A DNA stretch of 64,000 nucleotides. It comes from Burkholderiaceae bacterium (GTDB lineage: Bacteria; Pseudomonadota; Gammaproteobacteria; Burkholderiales; Burkholderiaceae_A). Below, in pieces: positions 1 to 64,000 of the stretch; within the stretch, counting starts at the first letter, position 1; each line of letters opens with the position of its first letter. The DNA lies in assembly GCA_018402635.1 (NCBI GenBank), contig JAGYIP010000008.1, positions 248,001 to 312,000 of the forward strand. The letters are read 5' to 3'. Both the position numbers and the translations under genes were made by a program. Below the pieces are notes generated by a model that had not been told where the DNA came from, did no database searches, and was given only the letters and a program-made list of their open reading frames with translations.

Positions 1-1
1 A

Positions 2-403
2 ACTGAGCATACAGCCATGGCATTGCCCGCGTTTAACAAGCTGCCCGCAAAACTCCAAGACGTGGTGATGGAGACGTCGTATGCGGCACAGCAGTACACG
101 CAGCGTGAACAAGAGAGGGCATTGGTTGAGATCGTCGGCGCTGTGCCGAAGCCTGGTCCAAATACGCTATTCGGTAAGAATGGCGTGCGTGTCGCAACGC
201 TATCTCCTGCTGAGCTTCTCAAGGCTGAAAAGATGTGTTCGCCGCAATACAGACCAAAAGAGTGGGAAGTTTGGCGCGACCGTCTCAACAAGATGTCAGG
301 CGGTCAGGATGTTTACAAGACTATTTTTGATATCGCACGGGAAATCCCAGCTGATGCACTCGTTTCAAGCGTTAAGCCGCGACGTTGGTGGCAAAGCGCG
401 TAG
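2..403 (+). CDS. dctP: TRAP transporter substrate-binding protein DctP, C-terminal part
   Basis: The frame is open from the first bases of the window, so this is the 3' end of a longer gene (a DctP is usually about 330-380 residues). The 133 visible residues look like the last helices of a periplasmic DctP/TAXI-type solute receptor, ending in PRRWWQSA. The receptor captures a small organic acid or similar solute in the periplasm and hands it to the DctQM membrane pair encoded just downstream. The identification rests mainly on that gene order; the substrate cannot be told from this fragment. Base composition here is more AT-rich than the genes after 2473. Confidence 0.7.
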   Translation, partial: TEHTAMALPAFNKLPAKLQDVVMETSYAAQQYTQREQERALVEIVGAVPKPGPNTLFGKNGVRVATLSPAELLKAEKMCSPQYRPKEWEVWRDRLNKMSGGQDVYKTIFDIAREIPADALVSSVKPRRWWQSA

Positions 404-471
404 TTGCAGGGCCGGCTAGTGGCGTCTTTACTCGTTTTTGATGTCACTGGCCTTTTCCTTCAAGCACCTAT

Positions 472-1023
472 TTGAGTGCGATGACACTGTTGCTTAATGG
501 GCTCTCTTGGCTCGACAAGAATGCTGAGAGGGTTTTAATTCTCATTGCCTACAGTCTCATGACGGGCATTATTGTCTTTGCCGTTATCGAGCGATTTGTT
601 TTCAAGAGTCAAATTCCTTGGAGTACATCAATACCAATTTACCTTTTTCTATGGGTGACTTGGATCGGCTGCTCCTATAACGTCAAGCAGCGAACGCACC
701 TCACCTTTAACGAACTGCGATCGAGGATGTCCTACGGCGCGCAGTTTGCATGCCTCATGCTTGATGGTGTGTTGTGGCTTATGTTCGGTCTTATGGTCAT
801 TTTCTATACCCATGAGCAGACCATGCTTGCTTACAACAATTTCGCGATTGTTCAGGGTACCGACAACATGATGCAGTGGTGGTTTTACTTGGCTACACCA
901 GTTGCATGGGTTCTTCTTATGATTCGTGTCATTCAAAACATGTATCAAGACTACCAAAGATATTTGCGGCATGAGCCCTTCTTAATTGCGATTCAGAAGG
1001 TTGACACGGTGAACGAGGCATAA
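472..1023 (+). CDS. dctQ: TRAP transporter small permease DctQ
   Basis: A protein of about 180 residues with four hydrophobic segments (roughly residues 20-42, 55-75, 95-118 and 135-155), the size and topology of DctQ. The small permease forms the integral membrane complex with DctM and docks the substrate-loaded receptor; uptake is driven by a sodium or proton gradient. The start could be TTG at 472 or ATG at 481, and neither has a strong ribosome binding site. It lies between the receptor gene and dctM, two bases from the latter, so the three genes are clearly one operon. Confidence 0.85.
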   Translation: MSAMTLLLNGLSWLDKNAERVLILIAYSLMTGIIVFAVIERFVFKSQIPWSTSIPIYLFLWVTWIGCSYNVKQRTHLTFNELRSRMSYGAQFACLMLDGVLWLMFGLMVIFYTHEQTMLAYNNFAIVQGTDNMMQWWFYLATPVAWVLLMIRVIQNMYQDYQRYLRHEPFLIAIQKVDTVNEA

Positions 1024-1025
1024 CC

Positions 1026-2306
1026 ATGTCAGATGGCCTTCTCATTATGTTGGTTTCTTTGGGCGTGAGCGTGCTTTTCCTCATTGGGACGCCAATTTTT
1101 CTTGTCATTGGCTTGTGGGTTGTTGGGGTCTCATTTGTAATTGACTTCACCCTAGCCAATATTGGGGTCACGCTGTTTGAAGGGCTAAACTTTTTTGGTT
1201 TGTTGTCCCTCCCATTGTTTATTTTGACTGGCGATCTTATTGCTGCTGGAGGGATTGCCAAGCGGCTTGCAGATTTCGCGCACGCACTTACAAGTTGGAT
1301 GCGTGGCGGTCTTGGGTTGGCGACTCTTGGTTCTTGTGGAATGTTTGCTGCCATCTCTGGTTCAAACTCAGCTACAACCGCCACCATTGGCGGAATTATG
1401 CATCCCGAGCTTGAGAAAGACGGCTATAACTCAAACTTTGCGGCTGCAACCGCTGCAGCCGGTGGAACCGTTGGAATCATCATCCCCCCCTCCATCATTT
1501 TTATTGTTTACGGGTTCGTTATGAACCTCTCGATTTCCGATCTTTTCGTCGCGGGGATATTGCCAGGACTCTTGATGGTGGTGTTTATGCAGATCGCTTG
1601 TTGGTGGATGTGCCGCAGAAACAACTGGGGAACAGTCACTCCATTTAATTTAAAGCGGGTAGCACGGACTGCAGTGCGCGCTTACATGGGGTTTGGTGCC
1701 ATCTTCATTGTTATTTTTGGTATCTACTCAGGAATTTTTTCACCAACGGAGGCTGCGGCAATTACGGTGGCGTTCTGCCTTTTTGCTGGGCTCCTTCTTA
1801 CGCGTGAACTCAACTGGAGGAAGTTACCTGATATCTTGCTTCGATCGGGTCAACTGACGGGCATGCTTGCTCCAATGATCGCCATTTCGATCGTTATGCA
1901 GCAAATACTTGCGCTTTTAGGGGCTGCAGAAGCTGTAAGCAACTTTATTGCGTGGTTTGGGAGCGAGCCCGTTGTTGTGTTGATGATTTGCATGCTTATT
2001 GTTGTCGCTGCAGGGTGCATTCTCGAGACCTTACCAGTCACCGTTATTTTCGCGCCAATTCTTGCCCCGATTGCTGTCGCCCACGGTGTGGACCCCGTTC
2101 ACTTTTCTGTAATATTTTTAGTTGGCGCTGCAATAGGTTTTGTAACCCCACCTTTTGGGTTAAATCTGTACGTTGCTAGTGGCGTAACGGGTATTACCTA
2201 CCTGAAGATCGCCAAGGCCTGCCTTCCATACCTGCTCGCGCTCTTCAGTTCTTGGGCACTCATTGCTGCAATGCCTTGGATGTCCCTAGCCTTAATTCCT
2301 AATTAG
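1026..2306 (+). CDS. dctM: TRAP transporter large permease DctM
   Basis: A 426-residue polytopic membrane protein with about twelve hydrophobic segments and the glycine- and proline-rich loops typical of DctM, such as GGTVGIIIPPSIIFIVYGF near residue 147 and GFVTPPFGLNLYV near residue 370. It forms the translocation channel of the TRAP carrier with DctQ. It starts two bases after dctQ ends. The run of AT-rich codons contrasts with the GC-rich housekeeping genes that follow on the opposite strand. A stem-loop region separates it from ychF. Confidence 0.93.
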   Translation: MSDGLLIMLVSLGVSVLFLIGTPIFLVIGLWVVGVSFVIDFTLANIGVTLFEGLNFFGLLSLPLFILTGDLIAAGGIAKRLADFAHALTSWMRGGLGLATLGSCGMFAAISGSNSATTATIGGIMHPELEKDGYNSNFAAATAAAGGTVGIIIPPSIIFIVYGFVMNLSISDLFVAGILPGLLMVVFMQIACWWMCRRNNWGTVTPFNLKRVARTAVRAYMGFGAIFIVIFGIYSGIFSPTEAAAITVAFCLFAGLLLTRELNWRKLPDILLRSGQLTGMLAPMIAISIVMQQILALLGAAEAVSNFIAWFGSEPVVVLMICMLIVVAAGCILETLPVTVIFAPILAPIAVAHGVDPVHFSVIFLVGAAIGFVTPPFGLNLYVASGVTGITYLKIAKACLPYLLALFSSWALIAAMPWMSLALIPN

Positions 2307-2370
2307 GCTTTTATCGCCTTCGTTTTGGGCTTCTCTTCACCAGTTCCACACCCAAACCACATCCCCCTGG

Positions 2371-2391
2371 TATCAACCCGAGCGGTTGATA
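2371..2391. repeat. Perfect 8-bp inverted repeat in the dctM/ychF gap
   Basis: TATCAACC and GGTTGATA pair perfectly around a 5-nt loop. It is followed by AAAA on the plus strand and preceded by T-rich sequence on the minus strand. It lies between two convergent genes, so it may contribute to termination of either transcript or be an unrelated protein-binding palindrome. Confidence 0.45.
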
Positions 2392-2400
2392 AAAATCAAT

Positions 2401-2430
2401 GTATAAACCTTTTTGGCTTTATACTTTTCT
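2401..2430 (+). terminator. Probable intrinsic terminator after dctM
   Basis: GTATAAACC pairs with GGCTTTATAC (one bulged C) around a T5 loop, followed by TTTTCT. The stem is AT-rich but sits about 95 bases after the dctM stop and just before the convergent ychF end, the expected place for a terminator. It could act in both directions. Confidence 0.5.
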
Positions 2431-2472
2431 TAGTTAACTTGTTGTTTTTATTGAGAAAATAGGGTTTGTACT

Positions 2473-3564
2473 TTAGACGTTAAACCGGAAGTGCATGACG
2501 TCGCCGTCCTTCACCACATAGTCTTTACCCTCTAGCCGCATCTTGCCCGCCTCCTTGGCGCCGGGCTCTCCCTTGCAGGCAATGAAATCGTTAAAGCCAA
2601 TGACTTCTGCCCGTATAAAGCCGCGTTCAAAGTCGGTGTGAATGACGCCCGCGGCCTGTGGCGCTGTGGCGCCAATACGCACCGTCCAGGCACGCACTTC
2701 CTTCACACCGGCGGTGAAATAGGTGTGTAAGCCTAGAAGGCTAAAGGCTGCACGTATCACACGATTAAGCCCCGGTTCTTGCATGCCCATATCGGCCAAG
2801 AAGACCTGCTTGTCTTCATCGGGCATGTCGGCAATTTCTGCCTCAACGGCCGCGCAGATTGCAACCACGGGTGCGCCTTGGGTGGCTGCGAACTGACTGA
2901 GCCTCTCGAGGTGGGCATTGTTTTCAAATCCATTCTCCGCAACATTAGCGATGTACATGGCGGGCTTTGCGGTGATGAAGAAAAACTGCCGCAGCAGCGA
3001 CCATTCCTCGGGGCTAAGGTCAAGCCCTCGAATGGGCTTAGCCAGATTCAGTTCGGCCTGGCATTTTTCGAGCACCGCAACCACCCGAGCCGCCTCTTTG
3101 TCTCCCGCCCGCGCGGGCTTCATGGCCTTGGCAAGCTGTTTCTCAAGGCCGGCGAGATCGGCCAGTGCCAGTTCGGTTGCAATGGTTTCAATGTCTGCAA
3201 GGGGGTCAACCCGACCATTCACATGCACCACATTCTCGTCTTCAAAGCAGCGCACGACATTCACAATGGCGTCGGTCTCGCGAATGTTGGCAAGAAACTG
3301 GTTGCCTAGGCCTTCGCCCTTGCTTGCTCCGGCAACAAGCCCAGCGATGTCAACAAACTCAACGGTTGCAGGCATGATGCGCTCGGGTGAAACAATGCTG
3401 GCAAGCTGGCCAAGCCTGGGGTCGGGCAGCTCAACAATGCCGGTGTTGGGCTCGATGGTGCAAAAAGGGTAGTTCTCTGCGGCAATTCCTGCCTTGGTCA
3501 GGGCATTAAAAAGGGTGCTCTTTCCCACATTGGGAAGGCCTACGATTCCACATTGAAGCGCCAT
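2473..3564 (-). CDS. ychF: Redox-regulated ATPase/GTPase YchF (OLA1 family)
   Basis: A 363-residue Obg-family P-loop NTPase. The G1 loop GLPNVGKST is at residues 9-17, a coiled-coil region follows in the middle, and the C-terminal TGS-like domain ends in [10 protein letters not shown]. YchF binds ribosomes, prefers ATP, and has been linked to translation of leaderless messages and to oxidative stress responses. Length and start (ATG at 3564) match the family. It follows pth by 21 bases on the same strand, the usual betaproteobacterial order. It converges with dctM. Confidence 0.97.
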
Positions 3565-3585
3565 AGCGAATTGCCTTTGATGGGT

Positions 3586-4188
3586 TTATGTTGGTGAGTG
3601 CAGTGCAAGCTGGGCTTTATCGAAACGCCCGTTAAGAATATCGGGCATGGCCTGAAGACTTCGGTTGATGGCGGCCTGAATAAGGTCCTGCTCGCAGGCC
3701 GAGGGGCGGTGAAGAACAAAGTCGGCAACCTCTTGCGCAAGCCCAAGGCTGCGCGGGTGTCCAATGCCAAGCCGAAGCCTCCAAAAATCTGCCGTGCCAA
3801 GCTGCTGGGCGATGCTGCGAACGCCATTGTGCCCGCCGTGACCACCACCTTTTTTTAAGCGAATGTCGCCTGGCGCAATATCAAGCTCATCGTGCACAAC
3901 CAAAATGGCATCTGCTGGAATTTTGTAGAACTGCACAAGGGCCTGAACCGCTCGTCCCGAGTCGTTCATGTAGGTGGTTGGCTGGCAGCAAAAAACGGAC
4001 GAGGCCAGCCGTTGAAGACGACAAGAAAAGCGCGGCTCGTCATGCCATGCGGTGGGCGCGAAACCGGTGAGCGACTGGGGCAGACCATGAAGTCTTTCGG
4101 CCAGCCAAAAGCCAACATTGTGACGATGGTCCTCGTAGCGGGGCCCGGGATTGCCGAGCCCCACGATGAGCTGAATGGACGGCGTCAA
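3586..4188 (-). CDS. pth: Peptidyl-tRNA hydrolase
   Basis: A 200-residue cytosolic enzyme that releases tRNA from prematurely dropped peptidyl-tRNA. The N-terminal motif GLGNPGPRYEDHRHNVGF is at residues 10-27, with the expected catalytic histidine at 23; a conserved VVHDELDI lies near residue 96. The start appears to be TTG at 4188: an AAGGTGA ribosome site lies a few bases upstream, and there is no ATG before the first conserved motif. It is followed by ychF and preceded by rplY with a 15-base gap. Confidence 0.96.
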   Translation of the reverse strand: MTPSIQLIVGLGNPGPRYEDHRHNVGFWLAERLHGLPQSLTGFAPTAWHDEPRFSCRLQRLASSVFCCQPTTYMNDSGRAVQALVQFYKIPADAILVVHDELDIAPGDIRLKKGGGHGGHNGVRSIAQQLGTADFWRLRLGIGHPRSLGLAQEVADFVLHRPSACEQDLIQAAINRSLQAMPDILNGRFDKAQLALHSPT

Positions 4189-4203
4189 ATCACCTTAAAC
4201 AGC

Positions 4204-4839
4204 TTAAGCGGGCTTAGCGGCCTCACCGCCCGGTGCTGCCGCATCGTCGGCCGATGATGATGCCCCACCGACCTTGGATGCTGTGGCCACAACGGGGTTG
4301 TCCTGGCCATGCGTTGTTAAGACAACGCCGGCAGGCAACTGAATATCACTGACATGCACGGGATGCGAGGTTGTAAGGTTCGAGAGGTTGACCTCAAGAA
4401 ATTCGGGAAGGTCTTGGGGTAGGCAGGAGACTTCGAGGTCGTTGAGCACATGACTGACCATGGCCCCTTCAAGCTTCACCGCGGGCGAGTTTTCCTGACC
4501 AATAAAGTGCAAGGGCACGCGGGTATGAAGCTTTGAGTTTGCATCCACCCTTTGGAAGTCAACATGCAGCACTTGTGCCCTGAAGGGGTGCATCTGGAAG
4601 TCTCTTAGAAGGACCTGTTCAGACTTCCCATCGAGCTCAAGATTAAGAATAGACGAGTGAAAGGCCTCAACCTTTAAGGCAAGAAGAATGGGGTTGTGGT
4701 TCATTTCAATGGAGATGGGCTGAGCCGTACCGCCATACACAATACCTGGCACCTTGCCGCTACGACGAAGGCGGCGGCTCGCACTCGTACCTTGCGTTTC
4801 ACGACGGTTGGCCACCACGTGGGAGGTGGAAATTTTCAT
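4204..4839 (-). CDS. rplY: 50S ribosomal protein L25 (general stress protein Ctc form)
   Basis: A 211-residue two-domain L25/Ctc protein. The N-terminal part (about residues 1-95) is the 5S rRNA-binding L25 domain; the rest is the TL5-like beta domain, ending in an Ala/Gly-rich tail ([17 protein letters not shown]). It sits in the central protuberance of the large subunit. Position between prs and pth is the standard betaproteobacterial arrangement. The ATG at 4839 is well placed and the length fits the long form of the family. Confidence 0.95.
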
Positions 4840-4929
4840 GGAATGTTACTCCGGTTAATCGTTTAAGAGGGCTCGTTGGGCCGCGACCAGCGCCAACGCA
4901 AAAGCCCTCTATTCTAGCAGACGGGCCGC

Positions 4930-5907
4930 TTATTCCAGAAAAAGCGAGCTGACAGAATCGGACTTGGCGATTCGTATGATGGTCTCTGCCATGAGGCCTG
5001 CACAAGAAATAACCCGGATGCGCTCGCATGCGGCTGTCTCGAGGTCAAGGGGGATGGTGTCTGTGACCACCAGTTCATCGAGGTCAGACTGCTCAACCCT
5101 TTGTGCGGCGCCACCCGATAAAACAGGATGTGTGCAGTAGGCGACAACACGCGAAGCGCCATTGGCCTTTAGCGCGGCAGCCGCTTTAGTGAGCGTTCCA
5201 GCCGTGTCCACCATGTCATCCATGATGATGCAGGTACGGCCTTCGACATCGCCAATAATGTTCATGACCTCCGACACATTGGCCTTGGGCCGACGCTTGT
5301 CGATAATGGCGAGATCGGTGTCGAGCTCTTTGGCAAAGGCCCTGGCGCGAACCACGCCACCCACATCGGGCGAGACCACCATCACGTCGCGGTAGTCGTG
5401 CTTCCAGATGTCGCCCAAGATAATGGGTGCCGCATAAATGTTGTCAACGGGAACATCGAAAAAACCTTGGATCTGATCGGAGTGCAGGTCCATGGTGAGC
5501 ACGCGGTTAACGCCCACCGACTGCAGCATGTTGGCTACAACCTTTGCACTAATAGGCACGCGGGCCGAGCGCACCCGGCGGTCTTGGCGGGCATAGCCGA
5601 AATAGGGAATAGCCGCGGTAATTCGGCTTGCCGAGGCCCGACGAAGTGCGTCGACCATCAGCATCACTTCCATAAGATGATCGTTTGCCGGGCACGAGGT
5701 GGACTGCAGAACAAAGACATCGCGCCCGCGCACATGCTCAAGTATTTCGATGGTGGCCTCGCCATCTGAAAACCGCCCAACATTGGCGCGGCCCAAAGGA
5801 ATAGAAAGGCATTTGGCAACGTCGGAGGCAAGCCTGGGATTGGCATTGCCCGTAAACAACATGATGCCTTCGGCAGGGGAGCCGGCGTTGTTAAGGCGAT
5901 CGGCCAT
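4930..5907 (-). CDS. prs: Ribose-phosphate pyrophosphokinase
   Basis: Makes PRPP from ribose 5-phosphate and ATP, feeding purine, pyrimidine, histidine, tryptophan and NAD synthesis. Visible motifs include [11 protein letters not shown] at the N-terminus, the FGYARQDRR flexible loop region, [11 protein letters not shown], and the PRPP-binding loop [10 protein letters not shown]. The frame extends upstream to 5943, but ATG at 5907 gives 325 residues, close to the usual 310-316, and is preferred. It follows tRNA-Gln on the same strand and precedes rplY by 90 bases. Confidence 0.96.
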
Positions 5908-5958
5908 GTGGGGCGTCTCGGTTCGGGTGGGTAGTCTTAGCATGAACGGGCTTTGAGG

Positions 5959-6035
5959 TGGCTGGGGAGGAAGGACTCGAACCCTCGAATGCCGGAATCA
6001 AAATCCGGTGCCTTAACCAACTTGGCGACTCCCCA
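5959..6035 (-). tRNA. tRNA-Gln (anticodon UUG)
   Basis: Read on the minus strand, a complete cloverleaf of 77 nt. The acceptor stem pairs TGGGGAG with CTCCCCA. The anticodon stem CCGGA/TCCGG encloses the loop TTTTGAA (anticodon TTG). The T arm contains GGTTCGAGTCC. Discriminator G and CCA are encoded. It sits between ispE and prs, the classic betaproteobacterial location. Confidence 0.97.
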
Positions 6036-6079
6036 GCGATAACCATCAAAACCCCAATCGTACTGGATTCGACTCCATT

Positions 6080-6964
6080 TTATAAATACGCCTGCACAGC
6101 GCGCAGGCCACGAAGCCGTTGGCTGCCTGCCGGCTGTGAGGCAAGCCACTGCGTCATTCTCTCGGCCTGGGCCTGCGATTCACAGCTGCAAAAAAGGGCC
6201 GACCCGCTGCCCGACATGCGCACAGCCTCGGGTGGCAGCCCTTGATGAGCGGCAGCCTGAATAAGCAGCTCTAGGTCGATGCGCAGTTCGGGAAAAAGCT
6301 CAAAGGCAACCTCACAGAGATCGTTGCGGCCAAGGGTCCAGACCGACTGACCCAGCGCGGCCTCAATAGCATCTTCCCCAAGCGCCGGGTTGTTGCGCCG
6401 CAGGCTTTTGTCTTGAAAGATGCGGGCTGTGGCAACTTCGACACGAGGCACGGCAACGACAAAGTGATTTGCCTTGGGCACAAGCCTGCGCAGAGTCTCG
6501 CCAATGCCGGTTACAAGTGCAGGCCCAGAGCGAAGGAAGAAGGGGACATCAGCGCCTAGCCCGAGCCCAAGCTCAGCAAGCTCCGTGTTGCCAAGGCTGA
6601 TCTGCCAGAGTTCTTGCAGGCCTTTAAGGCAGGTGGCCGCATCGGAGCTGCCTCCGCCTAAGCCGGCGCTATGAGGGATGGATTTATGAATGAAAATGTC
6701 GCATCCCAATGAAGGCCGCATGAGGCCCCTGGATATCGCTACTGCCTTGAGCTGCCTGGCTGCCTTGATGCAGATGTCGTCTTCGGCGGGCCAGGGGTGA
6801 CTGGAACGACGTTCAATGGTTCCATCATGGGTTAGCCGTATTTCAATTTCATCGCACCAGTTAATTGGTACAAACAGGCTTTGCAGCAGGTGGTAGCCAT
6901 CGCTTCGCTGGCCTGTCACGTGCAGGAAGAGGTTGAGCTTGGCAGGCGCCTTCAGTTGCAGCAT
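6080..6964 (-). CDS. ispE: 4-diphosphocytidyl-2-C-methyl-D-erythritol kinase
   Basis: A GHMP-family kinase of 294 residues that phosphorylates CDP-ME in the non-mevalonate isoprenoid pathway. The N-terminal substrate motif APAKLNLFLHVTGQRSDGYH begins near residue 6; the ATP-binding motif PHSAGLGGGSSDAA is near residue 97; the third GHMP motif RMSGSGSALFC is near the C-terminus. It overlaps the end of lolB by 13 bases, implying translational coupling. The start ATG at 6964 is unambiguous. Confidence 0.96.
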   Translation of the reverse strand: MLQLKAPAKLNLFLHVTGQRSDGYHLLQSLFVPINWCDEIEIRLTHDGTIERRSSHPWPAEDDICIKAARQLKAVAISRGLMRPSLGCDIFIHKSIPHSAGLGGGSSDAATCLKGLQELWQISLGNTELAELGLGLGADVPFFLRSGPALVTGIGETLRRLVPKANHFVVAVPRVEVATARIFQDKSLRRNNPALGEDAIEAALGQSVWTLGRNDLCEVAFELFPELRIDLELLIQAAAHQGLPPEAVRMSGSGSALFCSCESQAQAERMTQWLASQPAGSQRLRGLRAVQAYL

Positions 6965-7533
6965 GGGTCAGCAACCAGGCGAAGTTCCATCCAGCCTTCA
7001 GCGTTGTGAAGTCGCTTAACAATCGGTCTGGGGTTTGGCAGGGCCTTGAGCTCGGGCGCAAGCTCGTCAAGTAAAGAGAAAAAGGCAGCCAGACTCTTTG
7101 CCTCAAGCCCGAGCTGAGAGGCCCAACGATCGAGTGCCGCGGCCACAACCGGCCCGCCCTTCTGATCAAAGACCTGCCAGCTCGCATCGGCATTGGGCGC
7201 GGGGCCTAAGACGGCGCCGGCTTGGTGATTCACCGACTCTGCGGCGCGAACTCGGCCAAGCCCCGCCTGAAGTTCACCCCAAGGATTTTGAAACTCAAGC
7301 AGCTCCGGGCCCATTCCGCTTTTGGGCTGTCGCCAGTCAAAACGCCCCTGAACAGGCTCGTTAAGAAAAGAGGCTTTAAGAGCAAAGCGGCCCGTGAACT
7401 GCAGATGATTTGTGGCAAAGGTCTGTTCTTGAAGGGCCTGAAAAGAGGCAAGCGGGCCTTGTTGAGTTGGGACTGTTGCGCAGCCGCCAAGCAAGGCAAA
7501 GAGACAGACCGCGGATATTGCCGAGAATTTCAA
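6952..7533 (-). CDS. lolB: Outer-membrane lipoprotein insertion protein LolB
   Basis: A 193-residue lipoprotein with a short signal sequence and a lipobox (LGGC, cysteine at residue 18). LolB receives lipoproteins from LolA and inserts them in the outer membrane. The FTGRFALKA segment and a QGRFDWRQ strand fit the open beta-barrel fold. The start is TTG at 7533, supported by the signal peptide though not by a clear ribosome site. It lies between the TPR protein gene and ispE, as in other Burkholderiales. Confidence 0.88.
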   Translation of the reverse strand: MKFSAISAVCLFALLGGCATVPTQQGPLASFQALQEQTFATNHLQFTGRFALKASFLNEPVQGRFDWRQPKSGMGPELLEFQNPWGELQAGLGRVRAAESVNHQAGAVLGPAPNADASWQVFDQKGGPVVAAALDRWASQLGLEAKSLAAFFSLLDELAPELKALPNPRPIVKRLHNAEGWMELRLVADPCCN

Positions 7534-7542
7534 GGTAGGCGG

Positions 7543-8625
7543 TCAGGGTGAGGCAGACGGGTCTAGTGCCTCGGAGAGCGGGTCTGACAAAACGGCCTTT
7601 CGAGCGATGCCCAGGCGAGACAGGGTCTCTTTGAGCACCGTATTCTGAGGATCGTGGCTTAGCCCGAGCCGAAAGACAGCCAGGGCCTCGTCGGACCTTG
7701 ATAACTGCCAGAGCACCTCTCCAAGATGAGCGGAAATTTCGGCATCGGGCTGGCGCTCGTAGGCACTGTAGAGAAACGGCAGGGCGTCTTTCGGCATGCC
7801 CTGCCGGAAATAGACCCAGCCCATGCTGTCGAGAATATGGGGGTCGTTGGGAAGCAGTCGCAGCGCCTGTTCAATAAGAACCTTCGCCTCAGGCAGGCGC
7901 TCGTTGCGATCGGCAAAGCTGTAGCCCAAGGCGTTCAGGGCATGGGCGTGGTTAGGCTCTTTGGCAATGAGGCTGCGAAGCAGGCGTTCCATTTGGCTGA
8001 AATTCTGGGCGCGCTCGTAGAGCATGGCCCGGGTGTAGAGCAGCTCGGGTCGAACGGAATGCTCGAGGGCCACCGCCTCAAGCAAGGCAACGGCCTTGAC
8101 CGGGTCAGGCCCTCTGGAGGACAGTGCAGCCAGCCTGTCGTAAAAGGCAACAAGATTGGCCTCGCCTTCTGCCTCGGCCTTTGCCCGTCGTGCAAGAAGG
8201 CTTTGCTGAAGGTCGTTATGAAAGCCAAGAAGCATCTGCAAGGAGTCGACAATGTCTTGGGCCTCGGCCGATTCGGGCTTTGCCTTAAGCCAAATAAGCC
8301 CAGCGTCTAAGGCCTGCCTTGGCGCACGACCATTGAGCGCCAGTCGACAGGCGCGCTCGGCAACGGCAGCATCGTTTGTTCGTTGGGCAAGGCTAAGGTA
8401 GGTTGCCAAGGCCACACCCTGCTCACCTTGTTGAAGGGCAAGCTCACTTGCCAGAATTTGAAACACAATGCTTGCAGGCGATGGCTCGGTGTTGGCCGAG
8501 GGCCCCTTCGATGCCTGTGCTGCAAGGCCAAGCCAAAGCCCTGCCGCAAGCACCGCGCCTTGCCACAGGCGAGTCGGCCTTAGCCAGGCATGAACGGGCT
8601 GCAATCGACGCGATGGGCTGGACAT
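7543..8625 (-). CDS. Exported tetratricopeptide repeat protein
   Basis: A 360-residue protein with a hydrophobic segment at about residues 20-38 (signal peptide or anchor), followed by helical pairs with TPR consensus. Examples are HALNALGYSFADRNERLPEAK near residue 230 and ILDSMGWVYFRQGMPKDAL near residue 265, a repeat pair common in proteobacterial TPR lipoproteins. A scaffold role in envelope assembly or secretion is likely but no partner is evident. It is nine bases upstream of lolB in the same operon and diverges from mutM with only 32 bases between starts, so promoters must be packed into that gap or the coding ends. Confidence 0.85.
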   Translation of the reverse strand: MSSPSRRLQPVHAWLRPTRLWQGAVLAAGLWLGLAAQASKGPSANTEPSPASIVFQILASELALQQGEQGVALATYLSLAQRTNDAAVAERACRLALNGRAPRQALDAGLIWLKAKPESAEAQDIVDSLQMLLGFHNDLQQSLLARRAKAEAEGEANLVAFYDRLAALSSRGPDPVKAVALLEAVALEHSVRPELLYTRAMLYERAQNFSQMERLLRSLIAKEPNHAHALNALGYSFADRNERLPEAKVLIEQALRLLPNDPHILDSMGWVYFRQGMPKDALPFLYSAYERQPDAEISAHLGEVLWQLSRSDEALAVFRLGLSHDPQNTVLKETLSRLGIARKAVLSDPLSEALDPSASP

Positions 8626-8657
8626 ACAGTAACAATATAGGAATTTAGGCCAAATGC

Positions 8658-9518
8658 ATGCCAGAACTACCGGAGGTTGAAGTGATTTGCCAGGGGCTAA
8701 GGCCCCTGGTGGTGGGCAAGGCCATTGTCTCTGCTGGCTGCAGCGGGCAGCGACTGCGCACTTTCCAGGGCAGGCTTACGGGCTGGGGCCTAGAAGGCGA
8801 GAAGGTTCATGCCGTCTGTCGGCGCTCAAAGCATCTGGTTCTTATCCTCTCAGGAAGCATGCTTGGCCTTCACCTTGGCATGTCAGGCCAGCTTATCTGG
8901 CGGGCCCGCAACGAGCCCATGCCCATTCACACCCATCTCTGGCTTTGCTTTTCTGGCCATCGGCTTGACTACGTCGACCCGCGCCGTTTTGGCGACCTCA
9001 AACGTCTCGAGCGTCCTGAAGGTCTGTCAGCAGGCGAGTTAGCGGCCGGGCTCATGCAGGGTGATTGGGATGCCTGGCTCTCGCCTGGCCCACTCGGTGC
9101 AGAGCCTTTAGCCCAAGGCTTTTCGGGGGATCTTCTTTTTAAGGCAAGCCGTGGCGTGCAGCAGGCCATCAAGCCATGGCTTATGCGCGGCCATGTGGTG
9201 GTTGGTGTGGGCAATATCTATGCAAGCGAGGCGCTCCATGCCGCAGGTATTCATCCCAATCGGCCCGCAGGACGACTTTCACGGGCGCGCTATGCACGAC
9301 TGGCGCTTGAAGTTCAGAGCCATCTTAGCGCTGCTATTAAGGCGGGCGGAAGCACACTTCGGGATTTTCGTTCCGCCCATGGTGAGCCCGGTGGCTATGG
9401 TCTTGCCCACAAGGTCTACGACAAAGAGGGAAAGCCGTGCGCGGCCTGCGGCCGCCCCGTACGCCGGCTTATTCAGGCCCAGCGTTCAAGCTTTTACTGC
9501 CCAGGCTGCCAGCACTGA
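8658..9518 (+). CDS. mutM: Formamidopyrimidine-DNA glycosylase
   Basis: A 286-residue glycosylase/AP lyase that removes 8-oxoguanine and FaPy lesions. The mature N-terminus PELPEVEV supplies the catalytic Pro2 and Glu3. The H2TH region includes the helix around GVGNIYASEALHAAGIHP. The C-terminal zinc finger is visible as CAACGRP then CPGC, and RGVQQAIKPWLMRG precedes the H2TH. Its stop TGA overlaps the mutY start (TGATG), so the two oxidised-guanine repair genes are translationally coupled. Confidence 0.98.
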   Translation: MPELPEVEVICQGLRPLVVGKAIVSAGCSGQRLRTFQGRLTGWGLEGEKVHAVCRRSKHLVLILSGSMLGLHLGMSGQLIWRARNEPMPIHTHLWLCFSGHRLDYVDPRRFGDLKRLERPEGLSAGELAAGLMQGDWDAWLSPGPLGAEPLAQGFSGDLLFKASRGVQQAIKPWLMRGHVVVGVGNIYASEALHAAGIHPNRPAGRLSRARYARLALEVQSHLSAAIKAGGSTLRDFRSAHGEPGGYGLAHKVYDKEGKPCAACGRPVRRLIQAQRSSFYCPGCQH

Positions 9519-10615
9519 TGACCTTTGCCGAAGATCTTCTTGCATGGGGTCGTCTGCATGGTCGTCGGGACATGCCGTGGCAGCAGACGACCAATGGAGT
9601 GCTTAATGTCTACTGGGTCTGGGTCTCTGAGGTGATGCTGCAGCAGACCCAGGTACAAACGGTTCAGCACTACTTTCTTGCCTTCATACAGCGCTTTCCG
9701 AGCCGCAGGGGCTTGGCCGAGGCGGCTCTTGACGATGTACTTGCGGCCTGGAGCGGGCTGGGCTACTACCGTCGGGCTCGTAACCTGCATACGGCTGCAC
9801 GTCAGCTTGAATTGAATTATTCGCAGAACGACTGGCCAAGCAGCAGAGACGCCTGGCAGGCCTTGCCTGGCCTGGGCCGGTCAACGGCCGCTGCGATTGT
9901 GGCAAGTTGTTTTAACCAGCGTGAGGCCATTCTTGATGGCAACGTGAAACGCGTTTTGGCACGGCAGGTCTGCGCCGAGCAGCCTTGGGGCTCTGCTGCG
10001 CTTGATCGTTTCTTGTGGGACGAGGCGCAGGCACGACTTCCCAGGCAGGCAGATGCGATGCCGCTTTACACCCAGTCGCTTATGGACCTCGGCGCTACTG
10101 TATGCCTGCCGCGGCGGCCCGACTGCGGATCTTGCCCGGTGTCTACCCACTGCCAGGCCTTTCAAAGAAAGGCGAGCCTTGAATTTCCCCGACCAAAGCC
10201 TGCCAAGGCAAGACCAGTGCGTCAGGCCCGTTGGCTGGTCATTGCCCAGCTGGACCCGCGCACTGGCGAGCTGACACTTGGTCTGCAGCAGCAGCCCGAG
10301 CAGGGGGTCTGGGCAGGGCTTTGGAGCTTTCCAGCCCTTGACCCCAGTGCATTCATGCCAGAAGGCTGGGCGGAATGGGAGCGCTTTCAGCATGACTTCA
10401 GTCACTTTCGGCTGGCCGTCGGCCTTTGGATGCCTAAACCGCTTCTTGATGCATTGGGCCAGCCAGACTCGGTCTTAAGCGCTCAGGATTCGGGGTCTGT
10501 GGCTTTCGATCCTTCGCCTTCCACCTTTAAAACCATCCCCGACTGGCTTGAGCAGGGCATTCCGAGCCCTGTGCGTCAAGTCCTTCTCAGGCTAGCCAAG
10601 TCCCTTCAGACTTAG
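9518..10615 (+). CDS. mutY: A/G-specific adenine glycosylase
   Basis: A 365-residue enzyme that excises adenine mispaired with 8-oxoguanine. The EVMLQQTQVQTV helix carries the catalytic Glu, and the helix-hairpin-helix LPGLGRSTAAAIV is followed by the active-site Asp in ILDGNVKRVLAR. The 4Fe-4S cluster cysteines fit C-X6-C-X2-C-X5-C (CLPRRPDCGSCPVSTHC). A C-terminal NUDIX-like domain recognises 8-oxoG. The frame is open further upstream to 9437, but ATG at 9518 overlapping the mutM stop is the natural start. Its last 24 bases overlap the convergent rapZ. Confidence 0.97.
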   Translation: MTFAEDLLAWGRLHGRRDMPWQQTTNGVLNVYWVWVSEVMLQQTQVQTVQHYFLAFIQRFPSRRGLAEAALDDVLAAWSGLGYYRRARNLHTAARQLELNYSQNDWPSSRDAWQALPGLGRSTAAAIVASCFNQREAILDGNVKRVLARQVCAEQPWGSAALDRFLWDEAQARLPRQADAMPLYTQSLMDLGATVCLPRRPDCGSCPVSTHCQAFQRKASLEFPRPKPAKARPVRQARWLVIAQLDPRTGELTLGLQQQPEQGVWAGLWSFPALDPSAFMPEGWAEWERFQHDFSHFRLAVGLWMPKPLLDALGQPDSVLSAQDSGSVAFDPSPSTFKTIPDWLEQGIPSPVRQVLLRLAKSLQT

Positions 10616-11485
10616 CCCCCGGTGACGCACAAGGCAGGGCCACTGGCCATGAAATTTCTTTGCCAGCTGCTCGGCGCAATAGACCGAGCGATGCTGCCCG
10701 CCCGTGCAGCCCAAGGCTACCGTAAGGTAGCTACGCTGATCATGTTCAAACTCTGCAATCCAGCGCTGCAGAAACTTGGCAATGTCTTCAATAAGGCTTG
10801 GGGCCTGGGTTTTATTCGCCAAGAAACTTGCCACCTTGGGGTCAAGACCTGTAAGGGGCTTAAGCTCTTCGATGTAATGGGGGTTCGACAAACAACGAAC
10901 ATCGAAGACCAGGTCGGCATCAAGTGGAATGCCGTCTTTGTAGGCAAACGACTGGAACATAAGGCTGATACGCCCAGACTTAAGCTGTAGAAACTCGCGT
11001 ACCCATGCGCGCAGCGCCGCTGGCTTAAGGTCTGTGGTGTCCATTTGCACGCCAAGCTGCTCAATGTCTACAAGAATCTCGCGCTCGTGTTCAATGCACT
11101 CAAGCAAAGACGATGATTCCTCCTGGCCCTCGAGCCCAAGCGCTTCAATGGCTTCCGGGCGCAGGCTTAAGGGGTGCCGTCGTCGGGTCTCTGAGTAGCG
11201 TTGAATGAGCGCATCGGTTCTTGCATTCAAAAACAAGAGCCGCACCTCAATGCCTGCCGAGACCAGTCGTTGCAGTGTTAGGCGAATGGCGCGCAGGTCT
11301 TCGCGCATGCGCGTGTCTGCAGCAATGGCCAGTCGGGGAAAAGACCTGGATTGCAAAGACTCGGCGATGGGTTCAATGAACCCCACCGGCAGGTTGTCAA
11401 TGCAAAAATAGCCCGAGTCTTCAAGCGCGTTAAGAACAACCGACTTGCCAGAGCCCGACATGCCAGTCACAAGAATGAGTTGCAT
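10592..11485 (-). CDS. rapZ: RNase adapter protein RapZ
   Basis: A 297-residue P-loop protein; Walker A GMSGSGKS at residues 8-15. In enterobacteria RapZ delivers the sRNA GlmZ to RNase E and so controls glucosamine-6-phosphate synthase. In betaproteobacteria the gene is kept with hprK and ptsN, as here, but the RNA target is uncertain. The conserved C-terminal domain contains FDVRCLSNPHY and GCTGGQHRSVY. Its start ATG overlaps the hprK stop. Confidence 0.96.
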   Translation of the reverse strand: MQLILVTGMSGSGKSVVLNALEDSGYFCIDNLPVGFIEPIAESLQSRSFPRLAIAADTRMREDLRAIRLTLQRLVSAGIEVRLLFLNARTDALIQRYSETRRRHPLSLRPEAIEALGLEGQEESSSLLECIEHEREILVDIEQLGVQMDTTDLKPAALRAWVREFLQLKSGRISLMFQSFAYKDGIPLDADLVFDVRCLSNPHYIEELKPLTGLDPKVASFLANKTQAPSLIEDIAKFLQRWIAEFEHDQRSYLTVALGCTGGQHRSVYCAEQLAKKFHGQWPCLVRHRGLSLKGLG

Positions 11486-12438
11486 CAGGAGCCTAACCCC
11501 GTGGATGTTGTTTGTTGAGCCTCGGCCTGCATGGCCCTCTGCTGTCGTTCGGCAAAGGCCTGCATGGTGTCAATACCGCGAAGTTGTAAGACGGTATTGC
11601 GAACCGCCGCCTCCACAAGAACCGCAAGATTTCGTCCCGCAGCAACAGGAATAATGACCTTTCGGATGGGCAGGCCGAGCACGTCTTCCTTAATGGCCTC
11701 AAGGGGCAGACGCTCGTAGTCGTTAAAGCCTGAGCGTCGAATGAGCTGCACAATGAGCCTTAGACGCATCTTGCGTCGCAGACTGGTCTCGCCAAATATG
11801 GCCTGAATATCAAGCAGACCCAGGCCGCGGACCTCAAGCATGTTTTGCAAGAGGGCGGGGCAACGGCCTTCCACAGCATCGGGGGCAATACGCGCGAAGT
11901 CCACGACATCGTCGGCAATCAGGCCGTGGCCGCGGGTAATAAGCTCCAGAGCAAGCTCGCTTTTACCAAGACCAGACTCTCCGGAGAGGAGCACCCCAAG
12001 GCCCAGCACATCCATAAAAACGCCGTGCAATGACGCCTTCGGGGCAAGCACACGCGACAACAAAATGCGCATGCGCTCAATGGTCTGGGCTGCCGACAAG
12101 GGGGTGCGAAGCAAGGGCACCTGATCGCGGTCGCAGGCCTCAAAAAGTGCAGAGGGGGGTACGAGGCCGTCGGCCATCACCAAGGCTGGGGGGCATCCAG
12201 CCAAAAGCTCAGCGGTAAGGTAGGCCCTTCTTTGGGGATCAAGCCGGTTGTAGTACTCCACCTCAGGTCGCCCAAGAACCTGAATTCGATAAGGGTGTAT
12301 TAGGTTCAGGTGACCCACCAGATCGGCACTCTCAAAGCTCTGGCCTGAGATATGCCGGTCGCCACCCGACTGCCCAGTAACCCAACTCAGCTTGAGTTCC
12401 TCGTGGTAGCCCGTGAAGAAAAGGCCGATGTTCAACAT
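11485..12438 (-). CDS. hprK: HPr kinase/phosphorylase
   Basis: A 317-residue bifunctional enzyme that phosphorylates or dephosphorylates a serine of HPr. The N-terminal regulatory domain (about 1-130) is followed by the catalytic P-loop SGESGLGKS near residue 155, and the family signature [15 protein letters not shown] near residue 200. In Burkholderiales the gene belongs to an incomplete, regulatory PTS (with ptsN and, elsewhere, ptsH/ptsI) rather than sugar uptake. The gene overlaps rapZ and follows ptsN by 76 bases. Confidence 0.97.
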
Positions 12439-12514
12439 GCTCGAGCGGGCCTAAAGGGGCCGTTATGGGCGAGGGGCGGGCTACGGGCCCAGCGCGCTAA
12501 GAAAGGCGGACGTT

Positions 12515-12982
12515 TTACTGCGTCGCCGAGGGGCCCCAGGCTGCCAGTGTGTCGTAAAGCATCTGGGAGGTCTGGCTTGAGAGCACGGCCTGGCGGAGTC
12601 CGGCGTCTGAGACCATCTCGGCCACCTCGGAAAGCAGTTCGAGGTGCTCTTGGGTGGCCTGCTCGGGCACCAGTAAAAAAATAAGCAGCGAGACTGGCTT
12701 GCCATCGGGGGCGTCGAAGGCAATGGGTTCGGCGAGTCGAATAACCGCAGCCACCGCCTCTTCGATGCCCTTGATGCGACCATGGGGAATGGCTATTCCC
12801 TCGCCAAGGCCTGTCGAGCCGAGTCGTTCCCGAGCGAATAAGGAATCGAAGACCTTGGCCCTTGCGATTCCTCGACGTTCTTCGAATAAAAGGCCTGCCC
12901 GCTCGAAGACGCGTTTTTTGCTTGTGGCCTCGACATCGATAAGAACACTGTTGGCCAGAAGCAGCTGACTGATACGGTTCAT
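12515..12982 (-). CDS. ptsN: PTS IIA-like nitrogen regulatory protein PtsN
   Basis: A 155-residue EIIA-Ntr/mannitol-type IIA domain. The phosphorylatable histidine is His67 in AIPHGRI. It accepts phosphate from the nitrogen PTS and controls targets such as potassium transporters or sigma-54-linked functions. It is placed between hpf and hprK in the rpoN cluster, as usual. The ATG at 12982 is preceded by an AGGAGAG-like purine tract on the minus strand, a good ribosome site. Confidence 0.96.
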   Translation of the reverse strand: MNRISQLLLANSVLIDVEATSKKRVFERAGLLFEERRGIARAKVFDSLFARERLGSTGLGEGIAIPHGRIKGIEEAVAAVIRLAEPIAFDAPDGKPVSLLIFLLVPEQATQEHLELLSEVAEMVSDAGLRQAVLSSQTSQMLYDTLAAWGPSATQ

Positions 12983-13144
12983 ATGGGAAGCTCTCCTTGC
13001 ACAGACATGGATGGAGAATTATAGCGAGTCTCCCCTTGATATGCTGCGGCGCAATAATAAGGAATGGGTGGCCCCAAGCCCCCCGGTTTTGCCGAAGGGT
13101 CAGGCCGGTTGATTGATGCATGCCTTGGCTTGCCTTTCGGTGCG

Positions 13145-13474
13145 TTAGACCTGATCAAGCCCCTTGGCCGCGACCCTTGAGGGATGGCCTCCTGACTGAT
13201 GTTGTTCCTTGTAGCGCAGCACCTGGCGGTCGAGTTTGTCTGCAAGCAGGTCGATGGCGGCGTACATGTCGTCGTGCTTGGACTCCGCATGCAGGTCTTT
13301 TCCCTGGAAATGCACAGTAATTTCTGCCTTCTGTTCGCGTTTCTCAACAGAAAGAACGACGTTTGCCTCTTGGCCGTTTGAAAAATGTCGCCAGACCCGA
13401 CGGAGCTTTTGCTCAACGTAGCCTTCAATGGCCTTGGTGACCTCGAGGTGATGACCCACGATGTTGATATTCAT
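13145..13474 (-). CDS. hpf: Ribosome hibernation promoting factor (short form)
   Basis: A 109-residue protein of the HPF/YfiA family that binds the 30S decoding region in slow-growing cells and helps form inactive ribosomes. The sequence begins MNINIVGHHLEVTKAIEGYV and carries the basic patch KLRRVWRHF. No long C-terminal dimerisation domain is present, so it is the short form. It is downstream of rpoN, with 47 bases between, matching the known rpoN-hpf-ptsN order. A 162-base gap without a gene follows before ptsN. Confidence 0.95.
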   Translation of the reverse strand: MNINIVGHHLEVTKAIEGYVEQKLRRVWRHFSNGQEANVVLSVEKREQKAEITVHFQGKDLHAESKHDDMYAAIDLLADKLDRQVLRYKEQHQSGGHPSRVAAKGLDQV

Positions 13475-13521
13475 ACGGCGCCTCCCTGGTTGTGAATTGA
13501 CTGAGCTTTTGGACCCTTTAT

Positions 13522-14979
13522 TTAGCGATGCCTGCGTTGGGCAGCACTTGGAATTCGTAATGCTTCACGGTACTTCGCTACGGTGCGCCTGGCAACCACA
13601 ACCCCAGACTCCGCAAAACGGTCGGCAATGGCCTGGTCTGAGAGCGGCTTTCCAGGGGTTTCGTTTTTGATCCAGTCGGAAATCTGCGCGCGAAGGGAGG
13701 TCGCTGATGCCGTTCCTCCGTCGTCGGTGGAGACATGGCTTCCAAAGAAGTACTTAAGTTCAAAACAGCCCAGGGGCGTCAACATAAACTTTTGACTGGT
13801 GACTCGGGAGACCGTGGACTCATGCAGCTCGCACTCCTCGGCAATATCACGCAAGACCAGAGGCCGCATGGCTTTGGGGCCGTCTTCGAAGAAGGCCTGT
13901 TGGGCCTCAACAATGGCCTGGGAGACACGCAGAATGGTCTCGGACCGCTGTTGAATATTCTTAAGCATCCAGCGAGCCTCTTGCAGCTTTTGGGAGAGGT
14001 TCGACGGTTCCCCGCCCGTGGTTTTAATGAGCTGCGCGTAGTCGTTATTAATTGAGAGTTTGGGTAGAGCGCCGCTTGCCAGGCGGGCTCGCCAGAGACC
14101 ATTGCGGGTTTTGTAGACCACCACGTCTGGAATAAGGTAGCCCGCATGCTGGTCACGAAAAAGCCCAGCCGGCCTGGGGTTGAGGCTGCGAATAAGCCGT
14201 AAGGCTTCAACAAGATCGTTCTTGTCTTCGCCCAGTGTTTTGGCAAGGCTTATGGGGTTGGCATTGCCGAGGGTCTCGATGTGGTCCTCGATCAGTCGCC
14301 GGGCTAGGGCATAGTAACGAGCGGTAAGAAGCTCCTCGCTGGTGCTGTTGGATGCCGATGCATCATAGGCCGCGCCTGCCTGACGAAAGACTTCAAGCTG
14401 AAGCAACAGACATTCCTGAAGGTTACGCGCGCCCACACCGGCGGGCTCAAGCGACTGCAAAAGCCGAAGCCCAACCAGATACTCTTCTTCGAGTAAGGGC
14501 TCGTCAAAATGCTCAATAAAAACGTGGTCAAAGCTCGCAGCAATCTCTTGAAGGTCGTCACGCAGATAGCCATCTTCGTCAAGGGCCTCAATAAGAATCT
14601 CGAGCCAGAGCCGGTCTTTGGGCTCAAGCTGCAGGCCCGCCGCCTGCTCGCGCAGGTGGCTGTTGAGGCTAACGGTGGACTGGTCCTGGTCTTCACGGCC
14701 GTCGTCATCGCCATCGCCTGCCTGTTTAGTCTTCCAGTCGGCAAGGCTGTCAAGCTCTTCCTCCCGGCTGTCGGCCGCCTCGTTTGCGCCCTCGGGTTCG
14801 GCCTCGGAGACGGGGGCGTCTGCTACATCTTCAAGCTCGAGCAACGGGTTGTCGCGCACAAAGTCGTCGAGTTCTTGGCGCAGTTCAAGGTTTGAGAGGG
14901 TGAGCAGCCGAATGGCCTGCTGCAGCTGTGGCGTGAGCGAGAGCTGCAGGCTTGTCTTGGTGGTAAGGGTAATCTTCAT
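13522..14979 (-). CDS. rpoN: RNA polymerase sigma-54 factor
   Basis: A sigma-54 of 485 residues. Region I is the Gln/Leu-rich start (SLTPQLQQAIRLLTLS), which blocks open complex formation until an enhancer-binding ATPase acts. An acidic region II follows around residues 60-110. The core-binding domain comes next, then the helix-turn-helix and the C-terminal RpoN box ARRTVAKYR, which reads the -24 element. ATG at 14979 has an AAGGA site 11 bases upstream and is preferred over a TTG at 14991. It lies just after lptB. Confidence 0.97.
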   Translation of the reverse strand: MKITLTTKTSLQLSLTPQLQQAIRLLTLSNLELRQELDDFVRDNPLLELEDVADAPVSEAEPEGANEAADSREEELDSLADWKTKQAGDGDDDGREDQDQSTVSLNSHLREQAAGLQLEPKDRLWLEILIEALDEDGYLRDDLQEIAASFDHVFIEHFDEPLLEEEYLVGLRLLQSLEPAGVGARNLQECLLLQLEVFRQAGAAYDASASNSTSEELLTARYYALARRLIEDHIETLGNANPISLAKTLGEDKNDLVEALRLIRSLNPRPAGLFRDQHAGYLIPDVVVYKTRNGLWRARLASGALPKLSINNDYAQLIKTTGGEPSNLSQKLQEARWMLKNIQQRSETILRVSQAIVEAQQAFFEDGPKAMRPLVLRDIAEECELHESTVSRVTSQKFMLTPLGCFELKYFFGSHVSTDDGGTASATSLRAQISDWIKNETPGKPLSDQAIADRFAESGVVVARRTVAKYREALRIPSAAQRRHR

Positions 14980-14994
14980 ACCGACAGGCAATCC

Positions 14995-15762
14995 TTACAT
15001 TCTGAAATGCTCGCCAAGATAAACCTGACGAACCTCCGTATTGTCAACGATGTCGGCTGGCGTTCCGCTTGCAAGCACTTCTCCGTTATTGAGGATAGTC
15101 GCATGATCGCAGATTCCGAGGGTCTCTCGGACATTATGGTCGGTAATTAAAACCCCAATGCCTTTGCCTTTTAGAAAGCGAATAATTCTTTGGATCTCGA
15201 TGACCGCAATGGGGTCAACCCCTGCAAAGGGCTCATCGAGCAAAATAAATTTTGGGTCGGTTGCTAAGGCGCGAGCAATCTCCACGCGCCGCCGCTCCCC
15301 GCCGGAGAGCGACTGCCCAAGGCTGTGTTCGATGCCTGTAATTTGAAGCTCTTTTAAGAGCTCGCGAAGACGCCGGTCGATTTCCGTCTGGCCCAGGGGC
15401 TGGCCGCTCGTTGTCTTTTGTAACTCCAGAATGGCTCGGATGTTGTCTGCCACTGTAAGCCTTCGAAAGATAGAGGCTTCCTGAGGCAGATAGGAAAGCC
15501 CATGCTGCGCCCTTTGATGGATCGGCCGTCGGGTGAGGTCCATGCCGTCGAGCTCGATACTTCCACCATCGGCGGGCACAAGCCCCACGATCATGTAAAA
15601 GCAGGTGGTCTTGCCTGCGCCATTTGGGCCAAGAAGCCCAACGACTTCGCCCGTTTTAACCGTGAGCGAGACATCGCGGACCACGGAGCGGCCCTGATAG
15701 CCCTTCTTGAGGTTTTGAACATCGAGAACAGAGTCTTCGCTGGGTGCAGCCTGAAGGCTCAT
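14995..15762 (-). CDS. lptB: LPS export ABC transporter ATP-binding protein LptB
   Basis: The cytoplasmic ATPase that powers LPS extraction by LptFG. Walker [13 protein letters not shown] signature [15 protein letters not shown] and Walker [13 protein letters not shown] are all intact. From the internal ATG at 15762 the protein is 255 residues, a normal LptB length (about 240-260). The frame is continuous with lptA upstream, with no stop between, giving a 457-residue joint reading frame. No convincing ribosome site precedes 15762 or the alternative ATGs at 15840 and 15831. Whether LptB is made separately or as a fusion is discussed under findings. Followed by rpoN. Confidence 0.9.
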
Positions 15763-16344
15763 GGCTTGGGTGGCAGTGCTGGTGGAAGGCCCGGGAGGGG
15801 GTGTCTGCGGGGTCTGGGCAGGGCGTGGCATGAGTGTCATGCGGGTACGAGGCTGCCCCGGCGTTGACTCGACCCGATAGGTCTGGGTGACCTGGTCGTA
15901 GACCAGCCGGTCGCCGGCCACCGTGTCAATGACCCGGCCATTCAGAAGGCGCCTAAGAACAGCCTCTCCATCAATCACCACAATTTCGGTCTGACTGTTG
16001 TATTGAATGGTCTTGCCCTGGCCTTCCACCGACTCGTTGCTGTCCGCAGGCTTTTGCTGAAAACGAGCAGGCTGGCCAGTTACCCGACCCTTCATACCCG
16101 AGTTGGGCAGTTGTTCGAGCTCAAGCGAATCGCCCTGAAGGCTCAGTGCCCCACGACTCAGGCTGACGTTGCCCCGAAATTCGGTTACCAGTTTCTGTTC
16201 ATCGTGCCGCAGCTCGTCGGCATCAATTTTGGTTGCTGGAGGCTCATTGGCGTTGATCGACGAGCCGAACAGACCAGCAAACAGCATGAGACAGACGATG
16301 GACGACGCTTTCGCCCAGAGCCTCGAAAGATAGGCGAGCGGCAT
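15763..16344 (-). CDS. lptA: LPS transport periplasmic protein LptA (in frame with lptB)
   Basis: LptA is the periplasmic bridge that carries LPS from LptC to LptD. A signal peptide ([21 protein letters not shown], ending near ...INA) is followed by the OstA-like domain with [25 protein letters not shown]-type strands and the end strand [10 protein letters not shown] Pro/Thr-rich stretch follows and runs without a stop into LptB. The start may be ATG at 16344 or TTG at 16368. In the +1 frame a TGA at 15761-15759 would overlap the lptB ATG as ATGA, so a one-base error in the G5 run at 15797-15801 (C5 on the coding strand) could explain the missing stop. Confidence 0.85.
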
Positions 16345-16373
16345 TGGTCTGATGTATGGATGAACCAAGGAAG

Positions 16374-16961
16374 TTAGCTTTCAGGCTTGAGAATCATTTG
16401 GGTGTTGGATAACACCCGCAGGGTCGCAGCGCGTTGATCAAGCATAAGGCCGTCGCCCGTCAGAACCGATGCGCCGCGCACCACCCGAACGGCAGCCGTT
16501 GTCTGGGCCGTTTGTTTTTTAAGGTCAAACCGAATCCATGGGCTCGTGACCTCAAGGGCGGGCTGCCTCTGCTGGGCAGGCCTGGTTATCTGGGCGTTAC
16601 CCCGAATCTCAATTTCTTGTTGGTTACTTGAGATCACGGCGGAGTCTGCCCGCGCCGACATGGCTGGGCCCATTTCTGATTGCGCAAGCGAGACAAGCTC
16701 AGGCTGATCGAGCAGTGCCTGGCCATCATTAAAAAGGTCAACGCGGGGCGCCTTCACCTGATACTGCGCCGAGCCTTGCGCATTGGTTTGAAGAATCTCG
16801 GCCTGGGTGATGACTGTAGAGATGGAGCCTGCTGGACGCGAGGACGCGGGGCCAGAGGACTGGGCAACCAGTTCGCTAAGCAGCCATGCGGCAAGTGTAA
16901 GCGCCCCAACCATGGCAATGGAGACCAGGCTGCCGAGGCGCTCGAGAACGGCAAGCCTCAT
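16374..16961 (-). CDS. lptC: LPS export system membrane-anchored protein LptC
   Basis: A 195-residue bitopic protein: one N-terminal membrane helix at about residues 10-33, then a periplasmic beta-jellyroll domain. LptC sits on the LptB2FG transporter and passes LPS to LptA. The segment [13 protein letters not shown] resembles the LptC/OstA strand pattern. Its start overlaps the kdsC stop by four bases and its stop is close to lptA, so kdsC-lptC-lptA-lptB form one operon linking Kdo synthesis with LPS export. Confidence 0.92.
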
Positions 16962-17467
16962 TGGGCATGCTCCGCAAACAGGTCAGCAAGGCAGCGGACC
17001 GCGCCCTGGCCGCCGGGCCTGTCAGAGATCCAGTGGCTTGCCTGCTGGACTTCAGTGATGGCGTTGGGCACACCGGCTGCAAAACCAACCGCCTTAAGCA
17101 CGGGAAGGTCGGCCAGGTCGTCGCCCATGAAGGCAATTTCAGAGAGTTTTAGCCGGGCCTCTTTAGCCCAGTCATTCAGGCATTGAAGCTTGTTTGTGAT
17201 GCCCTGAAAAACGGGGTCGACTCCCAACTCCTGGGCGCGCCTGTTGACTGCGGGGTGGGAGCGGCCCGAGACAATACCCACGACCAGGCCTTGGCTGCGC
17301 ATAAGCTGAATACCTTGGCCGTCCTGAACATGAAAACGCTTGAGGCTCTCGCCTTGCTCACCATAAAAGAGGCCTCCGTCTGTCATGACCCCATCCACGT
17401 CCAAAAATACTGCCTTAATGGCTTGAAGGCGTTCGGCGGCATTGGCAGGGCTTTTCTTAAAGGTCAT
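16958..17467 (-). CDS. kdsC: 3-deoxy-D-manno-octulosonate 8-phosphate phosphatase KdsC
   Basis: A 169-residue HAD-superfamily phosphatase that makes Kdo from Kdo-8-P. The nucleophile motif FLDVDGVMTDG has Asp23 and Asp25; motif III Lys and the GDDLADLPVL motif IV are present. No cap domain is seen, as expected for tetrameric C0-type KdsC. Located 15 bases after kdsD and overlapping lptC. Confidence 0.96.
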   Translation of the reverse strand: MTFKKSPANAAERLQAIKAVFLDVDGVMTDGGLFYGEQGESLKRFHVQDGQGIQLMRSQGLVVGIVSGRSHPAVNRRAQELGVDPVFQGITNKLQCLNDWAKEARLKLSEIAFMGDDLADLPVLKAVGFAAGVPNAITEVQQASHWISDRPGGQGAVRCLADLFAEHAQ

Positions 17468-17482
17468 GAGGGCAGGCGAGGG

Positions 17483-18499
17483 CTAGATAATCTTTGACTC
17501 AAGAAGGTCGTGAAGGCCAATGACGCCAACCGGGGCATTCTCTGCATCCACGACAACCAGATGATTAATCCGACGCTCGTCCATGAGGTAGGCCGCCTCG
17601 GAGGCAAGCGCCTCGGAGGCGATGGTCCTCACCTGCCTTGTCATGATGTCTTTTACTGCCGTCTGAGCATGAAGCTTTTGTTTCTCAAGAACTCGACGCA
17701 GGTCGCCGTCGGTAAAAATGCCCGCTAGCCGTCCCTGCCCATCGATCACGCAGGTCATGCCCAGCCGCTTGCTGGTCATTTCAATAAGTGTCTGAGACAA
17801 CAAGGCAGAGTCGCTCACCTTGGGAACTTGATCCCCTTGGCGCATCACGTCACTTACACGGACAAGCAGACGCCTGCCCAGGCTGCCGCCGGGGTGCGAT
17901 CGTGCGAAGTCATCTGCGCTAAAGCCACTGGCCTCAAGGACTGCAACAGCCAGGGCGTCCCCAAGGGCAAGCGCCGCAGTGGTACTGGCTGTTGGTGCCA
18001 GGTTCAAGGGGCAGGCCTCTTCAACAACCGAGGCATCCAAATGAATATCGCTGAGTCGGGCAAGTCGCGAATCGGGCCGCCCTGTCATTGCAATAAGGGC
18101 AATGCCCATGCGTTTAATGTGAGGCAGCACGTCGCAGAGCTCTTCGGTCTCCCCAGAGTGCGAGATGGCAAGCACAAGGTCTTGAGGTTGAATCATGCCG
18201 AGGTCTCCGTGTTTGGCCTCGGCGGGATGAACGAAAAGGGCGGGTGTTCCGGTTGAGGCAAAGGTGGCGGCAAGCTTTCTTGCAATATGCCCCGACTTGC
18301 CCATGCCCATGACGACTAGCCGACCCCCACGCACCGAGAGGCCTCGAATGGTCTGAACGGCCTGGGTCACTTCGGTGCCTAGTTGCCCGCTAAGCCGTTC
18401 GATGGCGGCAGCCTCAATTCGCAGAACCCGTCTCACCGTAAGTAAGGCGCTGTCGGAGCCGCTTACCTCGTGCGCAGTGGCCAGCAGGGTTGTCGTCAT
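17483..18499 (-). CDS. kdsD: Arabinose-5-phosphate isomerase (KpsF/GutQ family)
   Basis: Converts ribulose 5-phosphate to arabinose 5-phosphate, the first step of Kdo synthesis. An N-terminal SIS sugar-isomerase domain (GMGKSGHIARKLAATFASTG, near residue 62) is followed by two CBS domains in the last 130 residues. The frame opens at 18568, but ATG at 18499 gives 338 residues, close to E. coli KdsD (328), and has an AGGTG-like site upstream. Starts a minus-strand operon that runs on to rapZ. Confidence 0.95.
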   Translation of the reverse strand: MTTTLLATAHEVSGSDSALLTVRRVLRIEAAAIERLSGQLGTEVTQAVQTIRGLSVRGGRLVVMGMGKSGHIARKLAATFASTGTPALFVHPAEAKHGDLGMIQPQDLVLAISHSGETEELCDVLPHIKRMGIALIAMTGRPDSRLARLSDIHLDASVVEEACPLNLAPTASTTAALALGDALAVAVLEASGFSADDFARSHPGGSLGRRLLVRVSDVMRQGDQVPKVSDSALLSQTLIEMTSKRLGMTCVIDGQGRLAGIFTDGDLRRVLEKQKLHAQTAVKDIMTRQVRTIASEALASEAAYLMDERRINHLVVVDAENAPVGVIGLHDLLESKII

Positions 18500-18681
18500 A
18501 AGGACGACACACCTAGACGGGTACAGAGCGGGCAAGAAAGCATCAGGCAAGGGCTTAAATCGGGACATGCTGGCAGTTTAATGGAACTAGGCGTTTAGAA
18601 TGAGGTTCATCTTGTTAAGTGAAAGACCGGTTGAGCCTTTGTTGCCACCTTTAGCCTCCTTATTGTTGTCCCGTTTTTAGA
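18500..18681. promoter_or_regulatory. Divergent promoter region kdsD / mlaF
   Basis: A gap of up to 182 bases between divergent operons for Kdo/LPS transport and phospholipid transport. It must hold promoters for both. The element TTTAGAATG occurs twice (18591-18601 and 18676-18684), and the second abuts the mlaF start codon. No confident -35/-10 pair is seen. Confidence 0.35.
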
Positions 18682-19506
18682 ATGCCTTCTACCAGCCCGC
18701 TTGTATTTACGGACGTCAGCTTTGGCTACGGCACGCGTGCGGTGATTGACAGCCTTAGCCTTGAGCTCAAGGCGGGCGAGGTCCTTGCCATTATGGGTGG
18801 CTCGGGCGTCGGCAAGACCACCTTGCTGCGGCTGATGACCGGGCTGGTCGCCTCGAGTTCGGGCAGCGTGAGCGTCTTCAACCAGTCGCTAAGCGGGGTA
18901 AGTCACCAAGATCTTTTCGCAGCTCGCAGGCGCATGGGGCTCTTGTTTCAGTTTGGGGCGCTCTTTACCGACCTGAGCTGCTTTGAAAACGTGGCCTTCC
19001 CTTTGCGTGAGCATACCGACCTGTCTGAGCAGATGATTCAAGACATCGCCTTACTTAAACTTGAGTCGGTTGGCCTGCGTGGGGCTGCTCAACTTATGCC
19101 CTCTGAGATTTCGGGCGGCATGGCCCGACGGGTTGCCTTGGCTCGAGCCATTGCCCTTGACCCAGAACTTATTCTTTACGACGAACCCTTTGCGGGGCTG
19201 GACCCCATCTCGCTTGGGGTCACGGCGCGGCTTATACGGCGGCTCAACGATGCCCTTGGGGCAAGCTCTGTTGTGGTCACCCACGATGTGGCCGAGACCT
19301 TTGCCATTGCCGATCGTATTGCTGTTCTAGCCCCAGGTAAGGCCGGAGCAAGGCTTGTTGCGGTGGGTGAGCCCGCTAGCCTGCGTGAATCGCAGGACCC
19401 TTACCTGCGTCAGTTCCTAAAAGGGGAGGAGGATGGTCCCGTGGGCTTTCACTACCCTGCCCCCGAGCTCTCGGACTCTTTTTTTGGAAAGGCATCACGG
19501 CTTTGA
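18682..19506 (+). CDS. mlaF: Phospholipid ABC transporter ATP-binding protein MlaF
   Basis: A 274-residue ABC ATPase. Walker A is GGSGVGKTT, the signature is EISGGMARRVALARA, and Walker B is LILYDEPFAGLDP. The SGGMARR form of the signature is typical of MlaF/Mkl proteins. It powers the inner-membrane MlaFEDB complex that moves phospholipids between the membranes and keeps lipid asymmetry. First gene of mlaFEDACB; its stop overlaps the mlaE start. Confidence 0.97.
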   Translation: MPSTSPLVFTDVSFGYGTRAVIDSLSLELKAGEVLAIMGGSGVGKTTLLRLMTGLVASSSGSVSVFNQSLSGVSHQDLFAARRRMGLLFQFGALFTDLSCFENVAFPLREHTDLSEQMIQDIALLKLESVGLRGAAQLMPSEISGGMARRVALARAIALDPELILYDEPFAGLDPISLGVTARLIRRLNDALGASSVVVTHDVAETFAIADRIAVLAPGKAGARLVAVGEPASLRESQDPYLRQFLKGEEDGPVGFHYPAPELSDSFFGKASRL

Positions 19507-20309
19507 GCACGCCTGCGCCCTCTGGCCTGCGAGCGCGAATTGAATCGCTTGGCGAGTCGTTTATAACCCTGCTTGAGCAGGCTGGCGCCTTTTTGCTTTT
19601 GTTCTTTGCCATTGTGCGTCGCCTGCCCATTTTGTTTGCGCGTCCTCGCCTGGTGGCGGCACAGGTTCATTTTCTGGGCAATTATTCGCTCGCCATTATT
19701 CTTGTCTCAGGCCTTTTTGTTGGCCTGGTTCTGGGTCTTCAAGGCTATTACACCCTGCGTCGTTACGGCTCAGAAGAGGCGCTCGGTCTGTTGGTCGCCC
19801 TCTCGCTTGTGCGGGAGCTTGGGCCAGTCGTAACCGCCCTGCTTTTCGCTGGCCGAGCTGGCACAGCGCTTACCGCCGAAATCGGGCTTATGAAGGCCGG
19901 TGAGCAGCTCTCGGCCATGGAGGCCATGGCCGTGGACCCCGTGGCCAGGGTCCTGGCGCCTCGACTCGTGGGGGGGCTTATTGCAGTGCCCGTGCTTGCA
20001 ACCCTTTTCTCAGCCGTGGGCATTATGGGTGGCTGGATTGTGGGTGTCGGACTCATTGGTGTCGACCAGGGAGCCTTCTGGTCCCAGATGTCGGGCGGGG
20101 TGGCTTTTTATGACGACATTCTTAATGGTCTGATCAAGGCGATTGTCTTTGGGGTTGTTGTGACTCAGATTGCCCTTTATTTTGGCTACAGCGCCCGGCC
20201 AACCCCCGAAGGAGTCTCACGCGCTACCACGGCCACTGTGGTGGTGGGCTCCCTTGCCGTGCTGGGCCTTGACTTTGTTTTGACCGCACTTATGTTCAGT
20301 GGTTTTTAG
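19503..20309 (+). CDS. mlaE: Phospholipid ABC transporter permease MlaE
   Basis: A 268-residue MlaE/YrbE permease with about five membrane segments and the conserved EIGLMKAGEQLSAMEAMAVDP loop region near residue 125. Together with MlaF it forms the transporter core under the MlaD hexamer. The start is TTG at 19503, overlapping the mlaF stop (TTGA). No nearby ATG gives the full first helix. Confidence 0.96.
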   Translation: MSTPAPSGLRARIESLGESFITLLEQAGAFLLLFFAIVRRLPILFARPRLVAAQVHFLGNYSLAIILVSGLFVGLVLGLQGYYTLRRYGSEEALGLLVALSLVRELGPVVTALLFAGRAGTALTAEIGLMKAGEQLSAMEAMAVDPVARVLAPRLVGGLIAVPVLATLFSAVGIMGGWIVGVGLIGVDQGAFWSQMSGGVAFYDDILNGLIKAIVFGVVVTQIALYFGYSARPTPEGVSRATTATVVVGSLAVLGLDFVLTALMFSGF

Positions 20310-20334
20310 CGAGCGGTCTGATACGCTAAGCCTT

Positions 20335-20850
20335 ATGCAACGAACAATCAATTTAGCTGTTGGAGCTTTTCTGGTCCTCGGCCTCCTAGGCCTGCTTTTT
20401 CTTTCTCTGAAAGTCAGCAACCTCATGGGCTCCTCTGTTCCTAAGGGTTATCAGGTTCATGCCCTTTTCGACGACATTGGTGGGCTTAAACCCAGCTCGG
20501 CGGTTCGCAGTGCAGGTGTGCTTGTGGGCCGAGTTCAGTCCATCGACTTCGACGGCCAGCGTTATCAGGCAAGGGTTACCCTACTGCTTGACGGTAACGT
20601 GCAGTTCCCGAAAGACAGTTCCGCCCAGATTCTTACCTCGGGGCTGCTTGGTGAGAAGTACATTGGACTGCAACCAGGTGCCGACACTGAAATGCTCGCA
20701 AGCAACGATCGAATCATCATGACCCAGTCGGCAGTTGTGCTTGAAAATCTTATTTCGCAGTTTCTTTACAACCGATCATCCTCCGAGCCATCTGGCTTGG
20801 CACCCCCTGCAGGTCAGTCAGACTCTCTCGGCCTGCCCGGGCTCAAATAA
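20335..20850 (+). CDS. mlaD: Outer membrane lipid asymmetry protein MlaD
   Basis: A 171-residue MCE-domain protein with one N-terminal membrane helix (residues 8-28) and an MCE domain (about 38-118, FDDIGGLKPSSAVRSAGV onward). It forms the periplasmic hexameric ring that passes phospholipid to MlaC. The frame is open from 20299 (GTG inside mlaE), but ATG at 20335 places the basic MQR just before the helix. The tail after residue 140 is Pro/Ser-rich. Confidence 0.95.
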   Translation: MQRTINLAVGAFLVLGLLGLLFLSLKVSNLMGSSVPKGYQVHALFDDIGGLKPSSAVRSAGVLVGRVQSIDFDGQRYQARVTLLLDGNVQFPKDSSAQILTSGLLGEKYIGLQPGADTEMLASNDRIIMTQSAVVLENLISQFLYNRSSSEPSGLAPPAGQSDSLGLPGLK

Positions 20851-20858
20851 ACATTACG

Positions 20859-21556
20859 ATGATTCAGCGCCTACTGCTTCTTACCCTGCCTTTTGTTCTT
20901 CTTACGGGCTGCGCTTCTCTGCCGCCAGGGCATACCGTCGACGAGCGAGACCCTTGGGAGCGATACAACCGAGCCATGTTTAGCTTTAACGACAACGTGG
21001 ACAAGGCTGTTCTTAAGCCTGTCGCCCAGACCTACAAGGCCACCATTCCTGCGGTTATTCGCGACCGGGTAACCCACTTTTTTGCCAATTTATCTGACCT
21101 TGCCTCGGTGGTGCACCACACCCTTCAGGCAGAGCCCAGGTCGGCCTTGGAATCCACAGGCCGCTTTGTTGTCAATTCCACTGTGGGTCTTTTTGGTTTG
21201 TTTGACCCCGCCTCAAGCATTGGGCTGGCCAGAACCAATGAGGACGCAGGGCTCACTCTGGGTCGCTGGGGAGTGGGCCATGGGCCTTATGTCATGCTGC
21301 CCCTGCTTGGGCCAAGCAGCCTGCGAGATGCTGTGGGTACCGCGGCCGACATGCGCATGGACATAACCGGTGAACTGCTTAACCCAGATTCTTCCGAGCG
21401 TGCCGCTCTTATTGGTGTTCGGGTTGTCGACCTGCGTACGGGGCTGTTGGAGATTGAGAAGGGGTGGACCTTATTTCGTTTGATCGTTATATCTCAGTGC
21501 GCTCCGGCTATTTTGCTCGCCGTGAGCGGCTTCTGGAGCAGGGGGCGGCTGAGTGA
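20859..21556 (+). CDS. mlaA: Outer-membrane lipoprotein MlaA/VacJ (frameshifted near the 3' end)
   Basis: A lipoprotein (LTGC lipobox, Cys18) of the VacJ family that removes misplaced phospholipid from the outer leaflet with MlaC. DPWERYNRAMFSFND and GPYVMLPLLGPSSLRD are family motifs. In the sequence as given, the frame leaves the family after ...LLEIEKG and runs to 21584. Adding one G to the G4 run at 21461-21464 restores EKGVDLISFDRYISVRSGYF and a stop at 21554-21556 that overlaps the mlaC ATG as TGATG. The intact gene therefore ends at 21556. Confidence 0.92.
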
Positions 21557-22263
21557 TGTTTCAAGTCTTCCCCCTTCGCTTTGAACGAAGCCTCCTCTTG
21601 GCCTTTAGCCTTTTGATTGTTGCATCGGCTTCCAGTGCCCAGGCTGGGCCGTTGCCGGCAGTGCCCGCGCCCTTGCAGCTTGCCCAAAACCCTACTGCCA
21701 TGGCCGCACCCGAGGACGTTGTTCGGCGGGTTACCCAAGACGTTATTGATGTTTTTAAGTCCGATCGCAGTCTGACACAAAGGCCCGACCCCGAGCGTGT
21801 TCTGGCCATCGTCAACGAACGGGTCATGCCCGTTGTGAACTTCAGTCGCATGACCGCTCTTTCTGTGGGGCGCTATTGGAACCAGGCCACGGCCGAGCAG
21901 CAGCAGCAGCTCATGGGGGCGTTTCGTGAACTGCTTGTACTCACCTACTCGGAGGCGGTTACCTATGCGCCCGAGGCCACCATCCAGATTCGTCCAGGCC
22001 GTTACCTGCCCACCGACGACGATGTGATTGTGCGCACCTTGCTGCAACGCCCCTCAAAAGAGCCCATTCCCATCGACTATCGCATGCAAAGAACAGCCTC
22101 AGGCTGGAAGGTCTACGACTTTAATGTCCTTGGCCTTTGGATGGTCGAGCACTATCGCGCGCAGTTTGCTCAAATTATTTCTGCGCGAGGAATTGATGGG
22201 CTTATTGGCGTTCTTATCGAGAAGAACAAAAGCCTAAGGCAGACTCGTACTGGGCGCCCCTAG
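21556..22263 (+). CDS. mlaC: Phospholipid-binding periplasmic protein MlaC
   Basis: A 235-residue exported protein with an N-terminal signal peptide (about residues 10-28, ending ASSAQA). The MlaC/Ttg2D domain includes VMPVVNFSRMTALSVGRYW and the RPGRYLPTDDDVIVRTLL strand. It shuttles phospholipids across the periplasm between MlaA and MlaFEDB. ATG at 21556 is coupled to the restored mlaA stop; a GTG at 21553 is also in frame. Confidence 0.95.
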   Translation: MFQVFPLRFERSLLLAFSLLIVASASSAQAGPLPAVPAPLQLAQNPTAMAAPEDVVRRVTQDVIDVFKSDRSLTQRPDPERVLAIVNERVMPVVNFSRMTALSVGRYWNQATAEQQQQLMGAFRELLVLTYSEAVTYAPEATIQIRPGRYLPTDDDVIVRTLLQRPSKEPIPIDYRMQRTASGWKVYDFNVLGLWMVEHYRAQFAQIISARGIDGLIGVLIEKNKSLRQTRTGRP

Positions 22264-22326
22264 GTTCTGTTGAGCCTGCAGGCCACCCCTCGGTGCAACA
22301 AGCCGGCCAACGAATTGAATCATACG

Positions 22327-22653
22327 ATGACAACCGTTAACAGCCCCAGTGCCCAGGCCATCCAGCTCAACGGAATGCTTGTGAGGTCGCAGGTTAGTAC
22401 ACAACTCGAGTTCTGGAATAAAGCCTTTCAGGCTTTTTTGGCTCAGGCTAAAGCCTCAGGTTCTCAGCAGGCAGAGCTTGTTGTTAGCCTTAAGGGCATT
22501 GAGAAGGTGGACACGGCTGGACTTGCGGTGCTCTTGCAGCTCTCGCGGCAGGCCTCGCAGCACGGCGTGGACCTTGTTTTTCAAGACGCCTCCCCACAGC
22601 TTCTTGCCCTTGCACAGCTCTGTTCACTCAATAAATTGCTTCGCTTTACATGA
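22327..22653 (+). CDS. mlaB: MlaB-like STAS domain protein
   Basis: A 108-residue STAS protein with the core pattern LKGIEKVDTAGLAVLLQL, as in anti-sigma antagonists and MlaB. MlaB binds MlaF on the cytoplasmic face and is needed for complex assembly. The frame opens at 22270, but ATG at 22327 fits the domain start. Its stop overlaps the next gene (ATGA). Confidence 0.88.
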   Translation: MTTVNSPSAQAIQLNGMLVRSQVSTQLEFWNKAFQAFLAQAKASGSQQAELVVSLKGIEKVDTAGLAVLLQLSRQASQHGVDLVFQDASPQLLALAQLCSLNKLLRFT

Positions 22654-23399
22654 CTGCGGCTGTCGTTTTTCGGTCGGTCTCAAAGCAGTACTCCGCGAGG
22701 CTGGGTGCGCCGCTTCTTGCACTCGATAAGGTGGATTTTCAGATTGAACGCGGCGAGTTCTTTGGTCTGCTTGGGCCCAACGGCGCAGGCAAGACCAGTC
22801 TTATTCAAATTATGGCGGGCCTTTCAACGCCAAGCTCTGGCCATGTTGAGGTCTTGGGTGAGCGGGTTGATCGGAACCCTAGCCTTACACGCCGCAGGCT
22901 GGGTGTGGTTCCGCAGGAACTTGTCTTCGATCCGTTTTTTACGGTTCGAGAGACGCTTGAGATTCAGTCAGGATTCTTTGGGCTGGCGAACAACGGCGTC
23001 TGGATTGATGAGTGCCTGGAGTCACTAGGGCTTACCGATAAGGCCCAGACCAACCTGCGCGCCCTGTCTGGAGGAATGAAGCGGCGCGTTCTGGTTGCCC
23101 AGGCCCTTGTTCATCGCCCGCCGGTGATTGTCTTGGATGAGCCAACCGCAGGCGTTGATATTCAGCTAAGGGAGAGTCTCTGGGCCTTCATTGGCGGCCT
23201 TAACAAAAAGGGCCACACCATTTTGTTAACCACCCATTACCTCGAGGAGGCAGAGGCCTTGTGCACTCGGGTGGCGTTTCTCAACAGGGGCAGGCTCATG
23301 GCTGTCAAGCCCACCAGCGAGCTCCTGGCCCGCGAGGGCCGTCTTGAGGCGGTCTTTCGTCGAATTGTCTCTGAAGACCTTGATCCCGAGAAGGCATAG
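22650..23399 (+). CDS. ABC transporter ATP-binding protein (YadG type), no permease beside it
   Basis: A 249-residue ABC ATPase of the ABC-2 export class. Walker A is GPNGAGKTS, the signature LSGGMKRRV, and Walker B VIVLDEPTAGVD, followed by the TTHYLEEAE switch. In many betaproteobacteria this gene is followed by a YadH-type ABC-2 permease before ibaG; here only nine bases separate it from ibaG. Partner and substrate are unknown. Translation is coupled to mlaB. Confidence 0.9.
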   Translation: MTAAVVFRSVSKQYSARLGAPLLALDKVDFQIERGEFFGLLGPNGAGKTSLIQIMAGLSTPSSGHVEVLGERVDRNPSLTRRRLGVVPQELVFDPFFTVRETLEIQSGFFGLANNGVWIDECLESLGLTDKAQTNLRALSGGMKRRVLVAQALVHRPPVIVLDEPTAGVDIQLRESLWAFIGGLNKKGHTILLTTHYLEEAEALCTRVAFLNRGRLMAVKPTSELLAREGRLEAVFRRIVSEDLDPEKA

Positions 23400-23408
23400 A
23401 ATTAGAAG

Positions 23409-23663
23409 ATGGTTCAGCCAAACGACATTGAAACTTACATCCGCCAAGGCCTTGACTGCACGCACCTTCAGGTCGACGGTGATGGTCATCACTTTGAGGC
23501 GGTGATTGTCAGTCCAGTTTTTGAAGGCCTTCGGCTTGTTGCGCGCCATCAAAAGGTCTACGGGGTACTGGGCGACCGCATGCGCCAGGAAATTCACGCC
23601 TTGTCGATGAAGACGCTTACGCCGCAGGAGTGGTCCGAGCAGTCCTCACAGCCTTCAAGCTAG
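23409..23663 (+). CDS. ibaG: BolA family protein IbaG
   Basis: An 84-residue BolA/IbaG (YrbA) protein. The helix-strand core includes [20 protein letters not shown], and [17 protein letters not shown] holds the conserved histidine that can share a 2Fe-2S cluster with a monothiol glutaredoxin. It is located just before murA, as in E. coli and most betaproteobacteria. Confidence 0.94.
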
Positions 23664-23677
23664 GGCTCACGCTTTTT

Positions 23678-24955
23678 ATGGATCGTTTTCTTATCGAAGG
23701 CGGCGCGCCGCTTAAGGGCGAGGCCTTTGTCTCGGGCGCGAAAAACGCTGCCCTTCCCATTCTTTGTGCGAGTTTACTTAGCTCGCAGCCTCTGGTGGTT
23801 CGAAACCTTCCGCCCTTGCGAGATGTGCGCACCATGATCAGGCTTCTCACGGGCATGGGAGTGACGGTACAAACCTTAGCAAGCGAAGGCCTCGGGCAAG
23901 AGGTTCTCAGCCTAGAGGCAGGCAATGTCGACAAGCTCGAGGCGCCCTACGAGCTTGTGAAGACCATGCGCGCCTCTATCTTGGTGCTTGGCCCCATGCT
24001 TGCTCGCTTTGGCCAGGCCCTTGTCAGCCTTCCCGGGGGCTGCGCCATTGGCCAAAGGCCGGTCGATCAACACATTCGAGGTCTTCAGGCGATGGGTGCA
24101 TCGGTGGAGGTCCAAAAGGGCTATCTGGTGGCGCGTGCCTCGCGGCTTAAAGGCGCCCACATTGCCACCGACATGGTTACTGTGACGGGCACTGAGAACT
24201 TTATGATGGCCGCCTGCCTGGCCGATGGCTGCACAGTCATTGATAATGCGGCTCGCGAACCCGAGGTGGTCGATCTTGCAAAGTGCCTTACCGCCATGGG
24301 CGCAAAAATTTCGGGAGCGGGCACCGACCGTATTGTTGTTGAGGGTGTTCGCGAGCTGCGTGGTGCCGATCACCTGGTTATGCCCGACCGCATCGAGGCA
24401 GGAACCTTTCTCTGTGCCGTTATGGCAACGGGGGGTGAGATTCTTTTAAAGGGCGCACGCGAGACGCACATGGCAGCCACGCTCGATAAGCTTCGGCAGG
24501 CTGGCCTGCAGGTGCGTGCCACCGACGATGGCCTGTGGGCGAAGGCCGAGAAAAGGCCCCTGCCCGTTGACATTCGCACCGCCCCTTATCCTGGCTTCGC
24601 AACCGACATGCAGGCGCAGTTTATGGCGGTTAACACCATCGCCCAGGGCACAAGCACGGTCGCCGAGACCATTTTTGAAAACCGGTTCATGCATGTGCAG
24701 GAGCTTCAACGGCTTGGCGCCCAGATTCGTATCGACGGGCACACAGCCATTATTCAGGGGGCAAAGAAATTAACGGGCGCAGCGGTGATGGCCACCGACC
24801 TGCGGGCCTCTGCGGGGCTTGTTATTGCAGGACTTGTTGCCGAGGGCGAGACAGAGATCGATCGTATTTATCACCTCGATCGTGGCTACGACCGCATGGA
24901 AGATAAGCTCATTGGGCTTGGCGGCAGGGTTCGTCGTATTAAGGCGGCCGCATGA
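23678..24955 (+). CDS. murA: UDP-N-acetylglucosamine 1-carboxyvinyltransferase
   Basis: The first committed step of peptidoglycan synthesis: transfer of enolpyruvate from PEP to UDP-GlcNAc. The protein has 425 residues. The N-terminal [11 protein letters not shown] holds the Lys/Asn substrate residues, and the loop with the PEP-reactive cysteine reads [14 protein letters not shown]. The frame is open from 23630 inside ibaG, but ATG at 23678 gives the family's usual start MDRFLIEGG. The stop overlaps hisG by four bases. Confidence 0.97.
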
Positions 24956-25605
24956 TTACCGTTGCGCTCTCCAAGGGACGAATTCTTACCGAGGCATTGC
25001 CTTTGTTGCAGTCTGTTGGCATTGCGCCAAGCGAGGACCCCGAGAAGACCCGCAGGCTTGTTGTTCCAAGCCTGCGAAAGGACGTTCAACTTCTTCTTGT
25101 TCGCGCAAGCGATGTGCCTACCTACGTCCGCTATGGCGGCGCCGATCTAGGTATTGTCGGGTCCGATGTCCTTCAGGAGCAGGGGCTTGAGGGGCTCTAC
25201 CAGCCGGTTGACCTGCGGATAGGTTGTTGTCGCCTAAGCCTGGCTGCGGCACACGATTTCGACGCAGCCAGGCGTTTGGTGGCCGGAAGTCGACTGCGCG
25301 TGGCAACGAAGTACACACGACTTGCAAGAGACTACTTTTCGAGCCAGGGTGTCCATGCCGATCTCATTAAGCTTTACGGCTCAATGGAACTCGCACCCAT
25401 CATGGGGCTTGCCGATGTCATTGTTGATCTGGTCTCCACCGGGGCCACCCTTGCGGCCAATGGGCTTATTGAAATCACTGCAATTACCGAGATCTCCTCC
25501 CGGCTTGTGGTGAATCAGGCCTCTTTAAAGCTTCATCAGACGACAATCGTTCCTTTGATCCAGGCCTTTGAGGCCGCAACGCTTGCAGGAACAACCCCGT
25601 CATGA
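24952..25605 (+). CDS. hisG: ATP phosphoribosyltransferase, short form
   Basis: The first step of histidine synthesis (ATP plus PRPP). At 217 residues this is the short HisG, which lacks the regulatory C-terminal domain and normally needs HisZ; hisZ is not in the window. Motifs: [10 protein letters not shown] at the start and the PRPP-site region [15 protein letters not shown] near residue 162. Coupled to murA upstream and hisD downstream by four-base overlaps. Confidence 0.96.
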
Positions 25606-26915
25606 TGCTTCACCTCAACAGCCGGCAGGCCGACTTTCATAGAATCTTTCAAGACCGGCTTGCCTTTGAGCCAGGCCTTGACGCATCGGTTGTTGACTCT
25701 GTTCGCGCGGTTCTTGCTGATGTCCGTCATCAGGGTGATGAGGCCGTTATTCGTTACACGGCCCAATGGGACGGTCTGTCCGTCTCCTCCATGACCCAGC
25801 TTGAAGTTCCCCCCGAGCAGATGCGGACAGCCTTCAACAATCTTGATGCGGCCAAGCGCAGTGCACTCCAGACTGCGGCAGAGCGTATTGGCCGATTTCA
25901 TCAGGCTCAGAAACAGAGTTCGTGGTCCATGAATGACGGGCAGGGCTCTGAACTTGGTCAGCGCATAACGCCCATTGACCGCGCAGGGCTCTACGTTCCC
26001 GGGGGCAAAGCCGCCTACCCATCGTCTGTGCTCATGAATGCAATTCCTGCAAAGGTGGCCGGTGTTCGTGAACTTATTATGGTGGTGCCAACCCCAGGCG
26101 GTGAGCGCAACGAACTGGTGCTTGCTGCTGCGTTTTTGGCCGGTGTTGATCGAATCTTCACCATTGGAGGCGCCCAAGCCGTTGGGGCATTGGCCTACGG
26201 CACGCAGTCTGTGCCGGCGGTCGACAAGATTGTGGGTCCAGGCAACGCCTATGTGGCCGAGGCCAAGCGCCAGGTGTTTGGGCGAGTCGGCATTGACATG
26301 ATTGCGGGCCCGTCGGAAATTCTTGTTATTTCAGACGGATCGGTCTCACCCCAATGGGTGGCCATGGACCTCTTTTCTCAGGCCGAGCACGACGAGATGG
26401 CCCAGTCCATTTTATTAAGCTCAGATCCGCAGCACAGCCTTGAGGTGCTTAAGGCCATCGAGAAGCTCTTGCCCGAAATGCCTCGTCGTGCAGTCATCGA
26501 AAAATCGCTTGCCGATCGAGGCCTGGTGGTTGATGTTCAGTCATTGCAAGAGGCCTGCGAGCTTGCCACCCTAGCAGCACCCGAGCACCTTGAAATTCTC
26601 ACGGCCGCTCCCGAGCAATGGGCCGAGCAGATTCGGCATGCGGGCGCTATTTTTATGGGGCCTTACGCCTCGGAGTCTTTGGGAGATTACTGCGCAGGGC
26701 CCAACCATGTTCTGCCCACCATGCGCAGTGCGCGTTTCTCCTCGCCCCTTGGGGTGTATGACTTTCAAAAGCGCACCAGCATGCTGAAGGTCTCTAAAGA
26801 ATCGGCCCAGGCCTTGGGCCTAGTGGCCGCTGAACTTGCCTGGGGCGAGGGCCTTGCCGCCCATGCTCGGGCTGCCGAACTGCGAATGCAGCCCGTACCC
26901 AAGCCGCGCTACTAA
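25602..26915 (+). CDS. hisD: Histidinol dehydrogenase
   Basis: A 437-residue zinc enzyme that oxidises L-histidinol to histidine in two NAD-dependent steps. Visible landmarks are [20 protein letters not shown] near residue 125, the glycine-rich [21 protein letters not shown], the QAEHDE zinc/active-site segment and GPNHVLPT. It is the last his gene here: three bases later hemB begins on the other strand, so the operon stops after two genes. Confidence 0.97.
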
Positions 26916-26918
26916 GCT

Positions 26919-27965
<1,047 letters not shown>

Positions 27966-27991
27966 TCACACTATTTTTTTGGGAAGCTTGT

Positions 27992-28010
27992 AAAAAAAGA
28001 TGCATTTTTT
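27992..28010 (-). terminator. A/T-tract palindrome between engB and hemB
   Basis: A7 then GATGCAT then T6 forms an AT-rich inverted repeat that ends in a T7 tract when read on the minus strand, 38 or more bases after engB stops. It could be a weak terminator for engB or simply a curved AT-rich upstream element of hemB. Confidence 0.3.
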
Positions 28011-28047
28011 ATGAAATTCTGTAAAACTTTCGTTGTGGCGTTCTGTC

Positions 28048-28824
28048 CTAGACAACAGGCGTCATGCCTCCCGCTTCTCCTCCCTGAGCGGGCGCCTTCA
28101 CAAAGGCATTATCGCCGGTGGCCTCGCTACCGGCTTTTTTTTGCCCCAACCAGTCGGCAAGCTTCTCGAGCAGTTCGTCTCGGCCAGTCTGTTTCAGGCC
28201 TGAAAAAAGGGACGCCGACACAACCCCTCCCCACTGGCCCGCCTTCTCTTTAATGAGGGTGTTGACGGCACGCAGGGTTTGAGCCTGTTGCTGTCGACCG
28301 AGTTTGTCAGCCTTGGTTAATAGAATATGGACGGGTCGTTGGCGTGGTCCAAACCAGTCGAGTAACTGGGTGTCCAGCAGACCAAGGGGGTGCCGACAGT
28401 CGCAGACCAGAATAAGCCCCATCAGGTTTGGGCGCGTGGCCAGGTAGCGCGTGAGTTCCAGCTGCCACTGCTTTTGCATAACTTTACTTACTGCCGCGTA
28501 GCCATAGCCAGGCAGGTCCACCAGCCGACCAATCTCCTGCTCGTTCTCAAAGAGTCCAAACAGGTTAATTAACCGTGTTCGACCAGGGGTTTTGCTTGCG
28601 AAGGCGAGCCGGCGACGCTGGCAAAGCACATTCAGCGTAGTGGATTTCCCCGCATTGGAGCGGCCTGCAATGGCAAACTCCGGAGCTGAAGGGTCTGGAA
28701 GCTGATCGACACGTGCCGCACTCTTAAGAAATGCAATGGCCGACAGTCGTCTAGAAAGCCAGTCGGCTTCGGCAGAGGGGGGCGCAGGGGTATTTAAGCC
28801 CCGGGTTTGCACTAAACTAGGCAT
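28048..28824 (-). CDS. engB: Ribosome biogenesis GTP-binding protein EngB (YsxC/YihA)
   Basis: A 258-residue Era/Obg-type GTPase needed for late 50S assembly. G1 is AGRSNAGKST, G3 is DLPGYGYAAVSK, G4 is LTKADKL and G5 is VSASLFSG. The catalytic domain ends near residue 220 and is followed by a polar tail (SEATGDNAF...). The longer N-terminus (about 40 residues before the domain) is common in betaproteobacteria. ATG at 28824 diverges from the cytochrome c4 gene. Confidence 0.96.
   Translation of the reverse strand: MPSLVQTRGLNTPAPPSAEADWLSRRLSAIAFLKSAARVDQLPDPSAPEFAIAGRSNAGKSTTLNVLCQRRRLAFASKTPGRTRLINLFGLFENEQEIGRLVDLPGYGYAAVSKVMQKQWQLELTRYLATRPNLMGLILVCDCRHPLGLLDTQLLDWFGPRQRPVHILLTKADKLGRQQQAQTLRAVNTLIKEKAGQWGGVVSASLFSGLKQTGRDELLEKLADWLGQKKAGSEATGDNAFVKAPAQGGEAGGMTPVV
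28114..28142 (+). terminator. Terminator-like hairpin with T8, antisense inside the engB 3' end
   Basis: GCCGGT pairs with ACCGGC around a 9-nt loop and is followed by eight T on the plus strand. The plus strand carries no annotated gene upstream (hemB and engB are on the minus strand). It may stop antisense or read-through transcription before the cytochrome operon, or be a chance product of the coding sequence. Confidence 0.4.
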
Positions 28825-28861
28825 ATTGCAGTGAACTACTTCGATCTTCGCGAACTCTCAT

Positions 28862-28880
28862 TTGGGTCACCCAAGTGACC
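28862..28880. promoter_or_regulatory. Overlapping inverted repeats between engB and cytochrome c4
   Basis: TTGGG-TCA-CCCAA and GGTCAC-CCAA-GTGACC are two perfect inverted repeats sharing bases. They lie in the divergent gap 40-60 bases from the engB start. The symmetry suggests a dimeric regulator site, but no regulator is identifiable. Confidence 0.3.
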
Positions 28881-28904
28881 ACAAGGTTAAAGGCCATAGA
28901 AATC

Positions 28905-29630
28905 ATGATTACACAAGCATCCTCTTGCCGTCTCTTTTCTGCCCCAAGTTCTACCCTTGTCCCCCCAAATAAGTTGGCAGTTAAGGCCTTGCAAATGATG
29001 CATGCATTGGTCTTTGCAATTGCAGCGCTCGCAACAGGCGTCCTGCAGGCGGCGGGCCCAGCTAAGGTTGCAGTGGCAGATCTTGCCAAGGGTCAGGCCG
29101 TTGCCTCGGCAGTCTGCGTGGCCTGCCATGCTGCCGATGGCAACAGCGCAATTTCAATCTACCCCATCTTGGCCGGACAACATGCCGCCTACCTTGCCAA
29201 GCAGCTGCATAACTACCAAGTCAAGCCGGGTGCAGCCGGCGCCGAGCGCGCCAATGCCATCATGGCGGGCTTTGCAGCCACACTGTCAGAAGACGACATT
29301 CGAAACGTTGCAGCCTTTTATGCTGCTCAGGCCATCAAGCCTGCTTATGCGAAAGATAAAGCGCTTACTGAAAAGGGTCAGCGCATCTACCGTGCAGGCA
29401 TCCCCGCTCAGGGTGTTCCCGCCTGTGCGGGCTGCCATGGGCCTAACGGCTCGGGTATTCCGTCGCAGTACCCCAGGCTTTCGGGCCAACATGCCGACTA
29501 TGCCGCCGCAACACTTGCAGCATTCAAATCAGGTGAGCGCGCAAACAGTGGCCAGATGATGACCATCGCAAAAGGCATGAACGATGGCGACATGAAGGCC
29601 GTGGCAGAGTACCTTGCCGGACTTCGATAA
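28905..29630 (+). CDS. Di-heme cytochrome c4
   Basis: An exported protein with two CxxCH heme sites, CVACH and CAGCH, in two similar class I cytochrome c domains (each ending with a Met-ligand region such as ANAIMAGFAATL and GQMMTIAKGM). Cytochrome c4 carries electrons in the periplasm to terminal oxidases. The start is uncertain: ATG at 28905 gives 241 residues with a long n-region, while ATG at 28995 begins at the hydrophobic signal stretch but lacks basic residues. It is followed directly by the cytochrome c maturation genes. Confidence 0.9.
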   Translation: MITQASSCRLFSAPSSTLVPPNKLAVKALQMMHALVFAIAALATGVLQAAGPAKVAVADLAKGQAVASAVCVACHAADGNSAISIYPILAGQHAAYLAKQLHNYQVKPGAAGAERANAIMAGFAATLSEDDIRNVAAFYAAQAIKPAYAKDKALTEKGQRIYRAGIPAQGVPACAGCHGPNGSGIPSQYPRLSGQHADYAAATLAAFKSGERANSGQMMTIAKGMNDGDMKAVAEYLAGLR

Positions 29631-31691
29631 GCCCTCCACCGGTGGCATAGAACTCAGGCACGGGTCTGCCTGGGTTCGCGAGACCATTGAGCTTCTTAGT
29701 TCCATGCGTTTTGCCATATCGGCTTTGTCCGTGCTTTGCATTGCAAGTGCCATTGGAACCATTGTTCCGCAGGCCTCCCCAGACATTAACTATGTCAACC
29801 AGTTTGGTGCCTTCTGGGCCGAGGTTTTTACAGCATTCGATGTCTTTCGTGTCTACAACGCGCCGTGGTTTTTGGTTTTTATGGCGCTCATGCTCATCTC
29901 AACAACGCTCTGCCTTATTCGTAATACCCCCAAAATGCTTCGCGAGGCCCGTTCATGGCCTCTTCATGTTCGCGATCGTGCCTTTGCCGCCTTTGGTCAC
30001 CGACATGAAAATCCGGTAACAACCGAATCGCAGGCGGTTCTCTCAGTCCAGCAGGCCACCGACTGGCTTAAGTCGCATGGTTACGCAATTAAGAATCCGC
30101 CTTCCTCCGACACGAGCCTGCCCGTTTTGGTGGCGAAAAAGGTGCCTACAACCGGCTTGGTTATGTCTTTGCCCACCTGGCCATTGTTGTGATCTCTCTT
30201 GGCGGAATGCTTGATAGTGAAATCCCCACCCGGGCCGCCGCCTGGTGGTGGGAAAAAGCGCCTGTAAACCTTGCCGGCCTTAACTCTGCCGAAGAGGTGC
30301 CCGCCTCTGCCAGGATGCCCCAGGCAACGCCCACCTACAGAGCAAACCTGCTAATTCCTGAGGGTCAGACCTCGGACCTGGCAGTTATTAATCAGCCGGG
30401 CGGCGCCTTTCTTCTGGACCTTCCATTCGAACTCACGCTCAAGGCCTTTCGGGTCGATTACTACAGCACCGGCATGCCCAAGCTTTTTGCAAGCGACGTT
30501 GTCCTGAAAGACAAGACCGATGGCACGGTTCGAGAGGCCACCATCGAGGTGAACAAGCCTCTTATTCATCGGGGTGTGGCCATCTATCAGTCCAGCTTCG
30601 ATGATGGCGGCTCTAAATTAAAACTTGTTGCGCACCCACTGTCTGGGCCGGTTCGCCAGCTGCTTCCTATTGAACTTGCTGTTGGCCAGTCGCTTCCCCT
30701 GCGAAGTCAGAGTCAGACCCTGGCGCTTGAGGTGTCGGGCTTTAAGTCCATTAATGTTGAAAACATAAGCGATCAAGAGCCCATTGAAGACCCCTTCAAA
30801 AAGCATGTGGCGACAGTCTTATCGCCCGCCGTCAATGTCACCACCAAAGAAAACCTCCGTAATGTTGGCCCAAGCATTAATTACAAGCTTCGGGATACAG
30901 CCGGCCAGGCCAGAGAGTTCCATAGCTACATGCTGCCCATCGACCTTGACGGTGCCCCGTTATTCCTGGTGGGCGTACGAAATAGCCCAGATGAAACCTT
31001 CCGCTATCTTCGTATTCCGGCTGACGAGGACGGCTCTTTGACGGAATACATGCGACTTCGTGTGGCAATGGGTAGCCCCGAGGTTCGCAGAAGAGCTGCA
31101 GAGATCTTCGCTCAGCGCTCTGCGCCAGAAGATCTTGCACCAGCCCTTGCAAGCAGTGCCCAGAGGTCGCTCGATGCAGTCGCCGAGGGTGGCCTTGAGG
31201 GCCTGGCAGACCTTTTAGAGCAGACCGTACCCGAGGCTGAGCGTGACAGGGCCTCCGATGTTGTTGTGCGTATGCTTACCTCAGCCTTCTGGGAGCTCTG
31301 GCAGCTGGCAAGGGTGGACGCCGGTCTGCCGCGGCTTGAGCAAAACGACGCCAGCCTTGACTTCACTCAGCGAGCCCTTAACGCCTACAGTGACAGCCAA
31401 ATTTTCGGTGCGCCACTTCTGGTCATGCTCGATAACTTCGAGGAGGTTCAGGCCTCTGTCTTCCAGGTAACCCGCTCACCGGGAAAGACCACTGTCTACA
31501 TGGGCTGTTTATTGCTAATCCTTGGAATTTTCGCCATGCTCTACATCCCAGAGCGCCGTGTCTGGGTATGGCGCAGAGTTAACGGGGCAGGCCAGGTTGA
31601 ATCGGTTCGCGTTGCTGCCTCATCAACTCGGCACTCACTTGATTTTGATCGTGAATTTCAGGAACTTCGTGCCTGTATCAAACCGCATTAG
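29614..31691 (+). CDS. resB: Cytochrome c biogenesis protein ResB/Ccs1 (frameshifted)
   Basis: One ResB-type protein of about 692 residues split into two frames: 29614-30192 and 30189-31691. The first part has the membrane helices after LLSSMRFAISALSV and ends at VLVAKK. Adding one A to the A5 run at 30136-30140 continues it as GAYNRLGYVFAHLAIVVI, then SLGGMLDSEIPTR of the second frame. The second part holds the large periplasmic domain and the last helix near its C-terminus. ResB and CcsB together carry heme to the periplasm and attach it to apocytochromes (system II). The likely start is TTG at 29614, overlapping the cytochrome c4 stop. Confidence 0.92.
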
Positions 31692-31705
31692 CGATGGCGC
31701 TATTT

Positions 31706-31713
31706 AGGGAGGA
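31706..31713 (+). promoter_or_regulatory. Strong ribosome binding site of ccsB
   Basis: AGGGAGGA lies four bases before the ATG at 31718, one of the best Shine-Dalgarno matches in the window. It fixes the ccsB start. Confidence 0.7.
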
Positions 31714-31717
31714 TTAA

Positions 31718-33037
31718 ATGAACACTGCTACCGCACCCCAGCTCACAATGCCGTCGGTCCACTCGGTGGGTCGAGGCCGGCTAGGCTTAATTGATGTTGG
31801 ATTTTTCCTCCTTCTTGCCATGGCCGCAGGTTACTCAAACCAGCAGTACGGCGATTCCATGGATATTTACGAGACCGTTATTCTCTGGGCTTGTGTGCCG
31901 TCCATTGTCTTTCTTGGCTGGCTCTGGCCAGCGCTTCGGCCCTACTTCGTGGGCTGTGCGGTGCTTGCGCTCATTGGTATAGCAACCTATGGAGGGACGT
32001 CTCAGGGGGCCGATGAGAAGTTTTTGTTGAAGTACTTCCTGGCGTCGCAGTCCGCCATTCTTTGGATGTCGTTTTTGTTCCTGTTTTCTTCGGTCACCTA
32101 CTGGATTGGTACGTTTTCGCGTGGTGAGACGGCCTTGTGGATGGGTTCGGTTACCGCCTGGGCAGCCTGTGTCATGGGCTTTGTAGGTCTGCTTGTGCGC
32201 TGGTACGAGTCCTATCTTATTTCGCCCGATGTTGGTTACATTCCGGTTAGCAACCTCTACGAAGTCTTTATTCTGTTCGCTGTTATTACAGCCATGTTCT
32301 ACCTGTACTACGAACAACGCTACAAAACGCGCGCGCTCGGAGGTTTTGTCTCCATCATTATTGTGGCCGCAGTGGGCTTTTTGCTCTGGTATACGGCCAC
32401 GCGATCGGCCCACGAAATTCAGCCCTTGGTGCCCGCCCTGCAGTCCTGGTGGATGAAGATTCATGTGCCGGCTAATTTTGTTGGCTACGGAACCTTCTCC
32501 ATTGCTGCCATGGTTGGCTTTGCCTATCTAATTAAGGCCAAGGCAGAAGAGACATCCCTAAAGGCGTTTATTCCCTTATTCATCCTTGGCATTTTGCTCT
32601 GCGCAGAGCCCTTGGTCTTTCGTCGCACAGGCCTGCCCGATTACTGGGCCCTTTATTTTGGTCTGTCAGCTATTTTTGTTGGTGGAATTATTGTCTTTCG
32701 CCGCCGCATTTCCGAAAAACTGCCAAGCCTCGAAGTGCTTGACGATGTCATGTACCGTGCCATTGCCATTGGCTTTGCCTTCTTTACGGTCGCCACAATT
32801 CTGGGCGCCTTGTGGGCGGCCGAAGCCTGGGGAACGTATTGGCAGTGGGACCCTAAAGAAACCTGGGCGCTTATTGTCTGGTTGAACTATGCCGCCTGGT
32901 TGCACCTGCGTATGGTGAAAGGCCTTCGCGGTCAGTTTGCAGCCTATTGGTCTTTAATTGGCCTGCTTATTACTGGGTTTGCCTTTCTAGGAGTCAATAT
33001 GTTCTTATCGGGCCTGCACTCCTATGGGGAGCTTTAA
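31718..33037 (+). CDS. ccsB: Cytochrome c biogenesis protein CcsB/ResC (CcmF/CcsA family)
   Basis: A 439-residue polytopic membrane protein with the heme-handling WWD-type motif [13 protein letters not shown] near residue 372 and conserved histidines around it ([19 protein letters not shown]). It works with ResB to export heme and ligate it to CxxCH cysteines. It lies between resB and msrP; the stop is inside the first codons of msrP (14-base overlap). Confidence 0.96.
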
Positions 33038-34007
33038 GGCGCCCGCGGGCCCATTTGTACCGAAGGCCTCGGAAATCACACCCGAGGCTTTTTTTTCTAA
33101 CAGGCGCCGCCTTACCGGCGCATTGATGTGTACGCCAGGTCTTGCCATGGGCCTTGCTGCCACGCCAACAGGGGCCTCGGCCGCCTCGCTTGCGGTGCCA
33201 AGGCCTCTTGATGCTCAGCCAAGTTCTTGGAAGCTTATGGACAAGCTTACCGAGGAGCATCATTTTCTTAGTTACAACAACTTCTACGAGTTTGGCACCG
33301 ACAAGGCTGACCCCGCTGCGAAGGCGCCCTCGCGTCTTATTGTTGATCCGTGGAAGTTGCGTGTGGAGGGCCTTGTGGCCAAGCCCCAGACCTTTGATAT
33401 GCAGGACCTGCTTAAGCTTGCCAAGGTTGAAGAACGGGTCTACCGATTGCGTTGTGTGGAGGGCTGGTCGATGGTTGTTCCTTGGCTAGGCCTTTCCTTG
33501 TCCTCGCTTATCAAGCGGGTGCAGCCCCTTGGTTCGGCCAAGTATGTGCAGTTCGTTAGTCTTGCTGACCCACAACAGATGCCGGGATTACGGTCTGACG
33601 TTCTGCAGTGGCCCTATCAAGAAGGTCTTCGGCTTGATGAGGCTCTCCATGAACTTACATTGCTTGGCGTGGGGGCTTACGGAAAAACCCTGGCTGCACA
33701 AAGCGGCGCGCCCGTTCGGCTTGTTGTGCCCTGGAAATATGGCTTTAAGAGCGCAAAGTCAATTGTGGCCATTAAGTTCGTTGAGCGTCAGCCACAGATA
33801 AGCTGGGAAAAGGCGGCAGCTCACGAGTACGGTTTTTATTCGAACGTGAACCCCGAGGTGCCACATCGCCGATGGTCGCAGGCTACCGAACGGCGCATTG
33901 GTGAGGGCGGGCTATTCGCGCCTCGCCGCCCCACTTTAATGTTCAATGGCTACGCCGATCAGGTCGCCTCTCTTTACACGGGCATGGACCTCCGAAGGTT
34001 CTACTAG
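33024..34007 (+). CDS. msrP: Protein-methionine-sulfoxide reductase catalytic subunit MsrP
   Basis: A 327-residue molybdopterin enzyme that repairs oxidised methionines in periplasmic proteins. The N-terminal segment [17 protein letters not shown] aligns with the E. coli MsrP leader and contains the twin-arginine motif for Tat export. The molybdenum-ligating cysteine is in [14 protein letters not shown] near residue 142. [16 protein letters not shown] and [13 protein letters not shown] are family signatures. The ORF begins before the ccsB stop, and a terminator-like hairpin lies in its first 25 codons (see 33066-33096). Electrons come from MsrQ, encoded next. Confidence 0.97.
33066..33096 (+). 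terminator. Intrinsic terminator-type hairpin inside the msrP 5' coding end
   Basis: GCCTCGG and CCGAGGC form a perfect 7-bp GC stem around a 9-nt loop, followed by eight T. It starts 29 bases after the ccsB stop and covers msrP codons 15-25. As DNA it is a textbook rho-independent terminator, but it is translated. It could work as an attenuator of msrPQ that ribosomes override. Confidence 0.65.
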
Positions 34008-34008
34008 C

Positions 34009-34725
34009 TTGCTTTTCTCCAGTCTTCAGGCCTGGGCAGCCCTGCCCTTGATGCTTGGTGGTCTGGTTGTCTTTGGGGTCGTTGATCTTGGCGCCAACCC
34101 GCAGGAGTCGATTATTCGAGGCCTTGGTCAGACAAGCCTTGTCTTGCTTCTTTTTGCCTATGCCATCAGCCCAATTGAGCGACTCTGGCATCTTCTCGCA
34201 CAGCGGTCTGGCCGCAAAGCCAAACCCTTTGGGCTTGTCTCGGCCAGGCGCTCCGTGGGCCTTTGGGCCCTTGCTTATGCGAGCCTTCACCTCTTGGCCT
34301 ACTGGCTTTTCGAGCACGACCGAGACACCTGGAAGGTGGTGGTCGACTTCTTTCGTCGCCCCTTTGTTACGGTCGGTACGATTGCACTTTTACTTATGCT
34401 TGCGCTTGGCCTCACCTCGAACCGGTTTAGCATGACCAGGCTTGGGTCAAAGTGGAAGCAGCTTCATCGGCTCATTGGGCTTATTGTTGCCCTGTCGATC
34501 CTGCATTACGTCTTGCACAAGGCAGGCAAGAACGATTTCATTGAGCCTGCAGCCTTCGGGCTTGTTGCCCTTACCGCATGGCTTCTAAAGCTTAAACGCC
34601 CGCCCCCTCTGGTGCAGCAGGTCAATAGGGGGGCTTTGCAGTCAACTCGGGCTCGGGGGCCCATAAGTCTTTGGGGATCTTTTCAAGCTCAATTAGTTCT
34701 TCAAAGGTCTCGCGCCGCCGAATGA
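34009..34725 (+). CDS. msrQ: Heme-binding membrane subunit MsrQ (3' end uncertain)
   Basis: A b-type heme membrane protein of the YedZ/ferric-reductase-like family that passes electrons to MsrP. Six hydrophobic segments and conserved histidines in SLHLLAY, KQLHRLIGL and SILHYVLHK are visible. The frame is open from ATG 33946 inside msrP; TTG at 34009 matches the family N-terminus better. As given, the frame runs 104 bases into the convergent lysA. One added C in the C5 run at 34603-34607 would stop it at 34628, giving about 206 residues, the usual MsrQ length. Confidence 0.88.
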   Translation: MLFSSLQAWAALPLMLGGLVVFGVVDLGANPQESIIRGLGQTSLVLLLFAYAISPIERLWHLLAQRSGRKAKPFGLVSARRSVGLWALAYASLHLLAYWLFEHDRDTWKVVVDFFRRPFVTVGTIALLLMLALGLTSNRFSMTRLGSKWKQLHRLIGLIVALSILHYVLHKAGKNDFIEPAAFGLVALTAWLLKLKRPPPLVQQVNRGALQSTRARGPISLWGSFQAQLVLQRSRAAE

Positions 34726-35980
34726 GGCTGAGCTCACCGCTTTGTCGAACCAAAACCTCGGGGGGACGCGCACGACTGTTGTAGTTCGACCCCATGGTGC
34801 TGCCGTAGGCGCCAGCCGAGGCAAAGCCAAGCAGGTCGCCCTCTGACAAGGCCAGGCGTCGGTCACGGGCAAGCCAGTCGCCGGTCTCGCAGACGGGACC
34901 AACCACATCCCAGGTCTGAGCTCGAGCGTCGGCCTGCTGAGGCTGCAGCAAAAAAAGGTCGTGCCAGGCCTGGTAGAGGCTTGGTCGCATAAGGTCGTTC
35001 ATGGCCGCATCCACAATGGCGAACTGCTTTGCCGCGGGGTCGCTCGACGGCTTTAGCAAAAGCACACGACTTAACAAAAGACCCGAGGCCCCTACAATGG
35101 CGCGCCCCATTTCAAAGACAACCTCAGGGGTTCGACACCCTACGGCCGCAGCCCAATCGGCCACCATCTGCAGGCCCTGATTCTTAAGCTCCTCCGCAGA
35201 CGGAGGAAGCTCGTCCTGATAGCAAATGCCAAGCCCACCACCGAGATCGATATGTGCAAGCTCAATGCCAAGATGATGAAGCTCGGTTGCAAAAGCAAGC
35301 AGGCGTTCGGTGGCATCGCGAAACGGCTGAAGGCTGGTGATTTGCGAGCCGATATGGCAGTCAACGCCCACGACACTAAGATGCCTGCTTTTTTGAGCAC
35401 GCCGATAAGCCTCAAGCGCATCGCTAAGACCAAGGCCAAACTTGTTTTCTTTCAGGCCCGTGGAAATATAGGGATGCGTCTTTGCATCAATGTCGGGATT
35501 AACACGAATGGAAATGGGCGCCGCAACTTTTAGGCCTGCCGCTACCGACTCAAGCTGCTGAAGTTCTGCAAGACTCTCCACATTAATGCAGCCAACGCCC
35601 TGTTCCAGCGCAAACCGTAGCTCCTGAACTGTCTTTCCAACCCCTGAGAAAACGACGCGATTGGTCTGACCGCCTGCAGCCACAACCCTTTGCAGCTCAC
35701 CTGCTGACACAATGTCAAAGCCCGCGCCAGCCCGCGCAAGCAGCCTGAGGATGGCCAGGTTGGAGTTGGCCTTCACGGCATAACAGATGCGTGCTGTTCG
35801 TGCCTTTGAATCGGGGCAGGCAAGCGTCTCATAGGCCTTGAGTATGGCGGCCTCTGAATAGACGTAGCAGGGCGTTCCGAATTCTTTGGCAATGTCGGCC
35901 ACACGAACCCCCTGGCAAAAAAGCCAGCCGTCGAATTGCTCATAAGGCCAGGGCAGCGACCTGGGCGCACGACCCGTCAT
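34622..35980 (-). CDS. lysA: Diaminopimelate decarboxylase
   Basis: A 452-residue PLP enzyme (alanine racemase-like TIM barrel plus beta domain) making lysine from meso-diaminopimelate. The PLP lysine is in ICYAVKANSN near residue 69, the phosphate-binding GGGLG is near residue 250, and the partner-subunit cysteine is in VCETGDWLA. The usual EPGR phosphate-site motif reads EMGR here. It follows lptM with a four-base overlap and converges with msrQ. Confidence 0.96.
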   Translation of the reverse strand: MTGRAPRSLPWPYEQFDGWLFCQGVRVADIAKEFGTPCYVYSEAAILKAYETLACPDSKARTARICYAVKANSNLAILRLLARAGAGFDIVSAGELQRVVAAGGQTNRVVFSGVGKTVQELRFALEQGVGCINVESLAELQQLESVAAGLKVAAPISIRVNPDIDAKTHPYISTGLKENKFGLGLSDALEAYRRAQKSRHLSVVGVDCHIGSQITSLQPFRDATERLLAFATELHHLGIELAHIDLGGGLGICYQDELPPSAEELKNQGLQMVADWAAAVGCRTPEVVFEMGRAIVGASGLLLSRVLLLKPSSDPAAKQFAIVDAAMNDLMRPSLYQAWHDLFLLQPQQADARAQTWDVVGPVCETGDWLARDRRLALSEGDLLGFASAGAYGSTMGSNYNSRARPPEVLVRQSGELSLIRRRETFEELIELEKIPKDLWAPEPELTAKPPY

Positions 35981-36159
35981 TTCAATGGACTACCAGGTTT
36001 TATTGGCGCAGGCGCCGTGGGGTCTTGCAAAGGACCCGGGCTTGAACTTGTAGGCGCAGGAAACTCTGGACTTGGCATGTAGAGCGGTCCCTTCTGCCCA
36101 CAGCCAGAAAGTGCAAGGGTGAGACTCAGAGTCAGCCCCGCAAAAATGGTGGGTCTCAT
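35977..36159 (-). CDS. lptM: Small LPS-assembly lipoprotein LptM (YifL type)
   Basis: A 60-residue lipoprotein with signal peptide and lipobox, LSGCGQKGPLYMP, the LptM/YifL signature, then a Pro/Ser-rich tail. LptM stabilises the LptD-LptE LPS translocon in enterobacteria. The frame opens at 36234, but ATG at 36159 gives a normal signal peptide. It is located upstream of lysA, as in E. coli and betaproteobacteria. Confidence 0.9.
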   Translation of the reverse strand: MRPTIFAGLTLSLTLALSGCGQKGPLYMPSPEFPAPTSSSPGPLQDPTAPAPIKPGSPLK

Positions 36160-36254
36160 AAGAGCAGGCTGTTGCTTGAGAAATTCACAAGGTGGGTAGG
36201 TGTTTAAGCGGGGTATCTGCACTCGTCTGATCAAACTGTCGTAACCTTTAGTCT

Positions 36255-36602
36255 ATGAGTATGAACGAAAGCCAGTATCTACAGAAAATTGAAGAAGCCT
36301 TCGAATGGGTTGAGTCCCAGGTGGACCATTGGGCAGGCTGCTACGACCTCGACCTCGAGTCCAAGCGAATGGGCCCAGTGCTTGAAGTTGAATTTGACTC
36401 GGGCCAGAAAATTATTATTAACGCCCAGGCGCCTACGCAACAACTCTGGCTTGCCTCGGTGCAGGGCGCGCATCATTTCGTCTGGCAGTCCGAGCAGCAG
36501 GCCTGGCTCGACACTCGGGGCCATGGCCAGTTCCCCCAGGTGCTCTTAGGCCATGCCCAGTCAATTACCGGTCTGACCCGCCTGGCCTTTCTGCAAGAGT
36601 AG
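36255..36602 (+). CDS. cyaY: Iron-sulfur cluster assembly protein CyaY (frataxin)
   Basis: A 115-residue frataxin: an acidic first helix (YLQKIEEAFEWVESQVD), then the beta sheet with IIINAQAPTQQLWLAS and GAHHFVW. It binds iron and tunes the IscS-IscU system. Its last 42 bases overlap the convergent mrcA. Confidence 0.95.
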   Translation: MSMNESQYLQKIEEAFEWVESQVDHWAGCYDLDLESKRMGPVLEVEFDSGQKIIINAQAPTQQLWLASVQGAHHFVWQSEQQAWLDTRGHGQFPQVLLGHAQSITGLTRLAFLQE

Positions 36603-38888
36603 TTCCTCCATGGTTACCGGGTCTTCAAGCCCAAGGCTTGGTACCCCAACCCCTGGAGCGCTTCTGGCTGTATAGAATTCGCCATCAATGCGCAACACAC
36701 CTGCGGGCATTTCGGGTGTTGATACCGGCACTTTTTTTAATGCCTCCTGCATAAAGTCCATCCAAATTGGAAGTGCAAGCCCACCACCTGTCTCGCGTTC
36801 GCCCAGTGACCGGGGCTGGTCGTAGCCCACCCAGGCAAGCGCCACCATGTTGCGTTGATAGCCGGCAAACCAGGCATCCTGGGCATTGTTGGTGGTACCT
36901 GTTTTTCCCGCGAGGTCAGAGCGTCCTAGGCTTAACGCCTTGCGACCGGTACCGACTCGAATAACATCTTGCAGCATGGAGTTCAGAATAAAGACGTCCT
37001 CAGGCTCAATAATTCGTGGGGCCTCGCGTTCGGCTCTGGCGGGCTCGGTCTGGCTAAGTAAATTTCCAGACTCATCAATAACGCGGTCGATGAAGTAGGG
37101 TGTGACCCGAAACCCTCCGTTGGCGAAAGCTGCATAGCCTGTTGCCATTTGCAAGGGGGTGACGCCTCCGGCTCCCAGCGCAAGGGTTAAGTAGGGGGGA
37201 TTGCGTTCAGCCTCGAAGCCAAACCGGCTGAGGTAGCTTTGCCCGAATCGCGGGCCGATCCGATGAAGAATTCGTATGGAGACCATGTTCTTCGATTTGG
37301 CCAGCGCCTGCCGCATGGTGAGGGTGCCCTCATATTTGTCGTCGTAGTTCTTGGGCTCCCAGGGCTCGCCGCCCGTTTCGCCGGGGTCGAAGCTGACTGG
37401 CGCATCGTTAATAAGGGTGGCGGGGGAAAACCCCTTTTCCAGGGCAGCCCCGTAGACGAAGGGCTTTAAGGTGGAGCCAGGCTGACGATAGGCCTGCGTC
37501 ACGTTATTAAATTCGCTGCGCCGAAAGTCAAAGCCACCCACAAGCGCCCGCACCGCGCCGGTATCGGACTGCAGCGCAACGAAGGCCCCTTCGACCTCAG
37601 GAAGCTGTGTAATTTCCCACTCCCCGCTGTCCATGAGACCAATGCGAACCACAGCGCCCGGCCGCAGACGCAGGTTCTGCGGGGCGTTGGCCTCAAGGCC
37701 CTTGCGCGCAAACTGCAGACCATTGCCGGTGATGTTGAACTGACGGCCTTGGCTGCGGCTGACAACCACCTTGTCTTTAGCCACTTCAATAACAACGCCC
37801 GTAAAGAGTCGGTCGCTGTCGGGCTTATCACTAATGACGTCGTCAATGGCATCTTGACGTGCCTCGGCCTCGGGTGGCAGATCAATACGGGCCTCGGGCC
37901 CTCGCCAGCCAAGCTTTCGGTCAAAATTCACAAGCCCGGATCGAACTGCATCGTAGGCAGCCTTTTGTTCGTACGACCGCACCGTTGTGAAGACCGTAAG
38001 CCCCCTGTTGTAGGCCTCTTCGCGGAACTGGTTGTAAATTTGAATGCGGACCATTTCCGCAAGGTAGGCGGCATTGACTGCATAGTCATCGGAGCGGCCC
38101 ACCACCTTAAGGTTTTCAAGAATGGCACGACGAAACTCGGCCTCGGTAATCATGCCCAGTTTGAGCATTCGGCCAAGAACGTATTCCTGACGCACCTTGG
38201 CCCGGCGGGGGTTGACCACTGGGTTGAAGGCCGATGGCGCCTTGGGAAGGCCTGCGAGCATAGCGGCCTCGGCAAGGCTTACCCTTTGAACCGGCTTATT
38301 GAAATAGATCTGAGAGGCTGCTGCAAAGCCGTAAGCTCTGCGCCCCAGGAAGATCTGGTTCAGATAGAGCTCAAGGATCTGGTTCTTGGAAAGTTTGCGT
38401 TCAATTTCAATTGCCAAAAGCACTTCGAAGAGTTTTCGTGTGAAGGTCTTTTCCTTTGAGAGGTAAAAATTTCGCGCAACCTGCATGGTGATGGTGCTTG
38501 CGCCCTGAGCCTTGCTTGCCGTTAAAAGGTTTGTCGTGGCTGAACGCAGGATGCCCCAGGGGTCGATGCCCACATGCTCAAAGAATCGCTCATCTTCGGC
38601 GGCGAGTATGGCGTTCACAAGGACCGCGGGTGCCTGCTCAGCACGAATGACGCTGCGGCGTTCCTCGCCGAATTCGCCAATTAACACGCCATCGGCTGTC
38701 ATGACACGCAGGGGAACTTTGGGGCGGTAGTCTGCCAGCGCCTTGACCTCTGGAAGGCGCGGGCTTGCAAGCGCCACCACCAGTAAGATACTGGCGATGG
38801 CCGCTACAAATAGCAGAACGAGGATTGCAAGTGCCTGGGTGATTTTTCGCGTCACGTTACGATTATCGCCTGTTAGACTGAACTTCAA
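36561..38888 (-). CDS. mrcA: Penicillin-binding protein 1A
   Basis: A bifunctional peptidoglycan synthase of up to 775 residues. An N-terminal membrane anchor (about 17-40) is followed by the glycosyltransferase domain with EDERFFEHVGIDPWG (catalytic Glu). An OB-like insert comes next, then the transpeptidase with the active-site PGSTLKPF (SxxK), SKNM and KTGTTN motifs. The start may be TTG at 38888 or GTG at 38855. With TTG its start codon directly abuts the aroK ATG on the other strand. In related bacteria the pilMNOPQ genes lie between these two. Confidence 0.96.
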   Translation of the reverse strand: MKFSLTGDNRNVTRKITQALAILVLLFVAAIASILLVVALASPRLPEVKALADYRPKVPLRVMTADGVLIGEFGEERRSVIRAEQAPAVLVNAILAAEDERFFEHVGIDPWGILRSATTNLLTASKAQGASTITMQVARNFYLSKEKTFTRKLFEVLLAIEIERKLSKNQILELYLNQIFLGRRAYGFAAASQIYFNKPVQRVSLAEAAMLAGLPKAPSAFNPVVNPRRAKVRQEYVLGRMLKLGMITEAEFRRAILENLKVVGRSDDYAVNAAYLAEMVRIQIYNQFREEAYNRGLTVFTTVRSYEQKAAYDAVRSGLVNFDRKLGWRGPEARIDLPPEAEARQDAIDDVISDKPDSDRLFTGVVIEVAKDKVVVSRSQGRQFNITGNGLQFARKGLEANAPQNLRLRPGAVVRIGLMDSGEWEITQLPEVEGAFVALQSDTGAVRALVGGFDFRRSEFNNVTQAYRQPGSTLKPFVYGAALEKGFSPATLINDAPVSFDPGETGGEPWEPKNYDDKYEGTLTMRQALAKSKNMVSIRILHRIGPRFGQSYLSRFGFEAERNPPYLTLALGAGGVTPLQMATGYAAFANGGFRVTPYFIDRVIDESGNLLSQTEPARAEREAPRIIEPEDVFILNSMLQDVIRVGTGRKALSLGRSDLAGKTGTTNNAQDAWFAGYQRNMVALAWVGYDQPRSLGERETGGGLALPIWMDFMQEALKKVPVSTPEMPAGVLRIDGEFYTARSAPGVGVPSLGLEDPVTMEELLLQKGQAGQTGN

Positions 38889-39485
38889 ATGAATTCACCA
38901 ACGCTTTGGCCAGAGACAAGCAATATCGTCCTAATCGGGCTCATGGGGGCGGGCAAGACCACCCTTGGCCGCAAGCTCGCCTTGCGACTTAGCCGCGAGT
39001 TTGTCGATACCGACCACGAAATCGAGGCACGGTCAGGCGCATCGGTTGCAACAATTTTTGAGCTCGAGGGCGAAGAAGGCTTTCGGCGCCGAGAGTCGAA
39101 GTTATTGCTGCAGGTGATGCAAGGCGGGCATCAGGTGGTCACCACAGGTGGGGGCGCCCCTGTAACGCCTGAAAATCGGCCAGTGATTGCAAAGGGTTTT
39201 GTTATTTACCTTCAGGCAGAACCCAAGCAGCTCTGGCAGCGGTTGCGCATGGACCAGTCACGCCCTTTGCTTAGCCAGTCAAGCGATCCTAGGGCAACCC
39301 TCGAGAAGCTCTATGCCGAGCGCGATCCAATTTATAGGCAGCTTGCCAACTGCATAGTCACCAGCACCCGCGGCTCCATGGGCCAGGTGCTTGCCCAGAT
39401 CGAGCAGGAACTTAGACAGGCTGGCCTTGTTGGCCTTGAGCAGACTATGATCTCGCAAGCAGGTCGCGACCCAGCCCTTGGCTGA
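38889..39485 (+). CDS. aroK: Shikimate kinase
   Basis: A 198-residue kinase of aromatic amino acid synthesis. Walker A is GLMGAGKTT; shikimate-binding DTDHEIE, RRRESKLL and TGGGAP are in place; the lid has RPLL. The C-terminal 25 residues are extra compared with E. coli AroK. It starts at ATG 38889, back-to-back with mrcA, so its promoter must lie inside mrcA. Confidence 0.97.
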   Translation: MNSPTLWPETSNIVLIGLMGAGKTTLGRKLALRLSREFVDTDHEIEARSGASVATIFELEGEEGFRRRESKLLLQVMQGGHQVVTTGGGAPVTPENRPVIAKGFVIYLQAEPKQLWQRLRMDQSRPLLSQSSDPRATLEKLYAERDPIYRQLANCIVTSTRGSMGQVLAQIEQELRQAGLVGLEQTMISQAGRDPALG

Positions 39486-39536
39486 AGGAAAACCGACACT
39501 GCGGCCTGAACGACGCGTAAAAAAGGGGGGGTCTGC

Positions 39537-40736
39537 TTGACGGAGTCCGAGAGATTGAGAGCATCGGCAGATACTGGGTCTTCAGGGTCTTCAGAGTCCT
39601 TGGGGTCTTCAGGGCTGCTGCAGCCCGCGTTAAGGCGGCTTGAAGTCGCCCTTGGTGACCGCAGCTATCCCATACACATTGGCACCCGCCTGCTCTCCGA
39701 TGCATCGCTTTGGTCGCAGCTGCTACCAACCCCTGCCTCTCGAAGGCTGGCCTTGGTTACGAATGATTGCGTGGGCCCCCTTTATGCAGAGACCCTGAAG
39801 CAGGCCCTAGACCAGCTGGGCTGCCAGATCACCACGATTGTCCTTCCCGATGGCGAGCAGTACAAAACACTTGAAGGGTTTGGCAAGGTGATTGATGGCC
39901 TGATGCAGGCGCGCATGGAGCGCAAGTCCACCCTTATTGCACTGGGTGGCGGCGTGGTTGGGGACATGGCGGGCTTTGCTGCATCTTGCTACCAGCGCGG
40001 AATGCCCTTTATTCAGGTGCCCACCACCTTGTTGGCCCAGGTGGACTCCTCGGTGGGTGGAAAGACGGCAGTTAACCATCCTTTGGGCAAGAACATGGTG
40101 GGCGCTTTTTATCAGCCCCAGGCGGTGGTGATCGATCTAAATACGCTCTCCACGCTTGCCGACCAGGAGCTCTCGGCCGGCATGGCAGAGGTTATTAAGT
40201 ACGGCTGCATCATGGACGAGGCCTTTTTTCAGTGGCTCGAAACCCATGTAGACGGTCTGATGAGCCGAGACCCCGAGCTATTGGCTCAGGCGGTTTATCG
40301 ATGCTGTGAGCTCAAGGCCAAGGTCGTGGCCATGGATGAACGCGAGGCCGGGGCTCGGGCGTTGCTGAATTTTGGCCACACCTTTGGCCATGCCATTGAG
40401 TCGGAGATGGGCTATGGCCAATGGCTCCATGGCGAGGCTGTGGGCTGCGGGATGCGTATTGCCTCGCAGCTCTCCTGCCAGCTCGGGCTTATTGACACCC
40501 CGACCAAGAGGCGAATTGAAAGGCTTATTGCGGCAGCGGGCCTGCCAACCCAAGCCCCCAACTGGCCCGCCCAGATCTACCTGAAGGCAATGGCCCATGA
40601 CAAGAAGGCCGAGTCGGGTGAGATTCGTTATGTCTTGCTTCAGGCCATGGGCAAAGCCTTCGTTCGCCCAGTGGACGACCAGGCGGTAAGCCAGGCGCTG
40701 AAAGCCAGTCAGGGACCCCTCGAGCAGCAGGCTTAG
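39537..40736 (+). CDS. aroB: 3-dehydroquinate synthase
   Basis: Cyclises DAHP to 3-dehydroquinate, the second shikimate step. NAD and zinc site motifs are LPDGEQYKTLEG, GGGVVGDMAGF, DSSVGGKTAVNHPLGKN, and the zinc histidines in NFGHTFGHA and HGEAV. At 399 residues it is about 35 longer than usual because of an N-terminal Gly/Ser extension encoded by a 9-bp tandem repeat. The start is TTG at 39537, preceded by an A6G7 tract that can serve as a ribosome site. Confidence 0.95.
   Translation: MTESERLRASADTGSSGSSESLGSSGLLQPALRRLEVALGDRSYPIHIGTRLLSDASLWSQLLPTPASRRLALVTNDCVGPLYAETLKQALDQLGCQITTIVLPDGEQYKTLEGFGKVIDGLMQARMERKSTLIALGGGVVGDMAGFAASCYQRGMPFIQVPTTLLAQVDSSVGGKTAVNHPLGKNMVGAFYQPQAVVIDLNTLSTLADQELSAGMAEVIKYGCIMDEAFFQWLETHVDGLMSRDPELLAQAVYRCCELKAKVVAMDEREAGARALLNFGHTFGHAIESEMGYGQWLHGEAVGCGMRIASQLSCQLGLIDTPTKRRIERLIAAAGLPTQAPNWPAQIYLKAMAHDKKAESGEIRYVLLQAMGKAFVRPVDDQAVSQALKASQGPLEQQA
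39577..39612 (+). repeat. 9-bp tandem repeat in the aroB N-terminal extension
   Basis: Four copies of GGTCTTCAG or close variants (third copy AGTCCTTGG), read as a Gly-Ser-Ser type repeat. It lies before the conserved AroB domain, so it probably forms a flexible leader and can vary in copy number. Confidence 0.7.
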
Positions 40737-40742
40737 TTCGCC

Positions 40743-41447
40743 ATGGCACGACGGCCCCGAGAGGCCACTGCTGGCCGGGTCTATCACCTGGCCCAGTTTG
40801 GTCATAACGGTCAGTCATTCTTAAGGGATGAGACCGACCGCGAGCATTACTTTCATGCCTTCTGTCAGTCTGCGCTTGGCCGGGGATTGGTTTTGCATGG
40901 CTGGTGCCTGCTTGAGTCCGAAGCCCATTGGCTTGTCTGTCCCCAGCGCAACGATGCGCTGTCAGCCGTGCTTCAACAAACCGGGCGACGCTACGTGAGG
41001 CATTTCAACGGCCGCTGGGCACTTCGGGGGTCGCCCTGGGATGGCCGCTACAGAAGTTATTGGCTGGACGCGCAGGCCTATGGCCTGCAGCTTTTAAGCT
41101 GGCTGGAATGGCGGCCTGTGCGGCTTGGTCTCTGCCCAAAGGTTTTCGCCTGGCCATGGACCACGGCAAGCCTCCTGCTTGGGCACCGGCAGCAGAATTC
41201 TGCCACTCCGTTTCGACCTATGGAGGCCTATTGGCAGCTTGGCAACACACCGTTTGAGCGTGAGGCACGTTTTTCTGAGTTGCTTAAGGACCCGCCGAGT
41301 GAAACCCCAGACCCTGTTCAGCATCTGCGTTCGGCAAGGCCGATGCTTAGTGAACAGCTCTGGGCTCGTCTGCCCGATGCCGAGCGCGCACTCTGGATCA
41401 GCAGGCCACGAGGACGCCCACCCAAGCAGAGTTCTGTCCCCAATTAA
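40743..41447 (+). CDS. REP-associated tyrosine transposase homologue, catalytic residues altered
   Basis: A 234-residue protein of the IS200-like Y1/RAYT family: it starts with a strand/loop pattern (GRVYHLAQFGHNGQSFL), has DREHYFHAF, VRHFNGR and a DGRYRSYWLD-type core. The HUH motif, usually PNHVH, reads SEAHW, so the first His is Glu. The motif around the catalytic Tyr (usually YIxxNP) reads WLEWRP. DNA cleavage is therefore doubtful. It follows aroB by six bases, where Burkholderiales often carry such a gene before gltB. It may be domesticated. The C-terminus is basic (RPRGRPPK). Confidence 0.75.
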   Translation: MARRPREATAGRVYHLAQFGHNGQSFLRDETDREHYFHAFCQSALGRGLVLHGWCLLESEAHWLVCPQRNDALSAVLQQTGRRYVRHFNGRWALRGSPWDGRYRSYWLDAQAYGLQLLSWLEWRPVRLGLCPKVFAWPWTTASLLLGHRQQNSATPFRPMEAYWQLGNTPFEREARFSELLKDPPSETPDPVQHLRSARPMLSEQLWARLPDAERALWISRPRGRPPKQSSVPN

Positions 41448-41490
41448 AAGGGTTATTTGGCAGATCTGGCTATTAATTTATTCTGACCCT
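41432..41490 (+). repeat. Pair of TTCTGxCCC direct repeats at the transposase gene 3' end
   Basis: TTCTGTCCCC at 41432-41441 and TTCTGACCCT at 41481-41490 are direct repeats about 49 bases apart, each followed by an A/T-rich run. Similar short motifs are often seen beside RAYT genes, so they may be remnants of its recognition sequences. Confidence 0.4.
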
Positions 41491-41625
41491 ATTTTTTAAG
41501 CCGATGCCACAGGCTTTTATGGGTGTTTCTGCAGTTCATCTCGTCAAAACTTCGTCATAATCGAGGCCTTTTCCGTCTCACGGCCACCATTGTTCTAAAG
41601 CCCACCAAGGGCAGGAGCCTGATCT
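41448..41625 (+). promoter_or_regulatory. gltB upstream region
   Basis: A 178-base gap. AGGGT (from 41448) can pair with ACCCT (to 41490) ahead of ATTTTTT, a possible terminator of the upstream gene with a large loop. A CATAAT hexamer at 41556-41561 is a -10 candidate for gltB, without a good -35. A purine-rich GGGCAGGAG lies just upstream of the gltB ATG. Confidence 0.35.
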
Positions 41626-44600
41626 ATGCAGACCATCTCGTTTACCGGCAGCGCAGCGCAATCAGCCGAGGCTCTTGGGCTTAACGCAGCCAGCAAACCT
41701 TCGGGAAGTCGTGAGGCGCAACTGCAGGCCAGTCTGCAGGGCATGTATCAGTCTTCCATGGAGCATGATGCCTGCGGAGTAGGGTTTGTCGCCCACATTA
41801 AGGGGCAGAAAAGCCACAGCATCGTTCAGCAGGGCTTACAGATTCTGCGCAACCTTGACCATCGCGGTGCTGTTGGAGCTGACGCACTTATGGGCGATGG
41901 TGCGGGAATCCTGCTTCAGATTCCGCACGACTACTTTGCCGCGGAAATGTCCAAGCAGGGTGTTCAGCTTCCCCCACCCGGCGAATATGGTGTGGGCATG
42001 GTCTTTCTTCCCAAGGAACATGCCTCAAGGCTTGCCTGCGAGCGCGCCCTTGAGCAGGCGGTCCGTGCCGAGGGCCAGGCGCTGCTTGGCTGGCGGGATG
42101 TGCCCACCAATGCCGAGATGCCCATGTCCCCCCGGGTGCGCGAGAAAGAGCCCGTTATGCGCCAGATTTTCATTGGGCGGGGTGGGGATGTTGTGGTGCA
42201 GGATGCGCTTGAGCGCAAGCTTTTCGTTATTCGTAAGACCGCCTCAAGTGCCATTCAGTCTTTGCAGCTTCAACACAGCAAAGAGTATTACGTGGTCTCA
42301 ATGTCGAGCCGCACCATTGTTTACAAGGGGCTTTTGCTTGCTGACCAGGTTGGCCAGTACTACAAAGACCTTGCTCACCCCGAATGCGTCTCCGCACTTG
42401 CACTTGTGCATCAGCGCTTTTCAACCAACACCTTTCCCGAGTGGCCCCTGGCGCACCCTTATCGAATGGTTGCCCATAACGGCGAGATCAACACAGTCAA
42501 AGGTAACTACAACTGGATGCGCGCTCGCGAGGGCGTGATGTCATCGCCAGTTCTAGGCCAGCACCTTAAAAAACTCTATCCCATTAGTTTTCCGGGGCAG
42601 TCTGACACCGCCACTTTTGATAACTGCCTAGAGCTCTTGGTGGCAGCGGGCTACCCCTTGGCGCATGCGGTCATGATGATGATTCCCGAGCCCTGGGAGC
42701 AGCACACCAGCATGGACCCGGCTCGACGCGCCTTCTACGAATACCATGCCGCCATGATGGAGCCATGGGACGGGCCGGCATCCTTGGTATTTACCGATGG
42801 CAGACAAATTGGCGCCACGCTTGATCGCAACGGGCTGCGCCCCTCGCGTTACTGTGTGACCGACGACGACCTGGTGATTATGGCCTCGGAGTCTGGTGTT
42901 CTGCCCGTGCCCGAGAGCCGCATTATTCGCAAGTGGCGGCTTCAGCCCGGAAAGATGTTTCTAATCGACCTTGAACAGGGCCGCATGATTCACGACGAGG
43001 AGCTCAAGGCCTCGTTATCGAAGGGCAGACCCTACAAACAGTGGATAGAGGACGTGCGCATTGAGCTTGCAAGCCTTGATGATGCGGCAGTCAACCATGC
43101 GTCGGCCAGCGATATAGCTCTGCTCGATCGCCAGCAGGCCTTTGGCTTTACCCAGGAGGACATTAAATTCTTGTTGGCGCCTATGGCCCAGGCGGGTGAA
43201 GAGGCCGTGGGCTCCATGGGCAACGACTCGCCGCTTGCCGTTTTATCGGACCGAAGTAAGCCGCTTTACCATTACTTTAAGCAGCTCTTTGCGCAGGTGA
43301 CGAACCCGCCCATTGACCCCATTCGCGAAGCCATTGTGATGTCACTGGTGTCCTTTGTTGGCCCGCGCCCCAACCTGCTTGACATCAACCAGGTGAACCC
43401 GCCACTGCGCCTTGAGGTCAGCCAGCCCATTCTTGACTTCGCCGATATGCACAGGCTTAAAGCCATCGAGACCCACACGCGTGGCAAGTTTCGCAGCCAG
43501 GTCATCGACATTGTCTACCCCGTGCACTGGGGCAAAGAGGGCATTGAGGCCAAGCTTGCAACGCTCTGCGCGGAAGCCGTGGAGGGCATTCAGGCCGGCG
43601 CCAATATTCTTATCCTAAGTGACCGTGCCGTGGCCGCCGATAAGGTTGCCATTCCCGCTTTGCTGGCGCTGTCGGCCGTGCATCAACATCTGGTGCGTCA
43701 GGGCTTGAGAACCCAGGCGGGCCTGGTGGTGGAAACGGGCTCGGCCCGTGAGATTCACCATTTCGCAGTGCTTGCAGGCTACGGCGCCGAGGCCGTGCAT
43801 CCCTACCTGGCGATGGAGACCATTGCCCACTTTCACAAAGACCTTCAGGGTGAACTGAGTGCCGAAAAAGCCATTGCCAATTATGTGAAGGCCATTGGCA
43901 AGGGGCTCTCGAAGATTATGTCGAAAATGGGCATCTCGACCTACATGTCCTACTGCGGCGCCCAGATTTTTGAGGCCATTGGCATTAACTCGGCCACCAT
44001 CGAGAAGTACTTTACCGGCACGCCCAGCATGGTGGAGGGCATTGGTGTCTTTGAGATGGCCGAGGAGGCCCTGCGCACGCATGCCCAGGCCTTTGGTAGT
44101 GACCCCGTGCTTGCCGACCGGCTTGATCCGGGCGGTGAATACGCCTGGCGGGTGCGTGGCGAAGAGCATATGTGGACGCCTGACGCCATTGCCAAACTGC
44201 AGCATGCAAGTCGGGCCAACCAGTATTCATCTTACAAAGAGTACGCCCAGATTATTAACGACCAGACGCGACGTCACATGACGTTGCGAGGGCTTTTTGA
44301 ATTCAAGGTGGTCCCCTCGCAGGCCATCGCCATTGATGAGGTGGAGCCCGCCTCCGAGATTGTTAAGCGTTTTGCAACCGGCGCGATGTCGCTGGGTTCC
44401 ATATCCACCGAGGCCCACACCACGCTTGCGGTGGCCATGAATCGCATCGGTGGAAAGTCCAATACGGGCGAGGGGGGTGAAGACAAGCGCCGCTACCGCG
44501 ACGAGATGCAGGGCAAGACCCTGGGAGAAGGTCAGACCCTGGCCTCGGTGATTGGCGCGGCTCAGGTGGAGTCGGACTACCCCTTGCTGCCCGGCGACAG

Positions 44601-46417
44601 TCTTCGTTCCAAAATTAAACAGGTGGCTTCGGGCCGCTTTGGTGTCACCACCGAATACCTTGTCTCGGCCGATCAGGTGCAAATTAAAATGGCCCAGGGC
44701 GCTAAGCCTGGCGAGGGCGGACAACTTCCCGGCGGCAAGGTCTCCGACTACATCGGTGAGCTGCGTCACTCGGTGCCAGGTGTGGGTCTTATCTCGCCGC
44801 CACCGCACCATGACATCTATTCCATCGAGGACCTTGCCCAGCTTATTCACGACCTGAAGAATGTGGCCACGCATGCCGATATCTCGGTCAAGCTTGTCTC
44901 GGAAATTGGTGTGGGCACCGTGGCTGCGGGCGTGGCCAAGGCCAAGGCTGATCATGTTGTCATTGCAGGCCACGACGGCGGCACAGGCGCCTCGCCCCTG
45001 TCTTCCATTAAGCATGCAGGTTCGCCCTGGGAGATTGGCCTTGCCGAGACCCAGCAGACCCTGGTGCTCAACGGACTTCGCAGCCGTATTCGTGTTCAGG
45101 CCGACGGCCAGATGAAGACCGGTCGTGATGTGGTGATTGCTGCCCTGCTGGGTGCCGACGAGATGGGTTTTGCAACGGCACCCTTGGTGACGGCAGGCTG
45201 CATCATGATGCGCAAATGCCATTTGAACACCTGCCCCGTGGGGGTGGCTACGCAAGATCCTGTCTTGCGTAAAAGTTTCAAGGCCGGCCTGAGCATGTGG
45301 TGAACTTCTTTTTCTTTGTGGCAGAAGAGGTGCGCGCCATCATGGCCCAGCTTGGTATTGCCAGGTTCGACGACCTGATTGGGCGCACCGACCTTCTCGA
45401 TACCCGCAAGGGCCTTGACCATTGGAAGGCGCGTGGCCTTGATTTCTCAAGGCTCTTTTATCAACCGGCGGTTGCGGACGTGCAGGAGATGCGTCACTCC
45501 CAGACCCAAGACCATGGCCTTGTTAAGGCGCTCGACAATAAGCTCATTGCCAAGTCGCAGGCCACCCTTGAGCGCGGTGAAAAGCTTCAGTTTATGGAGA
45601 CGGTCCAGAACGTGAACCGCACCGTCGGGGCTATGCTCTCCGGCGAACTTGTCAAGCGTTACCCCGAGGGCCTGCCTGACGATACCTTGCGCATTCAGCT
45701 TGAGGGAACCGGTGGCCAGTCCTTTGGTGCCTTCCTTGCCAAGGGCATAACCCTTTACCTAATTGGGGATGCCAATGACTACACCGGCAAGGGCTTGTCG
45801 GGCGGCCGAGTCGTGGTGCGGCCCTCCATCGACTTTCGCGGCCAGGCCCATGAAAACATTGTGGTGGGCAACACCGTGCTCTATGGCGCCACTTCGGGTG
45901 AAGCCTTTTTCAGGGGGTTGCCGGTGAGCGATTTGCCGTGCGGCTCTCAGGGGCCTCGGCGGTGGTTGAGGGCACAGGCGACCATGGCTGCGAATACATG
46001 ACCGGCGGGACCGTGGTGGTCTTGGGCCTTACGGGTCGAAACTTTGCTGCCGGTATGTCGGGTGGCGTGGCCTATGTCTATGACGAAGATGGCCAGTTTG
46101 CGAGCCGCTGCAATATGGCCATGGTGCAGTTCGAACCCGTGCTTGCAACGGCGGATCAGGAAAAGACCATCGATCGTGCCGTCTGGCATCGTGGCCAGAC
46201 CGATGAGCAACAGCTTAAGAAGCTTATTGAGGACCACCATCGTTGGACAGGAAGCAGTCGGGCTCGGGACCTTCTTGACCAATGGCCCACGGCACGGGCA
46301 CGTTTTGTGAAGGTCTTTCCCAGCGAATACCGCAGGGCGCTTGGTGAAATTCATGCCAGAACCATGGCGGCTTCAGAGGCTTCCAGCCAGGCCGCCAAGT
46401 CTGCCGATCTTGTCTAG
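41626..46417 (+). CDS. gltB: Glutamate synthase large subunit GltB (two frameshifts)
   Basis: The NADPH-dependent GOGAT alpha subunit, about 1,597 residues when repaired. It is read here as 41626-45303, 45297-46001 and 45938-46417. The N-terminal glutaminase has its nucleophile cysteine in EHDACGVGF. The FMN/synthase domain includes [12 protein letters not shown] and [13 protein letters not shown], then the 3Fe-4S cysteines [15 protein letters not shown]. The C-terminal beta-helix has GEGTGD-type repeats. One added base near 45282-45283 restores [14 protein letters not shown]; one G in the G5 run at 45913-45917 restores [15 protein letters not shown]. Works with GltD to make two glutamates from glutamine and 2-oxoglutarate. 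Confidence 0.95.
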
Positions 46418-46449
46418 TTGTAAAAACCGTATACGAAAGGAACCAGGCC

Positions 46450-47916
46450 ATGGGTAAGGCAACAGGGTTTTTAGAACTCCAGCGCATCGAAGAGGGCTAC
46501 GAGCCTGCCGATAAACGCGTGAGGCACTACAAAGAGTTTGTTATTGGGCTTGCCGAAGAGGATGCAGCCAAGCAGGCGGCGCGTTGCATGGACTGCGGCA
46601 TTCCCTTTTGCAACAACGGCTGCCCGGTGAACAACATCATTCCCGATTTCAACGAACTGGTCTTTCAGCACCAATGGAAGCAGGCGCTTGACACCCTTCA
46701 TTCCACCAACAACTTTCCCGAGTTCACTGGGCGCATCTGTCCGGCGCCCTGCGAGGCCGCCTGCACGCTTAACCTAAACAACGATGCCGTGGGAATTAAA
46801 TCCATTGAGCACGCCATTATTGATCGCGGCTGGAAAGAGGGCTGGGTGGTGCCGCAGCCGCCAAGCCAGAAGACAGGCAAGAAGGTGGCTGTTGTTGGCT
46901 CGGGCCCCGCAGGCCTTGCCGCGGCCCAGCAGCTTGCCCGGGTTGGTCACGATGTCACAGTTTTTGAGAAGAACGATCGTGTGGGTGGCCTGCTTCGATA
47001 CGGCATTCCCGACTTCAAAATGGAAAAGACCCATATCGATCGACGGGTTGAGCAGATGCAGGCCGAGGGCGTGGTCTTTGAAACGGGCGTACTTGTTGCC
47101 GAGCTTGCCAAAGACACCAAGGTGACAAACTGGGCAAAGACCACCCTAAGCCCTGCCCAGCTGCTTGAGGCCTTTGACGCGGTCTTGTTAACCGGGGGGG
47201 CAGAGCAGCCTCGCGATCTTCCGGTGCCAGGCCGTGAGCTTGATGGCGTGCACTTTGCCATGGAGTTCCTGCCCAACCAGAATAAGGTTAATGCCGGCGA
47301 CAACGTGGTTGGTCAGATTCGCGCCGATGGCAAGCATGTGGTGGTTATTGGAGGTGGCGACACGGGCTCGGACTGCGTGGGCACAAGCAATCGTCATGGC
47401 GCCAAGTCGGTGACCCAGTTTGAGCTTATGCCCATGCCGCCTGAAGAGGAAAATAAGCCCCTGGTCTGGCCGTATTGGCCTCAGAAGCTGCGTACCTCTT
47501 CAAGCCATGAAGAAGGCTGTGATCGCGAGTTCGCCATTGCAACCAAAGAGTTCCTTGGCGAGAAGGGTCGTCTTACCGGGCTGAAGGCGGTAAAGGTTGG
47601 ATGGAAAGACGGCAAGATGCAGGAGGTTGCTGGAAGTGAGCAGATCTTTCCTGCCGACCTGGTCTTGCTGGCGATGGGCTTTGTCTCGCCAGTGGGCTCG
47701 GTGCTTGAGGCCTTTGGTGTTGATAAAGACGCACGGGGCAATGCGAAGTCCGATACCGAGGGCGAAGCGGCCTATGTTACGAACGTGCCCAAGGTCTTTG
47801 CTGCGGGCGACATGCGACGAGGCCAGTCCCTGGTGGTCTGGGCCATTCGCGAAGGCCGTCAGGCCGCCCGTGCGGTTGATGAGTTTTTAATGGGTGCCTC
47901 GGTTCTGCCGCGTTAA
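46450..47916 (+). CDS. gltD: Glutamate synthase small subunit GltD
   Basis: A 488-residue beta subunit that takes electrons from NADPH through FAD to GltB. The N-terminal 4Fe-4S cysteines are in [17 protein letters not shown] and [15 protein letters not shown]. The FAD fold is [15 protein letters not shown] near residue 150, the NADPH fold is [13 protein letters not shown] near residue 297, and the closing motif is [18 protein letters not shown]. The ATG at 46450 has an AAAGGA site. It lies 32 bases after gltB. Confidence 0.97.
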
Positions 47917-47975
47917 GAGCGGAGAAAGCCTAAGGCCCGAGGCAGGCAGCGGTCTAAGGCTTTAGGCCTTCAGCC

Positions 47976-48401
47976 CTAGGCGGGCTCGAGGGCCGTTTCA
48001 ATGTGCGTGCGACCTTCGAGCAGGCGGTGAATGGGGCATTTGTTGGCAATCTCAATAAGCCTGCCTTCTTGCTCGGGGCTTAGGGCACCCTCGACCTTAA
48101 CAATGCGTTTGAGCTGGTAGTCCACCCTGCCGTCGTCCCCTCGGGCTTCTGAAACACGCTCCACCCGGCATTGAATGCGCGCAACCTGCCAGTCGGGCTT
48201 GCGCTTTAAATAAAGCTCCAGGGTCAGCACGGTGCAGGCCGCAAGCGCGGAGTCGAGCAGGTCGTGCGGGTCGGGCGCGGTGTCAAGCGACCCAAGCGTC
48301 TTAGGGACATCGGCCACCCAGCGATGGCGGCCGTTGGTTAACATGGTGGTCAGGCCATTGACGCGGTTAAGGGTGGCTTCGATGGTGGCAGACGATGACA
48401 T
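47976..48401 (-). CDS. OsmC family protein
   Basis: A 141-residue OsmC/Ohr-fold protein with the two characteristic cysteines, ALAACTVLTL near residue 55 and ANKCPIHR near residue 123. Members are thiol peroxidases or of unknown role; this one is nearer the YhfA/OsmC type than Ohr. It converges with gltD across a 59-base gap rich in CTAAGG/CCTAAAG inverted repeats, and diverges from the next gene. Confidence 0.88.
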   Translation of the reverse strand: MSSSATIEATLNRVNGLTTMLTNGRHRWVADVPKTLGSLDTAPDPHDLLDSALAACTVLTLELYLKRKPDWQVARIQCRVERVSEARGDDGRVDYQLKRIVKVEGALSPEQEGRLIEIANKCPIHRLLEGRTHIETALEPA

Positions 48402-48439
48402 GGAATGGACCTTTCAGGTGCAACAGGGGGTTAAGGAAT

Positions 48440-49090
48440 ATGCAAAGCGTACTCGCCAGGCTTTTCGTAGTCTGCCTTGTCTTCTTTTCTTTGGGTGTAA
48501 CGCCCTCTTATGCCGAGCAACGGCTCGATGCCAAGGCCCTTCAGGCTGCCTTGGGTGTTGCGGGTACCGTGGTGCTCATTCGCCATTCGGCCACCTTTTC
48601 TGGCATTGGTGACCCCGAGAATTTTCGACTCGACGACTGCAGCACGCAGAGAAATCTCTCGCCCGAAGGTCGTGCCCAGGCCAGAGCCTTTGGTCAGTGG
48701 TTTCGCGATCGAGGGCTGACGCCCTCTGCGGTTCGCTCAAGCCAGTGGTGCCGATGCCTTGACACGGCCACCGAGGCCTTTGGTGGGCGGCTTCAGACGC
48801 AGCCTTGGCCTGCGCTCAATTCCTTCTTCCAGGGTCATGGCCATTGGCCCACCCAGCGCGAGCTCATTCTTCAGGCCCTGGCCGACCCTCAAGCCTCTGG
48901 CGTAACAGCCAGAGGCTTTGAAGTCTGGGTGACCCACCAGGTCTTTATTTCTGCCCTGACAGGCGTCTACCTGAGTATGGGTGAGCTTGTGGTTGCCCGC
49001 CCCGTGCGTTCAACCCAGCCTTCGGCTGCGCCCGGACAAATGCAGTGGCAGGTGGTTGGCAGGGCGTTCATTGACCAAGGCTTTCGCTAG
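48440..49090 (+). CDS. Exported histidine phosphatase family protein
   Basis: A 216-residue protein with a signal peptide (about residues 1-25, ending PSYA) and a phosphoglycerate mutase-like fold. The phosphohistidine motif is VVLIRHSAT; a second catalytic His is in WVTHQVF. Substrate unknown. The frame opens at 48395, but ATG at 48440 follows AAGGA at the right distance and gives a proper signal peptide. Its end overlaps uvrA by 23 bases. Confidence 0.87.
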
Positions 49091-52052
49091 CCTGGGCTGC
49101 TGAAAGCATGGGTTGCAGAAACGCCCCGGTGTAACTGCCCGTCTGGTCAGCTTTCTGGGCAAGGCTTTCGGGGCTGCCCTGCGCAATAATTTGGCCGCCG
49201 GCCTGCCCGCCCTCTGGCCCAATATCAATAAGCCAGTCGCAGACTTTAATGACATCGAGGTTGTGCTCAATAACCAGCACGGTGTTGCCTGCGTCGGTGA
49301 GCCTGCGAAGAAGATCCAACAAGACAGCGATGTCATGAAAATGCAGCCCTGTTGTTGGTTCATCAAGAACATAAAGTGTTTTGCCAGTGCCGCGCTTGGA
49401 TAACTCGCAGGCAAGCTTCACGCGCTGGGCCTCTCCGCCCGACAGCGTCGTGGCGCTCTGGCCCAGCCTGACATAACCAAGCCCCACTTCGTTTAAGGTC
49501 TCAAGCCTGCGTGCCACGTTAGGAATCGCTGAGAAAAAGCCGCAGGCCTCTTCAATGGTGAGATTGAGAACTTCGGCAATGGTCTTGCCTCGATAGCGAA
49601 CATCAAGCGTCTCACGGTTATAACGCAGCCCCTTGCAGATATCACAGGGCACGTAGAGGTCGGGCAGAAAATGCATCTCCACCTTAATCAGCCCATCGCC
49701 CTGGCAGGCTTCGCATCGGCCGCCCTTGGTGTTGAAGGAAAAACGTCCCGTGTCGTAGCCGCGCTCGCGCGCCATGATGGTCTCGGCGAAAAGCTCGCGA
49801 ATGGGGGTCAACAAACCCGTGTAGGTGGCGGGGTTGCTGCGGGGTGTTCGTCCAATCGGGCTCTGGTCAACATTAATGAGCCGGTCGATATGTTCGAGGC
49901 CTTCAAGCCGATCGAAGGGCTCGGGCTCCACCTGGCGGCCATTAAGCCGTTGGGCCACTGCAGCAACAAGCGTGTCATTAATCAGCGTGGACTTTCCACT
50001 GCCGGAGACCCCGGTTATACCCACCATAAGCCCCAGAGGCACCCGAAGGTGGACCGACTTCAGGTTGTTGCCGCGCGCCCCAAAAACCTCAAGCCAACGC
50101 TCGCTGGGCTCGCGTCGTTTGGCAGGAATCGCAATGGTCAGCCGGCCCGCGAGGTAATCGCCCGTCAGTGATCGTGGCTCTTGCATGACCTCCTCAGGGC
50201 TGCCCGCGGCAACCACCTCCCCGCCGTGAATGCCAGCACCGGGACCAAGGTCCACAAGATAGTCGGCCTGACGAATGGCCTGTTCATCGTGTTCGACAAC
50301 AATCAGTGAGTTACCCAGGTCGCGAAGACGGTAGAGGCTGTCCATGAGCCGTTGACTGTCGCGAGGGTGCAGACCAATCGAGGGTTCATCGAGCACATAA
50401 AGCACACCGCTTAGGCCCGCACCAATTTGGCTGGCAAGCCGAATGCGTTGGGCCTCGCCGCCCGACAAGGTCATGGCCGAGCGCCCAAGCTGAAGATAGC
50501 CCAGGCCCACATCAATAAGAAATCGCAGGCGCGAGTGAATCTCCGTCAACAGGCCCTGTGCAACCGTCTTGCGGAAGCCCTCAAGCGCAAGGCCGCGCAG
50601 CCTTTCCAAGAGATCGGTCAGACTTAGCTCAACCAGTTCGGCCAGCCCAATGGAGTCGTGGGCCTCGCCGAGTCGAACAGCGCGTGCCTCGGGCTTTAGG
50701 CGACTGCCCTGGCATTGACTGCAGATGCGCTGCCTGCGCAGACGGCCAAGTTCGTCTCGTACCGCATGGGAGTCGGTCTGGCGCCAGCGCCGCTCAAGGT
50801 TGGGAACAATGCCTTCAAAGGGGCGCGTCTCGGTGACCAGTTCGCCCTGGCCATTGGGAAGCCTTAGCTTTAAAGACTTCGTTCCAGAGCCGTACAAAAG
50901 GATGGTTTGAATGTCAGTGGGCAGACTGGCAAACGGCTCCTGCGGATCAAACCCAAGCGCCTCGGCCAGGGCCTCCACAGTTGCCCAGGCAAACTTATTT
51001 CGAGGATCCCAGCCCTGAATGGCGCCTGCGGCAAGCGAGAGCTCGGGCATGGGAATAATGGCCTCCAGATCGAATAAGGTTTCCACACCCAGACCGTCGC
51101 AGGCCGGGCATGCCCCATTGGGCGAGTTGAACGAAAAGAGGTTGGGCTCAAGCTCTTTAATAGCAAACCCACAGTCGGGGCATGCAAAACGCATGGACAG
51201 AACCCGCTCGCCCGACCACAGGTCGGAGGCCTTCTTGGTGCCTTTTGAAGGCGTCGCAGCCGTGTCACTTTCGGCCTGAACAAGGGCAATGGCCCGGTCT
51301 TGCCCGAGCCTTAAGGCCATCTCAAGTGATTCGGCAAGCCGCTGCTGAACCTCGGGTCGAATGCGCAGACGATCAATCACAAGCTCAAGGCTGTGGTGTT
51401 TCTGCGGGTCGAGCGCGGGGATCTGATCGAGCTCAATGTCGCAATACTGCGCAGACTCTGTTTTAAGTCGCGCACGCACAAAGCCCTGGGCGCGCAGACC
51501 GTCGATCAGTTGACGATGCTCGCCCTTTCGACGATCAAGCACGGGGGCAAGAAGGGTAAGCCGGCTGCCTTCGCCTAGGCTGAGCAGTTCATCCACCATC
51601 TCCGAGATGGTCTGACTGCTTAGCCGGTTCTGTGGATGGCTGGGGCAGTGCGGCGTGCCCGCACGCGCAAACAAGAGCCTTAGGTAGTCGGCAATCTCCG
51701 TAATGGTGCCAACCGTGGACCGTGGGTTATGACTTGTAGATTTCTGTTCAATGGCAATGGCGGGCGAGAGCCCATCCATCTGGTCCACATCGGGCTTTTC
51801 CATGCGCGAAAGAAACTGGCGTGCATAGGCCGAGAGCGACTCGACGTAACGGCGCTGGCCCTCGGCATACAGAGTGTCAAATGCCAGCGAAGACTTTCCC
51901 GAGCCCGATAGGCCCGTTATTACAACAAGCCGCCCTTTGGGAATTCGCAGGTTAATATTTTTAAGGTTGTGGGTGCGGGCCCCGGTAATGCTAATAAAGC
52001 CTTGGGCCTGAGAATCGAGCATGGCGTTGGAGTGGTCTTCTAAATGAGGCAA
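49068..52052 (-). CDS. uvrA: Excinuclease ABC subunit UvrA
   Basis: The damage-recognition subunit of nucleotide excision repair, 994 residues. Two ABC modules each have Walker A ([20 protein letters not shown] and [13 protein letters not shown]), signature LSGGEAQR, and Walker B. Zinc-binding cysteines occur in CPDC...[15 protein letters not shown] and CEACQGDG...CDICKG. ATG at 52052 or 52022. It diverges from the MFS gene with 20 bases between starts. I see no clear LexA-type box in that gap. Confidence 0.98.
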
Positions 52053-52072
52053 ATCCTCTACTATAGCGAGCG

Positions 52073-53335
52073 ATGTCCGAGAAAGTTGTCTTCAGCCCAT
52101 TCGAACGGCGAGCCAGCCTGGCCTTGTCGGCGGTTTATGGCCTGCGCATGCTCGGTCTGTTCTTGGTGCTTCCGGTTCTTGCCTTGGGGGTTGCCGATAT
52201 GCCCGGTGGACAGAACCCCGCGGCCATTGGTCTGGCGATGGGCATCTACGGGCTCACTCAGGCGTTTTTCCAGATTCCGTTCGGCATGGCCTCCGACCGT
52301 CTTGGCCGCAAACCCGTCATTATCTTTGGGCTTTTGGTCTTTGCTGCGGGCAGTTTTCTTGCAGCCTGGGCCGACTCGCTCACCGTTCTTATTCTGGGCC
52401 GGGCCCTGCAGGGTGCCGGTGCAGTCTCGGCCGCGGTCAGTGCCTTTCTGGCCGACCTTACCCGCGAGGAGGTGCGCGCCCGCGCCATGGCCATGGTGGG
52501 CATCTCCATTGGCCTGTCGTTTGTTGTCTCGCTGGTAATTGCCCCACCGCTCTATGGGGCCTACGGGCTTGAGGGGCTGTTTCTGTTGACCGGTGGCATG
52601 GCCATGCTTGCAGCCCTTGGTATTGGGCGCATGCGCGCCCATCCGCCACAGGACAGATCCACAACGTTGGAACCGCAGCCTTCTTTAATCAAGGCGGTGG
52701 AGCTTGAGAAAATAAGGGCCTGGCCTTTGCTAAGCCACTCGCAGCTCTGGCGGCTTAACCTGGGCATTTTCAGTCTGATGGCTGTGCAGACAGCCATGTT
52801 TGTGGCCATTCCCATGGGCTTTGCTGAGCTCGGACTTCCTTTGCAAGATCACTGGAAAGCCTACCTACCCCTTTTACTCGTGGCCTTTTTAGGCATTGTT
52901 CCCCCTATTTTCTGGGCCGAGAAGAAGGGGCGTTTTCGTCCGGTCTTTCTTGGCGCTGTTGGTCTCTTGGCGATGACCATGCTGGGTTTTCTTCTGGCCG
53001 ATGGGCAGGGCCTTGGCCCATGGCTGGTCTTTGTTGGCTTTTTCTTTGTTGGCTTTAATCTGCTTGAGGCACTCCTGCCCTCCTGGGTTTCTCGGGTTGC
53101 GCCGGTGGGCCAGCGGGGGCTTGCCCTTGGCATCTACAACACCAGTCAGTCTCTGGGACTCTTTGCAGGCGGACTGATTGGCGGGCTTATGCTGGCCGCT
53201 TATGGCAGGGCAGGCATTTTTGCAGCCTGCGGGCTTTTACTGGCTTTTTGGGGCATGATGGCCCTCGGGCTTAAGGAGCTCGGTCGTCGGTCGTCGACCC
53301 GATCCTCCCCTCCATTGGCGAGTAGTGGCCCTTAG
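52073..53335 (+). CDS. MFS transporter
   Basis: A 420-residue major facilitator carrier with twelve predicted membrane segments and the loop 2-3 motif [13 protein letters not shown] near residue 72; the loop resembles drug efflux members. Substrate unknown. It is placed between uvrA and ssb, as in many Burkholderiales, but the reason for this conservation is not clear. Confidence 0.92.
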
Positions 53336-53375
53336 AACTGTTCGTTAGCGTGACAGTCCCTTTCGCCTATTGATT

Positions 53376-53384
53376 AAAGGAGGT
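53376..53384 (+). promoter_or_regulatory. Full-strength ribosome binding site of ssb
   Basis: AAAGGAGGT, a perfect match to the 16S rRNA 3' end, lies six bases before the ssb ATG at 53390. High translation is expected for this abundant protein. Confidence 0.75.
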
Positions 53385-53389
53385 TTTTT

Positions 53390-53872
53390 ATGGCGTCGGT
53401 AAATAAAGTCATTCTTCTTGGCAATCTCGGCCGTGACCCCGAGGTCCGTTACTCGGCCGACGGCGCGGCAATTGCCAATATTTCAATTGCCACCACATCG
53501 CGTTACAAAGACAAGTCTGGCGAAATGAAAGAAGACACCGAGTGGCATCGTGTGGTCTTTTTTGGAAGGCTTGCCGAGGTGGTGAATGAGTACCTTAAAA
53601 AGGGCCGCCCCGTTTACGTTGAGGGCCGGCTTCGAACACGAAAATGGCAAGACCAGGGCGGTCAAGATCGCTACACAACCGAAATTGTGGCCGATCAGAT
53701 GCAGCTTCTTGGCGGTCGCGATGGTGCCCCGGCAGGTATGCCCCCGGAGGAGGATGGCGCGCCGGCGGCCATGGCCTCAGGCCCTTCCTCAGCAGGCAAC
53801 GAAGGCTCGCGCAAACCCAGTGGTGGGGCGAAAACCGGCTTTGACGATCTTGACGACGACATTCCGTTTTAG
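53390..53872 (+). CDS. ssb: Single-stranded DNA-binding protein
   Basis: A 160-residue SSB. The OB fold covers residues 1-110 ([49 protein letters not shown]). A disordered Gly/Pro-rich linker follows, then the acidic tip DDLDDDIPF that recruits repair and replication partners. It is followed by a strong terminator. Confidence 0.98.
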
Positions 53873-53899
53873 TTCGACCGCACCCTTAACCCTTGAAAA

Positions 53900-53938
53900 A
53901 ACCCGGGTGGAGCCAGGCTTCCTCCCGGGTTTTTTTTC
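53900..53938 (+). terminator. Intrinsic terminator after ssb
   Basis: AACCCGGGTGGA pairs with TCCTCCCGGGTT (one mismatch in 12) around an 8-nt loop and is followed by a T run ending in TTTTTTC. It lies 28 bases after the ssb stop. Confidence 0.93.
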
Positions 53939-54081
53939 GGGTAAGGGCCAGACTTCTACTATTGGGCCACTCTGTCGATAGAATAATGGGCTTAGTCTTC
54001 ATTTAAACGCTTTGCGTTCGCCCCTTGCCGGTCTTGCAGGCAGGCCGGTTAAAAAGTTCTTCGATCAGGAGTTTTGAATTC

Positions 54082-54510
54082 ATGCCCATCTATGCCTATG
54101 CCTGCTCAGCCTGTGGCTTTCGGCAGGATATTCTTCAAAGACTTTCAGATGCGCCGGTGTCGCAGTGCCCAAGCTGCCATGAGGCAAGCTTTTCCAAGCA
54201 ACTGACAGCACCGGGTTTTGTGCTCAAAGGCTCGGGCTGGTATGCCACCGATTTTCGTGACAACGGCTCAAAAAAGAAGGCAGACGATGCCGCCGCAAAG
54301 GGCGCAGAGCCCTCTGCAGGCGCCGATGCTGCTGCCGGCACCCAGCAGCCTAAAGAGCCTCAGGCCAACAGCGCCGCAGGCTCGCAGGATTCAGCTGCTG
54401 GCTCCAAGGCGGCCGACTCCCCAGCAGCCAGCAGCCCTGTTGGTTCAGGCCCCTCGTCGCCTGCCAGCGATGCAGCCAAGGCTGCCCCTTCTGGCTCAAC
54501 AGCCTCTTAG
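54082..54510 (+). CDS. FmdB-family zinc ribbon protein with long Ala/Ser tail
   Basis: A 142-residue protein. The first 60 residues are the FmdB zinc ribbon, MPIYAYACSACG and CPSCH supplying four cysteines, ending VLKGSGWYATDFR. The remaining 80 are low complexity (Ala, Ser, Gly, Pro), probably disordered. FmdB-type proteins are regulators of unknown detail. The ATG at 54082 follows AGGAG. It usually precedes the DUF502-aspS pair in betaproteobacteria, as it does here. Confidence 0.9.
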   Translation: MPIYAYACSACGFRQDILQRLSDAPVSQCPSCHEASFSKQLTAPGFVLKGSGWYATDFRDNGSKKKADDAAAKGAEPSAGADAAAGTQQPKEPQANSAAGSQDSAAGSKAADSPAASSPVGSGPSSPASDAAKAAPSGSTAS

Positions 54511-54542
54511 CCGCCTCGCGAGCCTTACCTTGACTCTTCGCG

Positions 54543-54595
54543 CCCCTAAGCCCCTTAGGCCCCTTAGGCCCCTTAGATCCCTTAGGCTCCTAAGA
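54543..54595. repeat. 9-bp tandem repeat of CCTTAGGCC type before DUF502 gene
   Basis: Six copies of a 9-bp unit close to CCCTTAGGC. Each unit contains a CCTTAGG-like near-palindrome, so neighbouring copies can pair as hairpins. It lies in the 114-base gap between the zinc ribbon gene and the DUF502 gene. Confidence 0.8.
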
Positions 54596-54624
54596 CCCCC
54601 GGATTCCGTCTAGAGGCGGCTGTC

Positions 54625-55233
54625 ATGCTTAAACGATTTTTTGTTACCGGTCTTCTCATTTGGGTTCCCCTGGGCATTACCTACTGGGTCATCAGCACCA
54701 TTGTGAAGACCCTGGACGGAATCATTCCCCCGCATATCTCACCAAAGGCCCTCTTTGGCCTTGACATTCCAGGCTTCGGGCTTCTGGCGGTCGTTGCAGT
54801 GGTTCTTGTTACGGGTGCCTTGGGGGCGAACCTGCTCGGCCGTCGCCTGGTTGATCTCTGGGAAGGATTGCTTGCCCGAATTCCTTTGGTGCGGTCCATC
54901 TACTCCTCGGTGAAGCAGGTCAGTGACACCATTCTTGCCCCCAACGGACAGGCGTTTCGCCAGGCCGTGCTGGTGCAGTATCCGCGCCAAGGCCTCTGGA
55001 CCATTGCCTTTGTTACCGGCAAGCCAAGCCATGAAATTGAAAACAAGCTGCCTGCCGACTGCGTCAGTATTTACGTGCCCACCACACCCAATCCAACTTC
55101 GGGCTTTTTCCTTATGCTGCCGCGCGCAGAGCTTATTCCTTTGTCGATTGGCGTGGATGCAGCACTGAAGTACGTGGTCTCTATGGGCACCGTTCCCCCT
55201 TCGGCACAGGCCAAGCCCCAAGCCGACAAGTAA
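54625..55233 (+). CDS. DUF502 membrane protein
   Basis: A 202-residue protein with two N-terminal membrane segments (about 5-27 and 48-70) and a conserved soluble part with [18 protein letters not shown] near residue 90 and FVTG..., [12 protein letters not shown]. Function not established for the family. The gene order DUF502-aspS is conserved in betaproteobacteria; 28 bases separate it from aspS. Confidence 0.92.
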
Positions 55234-55261
55234 CCCGCCCCTCGATCTAAAGGATATTTTT

Positions 55262-57059
55262 ATGCGAAGTCATTACTGCGGAGAGCTTTCCGCAAGTCAG
55301 CTTGATCAGACCGTGACACTCTGTGGCTGGGTGCATCGTCGTCGAGACCATGGGGGCGTCATTTTCATCGACCTTCGAGATCGCGACGGCCTTGCACAAA
55401 TTGTCTGTGACCCCGACCGCGAGGCGATGTTCAAACTGGCAGAGACCCTGCGCAATGAGTTCTGCCTGCGTGTGACGGGCCGGGTTCGTCAACGTCCCGA
55501 GGGTACCGTGAATGCCAATATGGCAAGCGGCGAGATTGAGATTCTCTGCCTTGAGCTTGAGCTTCTTAACCCCTCGGTGACACCTCCGTTTCAGCTCGAT
55601 GACGAGCATCTTTCGGAGACGACACGGCTTACCCATCGCGTGCTCGATCTACGCCGCCCGTTCATGCAGCGCAATCTTATGCTGCGTTACAAGGTTGCCA
55701 TGGCCGTGCGCCGCTACCTTGATACGCATGGCTTTATTGATATTGAGACCCCTATGCTTACGCGCTCCACACCCGAGGGTGCGCGTGACTACCTGGTGCC
55801 ATCTCGGGTGCATCCCGGCAGTTTTTTTGCCCTGCCCCAATCGCCCCAGCTCTTTAAGCAGCTGCTCATGGTGGCGGGCTTTGACCGCTACTACCAAATC
55901 ACCAAGTGCTTTCGTGACGAAGACCTGCGCGCGGATCGTCAGCCCGAATTCACCCAGATTGACTGCGAGACCTCGTTTCTCGGCGAGCAAGATATTCGTG
56001 ACCTTTTTGAGACCATGATCCGCGAGGTCTTCCACGAGATCATGGCCGTGGACCTTCCTAACCCCTTTCCTGTTATGGCCTACGGCCAGGCAATGGCTCG
56101 ATTCGGTTCGGACAAGCCCGATCTGCGTGTGAATCTGGAGCTCACCGAGTTGACCGACCTCATGGCCGATGTCGACTTCAAGGTCTTCTCTGAGCCCGCA
56201 CGACTGGCCAATGGCCGGGTTGCAGCCCTCTGTATTGCGGGCGGTGCGCAGTTAAGCCGCGGCGAGATCGACAGCTACACCGAGTTTGTAAAAATCTACG
56301 GGGCAAAGGGGCTTGCCTGGATCAAGGTGAACGAGAAGGCCAAGGGCCGTGATGGTCTGCAGTCACCCATTGTTAAGAACCTTCATGAGGCCTGTCTTGA
56401 AGCTGTACTTGCCCGCACCGGTGCCAATGACGGAGACCTTATTTTCTTTGGTGCCGACAAGGCTAAGGTGGTCAATGACGCCTTGGGCGCGTTAAGGGTT
56501 CGCATCGGTCAGTCGGAGTTTGGACGGGCCAATGGGCTCTTTACGGCCGGCTGGCGCCCCCTGTGGGTGGTTGACTTTCCAATGTTTGAATACGATGAAG
56601 AAAACCGCCGGTTTACGGCTGTTCATCATCCCTTTACGGCGCCCAAGCCTGGGCATGAAGACCGGATGGAAGCAGGACCCTGGCAGCTGCCTGGCTCAGG
56701 CCTACGACATGGTTCTCAATGGCTGGGAGATTGGGGGCGGGTCGGTACGTATTCACCAAGAGGCCGTGCAGAGCAAGGTCTTTCGGGCGCTTAACATTGG
56801 TGCCGAAGAGGCCCAAGAAAAATTTGGCTTCTTGCTCGATGCGCTGCGATATGGGGCGCCACCCCATGGCGGCCTTGCCTTTGGCCTTGACCGCCTGGTA
56901 ACCCTTATGACCGGGGCAGACTCCATTCGCGATGTCATTGCCTTTCCGAAGACCCAGCGGGCCCAGTGCCTGCTCACCCAGGCCCCGTCGCCAGCAGACG
57001 ATCGGCAGCTTAAAGAACTCTCCCTGCGTCTACGTGAGGCGCCCAAGATCGCCACATGA
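55262..57059 (+). CDS. aspS: Aspartyl-tRNA synthetase (frameshifted)
   Basis: A class IIb synthetase, about 599 residues when repaired, charging tRNA-Asp. It has an N-terminal OB anticodon domain ([21 protein letters not shown]), class II motif 2 in [18 protein letters not shown], a GAD insert, and motif 3 [13 protein letters not shown] at the end. In the sequence given, the first frame runs 55262-56794 and the rest lies in the frame ending at 57059. Removing one G of the pair at 56675-56676 restores [20 protein letters not shown]. It overlaps the next gene by four bases (ATGA). Confidence 0.95.
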
Positions 57060-57688
57060 TCATGATGGTGAGCCCGGGCCAGCGGCGTGCGTTGGTCTAT
57101 GGCCCGGTGTCGGTCTTGCATGGCCTTGCAGTGGCCTGGATTGCCAACCCCGACTTAAGCCAGACCGCAATTGTTGTAAGTCTTCTCGTGGCCTGCGGCG
57201 CCTTCTTGGCCCATCTTCTTTTTCGTCGTCTCTTGCCGCGGGTGCTCGATGACCCCTCCATCTGGCCTGTCTGGGTACGGGCATTTGCCATTGTGGTGAT
57301 GAACTTTGTTTTGCTGCAGATGGTGGCCTTTAACCTGTCGGACGAGATGGCACCCATGGCCATTGTGGTGGGAATCACTCTTGGCCTGGCCATGCAGGCC
57401 TATTGGTTTTCTCAGCGCCCTGCCTCGGAGACGTCCTCGCGCATGGCAACTCTAAGCATCTACACCGCCTGTCTTATGCTGCCCTTTGCCGGCCTCTACG
57501 ACTGGCTTCCTCCTGCTGCAATCTGGGCAAGCGTTGCTGCCATTCCTGCCTGGCATGCCAGCCGACTTGCTGCGGCCGAGTCGGCAGACCATGTTGTGGC
57601 AAGCCGGCTGATGTCGGCCTCCATTCTTACCTTTGTGGTGATCATGCTCACCGGGCTTATGCTTACGGCTCTTTTGCCCCTGCGCTAG
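57056..57688 (+). CDS. Hypothetical polytopic membrane protein
   Basis: A 210-residue protein with about six hydrophobic segments (near 14-30, 36-56, 76-94, 100-116, 132-165 and 186-207). No recognised motif. It is translationally coupled to aspS and precedes nudB. Function unknown. Confidence 0.75.
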
Positions 57689-57748
57689 GGCTCGGCTCTG
57701 CCAGGCTCCGCCCTGATTGCCCCGCCCACATTTCCATAAGGCGCTGCC

Positions 57749-58200
57749 ATGACCGTTTTTAAAATTCCCGTCTCTGTTCTGGTCATTCTGTACTCCTCGG
57801 ATGCCGATGTTTTGTTGCTGGAACGTGCGGACCACCCGGGCTTCTGGCAGTCGGTTACGGGCAGCCTTGATGATGAAAACGAGCCGCTGGTGGATGCGGC
57901 CTGTCGAGAGGTTTTTGAAGAGACCGGTCTTGCCATTGCATCGGCCGACATGCAAGACTGGGGCTTCTCGCAGAACTATGAAATCTTTGCCCATTGGCGG
58001 CATCGTTACGCCCCTGGGGTGACAGAAAATACCGAGCATGTTTTCTCAAGCCGAATCCCCGTGAAAGCGCAGTGCGCCTTTCCGCCCGCGAGCATCTGCG
58101 TTGGAAATGGCTGGGCCTTGAGGATGCGGCAGAGGCTTGTTTTTCTTGGACCAACGCCAAGGCCATTCGCGAGCTCGGTCGGCGTCAGTTCTCTAGCTAA
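57749..58200 (+). CDS. nudB: Dihydroneopterin triphosphate diphosphatase NudB (frameshifted)
   Basis: A Nudix hydrolase of about 150 residues in the folate pathway. The Nudix box is GSLDDENEPLVDAACREVFEETGL. After HVFSSRIP the frame leaves the family; adding one C to the C4 run at 58057-58060 restores RESAVRLSAREHLRWKWLGL and the stop at 58198-58200. Without the repair the frame runs into the following exonuclease gene and gives a false 510-residue fusion. In Burkholderiales nudB usually follows aspS closely. Confidence 0.9.
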
Positions 58201-58255
58201 GGGCTGCGGAGGTATTGAGGCCTCTGCAGCATGGCCGACATCTGGGCCTGCTGGT

Positions 58256-59281
58256 ATGAACCGGCCTGCGCCGCTTGTTGTGCGCCGACCCGAGGGGCTT
58301 TATTGCCCTCAAGGGGACTTTTTTATTGACCCCTGGCGGCCGGTTGATCGTGCAGTAATTACCCATGGCCATGCAGACCATGCCAGGCCAGGCCATGGCC
58401 ATGCGCTGTGTTCGATGCGGGGCCTTCCCGTTCTTCGGGCGCGGCTGGGCGAGGCTCAGTCGTTTCAGGGCCTGGGCTTTGGGCAGCGCCTGCGCCTGCA
58501 GGATGTCTGGGTTTCTCTGCACCCTGCCAGCCATGTCCTGGGTGCCAGTCAGGTTCTTATTGAGTCCGCCTCGGCAGATGGCCATGGCAGCGAGCGGTGG
58601 CTGGTCTCAGGCGACTATCGAGTTCAGAACGACCCAAGCTGCGATGCCTTTGAGCCTGTTAAGGCCGATGTCTTTATTTCAGAGACCACCTTTGGCCTGC
58701 CTATTTATCGTTGGCCGAATGTGGCCGATGAGGTTGCGTTACTTCTGGACTGGTGGCAGACCTGCCGCGATGAGGGCCGAGCAGCGGTTCTCTACACCTA
58801 TGCCCTTGGTAAGGCGCAGCGCCTTTTAATTGCGCTTCTTAGACTGGCCCCCTTGCCCGGAACGCTTTTCGTTCACCCCTCGGTGGCCCGCATGAACGAG
58901 GCCTATCGCGAGGCGGGAATTGCCTTGCCGGAACTGCCCACCCCCCCTGCCATGCTTAGCCCAGGGGCAATGGTGCTGGCGCCGATGGCGGTGCAGGGTT
59001 CGGGCTGGATGCAGCGTCAAAAGCCGGCGCTAGCCGAGGCGATGGTCTCGGGCTGGATGCTTGTTCGTGGCCATCGACGCAGGCATGCCGGGGTTCGGGG
59101 TTTTGTTATTTCCGACCATGCGGACTGGCCTGGACTTCTCTGGGCAATTGATCAGACCCAGGCCTCACGTGTTGTGCTGACCCATGGTCAGACGAGCAGC
59201 ATGGCGCGTTACTTAAAAGACCAGGGCCGCGATGTTGACACCCTTGAGACAGAATTCGATGCCCAGGCCGCCGATGTCTAA
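58256..59281 (+). CDS. Ligase-associated DNA exonuclease (metallo-beta-lactamase fold)
   Basis: A 341-residue protein of the MBL/beta-CASP exonuclease group found beside bacterial ATP-dependent ligases. The metal motif HGHADHARPGH (HxHxDH) is near residue 38; HPASHVLGASQ, SGDYRVQND and FISETTFG are further active-site strands; ISDHADW and LTHGQ close the C-terminal part. The start is taken as ATG at 58256, where homology begins; the frame is open upstream only because of the nudB shift. It is the first gene of a repair operon: its stop overlaps the ligase start. Confidence 0.9.
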   Translation: MNRPAPLVVRRPEGLYCPQGDFFIDPWRPVDRAVITHGHADHARPGHGHALCSMRGLPVLRARLGEAQSFQGLGFGQRLRLQDVWVSLHPASHVLGASQVLIESASADGHGSERWLVSGDYRVQNDPSCDAFEPVKADVFISETTFGLPIYRWPNVADEVALLLDWWQTCRDEGRAAVLYTYALGKAQRLLIALLRLAPLPGTLFVHPSVARMNEAYREAGIALPELPTPPAMLSPGAMVLAPMAVQGSGWMQRQKPALAEAMVSGWMLVRGHRRRHAGVRGFVISDHADWPGLLWAIDQTQASRVVLTHGQTSSMARYLKDQGRDVDTLETEFDAQAADV

Positions 59282-61046
59282 GTCCTCGCCACCGGGCAGC
59301 CTCGCCCATTTCGCGCAGCTCTTTCTTCGGCTTGATCAGTCGCAGGGCGTGCGCGAGAGGCAGCAGGCGCTGCTTGGCTTTTTAAATCAAGACGGGCTCG
59401 CCGATAAGGATGCGGCCTGGGCCTTGTGGCTTTTGGCCGGCGAGCGGCTTAAGCGCACTGTTGCCCCAGCTCTTTTTCGCAAGGCCATGGAAGAGGCCAC
59501 GGGTCTGCAGCCTTGGCTGGTTGAGGAGTGTTATCAGTCGGTGGGCGACCTGGCTGAGACCTCGGCCTTGCTTGCTGCCTGCCCACAAACCGAGTCAGAC
59601 TTCGCAGCCAAAGGCCTTGCCGATCTCATTGAGTGCGACTTGCTTGCCCTACGCGGTCTTCAGGCGCAGGAGGTCTGCAACTGGATGATGGCGGCCTGGG
59701 CGCAGTTAACGGCGCCTCAGGTTTTCTGCCTGAACAAAATACTTACTGGTGGATTGCGCCTGGGTCTTTCACGACAGGGCCTTGTTCAGGCGCTTGCCGA
59801 CCATTTAAAGATTGCAAAGGCGCTTGTTGCCCAGCGCATGCTTATTTTTCTTTCGCAACCGCCCGACGCAAAGGCCTATCAAGCGCTTGTCTCCCCCGAC
59901 GATTCCTGCGGTGCTCAGGCCTTTATGAATGGGCCTGCCCCCTTTTTCTTGGCGCAGAGTCTTTCGATGCAGGGTGAACCCCTTGAGCAGGCCGCGCAAT
60001 GCGAGCAGAGGCTCGGACCGATTGAGAACTGGGCCGCGGAATGGAAGTGGGATGGCATTCGGGCGCAGCTGGTTGTGGATGCAGCCGGTCAACTGCAGGT
60101 CTGGTCGCGCGGCGAGGAGCTTGTGACCGAGCAGTTTCCTGAGTTTGGGCAGATGTTCGCAGGGCCCCAAGCCTTGCCGGCCTTGCCGCTTCGGCTTGAT
60201 GGCGAGATTCTGGCCTGGGATGGTCTAAAGCAACGGCCCTTTGCCTTTGCCGATCTGCAAAGGCGACTCGGTCGTCGTAAACCTTCAAAGGCCATCCAGA
60301 ACGCACACCCCGTGGTCTTCATGGCCTACGACCTTCTTGGCCAGGCAGGCCGTGATTGGCGAGCCGAACCCTTTTCGGCGCGTCGAGCAGCCCTGGTTGC
60401 GCTCCTGGAGTCGTTGGGCGAGGGCGACAGCGACAGCTACAGCGACCGCGACGCAAGGCCTGAGAGCCCAGCTGCCTTTCGGCCCATGCGTGCCTCGCCC
60501 ATCGTTGCTGCAGAGAACTGGGCCGAGCTTGCCCTGTTGCAAGCCCAGGCCCGAGACCAGCCTGCGGAAGGCTTAATGCTTAAGCGGTGGGATGCGGCCT
60601 ACGGCCAGGGCCGCACAAAAGAAAGTTTGCAGGGCGAGCTTTGGAAGTGGAAGCTTGCGCCATTAACGATTGATGCCGTGCTTGTCTACGCCCAGCGAGG
60701 CCACGGTCGCCGGGCTGGGCTCTACACCGACTATGGCTTTGCGCTCTGGGATGACCGCCAAGACCCTGCGGTCTTGGTACCCTTTGCAAAGGCCTACTCT
60801 GGTCTTACCGATGCTGAAATAAAAAAGGTGGATCAGGTGATACGTAAAACCATTGAAGACAAGTTTGGCCCCGTTCGACAGGTGAGGCCAAGCCTTGTAA
60901 TGGAACTTGGCTTTGAGGCGGTTATGGCGTCGAGCCGTCACAAGAGCGGCATTGCCGTTCGCTTTCCACGCATTCTTCGGCTGCGGCCCGACAAAACAAT
61001 CGAGCAGGCCGATCGGCTCTCAAGTCTTCGGGCCATGCTGTCATGA
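59274..61046 (+). CDS. ATP-dependent DNA ligase (LigB/LigC-like bacterial type)
   Basis: A 590-residue ligase. An N-terminal alpha-helical DNA-binding domain (about 1-215) is followed by the adenylation domain with motif I EWKWDGIRAQ (nucleotidyl Lys), motif III LDGEILAWD, VFMAYDLL, motif IV EGLMLKR, and motif V ELWKWK. An OB-fold domain ends the protein. A Ser/Asp repeat insert lies near residue 385. ATG at 59274 lies inside the exonuclease stop region; a start at 59232 is also in frame. Its end overlaps the DUF429 gene by four bases (ATGA). Confidence 0.93.
   Translation: MSKSSPPGSLAHFAQLFLRLDQSQGVRERQQALLGFLNQDGLADKDAAWALWLLAGERLKRTVAPALFRKAMEEATGLQPWLVEECYQSVGDLAETSALLAACPQTESDFAAKGLADLIECDLLALRGLQAQEVCNWMMAAWAQLTAPQVFCLNKILTGGLRLGLSRQGLVQALADHLKIAKALVAQRMLIFLSQPPDAKAYQALVSPDDSCGAQAFMNGPAPFFLAQSLSMQGEPLEQAAQCEQRLGPIENWAAEWKWDGIRAQLVVDAAGQLQVWSRGEELVTEQFPEFGQMFAGPQALPALPLRLDGEILAWDGLKQRPFAFADLQRRLGRRKPSKAIQNAHPVVFMAYDLLGQAGRDWRAEPFSARRAALVALLESLGEGDSDSYSDRDARPESPAAFRPMRASPIVAAENWAELALLQAQARDQPAEGLMLKRWDAAYGQGRTKESLQGELWKWKLAPLTIDAVLVYAQRGHGRRAGLYTDYGFALWDDRQDPAVLVPFAKAYSGLTDAEIKKVDQVIRKTIEDKFGPVRQVRPSLVMELGFEAVMASSRHKSGIAVRFPRILRLRPDKTIEQADRLSSLRAMLS
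60424..60453 (+). repeat. 6-bp CGACAG-type tandem repeat inside the ligase gene
   Basis: Five imperfect copies of CGACAG encode a Asp/Ser-rich loop (GDSDSYSDRD). Probably a variable surface insert in the adenylation domain. Confidence 0.6.
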
Positions 61047-61987
61047 GTCTTGGGCATCGACATCGCAGCTATCCTGAAGGCTTTCGTATCTATGGGCTTG
61101 ACTTCAGTTCAGCCCCCTCTTTGCGAAAGCCCATTACCTGTGCAGTGGGCCGTCTGGCACGCGAGCGCCAACCGGGCACGTCCGCTGAGACCATCACCTT
61201 CTACCTTGAAGAGGTGACTGCGCTTACCAGCCTCCTCGGTTTTGAGCAGTTTCTTCAGACTCCTGGGCCATGGCTTGCAGGCTTTGACCTTCCTTTCAGT
61301 CAGCCACGCCCCCTGATTGAGCATGAGGGCTGGCCAAGCCACTGGCCTGACTTTGTTGATTTCTTTTGTGAACAAGACCGTGAGGCCTTAAGGCTTCGCT
61401 TTAAGGCCTGGTGTGATGCACGGCCCGTGGGCAGTAAATTCGCCTGGCGAAAGACCGACAAGCCTGCCGGCTCAAGCCCTGCCATGCGCTGGACCAACCC
61501 GCCTGTGGCCTGGATGATGCATGCGGGGATGTCGCGCATGAAGGCGGCTGGCCTTGTCTTTCCAGCCCATGAGGCGCATGAGGCCCTTGACGAAGGCAGG
61601 CCCTACCTGCGCTGGACAAAGACCCAGAGGGCCGAGCATCGGCTGGCCCTTGAGGCCTACCCGGGCTTTACAGCACGCAAGGTCTCTGGCCAGTCTTACA
61701 AAAGTGATCTGCCTGCGAAACAAGACACCGATCGCGCGGTGCGTCGGCAGCAGATTCTTCGGGCCCTTGAGGGCGAGCAGGCTGGCCTTAACCTTCGGCT
61801 TCGGCTCACCCCGGGCTGGTCTCGACGCATTGTCATGGATGGCTCGGGTGATTTATTGGATGCCGTCATTTGTGCCATGCAGGCTGGCCATGCTGCTGCC
61901 TTGCCAGGCTTTGGACTGCCGCCCGAGGGCAATGCCTTTTTCGACCGGCTGGAGGGCTGGATTGCCGCAGTGCCCGTGCCTTCCTAG
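61043..61987 (+). CDS. DUF429 (predicted RNase H-like nuclease) protein
   Basis: A 314-residue DUF429 protein. Family hallmarks are the N-terminal strand GLDFSSAPSLRKPI, the second acidic strand GFDLPFSQP, an EAYPG motif near residue 214, and the C-terminal helix DGSGDLLDAVICAMQA. The spacing of acidic residues suggests an RNase H-type active site, but activity is inferred. It is coupled to the ligase by ATGA and followed 10 bases later by the helicase. This places it inside a repair operon. Confidence 0.8.
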   Translation: MSLGHRHRSYPEGFRIYGLDFSSAPSLRKPITCAVGRLARERQPGTSAETITFYLEEVTALTSLLGFEQFLQTPGPWLAGFDLPFSQPRPLIEHEGWPSHWPDFVDFFCEQDREALRLRFKAWCDARPVGSKFAWRKTDKPAGSSPAMRWTNPPVAWMMHAGMSRMKAAGLVFPAHEAHEALDEGRPYLRWTKTQRAEHRLALEAYPGFTARKVSGQSYKSDLPAKQDTDRAVRRQQILRALEGEQAGLNLRLRLTPGWSRRIVMDGSGDLLDAVICAMQAGHAAALPGFGLPPEGNAFFDRLEGWIAAVPVPS

Positions 61988-61997
61988 TCTTTAAGTC

Positions 61998-64000
61998 ATG
62001 GTGCTCACCCGCGTGCAACGCAAGCCCAGGCCTTTGGCCGCTTGCAGCATTACCAGCTTCGCGCAGGCGCGGTTCAGCCAGCTTGGCCTTTGCCCCTTAG
62101 CCTTTCAGAAAGAGGTCTGGCAGGCCATGGAGGAAAAGGCCTGCGGGCTGATTCATGCGCCAACCGGCTTTGGTAAGACCTATGCGGTCTGGGCAGGTGT
62201 CTTGGGCCAACTTCATAGGGCAGGGGGCAGTAGCAGTGATAGTGGCAGTGGTAGCACTGCAAATGCAGGCCTACAGGTTTTATGGATAACGCCCATGCGG
62301 GCCCTTGCCGCAGACACCTTTCAGGCGCTAGGCCGGTTTGCTCCCGAGGGGTTTTCATTAGGGCTGCGAACGGGTGATACCTCGAGCCATGAACGCGCGA
62401 AACAAGACCGTCGACCGCCCCAGGGCCTTGTGACCACGCCCGAGAGCCTAAGCCTGATGCTCTCTAAGCCCCAGAGCCTCGCGGTGTTGAGCGCCCTTCG
62501 GTTTGTTGTTGTTGACGAATGGCACGAGCTTATTGGCAACAAGCGTGGCAGCCTTTTAGAGCTAAGCCTGGCAGCGCTTGCATCGATTACGGGCAAGACG
62601 CTTCAGGTCTGGGGCCTCTCGGCAACCCTTGGAAATCTTGATGAGGCGGCCAGTGTTCTTTGCCACAGCCTTGGCAGTCCAGTAAAAATTTCGGCCTCTG
62701 GCAGACAACCGCCTCGAATGAAAACCTTACTGCCTAAGGACCCCATTCGCTTTGCCTGGTCGGGTCATCTTGGCCTCACCATGCTCGAGCCTGTTCTTCA
62801 TCAGCTCGAGAAGGCGGCCTCAAGCCTGTTGTTTACCAACACCCGTTCGCAGGCCGAGCTCTGGTATCAGGCCATTCTTCAGGCGCGGCCCGACTGGGCG
62901 GGGCAGATGGCCCTGCATCATGGGTCTTTGGATTCAGACACGCGCGCATGGGTGGAAAAGGCCACGGCAGCCGGCGAGCTTCGTGTGGTCGTGGCAACCT
63001 CAAGCCTTGATCTTGGTGTTGACTTCACGCCCGTCGAGCAGGTCTTTCAGGTTGGCAGCCCCAAGGGGGTTGCGCGACTTCTTCAGCGTGCAGGCCGTTC
63101 GGGCCATCAGCCCAAGGGCGTCTCAAGCCTTTACATGGTGCCCACGCATGGCTTTGAAATTCTGGAGTCTTTGGCTGCGCAGCAGGCAATTGATGAGGGA
63201 TTCATTGAGCCGCGCAGGCCTTTGAGGCTGCCCCTTGACGTTCTTGCACAGCACCTTGTCACACGCATTCTGGGCGAGCCAATGACCGAGCAGGCTTTAT
63301 TTACAGAGGTTCGTGAAAGCCATGCATTTAAAGACTTAAGCCTTAAAGATTTTCATTGGACCCTTGAGTTCCTCTCACAAGGCGGCGCATCCTTGAAGGC
63401 CTACCCTGACTTTCATCGCATTCAATGTAATGCGCAGGGTCAATGGCAGATGCAGGATCTGCGACTTGCTCGGCGCCATCGCCAGTCGATCGGCACGATT
63501 GTTTCAGATGCGACTGTGCGGCTTGCATGGCTTTCAGGCGGGGGCCTGGGCCAAGTGGAGGAGTCGTTCATTGGCAGGCTTAAGCCCGGTGACAGCTTTT
63601 TGTTTTCCGGTCGCAGCCTGGAGTTGGTGCGGGTGCGTGATCTCACCGCCTACGTGCGCAAGGCCACCGGAAAGGCAAAGGCGGTTGCTCGCTGGACCGG
63701 TGGAAGCCTTCCTCTGTCGGGCGAGCTTGCCTGCTGCCTTCGCAGTCTTCTTCACGCCTTTGCATTGAACGACTTGGCAAGCCCTTGGCTGCAAACGCCT
63801 GAGGCCATAAGCATGCAGCCCTTGCTGCAGATTCAGGCTGAGCGCTCGGCCATTCCCACCAACAGTCTGTGCCTTGTGGAGCATTTCACTTCAAACGACG
63901 GTGAGCACTGTTTTATTTATCCCTTTGCAGGGCGACAGGTGCATCTTGGGCTTGCCTCGCTGCTAGCCTTTCGACTAACACGCGTTCACGCCACAAGCAT
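61998..64000 (+). CDS. Lhr-Core type DEAD/DEAH helicase (ligase-associated), 5' part
   Basis: The frame is open from ATG 61998 to the window end, at least 667 residues (family about 800-850). Motif I is APTGFGKT, Ia TPMRALAAD, Ib TTPESLSL, II DEWHELIGNKRG, III LSATLG, IV FTNTRSQAE, V TSSLDLGVDF and VI QRAGRSGH. The DEWHEL form marks the Lhr-Core family, a 3'-5' helicase with winged-helix and cradle domains. A Ser/Gly repeat lies between motifs I and Ia. PdeM, the usual other partner, may lie beyond the end. Confidence 0.93.
   Translation, partial: MVLTRVQRKPRPLAACSITSFAQARFSQLGLCPLAFQKEVWQAMEEKACGLIHAPTGFGKTYAVWAGVLGQLHRAGGSSSDSGSGSTANAGLQVLWITPMRALAADTFQALGRFAPEGFSLGLRTGDTSSHERAKQDRRPPQGLVTTPESLSLMLSKPQSLAVLSALRFVVVDEWHELIGNKRGSLLELSLAALASITGKTLQVWGLSATLGNLDEAASVLCHSLGSPVKISASGRQPPRMKTLLPKDPIRFAWSGHLGLTMLEPVLHQLEKAASSLLFTNTRSQAELWYQAILQARPDWAGQMALHHGSLDSDTRAWVEKATAAGELRVVVATSSLDLGVDFTPVEQVFQVGSPKGVARLLQRAGRSGHQPKGVSSLYMVPTHGFEILESLAAQQAIDEGFIEPRRPLRLPLDVLAQHLVTRILGEPMTEQALFTEVRESHAFKDLSLKDFHWTLEFLSQGGASLKAYPDFHRIQCNAQGQWQMQDLRLARRHRQSIGTIVSDATVRLAWLSGGGLGQVEESFIGRLKPGDSFLFSGRSLELVRVRDLTAYVRKATGKAKAVARWTGGSLPLSGELACCLRSLLHAFALNDLASPWLQTPEAISMQPLLQIQAERSAIPTNSLCLVEHFTSNDGEHCFIYPFAGRQVHLGLASLLAFRLTRVHATS
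62226..62257 (+). repeat. AGT/GGC-rich short repeat in the helicase gene
   Basis: An imperfect repeat of AGTGGC/AGTAGC units encoding GSSSDSGSGST, inserted between helicase motifs I and Ia. Probably a flexible loop of variable length. Confidence 0.6.

Follow-up and report, generated by a model that had tools for sequence, protein, structure and literature searches.

Gene content of the array

At the end of the window (the whole 64,000-nt stretch of DNA analysed here) lies a tightly packed array of four genes, which continues beyond the border with a fifth (Table 1).

Table 1. Genes of the array in window coordinates; L002 is the window's own locus, read past the border.
Gene product	Position	Strand	Matches and motifs
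Ligase-associated exonuclease (metallo-beta-lactamase type)	58256..59281	+	TIGR04122, 385 bits (cut-off 325); THGHADH
Cassette ATP-dependent DNA ligase	59274..61046 (alternative start 59232)	+	TIGR04120, 508 bits (cut-off 400); EWKWDGIRAQ
DUF429 protein, predicted RNase H/RuvC-like nuclease	61043..61987	+	PF04250, 19 bits (cut-off 23); conserved D20, D82, E204, D270, D273
Lhr-Core DEXH helicase, truncated at the window border	61998..64000, stop at 64544 (window scale); whole protein L002:4999-7545	+	TIGR04121, 956 bits for the whole protein (cut-off 850); DEWHEL
PdeM, lying entirely past the window end	L002:7553-8317 (window scale 64552-65316)		TIGR04123, 145 bits, just below cut-off 150

Direct reading confirmed the spacing and motifs given for the first four genes in a preliminary description of the sequence: the exonuclease and ligase overlap by 8 bases counted from ATG 59274 (50 if the upstream ATG 59232 is used), the ligase and the DUF429 gene overlap by 4 bases, and a gap of 10 bases precedes the Lhr-Core gene. 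The adjacent exonuclease, ligase and helicase each score above their NCBIfam cut-offs, the helicase being read past the window, and pdeM, which the description had suggested seeking past position 64000, is present 7 bases after the helicase. With three cassette families over cut-off and pdeM next to them, we read the array as the ligase-associated DNA damage response cassette plus one extra gene, in agreement with the known repair cassette proposed earlier. All four families of the LigB-type ligase/Lhr helicase/phosphodiesterase (MPE, PdeM)/metallo-beta-lactamase exonuclease operon (TIGR04120-TIGR04123), PdeM with a score slightly under its cut-off, are thus found in one operon-like array, which differs from that operon in having the DUF429 gene between ligase and helicase.

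Upstream of the array, aspS (55262-57059) runs in two overlapping frames, with Pfam tRNA-synt_2 matched over positions 2-215 and then 212-308 in the next ORF, which reflects either a break in the gene or an assembly fault at this place. The nudB model (57749-58255) is matched to position 115 of 151 before the frame is lost into the exonuclease ORF, making two disruptions inside ~2 kb. The mechanical exonuclease ORF start at 57749 is explained as an in-frame run-on from the disrupted nudB. At the other end of the array, the pdeM stop codon and the bases just after it carry ~7-base tandem repeats (GAGTGAC/GAGTAGC; L002 8311-8350, window scale 65310-65349).

A divergent DUF429 protein with a predicted RNase H-like fold

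Judged by its own sequence, the window protein bears the DUF429 name weakly, since it falls under the Pfam gathering cut-off for PF04250 and has no NCBIfam match. Its homologues are more telling: PF04250 was matched at E ≤ 0.01 by 40 of 50 aligned proteins (alignment A1, comprising 50 of the 58 proteins of the order survey described below). In every row, of 129, that covers the column concerned, D20, D82, E204 and D273 are invariant, while D270 is either D or E. These residues correspond to D3, D45, E137, D190 and D193 of DUF429 proper in an alignment of 18 of the 30 fetched DUF429 loci (A3). A profile comparison by hhalign with DUF429 proper gave E 0.0019 at a probability of 14% and paired four of the five acids; D20 lay outside the alignment and was matched by eye on G-x-D. 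Along with the acidic positions, the window protein shares with DUF429 (PF04250; COG2410, COG4328, COG4923) the motifs D-x-P near D82, E-x-[HY]-P at E204 and D-x-x-D-A at D270/D273. By these sequence comparisons we class it as a divergent DUF429 subfamily. Where four acidic residues had been proposed, five conserved ones are seen.

An AlphaFold2 model of the product (pLDDT 92.1, pTM 0.92) shows RNase H/RuvC topology. Three antiparallel strands (residues 15-20, 31-42 and 49-61) are predicted to be followed by a helix (64-71), a fourth strand (77-81), a further strand (200-204) and a final helix (270-286), as in an RNase H-like layout. The conserved acids would lie on strand 1, after strand 4 and on the final helix, where such a layout expects them, so that structure prediction upholds the RNase H-like acidic arrangement first suspected. 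Together, modelled fold and acids suggest a two-metal nuclease. A fold assignment for DUF429 is already published, PMC3985635 placing it in a clade with RuvC, RuvX and terminases.

Foldseek against the PDB returned nothing at E ≤ 0.001, its best rows, at non-significant E, being levoglucosan kinase, and a sequence search for solved relatives gave a single irrelevant match (E 0.58). In a structural second look, the top 12 rows were all chains of RuvC, fowlpox resolvase, MOC1 and Ydc2; with Holliday-junction resolvases at the head, branched DNA becomes a serious alternative substrate. At the sequence level, comparison of the window protein with a profile of 9 RuvC rows by hhalign was not significant (E 0.08), and there was no RuvC match for it in Pfam or NCBIfam. 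RuvC is, moreover, separately encoded in 24 of the 26 genomes of the window's family, which rules out DUF429 as a RuvC replacement.

DUF429 beside the cassette across Burkholderiales

Among 300 genomes of the order, DUF429 was detected in 59 and the helicase in 48; both occurred together in 27, against 9.4 expected if kinship is ignored, and in 15 of these 27 no more than 10 kb separated them. We fetched the loci around 58 of the 59 DUF429 genes, the window's own included (G241, with fragmentary matches, was left out), and mapped the cassette genes by tblastn. A ligase is present in 19 of the 58 loci and is directly followed by DUF429 in 17, which belong to five families: f1 (L002, L070, L077), f3 (L080), f4 (L037), f10 (L061, L064, L069, L085) and f13 (L042, L045, L048, L050, L051, L052, L055, L068). 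DUF429 directly precedes the helicase in 12 loci from three families (L002, L070, L064, L085 and the eight f13 loci). The neighbourhood is therefore not peculiar to this genome, as the preliminary description had required, but recurs in other Burkholderiales genera. Overlaps of 4 bases were found between ligase and DUF429 in L002, L055, L070 and L085, and between DUF429 and helicase in L048, L050, L051 and L085. Gaps in this spacing survey are approximate, start codons having been chosen by script; L064 and L068 were counted by tblastn distances, as frame trouble made their gap figures artefacts.

The idea that DUF429 sits in place of another nuclease did not hold up. Apart from the window, pdeM was matched in 12 of the 18 further loci of the order survey with both ligase and DUF429, which rules out DUF429 as a PdeM replacement. 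As to the six loci lacking a pdeM match, L055 and L063 end inside the helicase or DUF429, L036 has a helicase, and L061, L069 and L077 are without an adjacent helicase.

In f1, f4 and f10 loci (L070, L077, L037, L064, L069, L085) the array adjoins aspS-nudB. In f13, by contrast, aspS lies on another contig than the DUF429 array in all eight genomes. This separation is telling mainly in G012, because DUF429 there is separated from the contig end by >260 kb; the order exonuclease-ligase-DUF429-helicase is kept in this genome away from aspS. A different setting is given by f38, where DUF429 stands just before an AddB-like gene, followed by an AddA/RecB-like gene, in four of five loci (L056, L060, L065, L066). 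The AddB-like gene exceeded the cut-off of TIGR03623 ('probable DNA repair protein') in both loci tested (L056, L066), and the AddA/RecB-like gene stayed below equivalog cut-offs in the one tested. Taken together, the array order away from aspS in f13 and the AddAB-like neighbours in f38 favour a functional link with repair. Co-evolution assessed by mirrored distances was not discriminating.

DUF429 without the cassette

Within the window's own family, DUF429 is not tied to the cassette, being present in 25 of 26 genomes, whereas the helicase is present in 5 of 26. Of the 25 family genomes searched for a ligase, 10 have one, and DUF429 follows it in nine of them. The exception, G626 (L214, L215), carries exonuclease, ligase, helicase and pdeM together on one contig, with its DUF429 gene at aspS-nudB on a second, a natural uncoupling of the whole cassette from DUF429. 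Five g3 genomes (L210-L213, L077) show a reduced module, aspS-nudB-exonuclease-ligase-DUF429, with no helicase match and no pdeM; two further g3 genomes have aspS-nudB-DUF429 only; and six fetched g1/g2 loci (L071-L076) contain DUF429 without cassette genes. These counts and loci mark DUF429 as the most stable gene of the locus, and in the family counts its partner is more often the ligase than the helicase.

Beyond the order, 24 sampled genomes contained DUF429 proper as well as the helicase: on the same contig in seven, on separate contigs in 17, and in no case within 10 kb. This count used 44 of the 109 helicase places and, checked by eye, covers every DUF429 genome with a helicase match. 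In the phylum sample of 349 genomes, the window's subfamily itself turned up in 10, of which nine belong to the order. Some assemblies appear in the survey under two labels (L090=G624, L091=G147, L096=G108, L103=G184, L104=G629, L111=G639).

For the history of the gene we used a quick-search DUF429 tree of 129 of 138 loci, short or stop-holding rows being left out. The label 'cassette gene in the locus' requires 10 changes on this tree, with at least five changes forced by well-supported branches, against a mean of 24.7 for shuffled labels; the label is thus clustered by lineage, yet repeatedly changed. Records labelled Planctomycetota (L092-L095, L097-L102, L105-L107, L109, L112) have DUF429 proteins closer to the window's than most Burkholderiales ones are, and 14 of these 15 rows group as a single clade within the f1 portion of the tree (SH-aLRT 97), a placement that points to transfer between phyla. 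Planctomycetota as the source of the cassette was rejected, as DUF429 stands alone in 15 of 15 loci.

Proposed function and alternatives

Our preferred interpretation, to which we give a probability of about 0.5, is that gene 61043-61987 encodes a metal-dependent nuclease on the RuvC side of the RNase H superfamily, which serves as an accessory fifth member of the cassette in part of Burkholderiales. The analysis shows the gene order, its recurrent coupling, the modelled fold and the conserved acids; we infer nuclease activity, the substrate and the following order of steps. Lhr-Core would open a blocked fork or R-loop and so expose a structure for the DUF429 enzyme, which would most probably cut the RNA strand in a hybrid or R-loop and, with lower probability, a strand of branched DNA; the end would then be trimmed by exonuclease and PdeM and sealed by the ligase. 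Since many genomes have DUF429 alone, the enzyme must also act without the cassette. The best reading is accordingly a facultative partnership, in which DUF429 is a self-sufficient, predicted nuclease.

A precedent is RelZ (MSMEG_5849, DUF429-RelA) of Mycobacterium smegmatis, whose RNase HII domain is a DUF429 domain. It reportedly cuts RNA-DNA hybrids as well as R-loops and is induced by UV (PMC4429107, PMC7591505), which lends outside support to the hybrid substrate suggested in the preliminary description. Unlike the free-standing window protein, RelZ is described there as a fusion with a (p)ppGpp synthetase that its activity requires. Mycobacterial Lhr-Core is reported to work best on 3'-tailed hybrids, while archaeal Lhr is reported to prefer forks (PMC7437997). 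RelZ activity and the mycobacterial preference favour hybrids, and the resolvase-like structural ranking and the archaeal preference favour branched DNA; as the predicted substrate among structures opened by Lhr-Core, we place hybrids slightly ahead. The fuller proposal of a five-enzyme Lhr-Core/ligase pathway in part of Burkholderiales, with the DUF429 nuclease cutting R-loops or RNA-containing forks, we consider unlikely as it stands.

It is possible, though rather doubtful, that only the neighbourhood is shared: DUF429 would then be an independent gene of an old aspS-nudB locus, flanked by cassette genes for historical reasons and with no joint function. The steady presence of DUF429 in the window's family, whatever the cassette content, agrees with this, as do its place at aspS-nudB without cassette genes there (L071-L076; G639, G640, G626) and its position close to aspS or nudB in other loci of the order that lack the cassette. 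Against it speak f13, where cassette and DUF429 keep short gaps and 4-base overlaps away from aspS, and the enrichment of DUF429 among helicase genomes of the order noted above, which ignores kinship. If the link did prove to be one of neighbourhood only, what remains is a divergent DUF429 subfamily nearly universal in one small-genome family.

The other alternatives concern the protein itself. A RuvC-like endonuclease cutting branched DNA in the forks, flaps and junctions handled by Lhr-Core, with no RNA role, would differ from the preferred interpretation in substrate only. It is suggested by the resolvase chains heading the structural ranking, the published clade and the archaeal fork preference, but no RuvC replacement is needed where RuvC itself is encoded, the RuvC profile comparison was not significant, and RelZ, the sole DUF429 protein with an activity reported in the text available to us, acts on hybrids; on balance we regard this substrate as on the unlikely side. 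Very unlikely, in our estimate, is a non-nuclease with an RNase H-like fold, for instance a protein that binds nucleotides or sugar phosphates, or a scaffold without activity. Such a role would fit the levoglucosan kinase rows, non-significant as these are, and the fusion of some DUF429 domains to nucleotide-metabolism domains described in PMC3153485, yet the invariance of the acids, their match to DUF429 proper and the RelZ precedent speak against it.

The cassette, the fold assignment and an enzymatic precedent were thus already known, whereas the five-gene arrangement and its recurrence were absent from the literature searched: our search, which did not extend to the cassette's founding papers, found no report of DUF429 between cassette ligase and helicase. 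The cassette's role and target lesion are stated as not known in PMC10140301. A predicted nuclease recurring between ligase and helicase, from a family with one reportedly R-loop-active member, is therefore a testable hint at the cassette's substrate; were the five-enzyme pathway true, the cassette would be a dedicated pathway for RNA-DNA-hybrid damage, pointing to the lesion that the whole cassette repairs. Conversely, DUF429 gains a repair context: five families of the order have it with this cassette, and a sixth has it with an AddAB-like pair.

Other settings of DUF429 were also seen. Membership in a defence system was rejected on a PADLOC search, which matched neither the window protein nor L066 and gave L049 weak PDC-S44 matches (E 0.003). 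In f23 (L049, L053, L057, L058) DUF429 follows a putative potassium transporter; in three of the four loci a TPR-like gene intervenes. Finally, nine Sinorhizobium plasmid records (H1-H9) encode DUF429 proteins 28-35% identical to that of the window.
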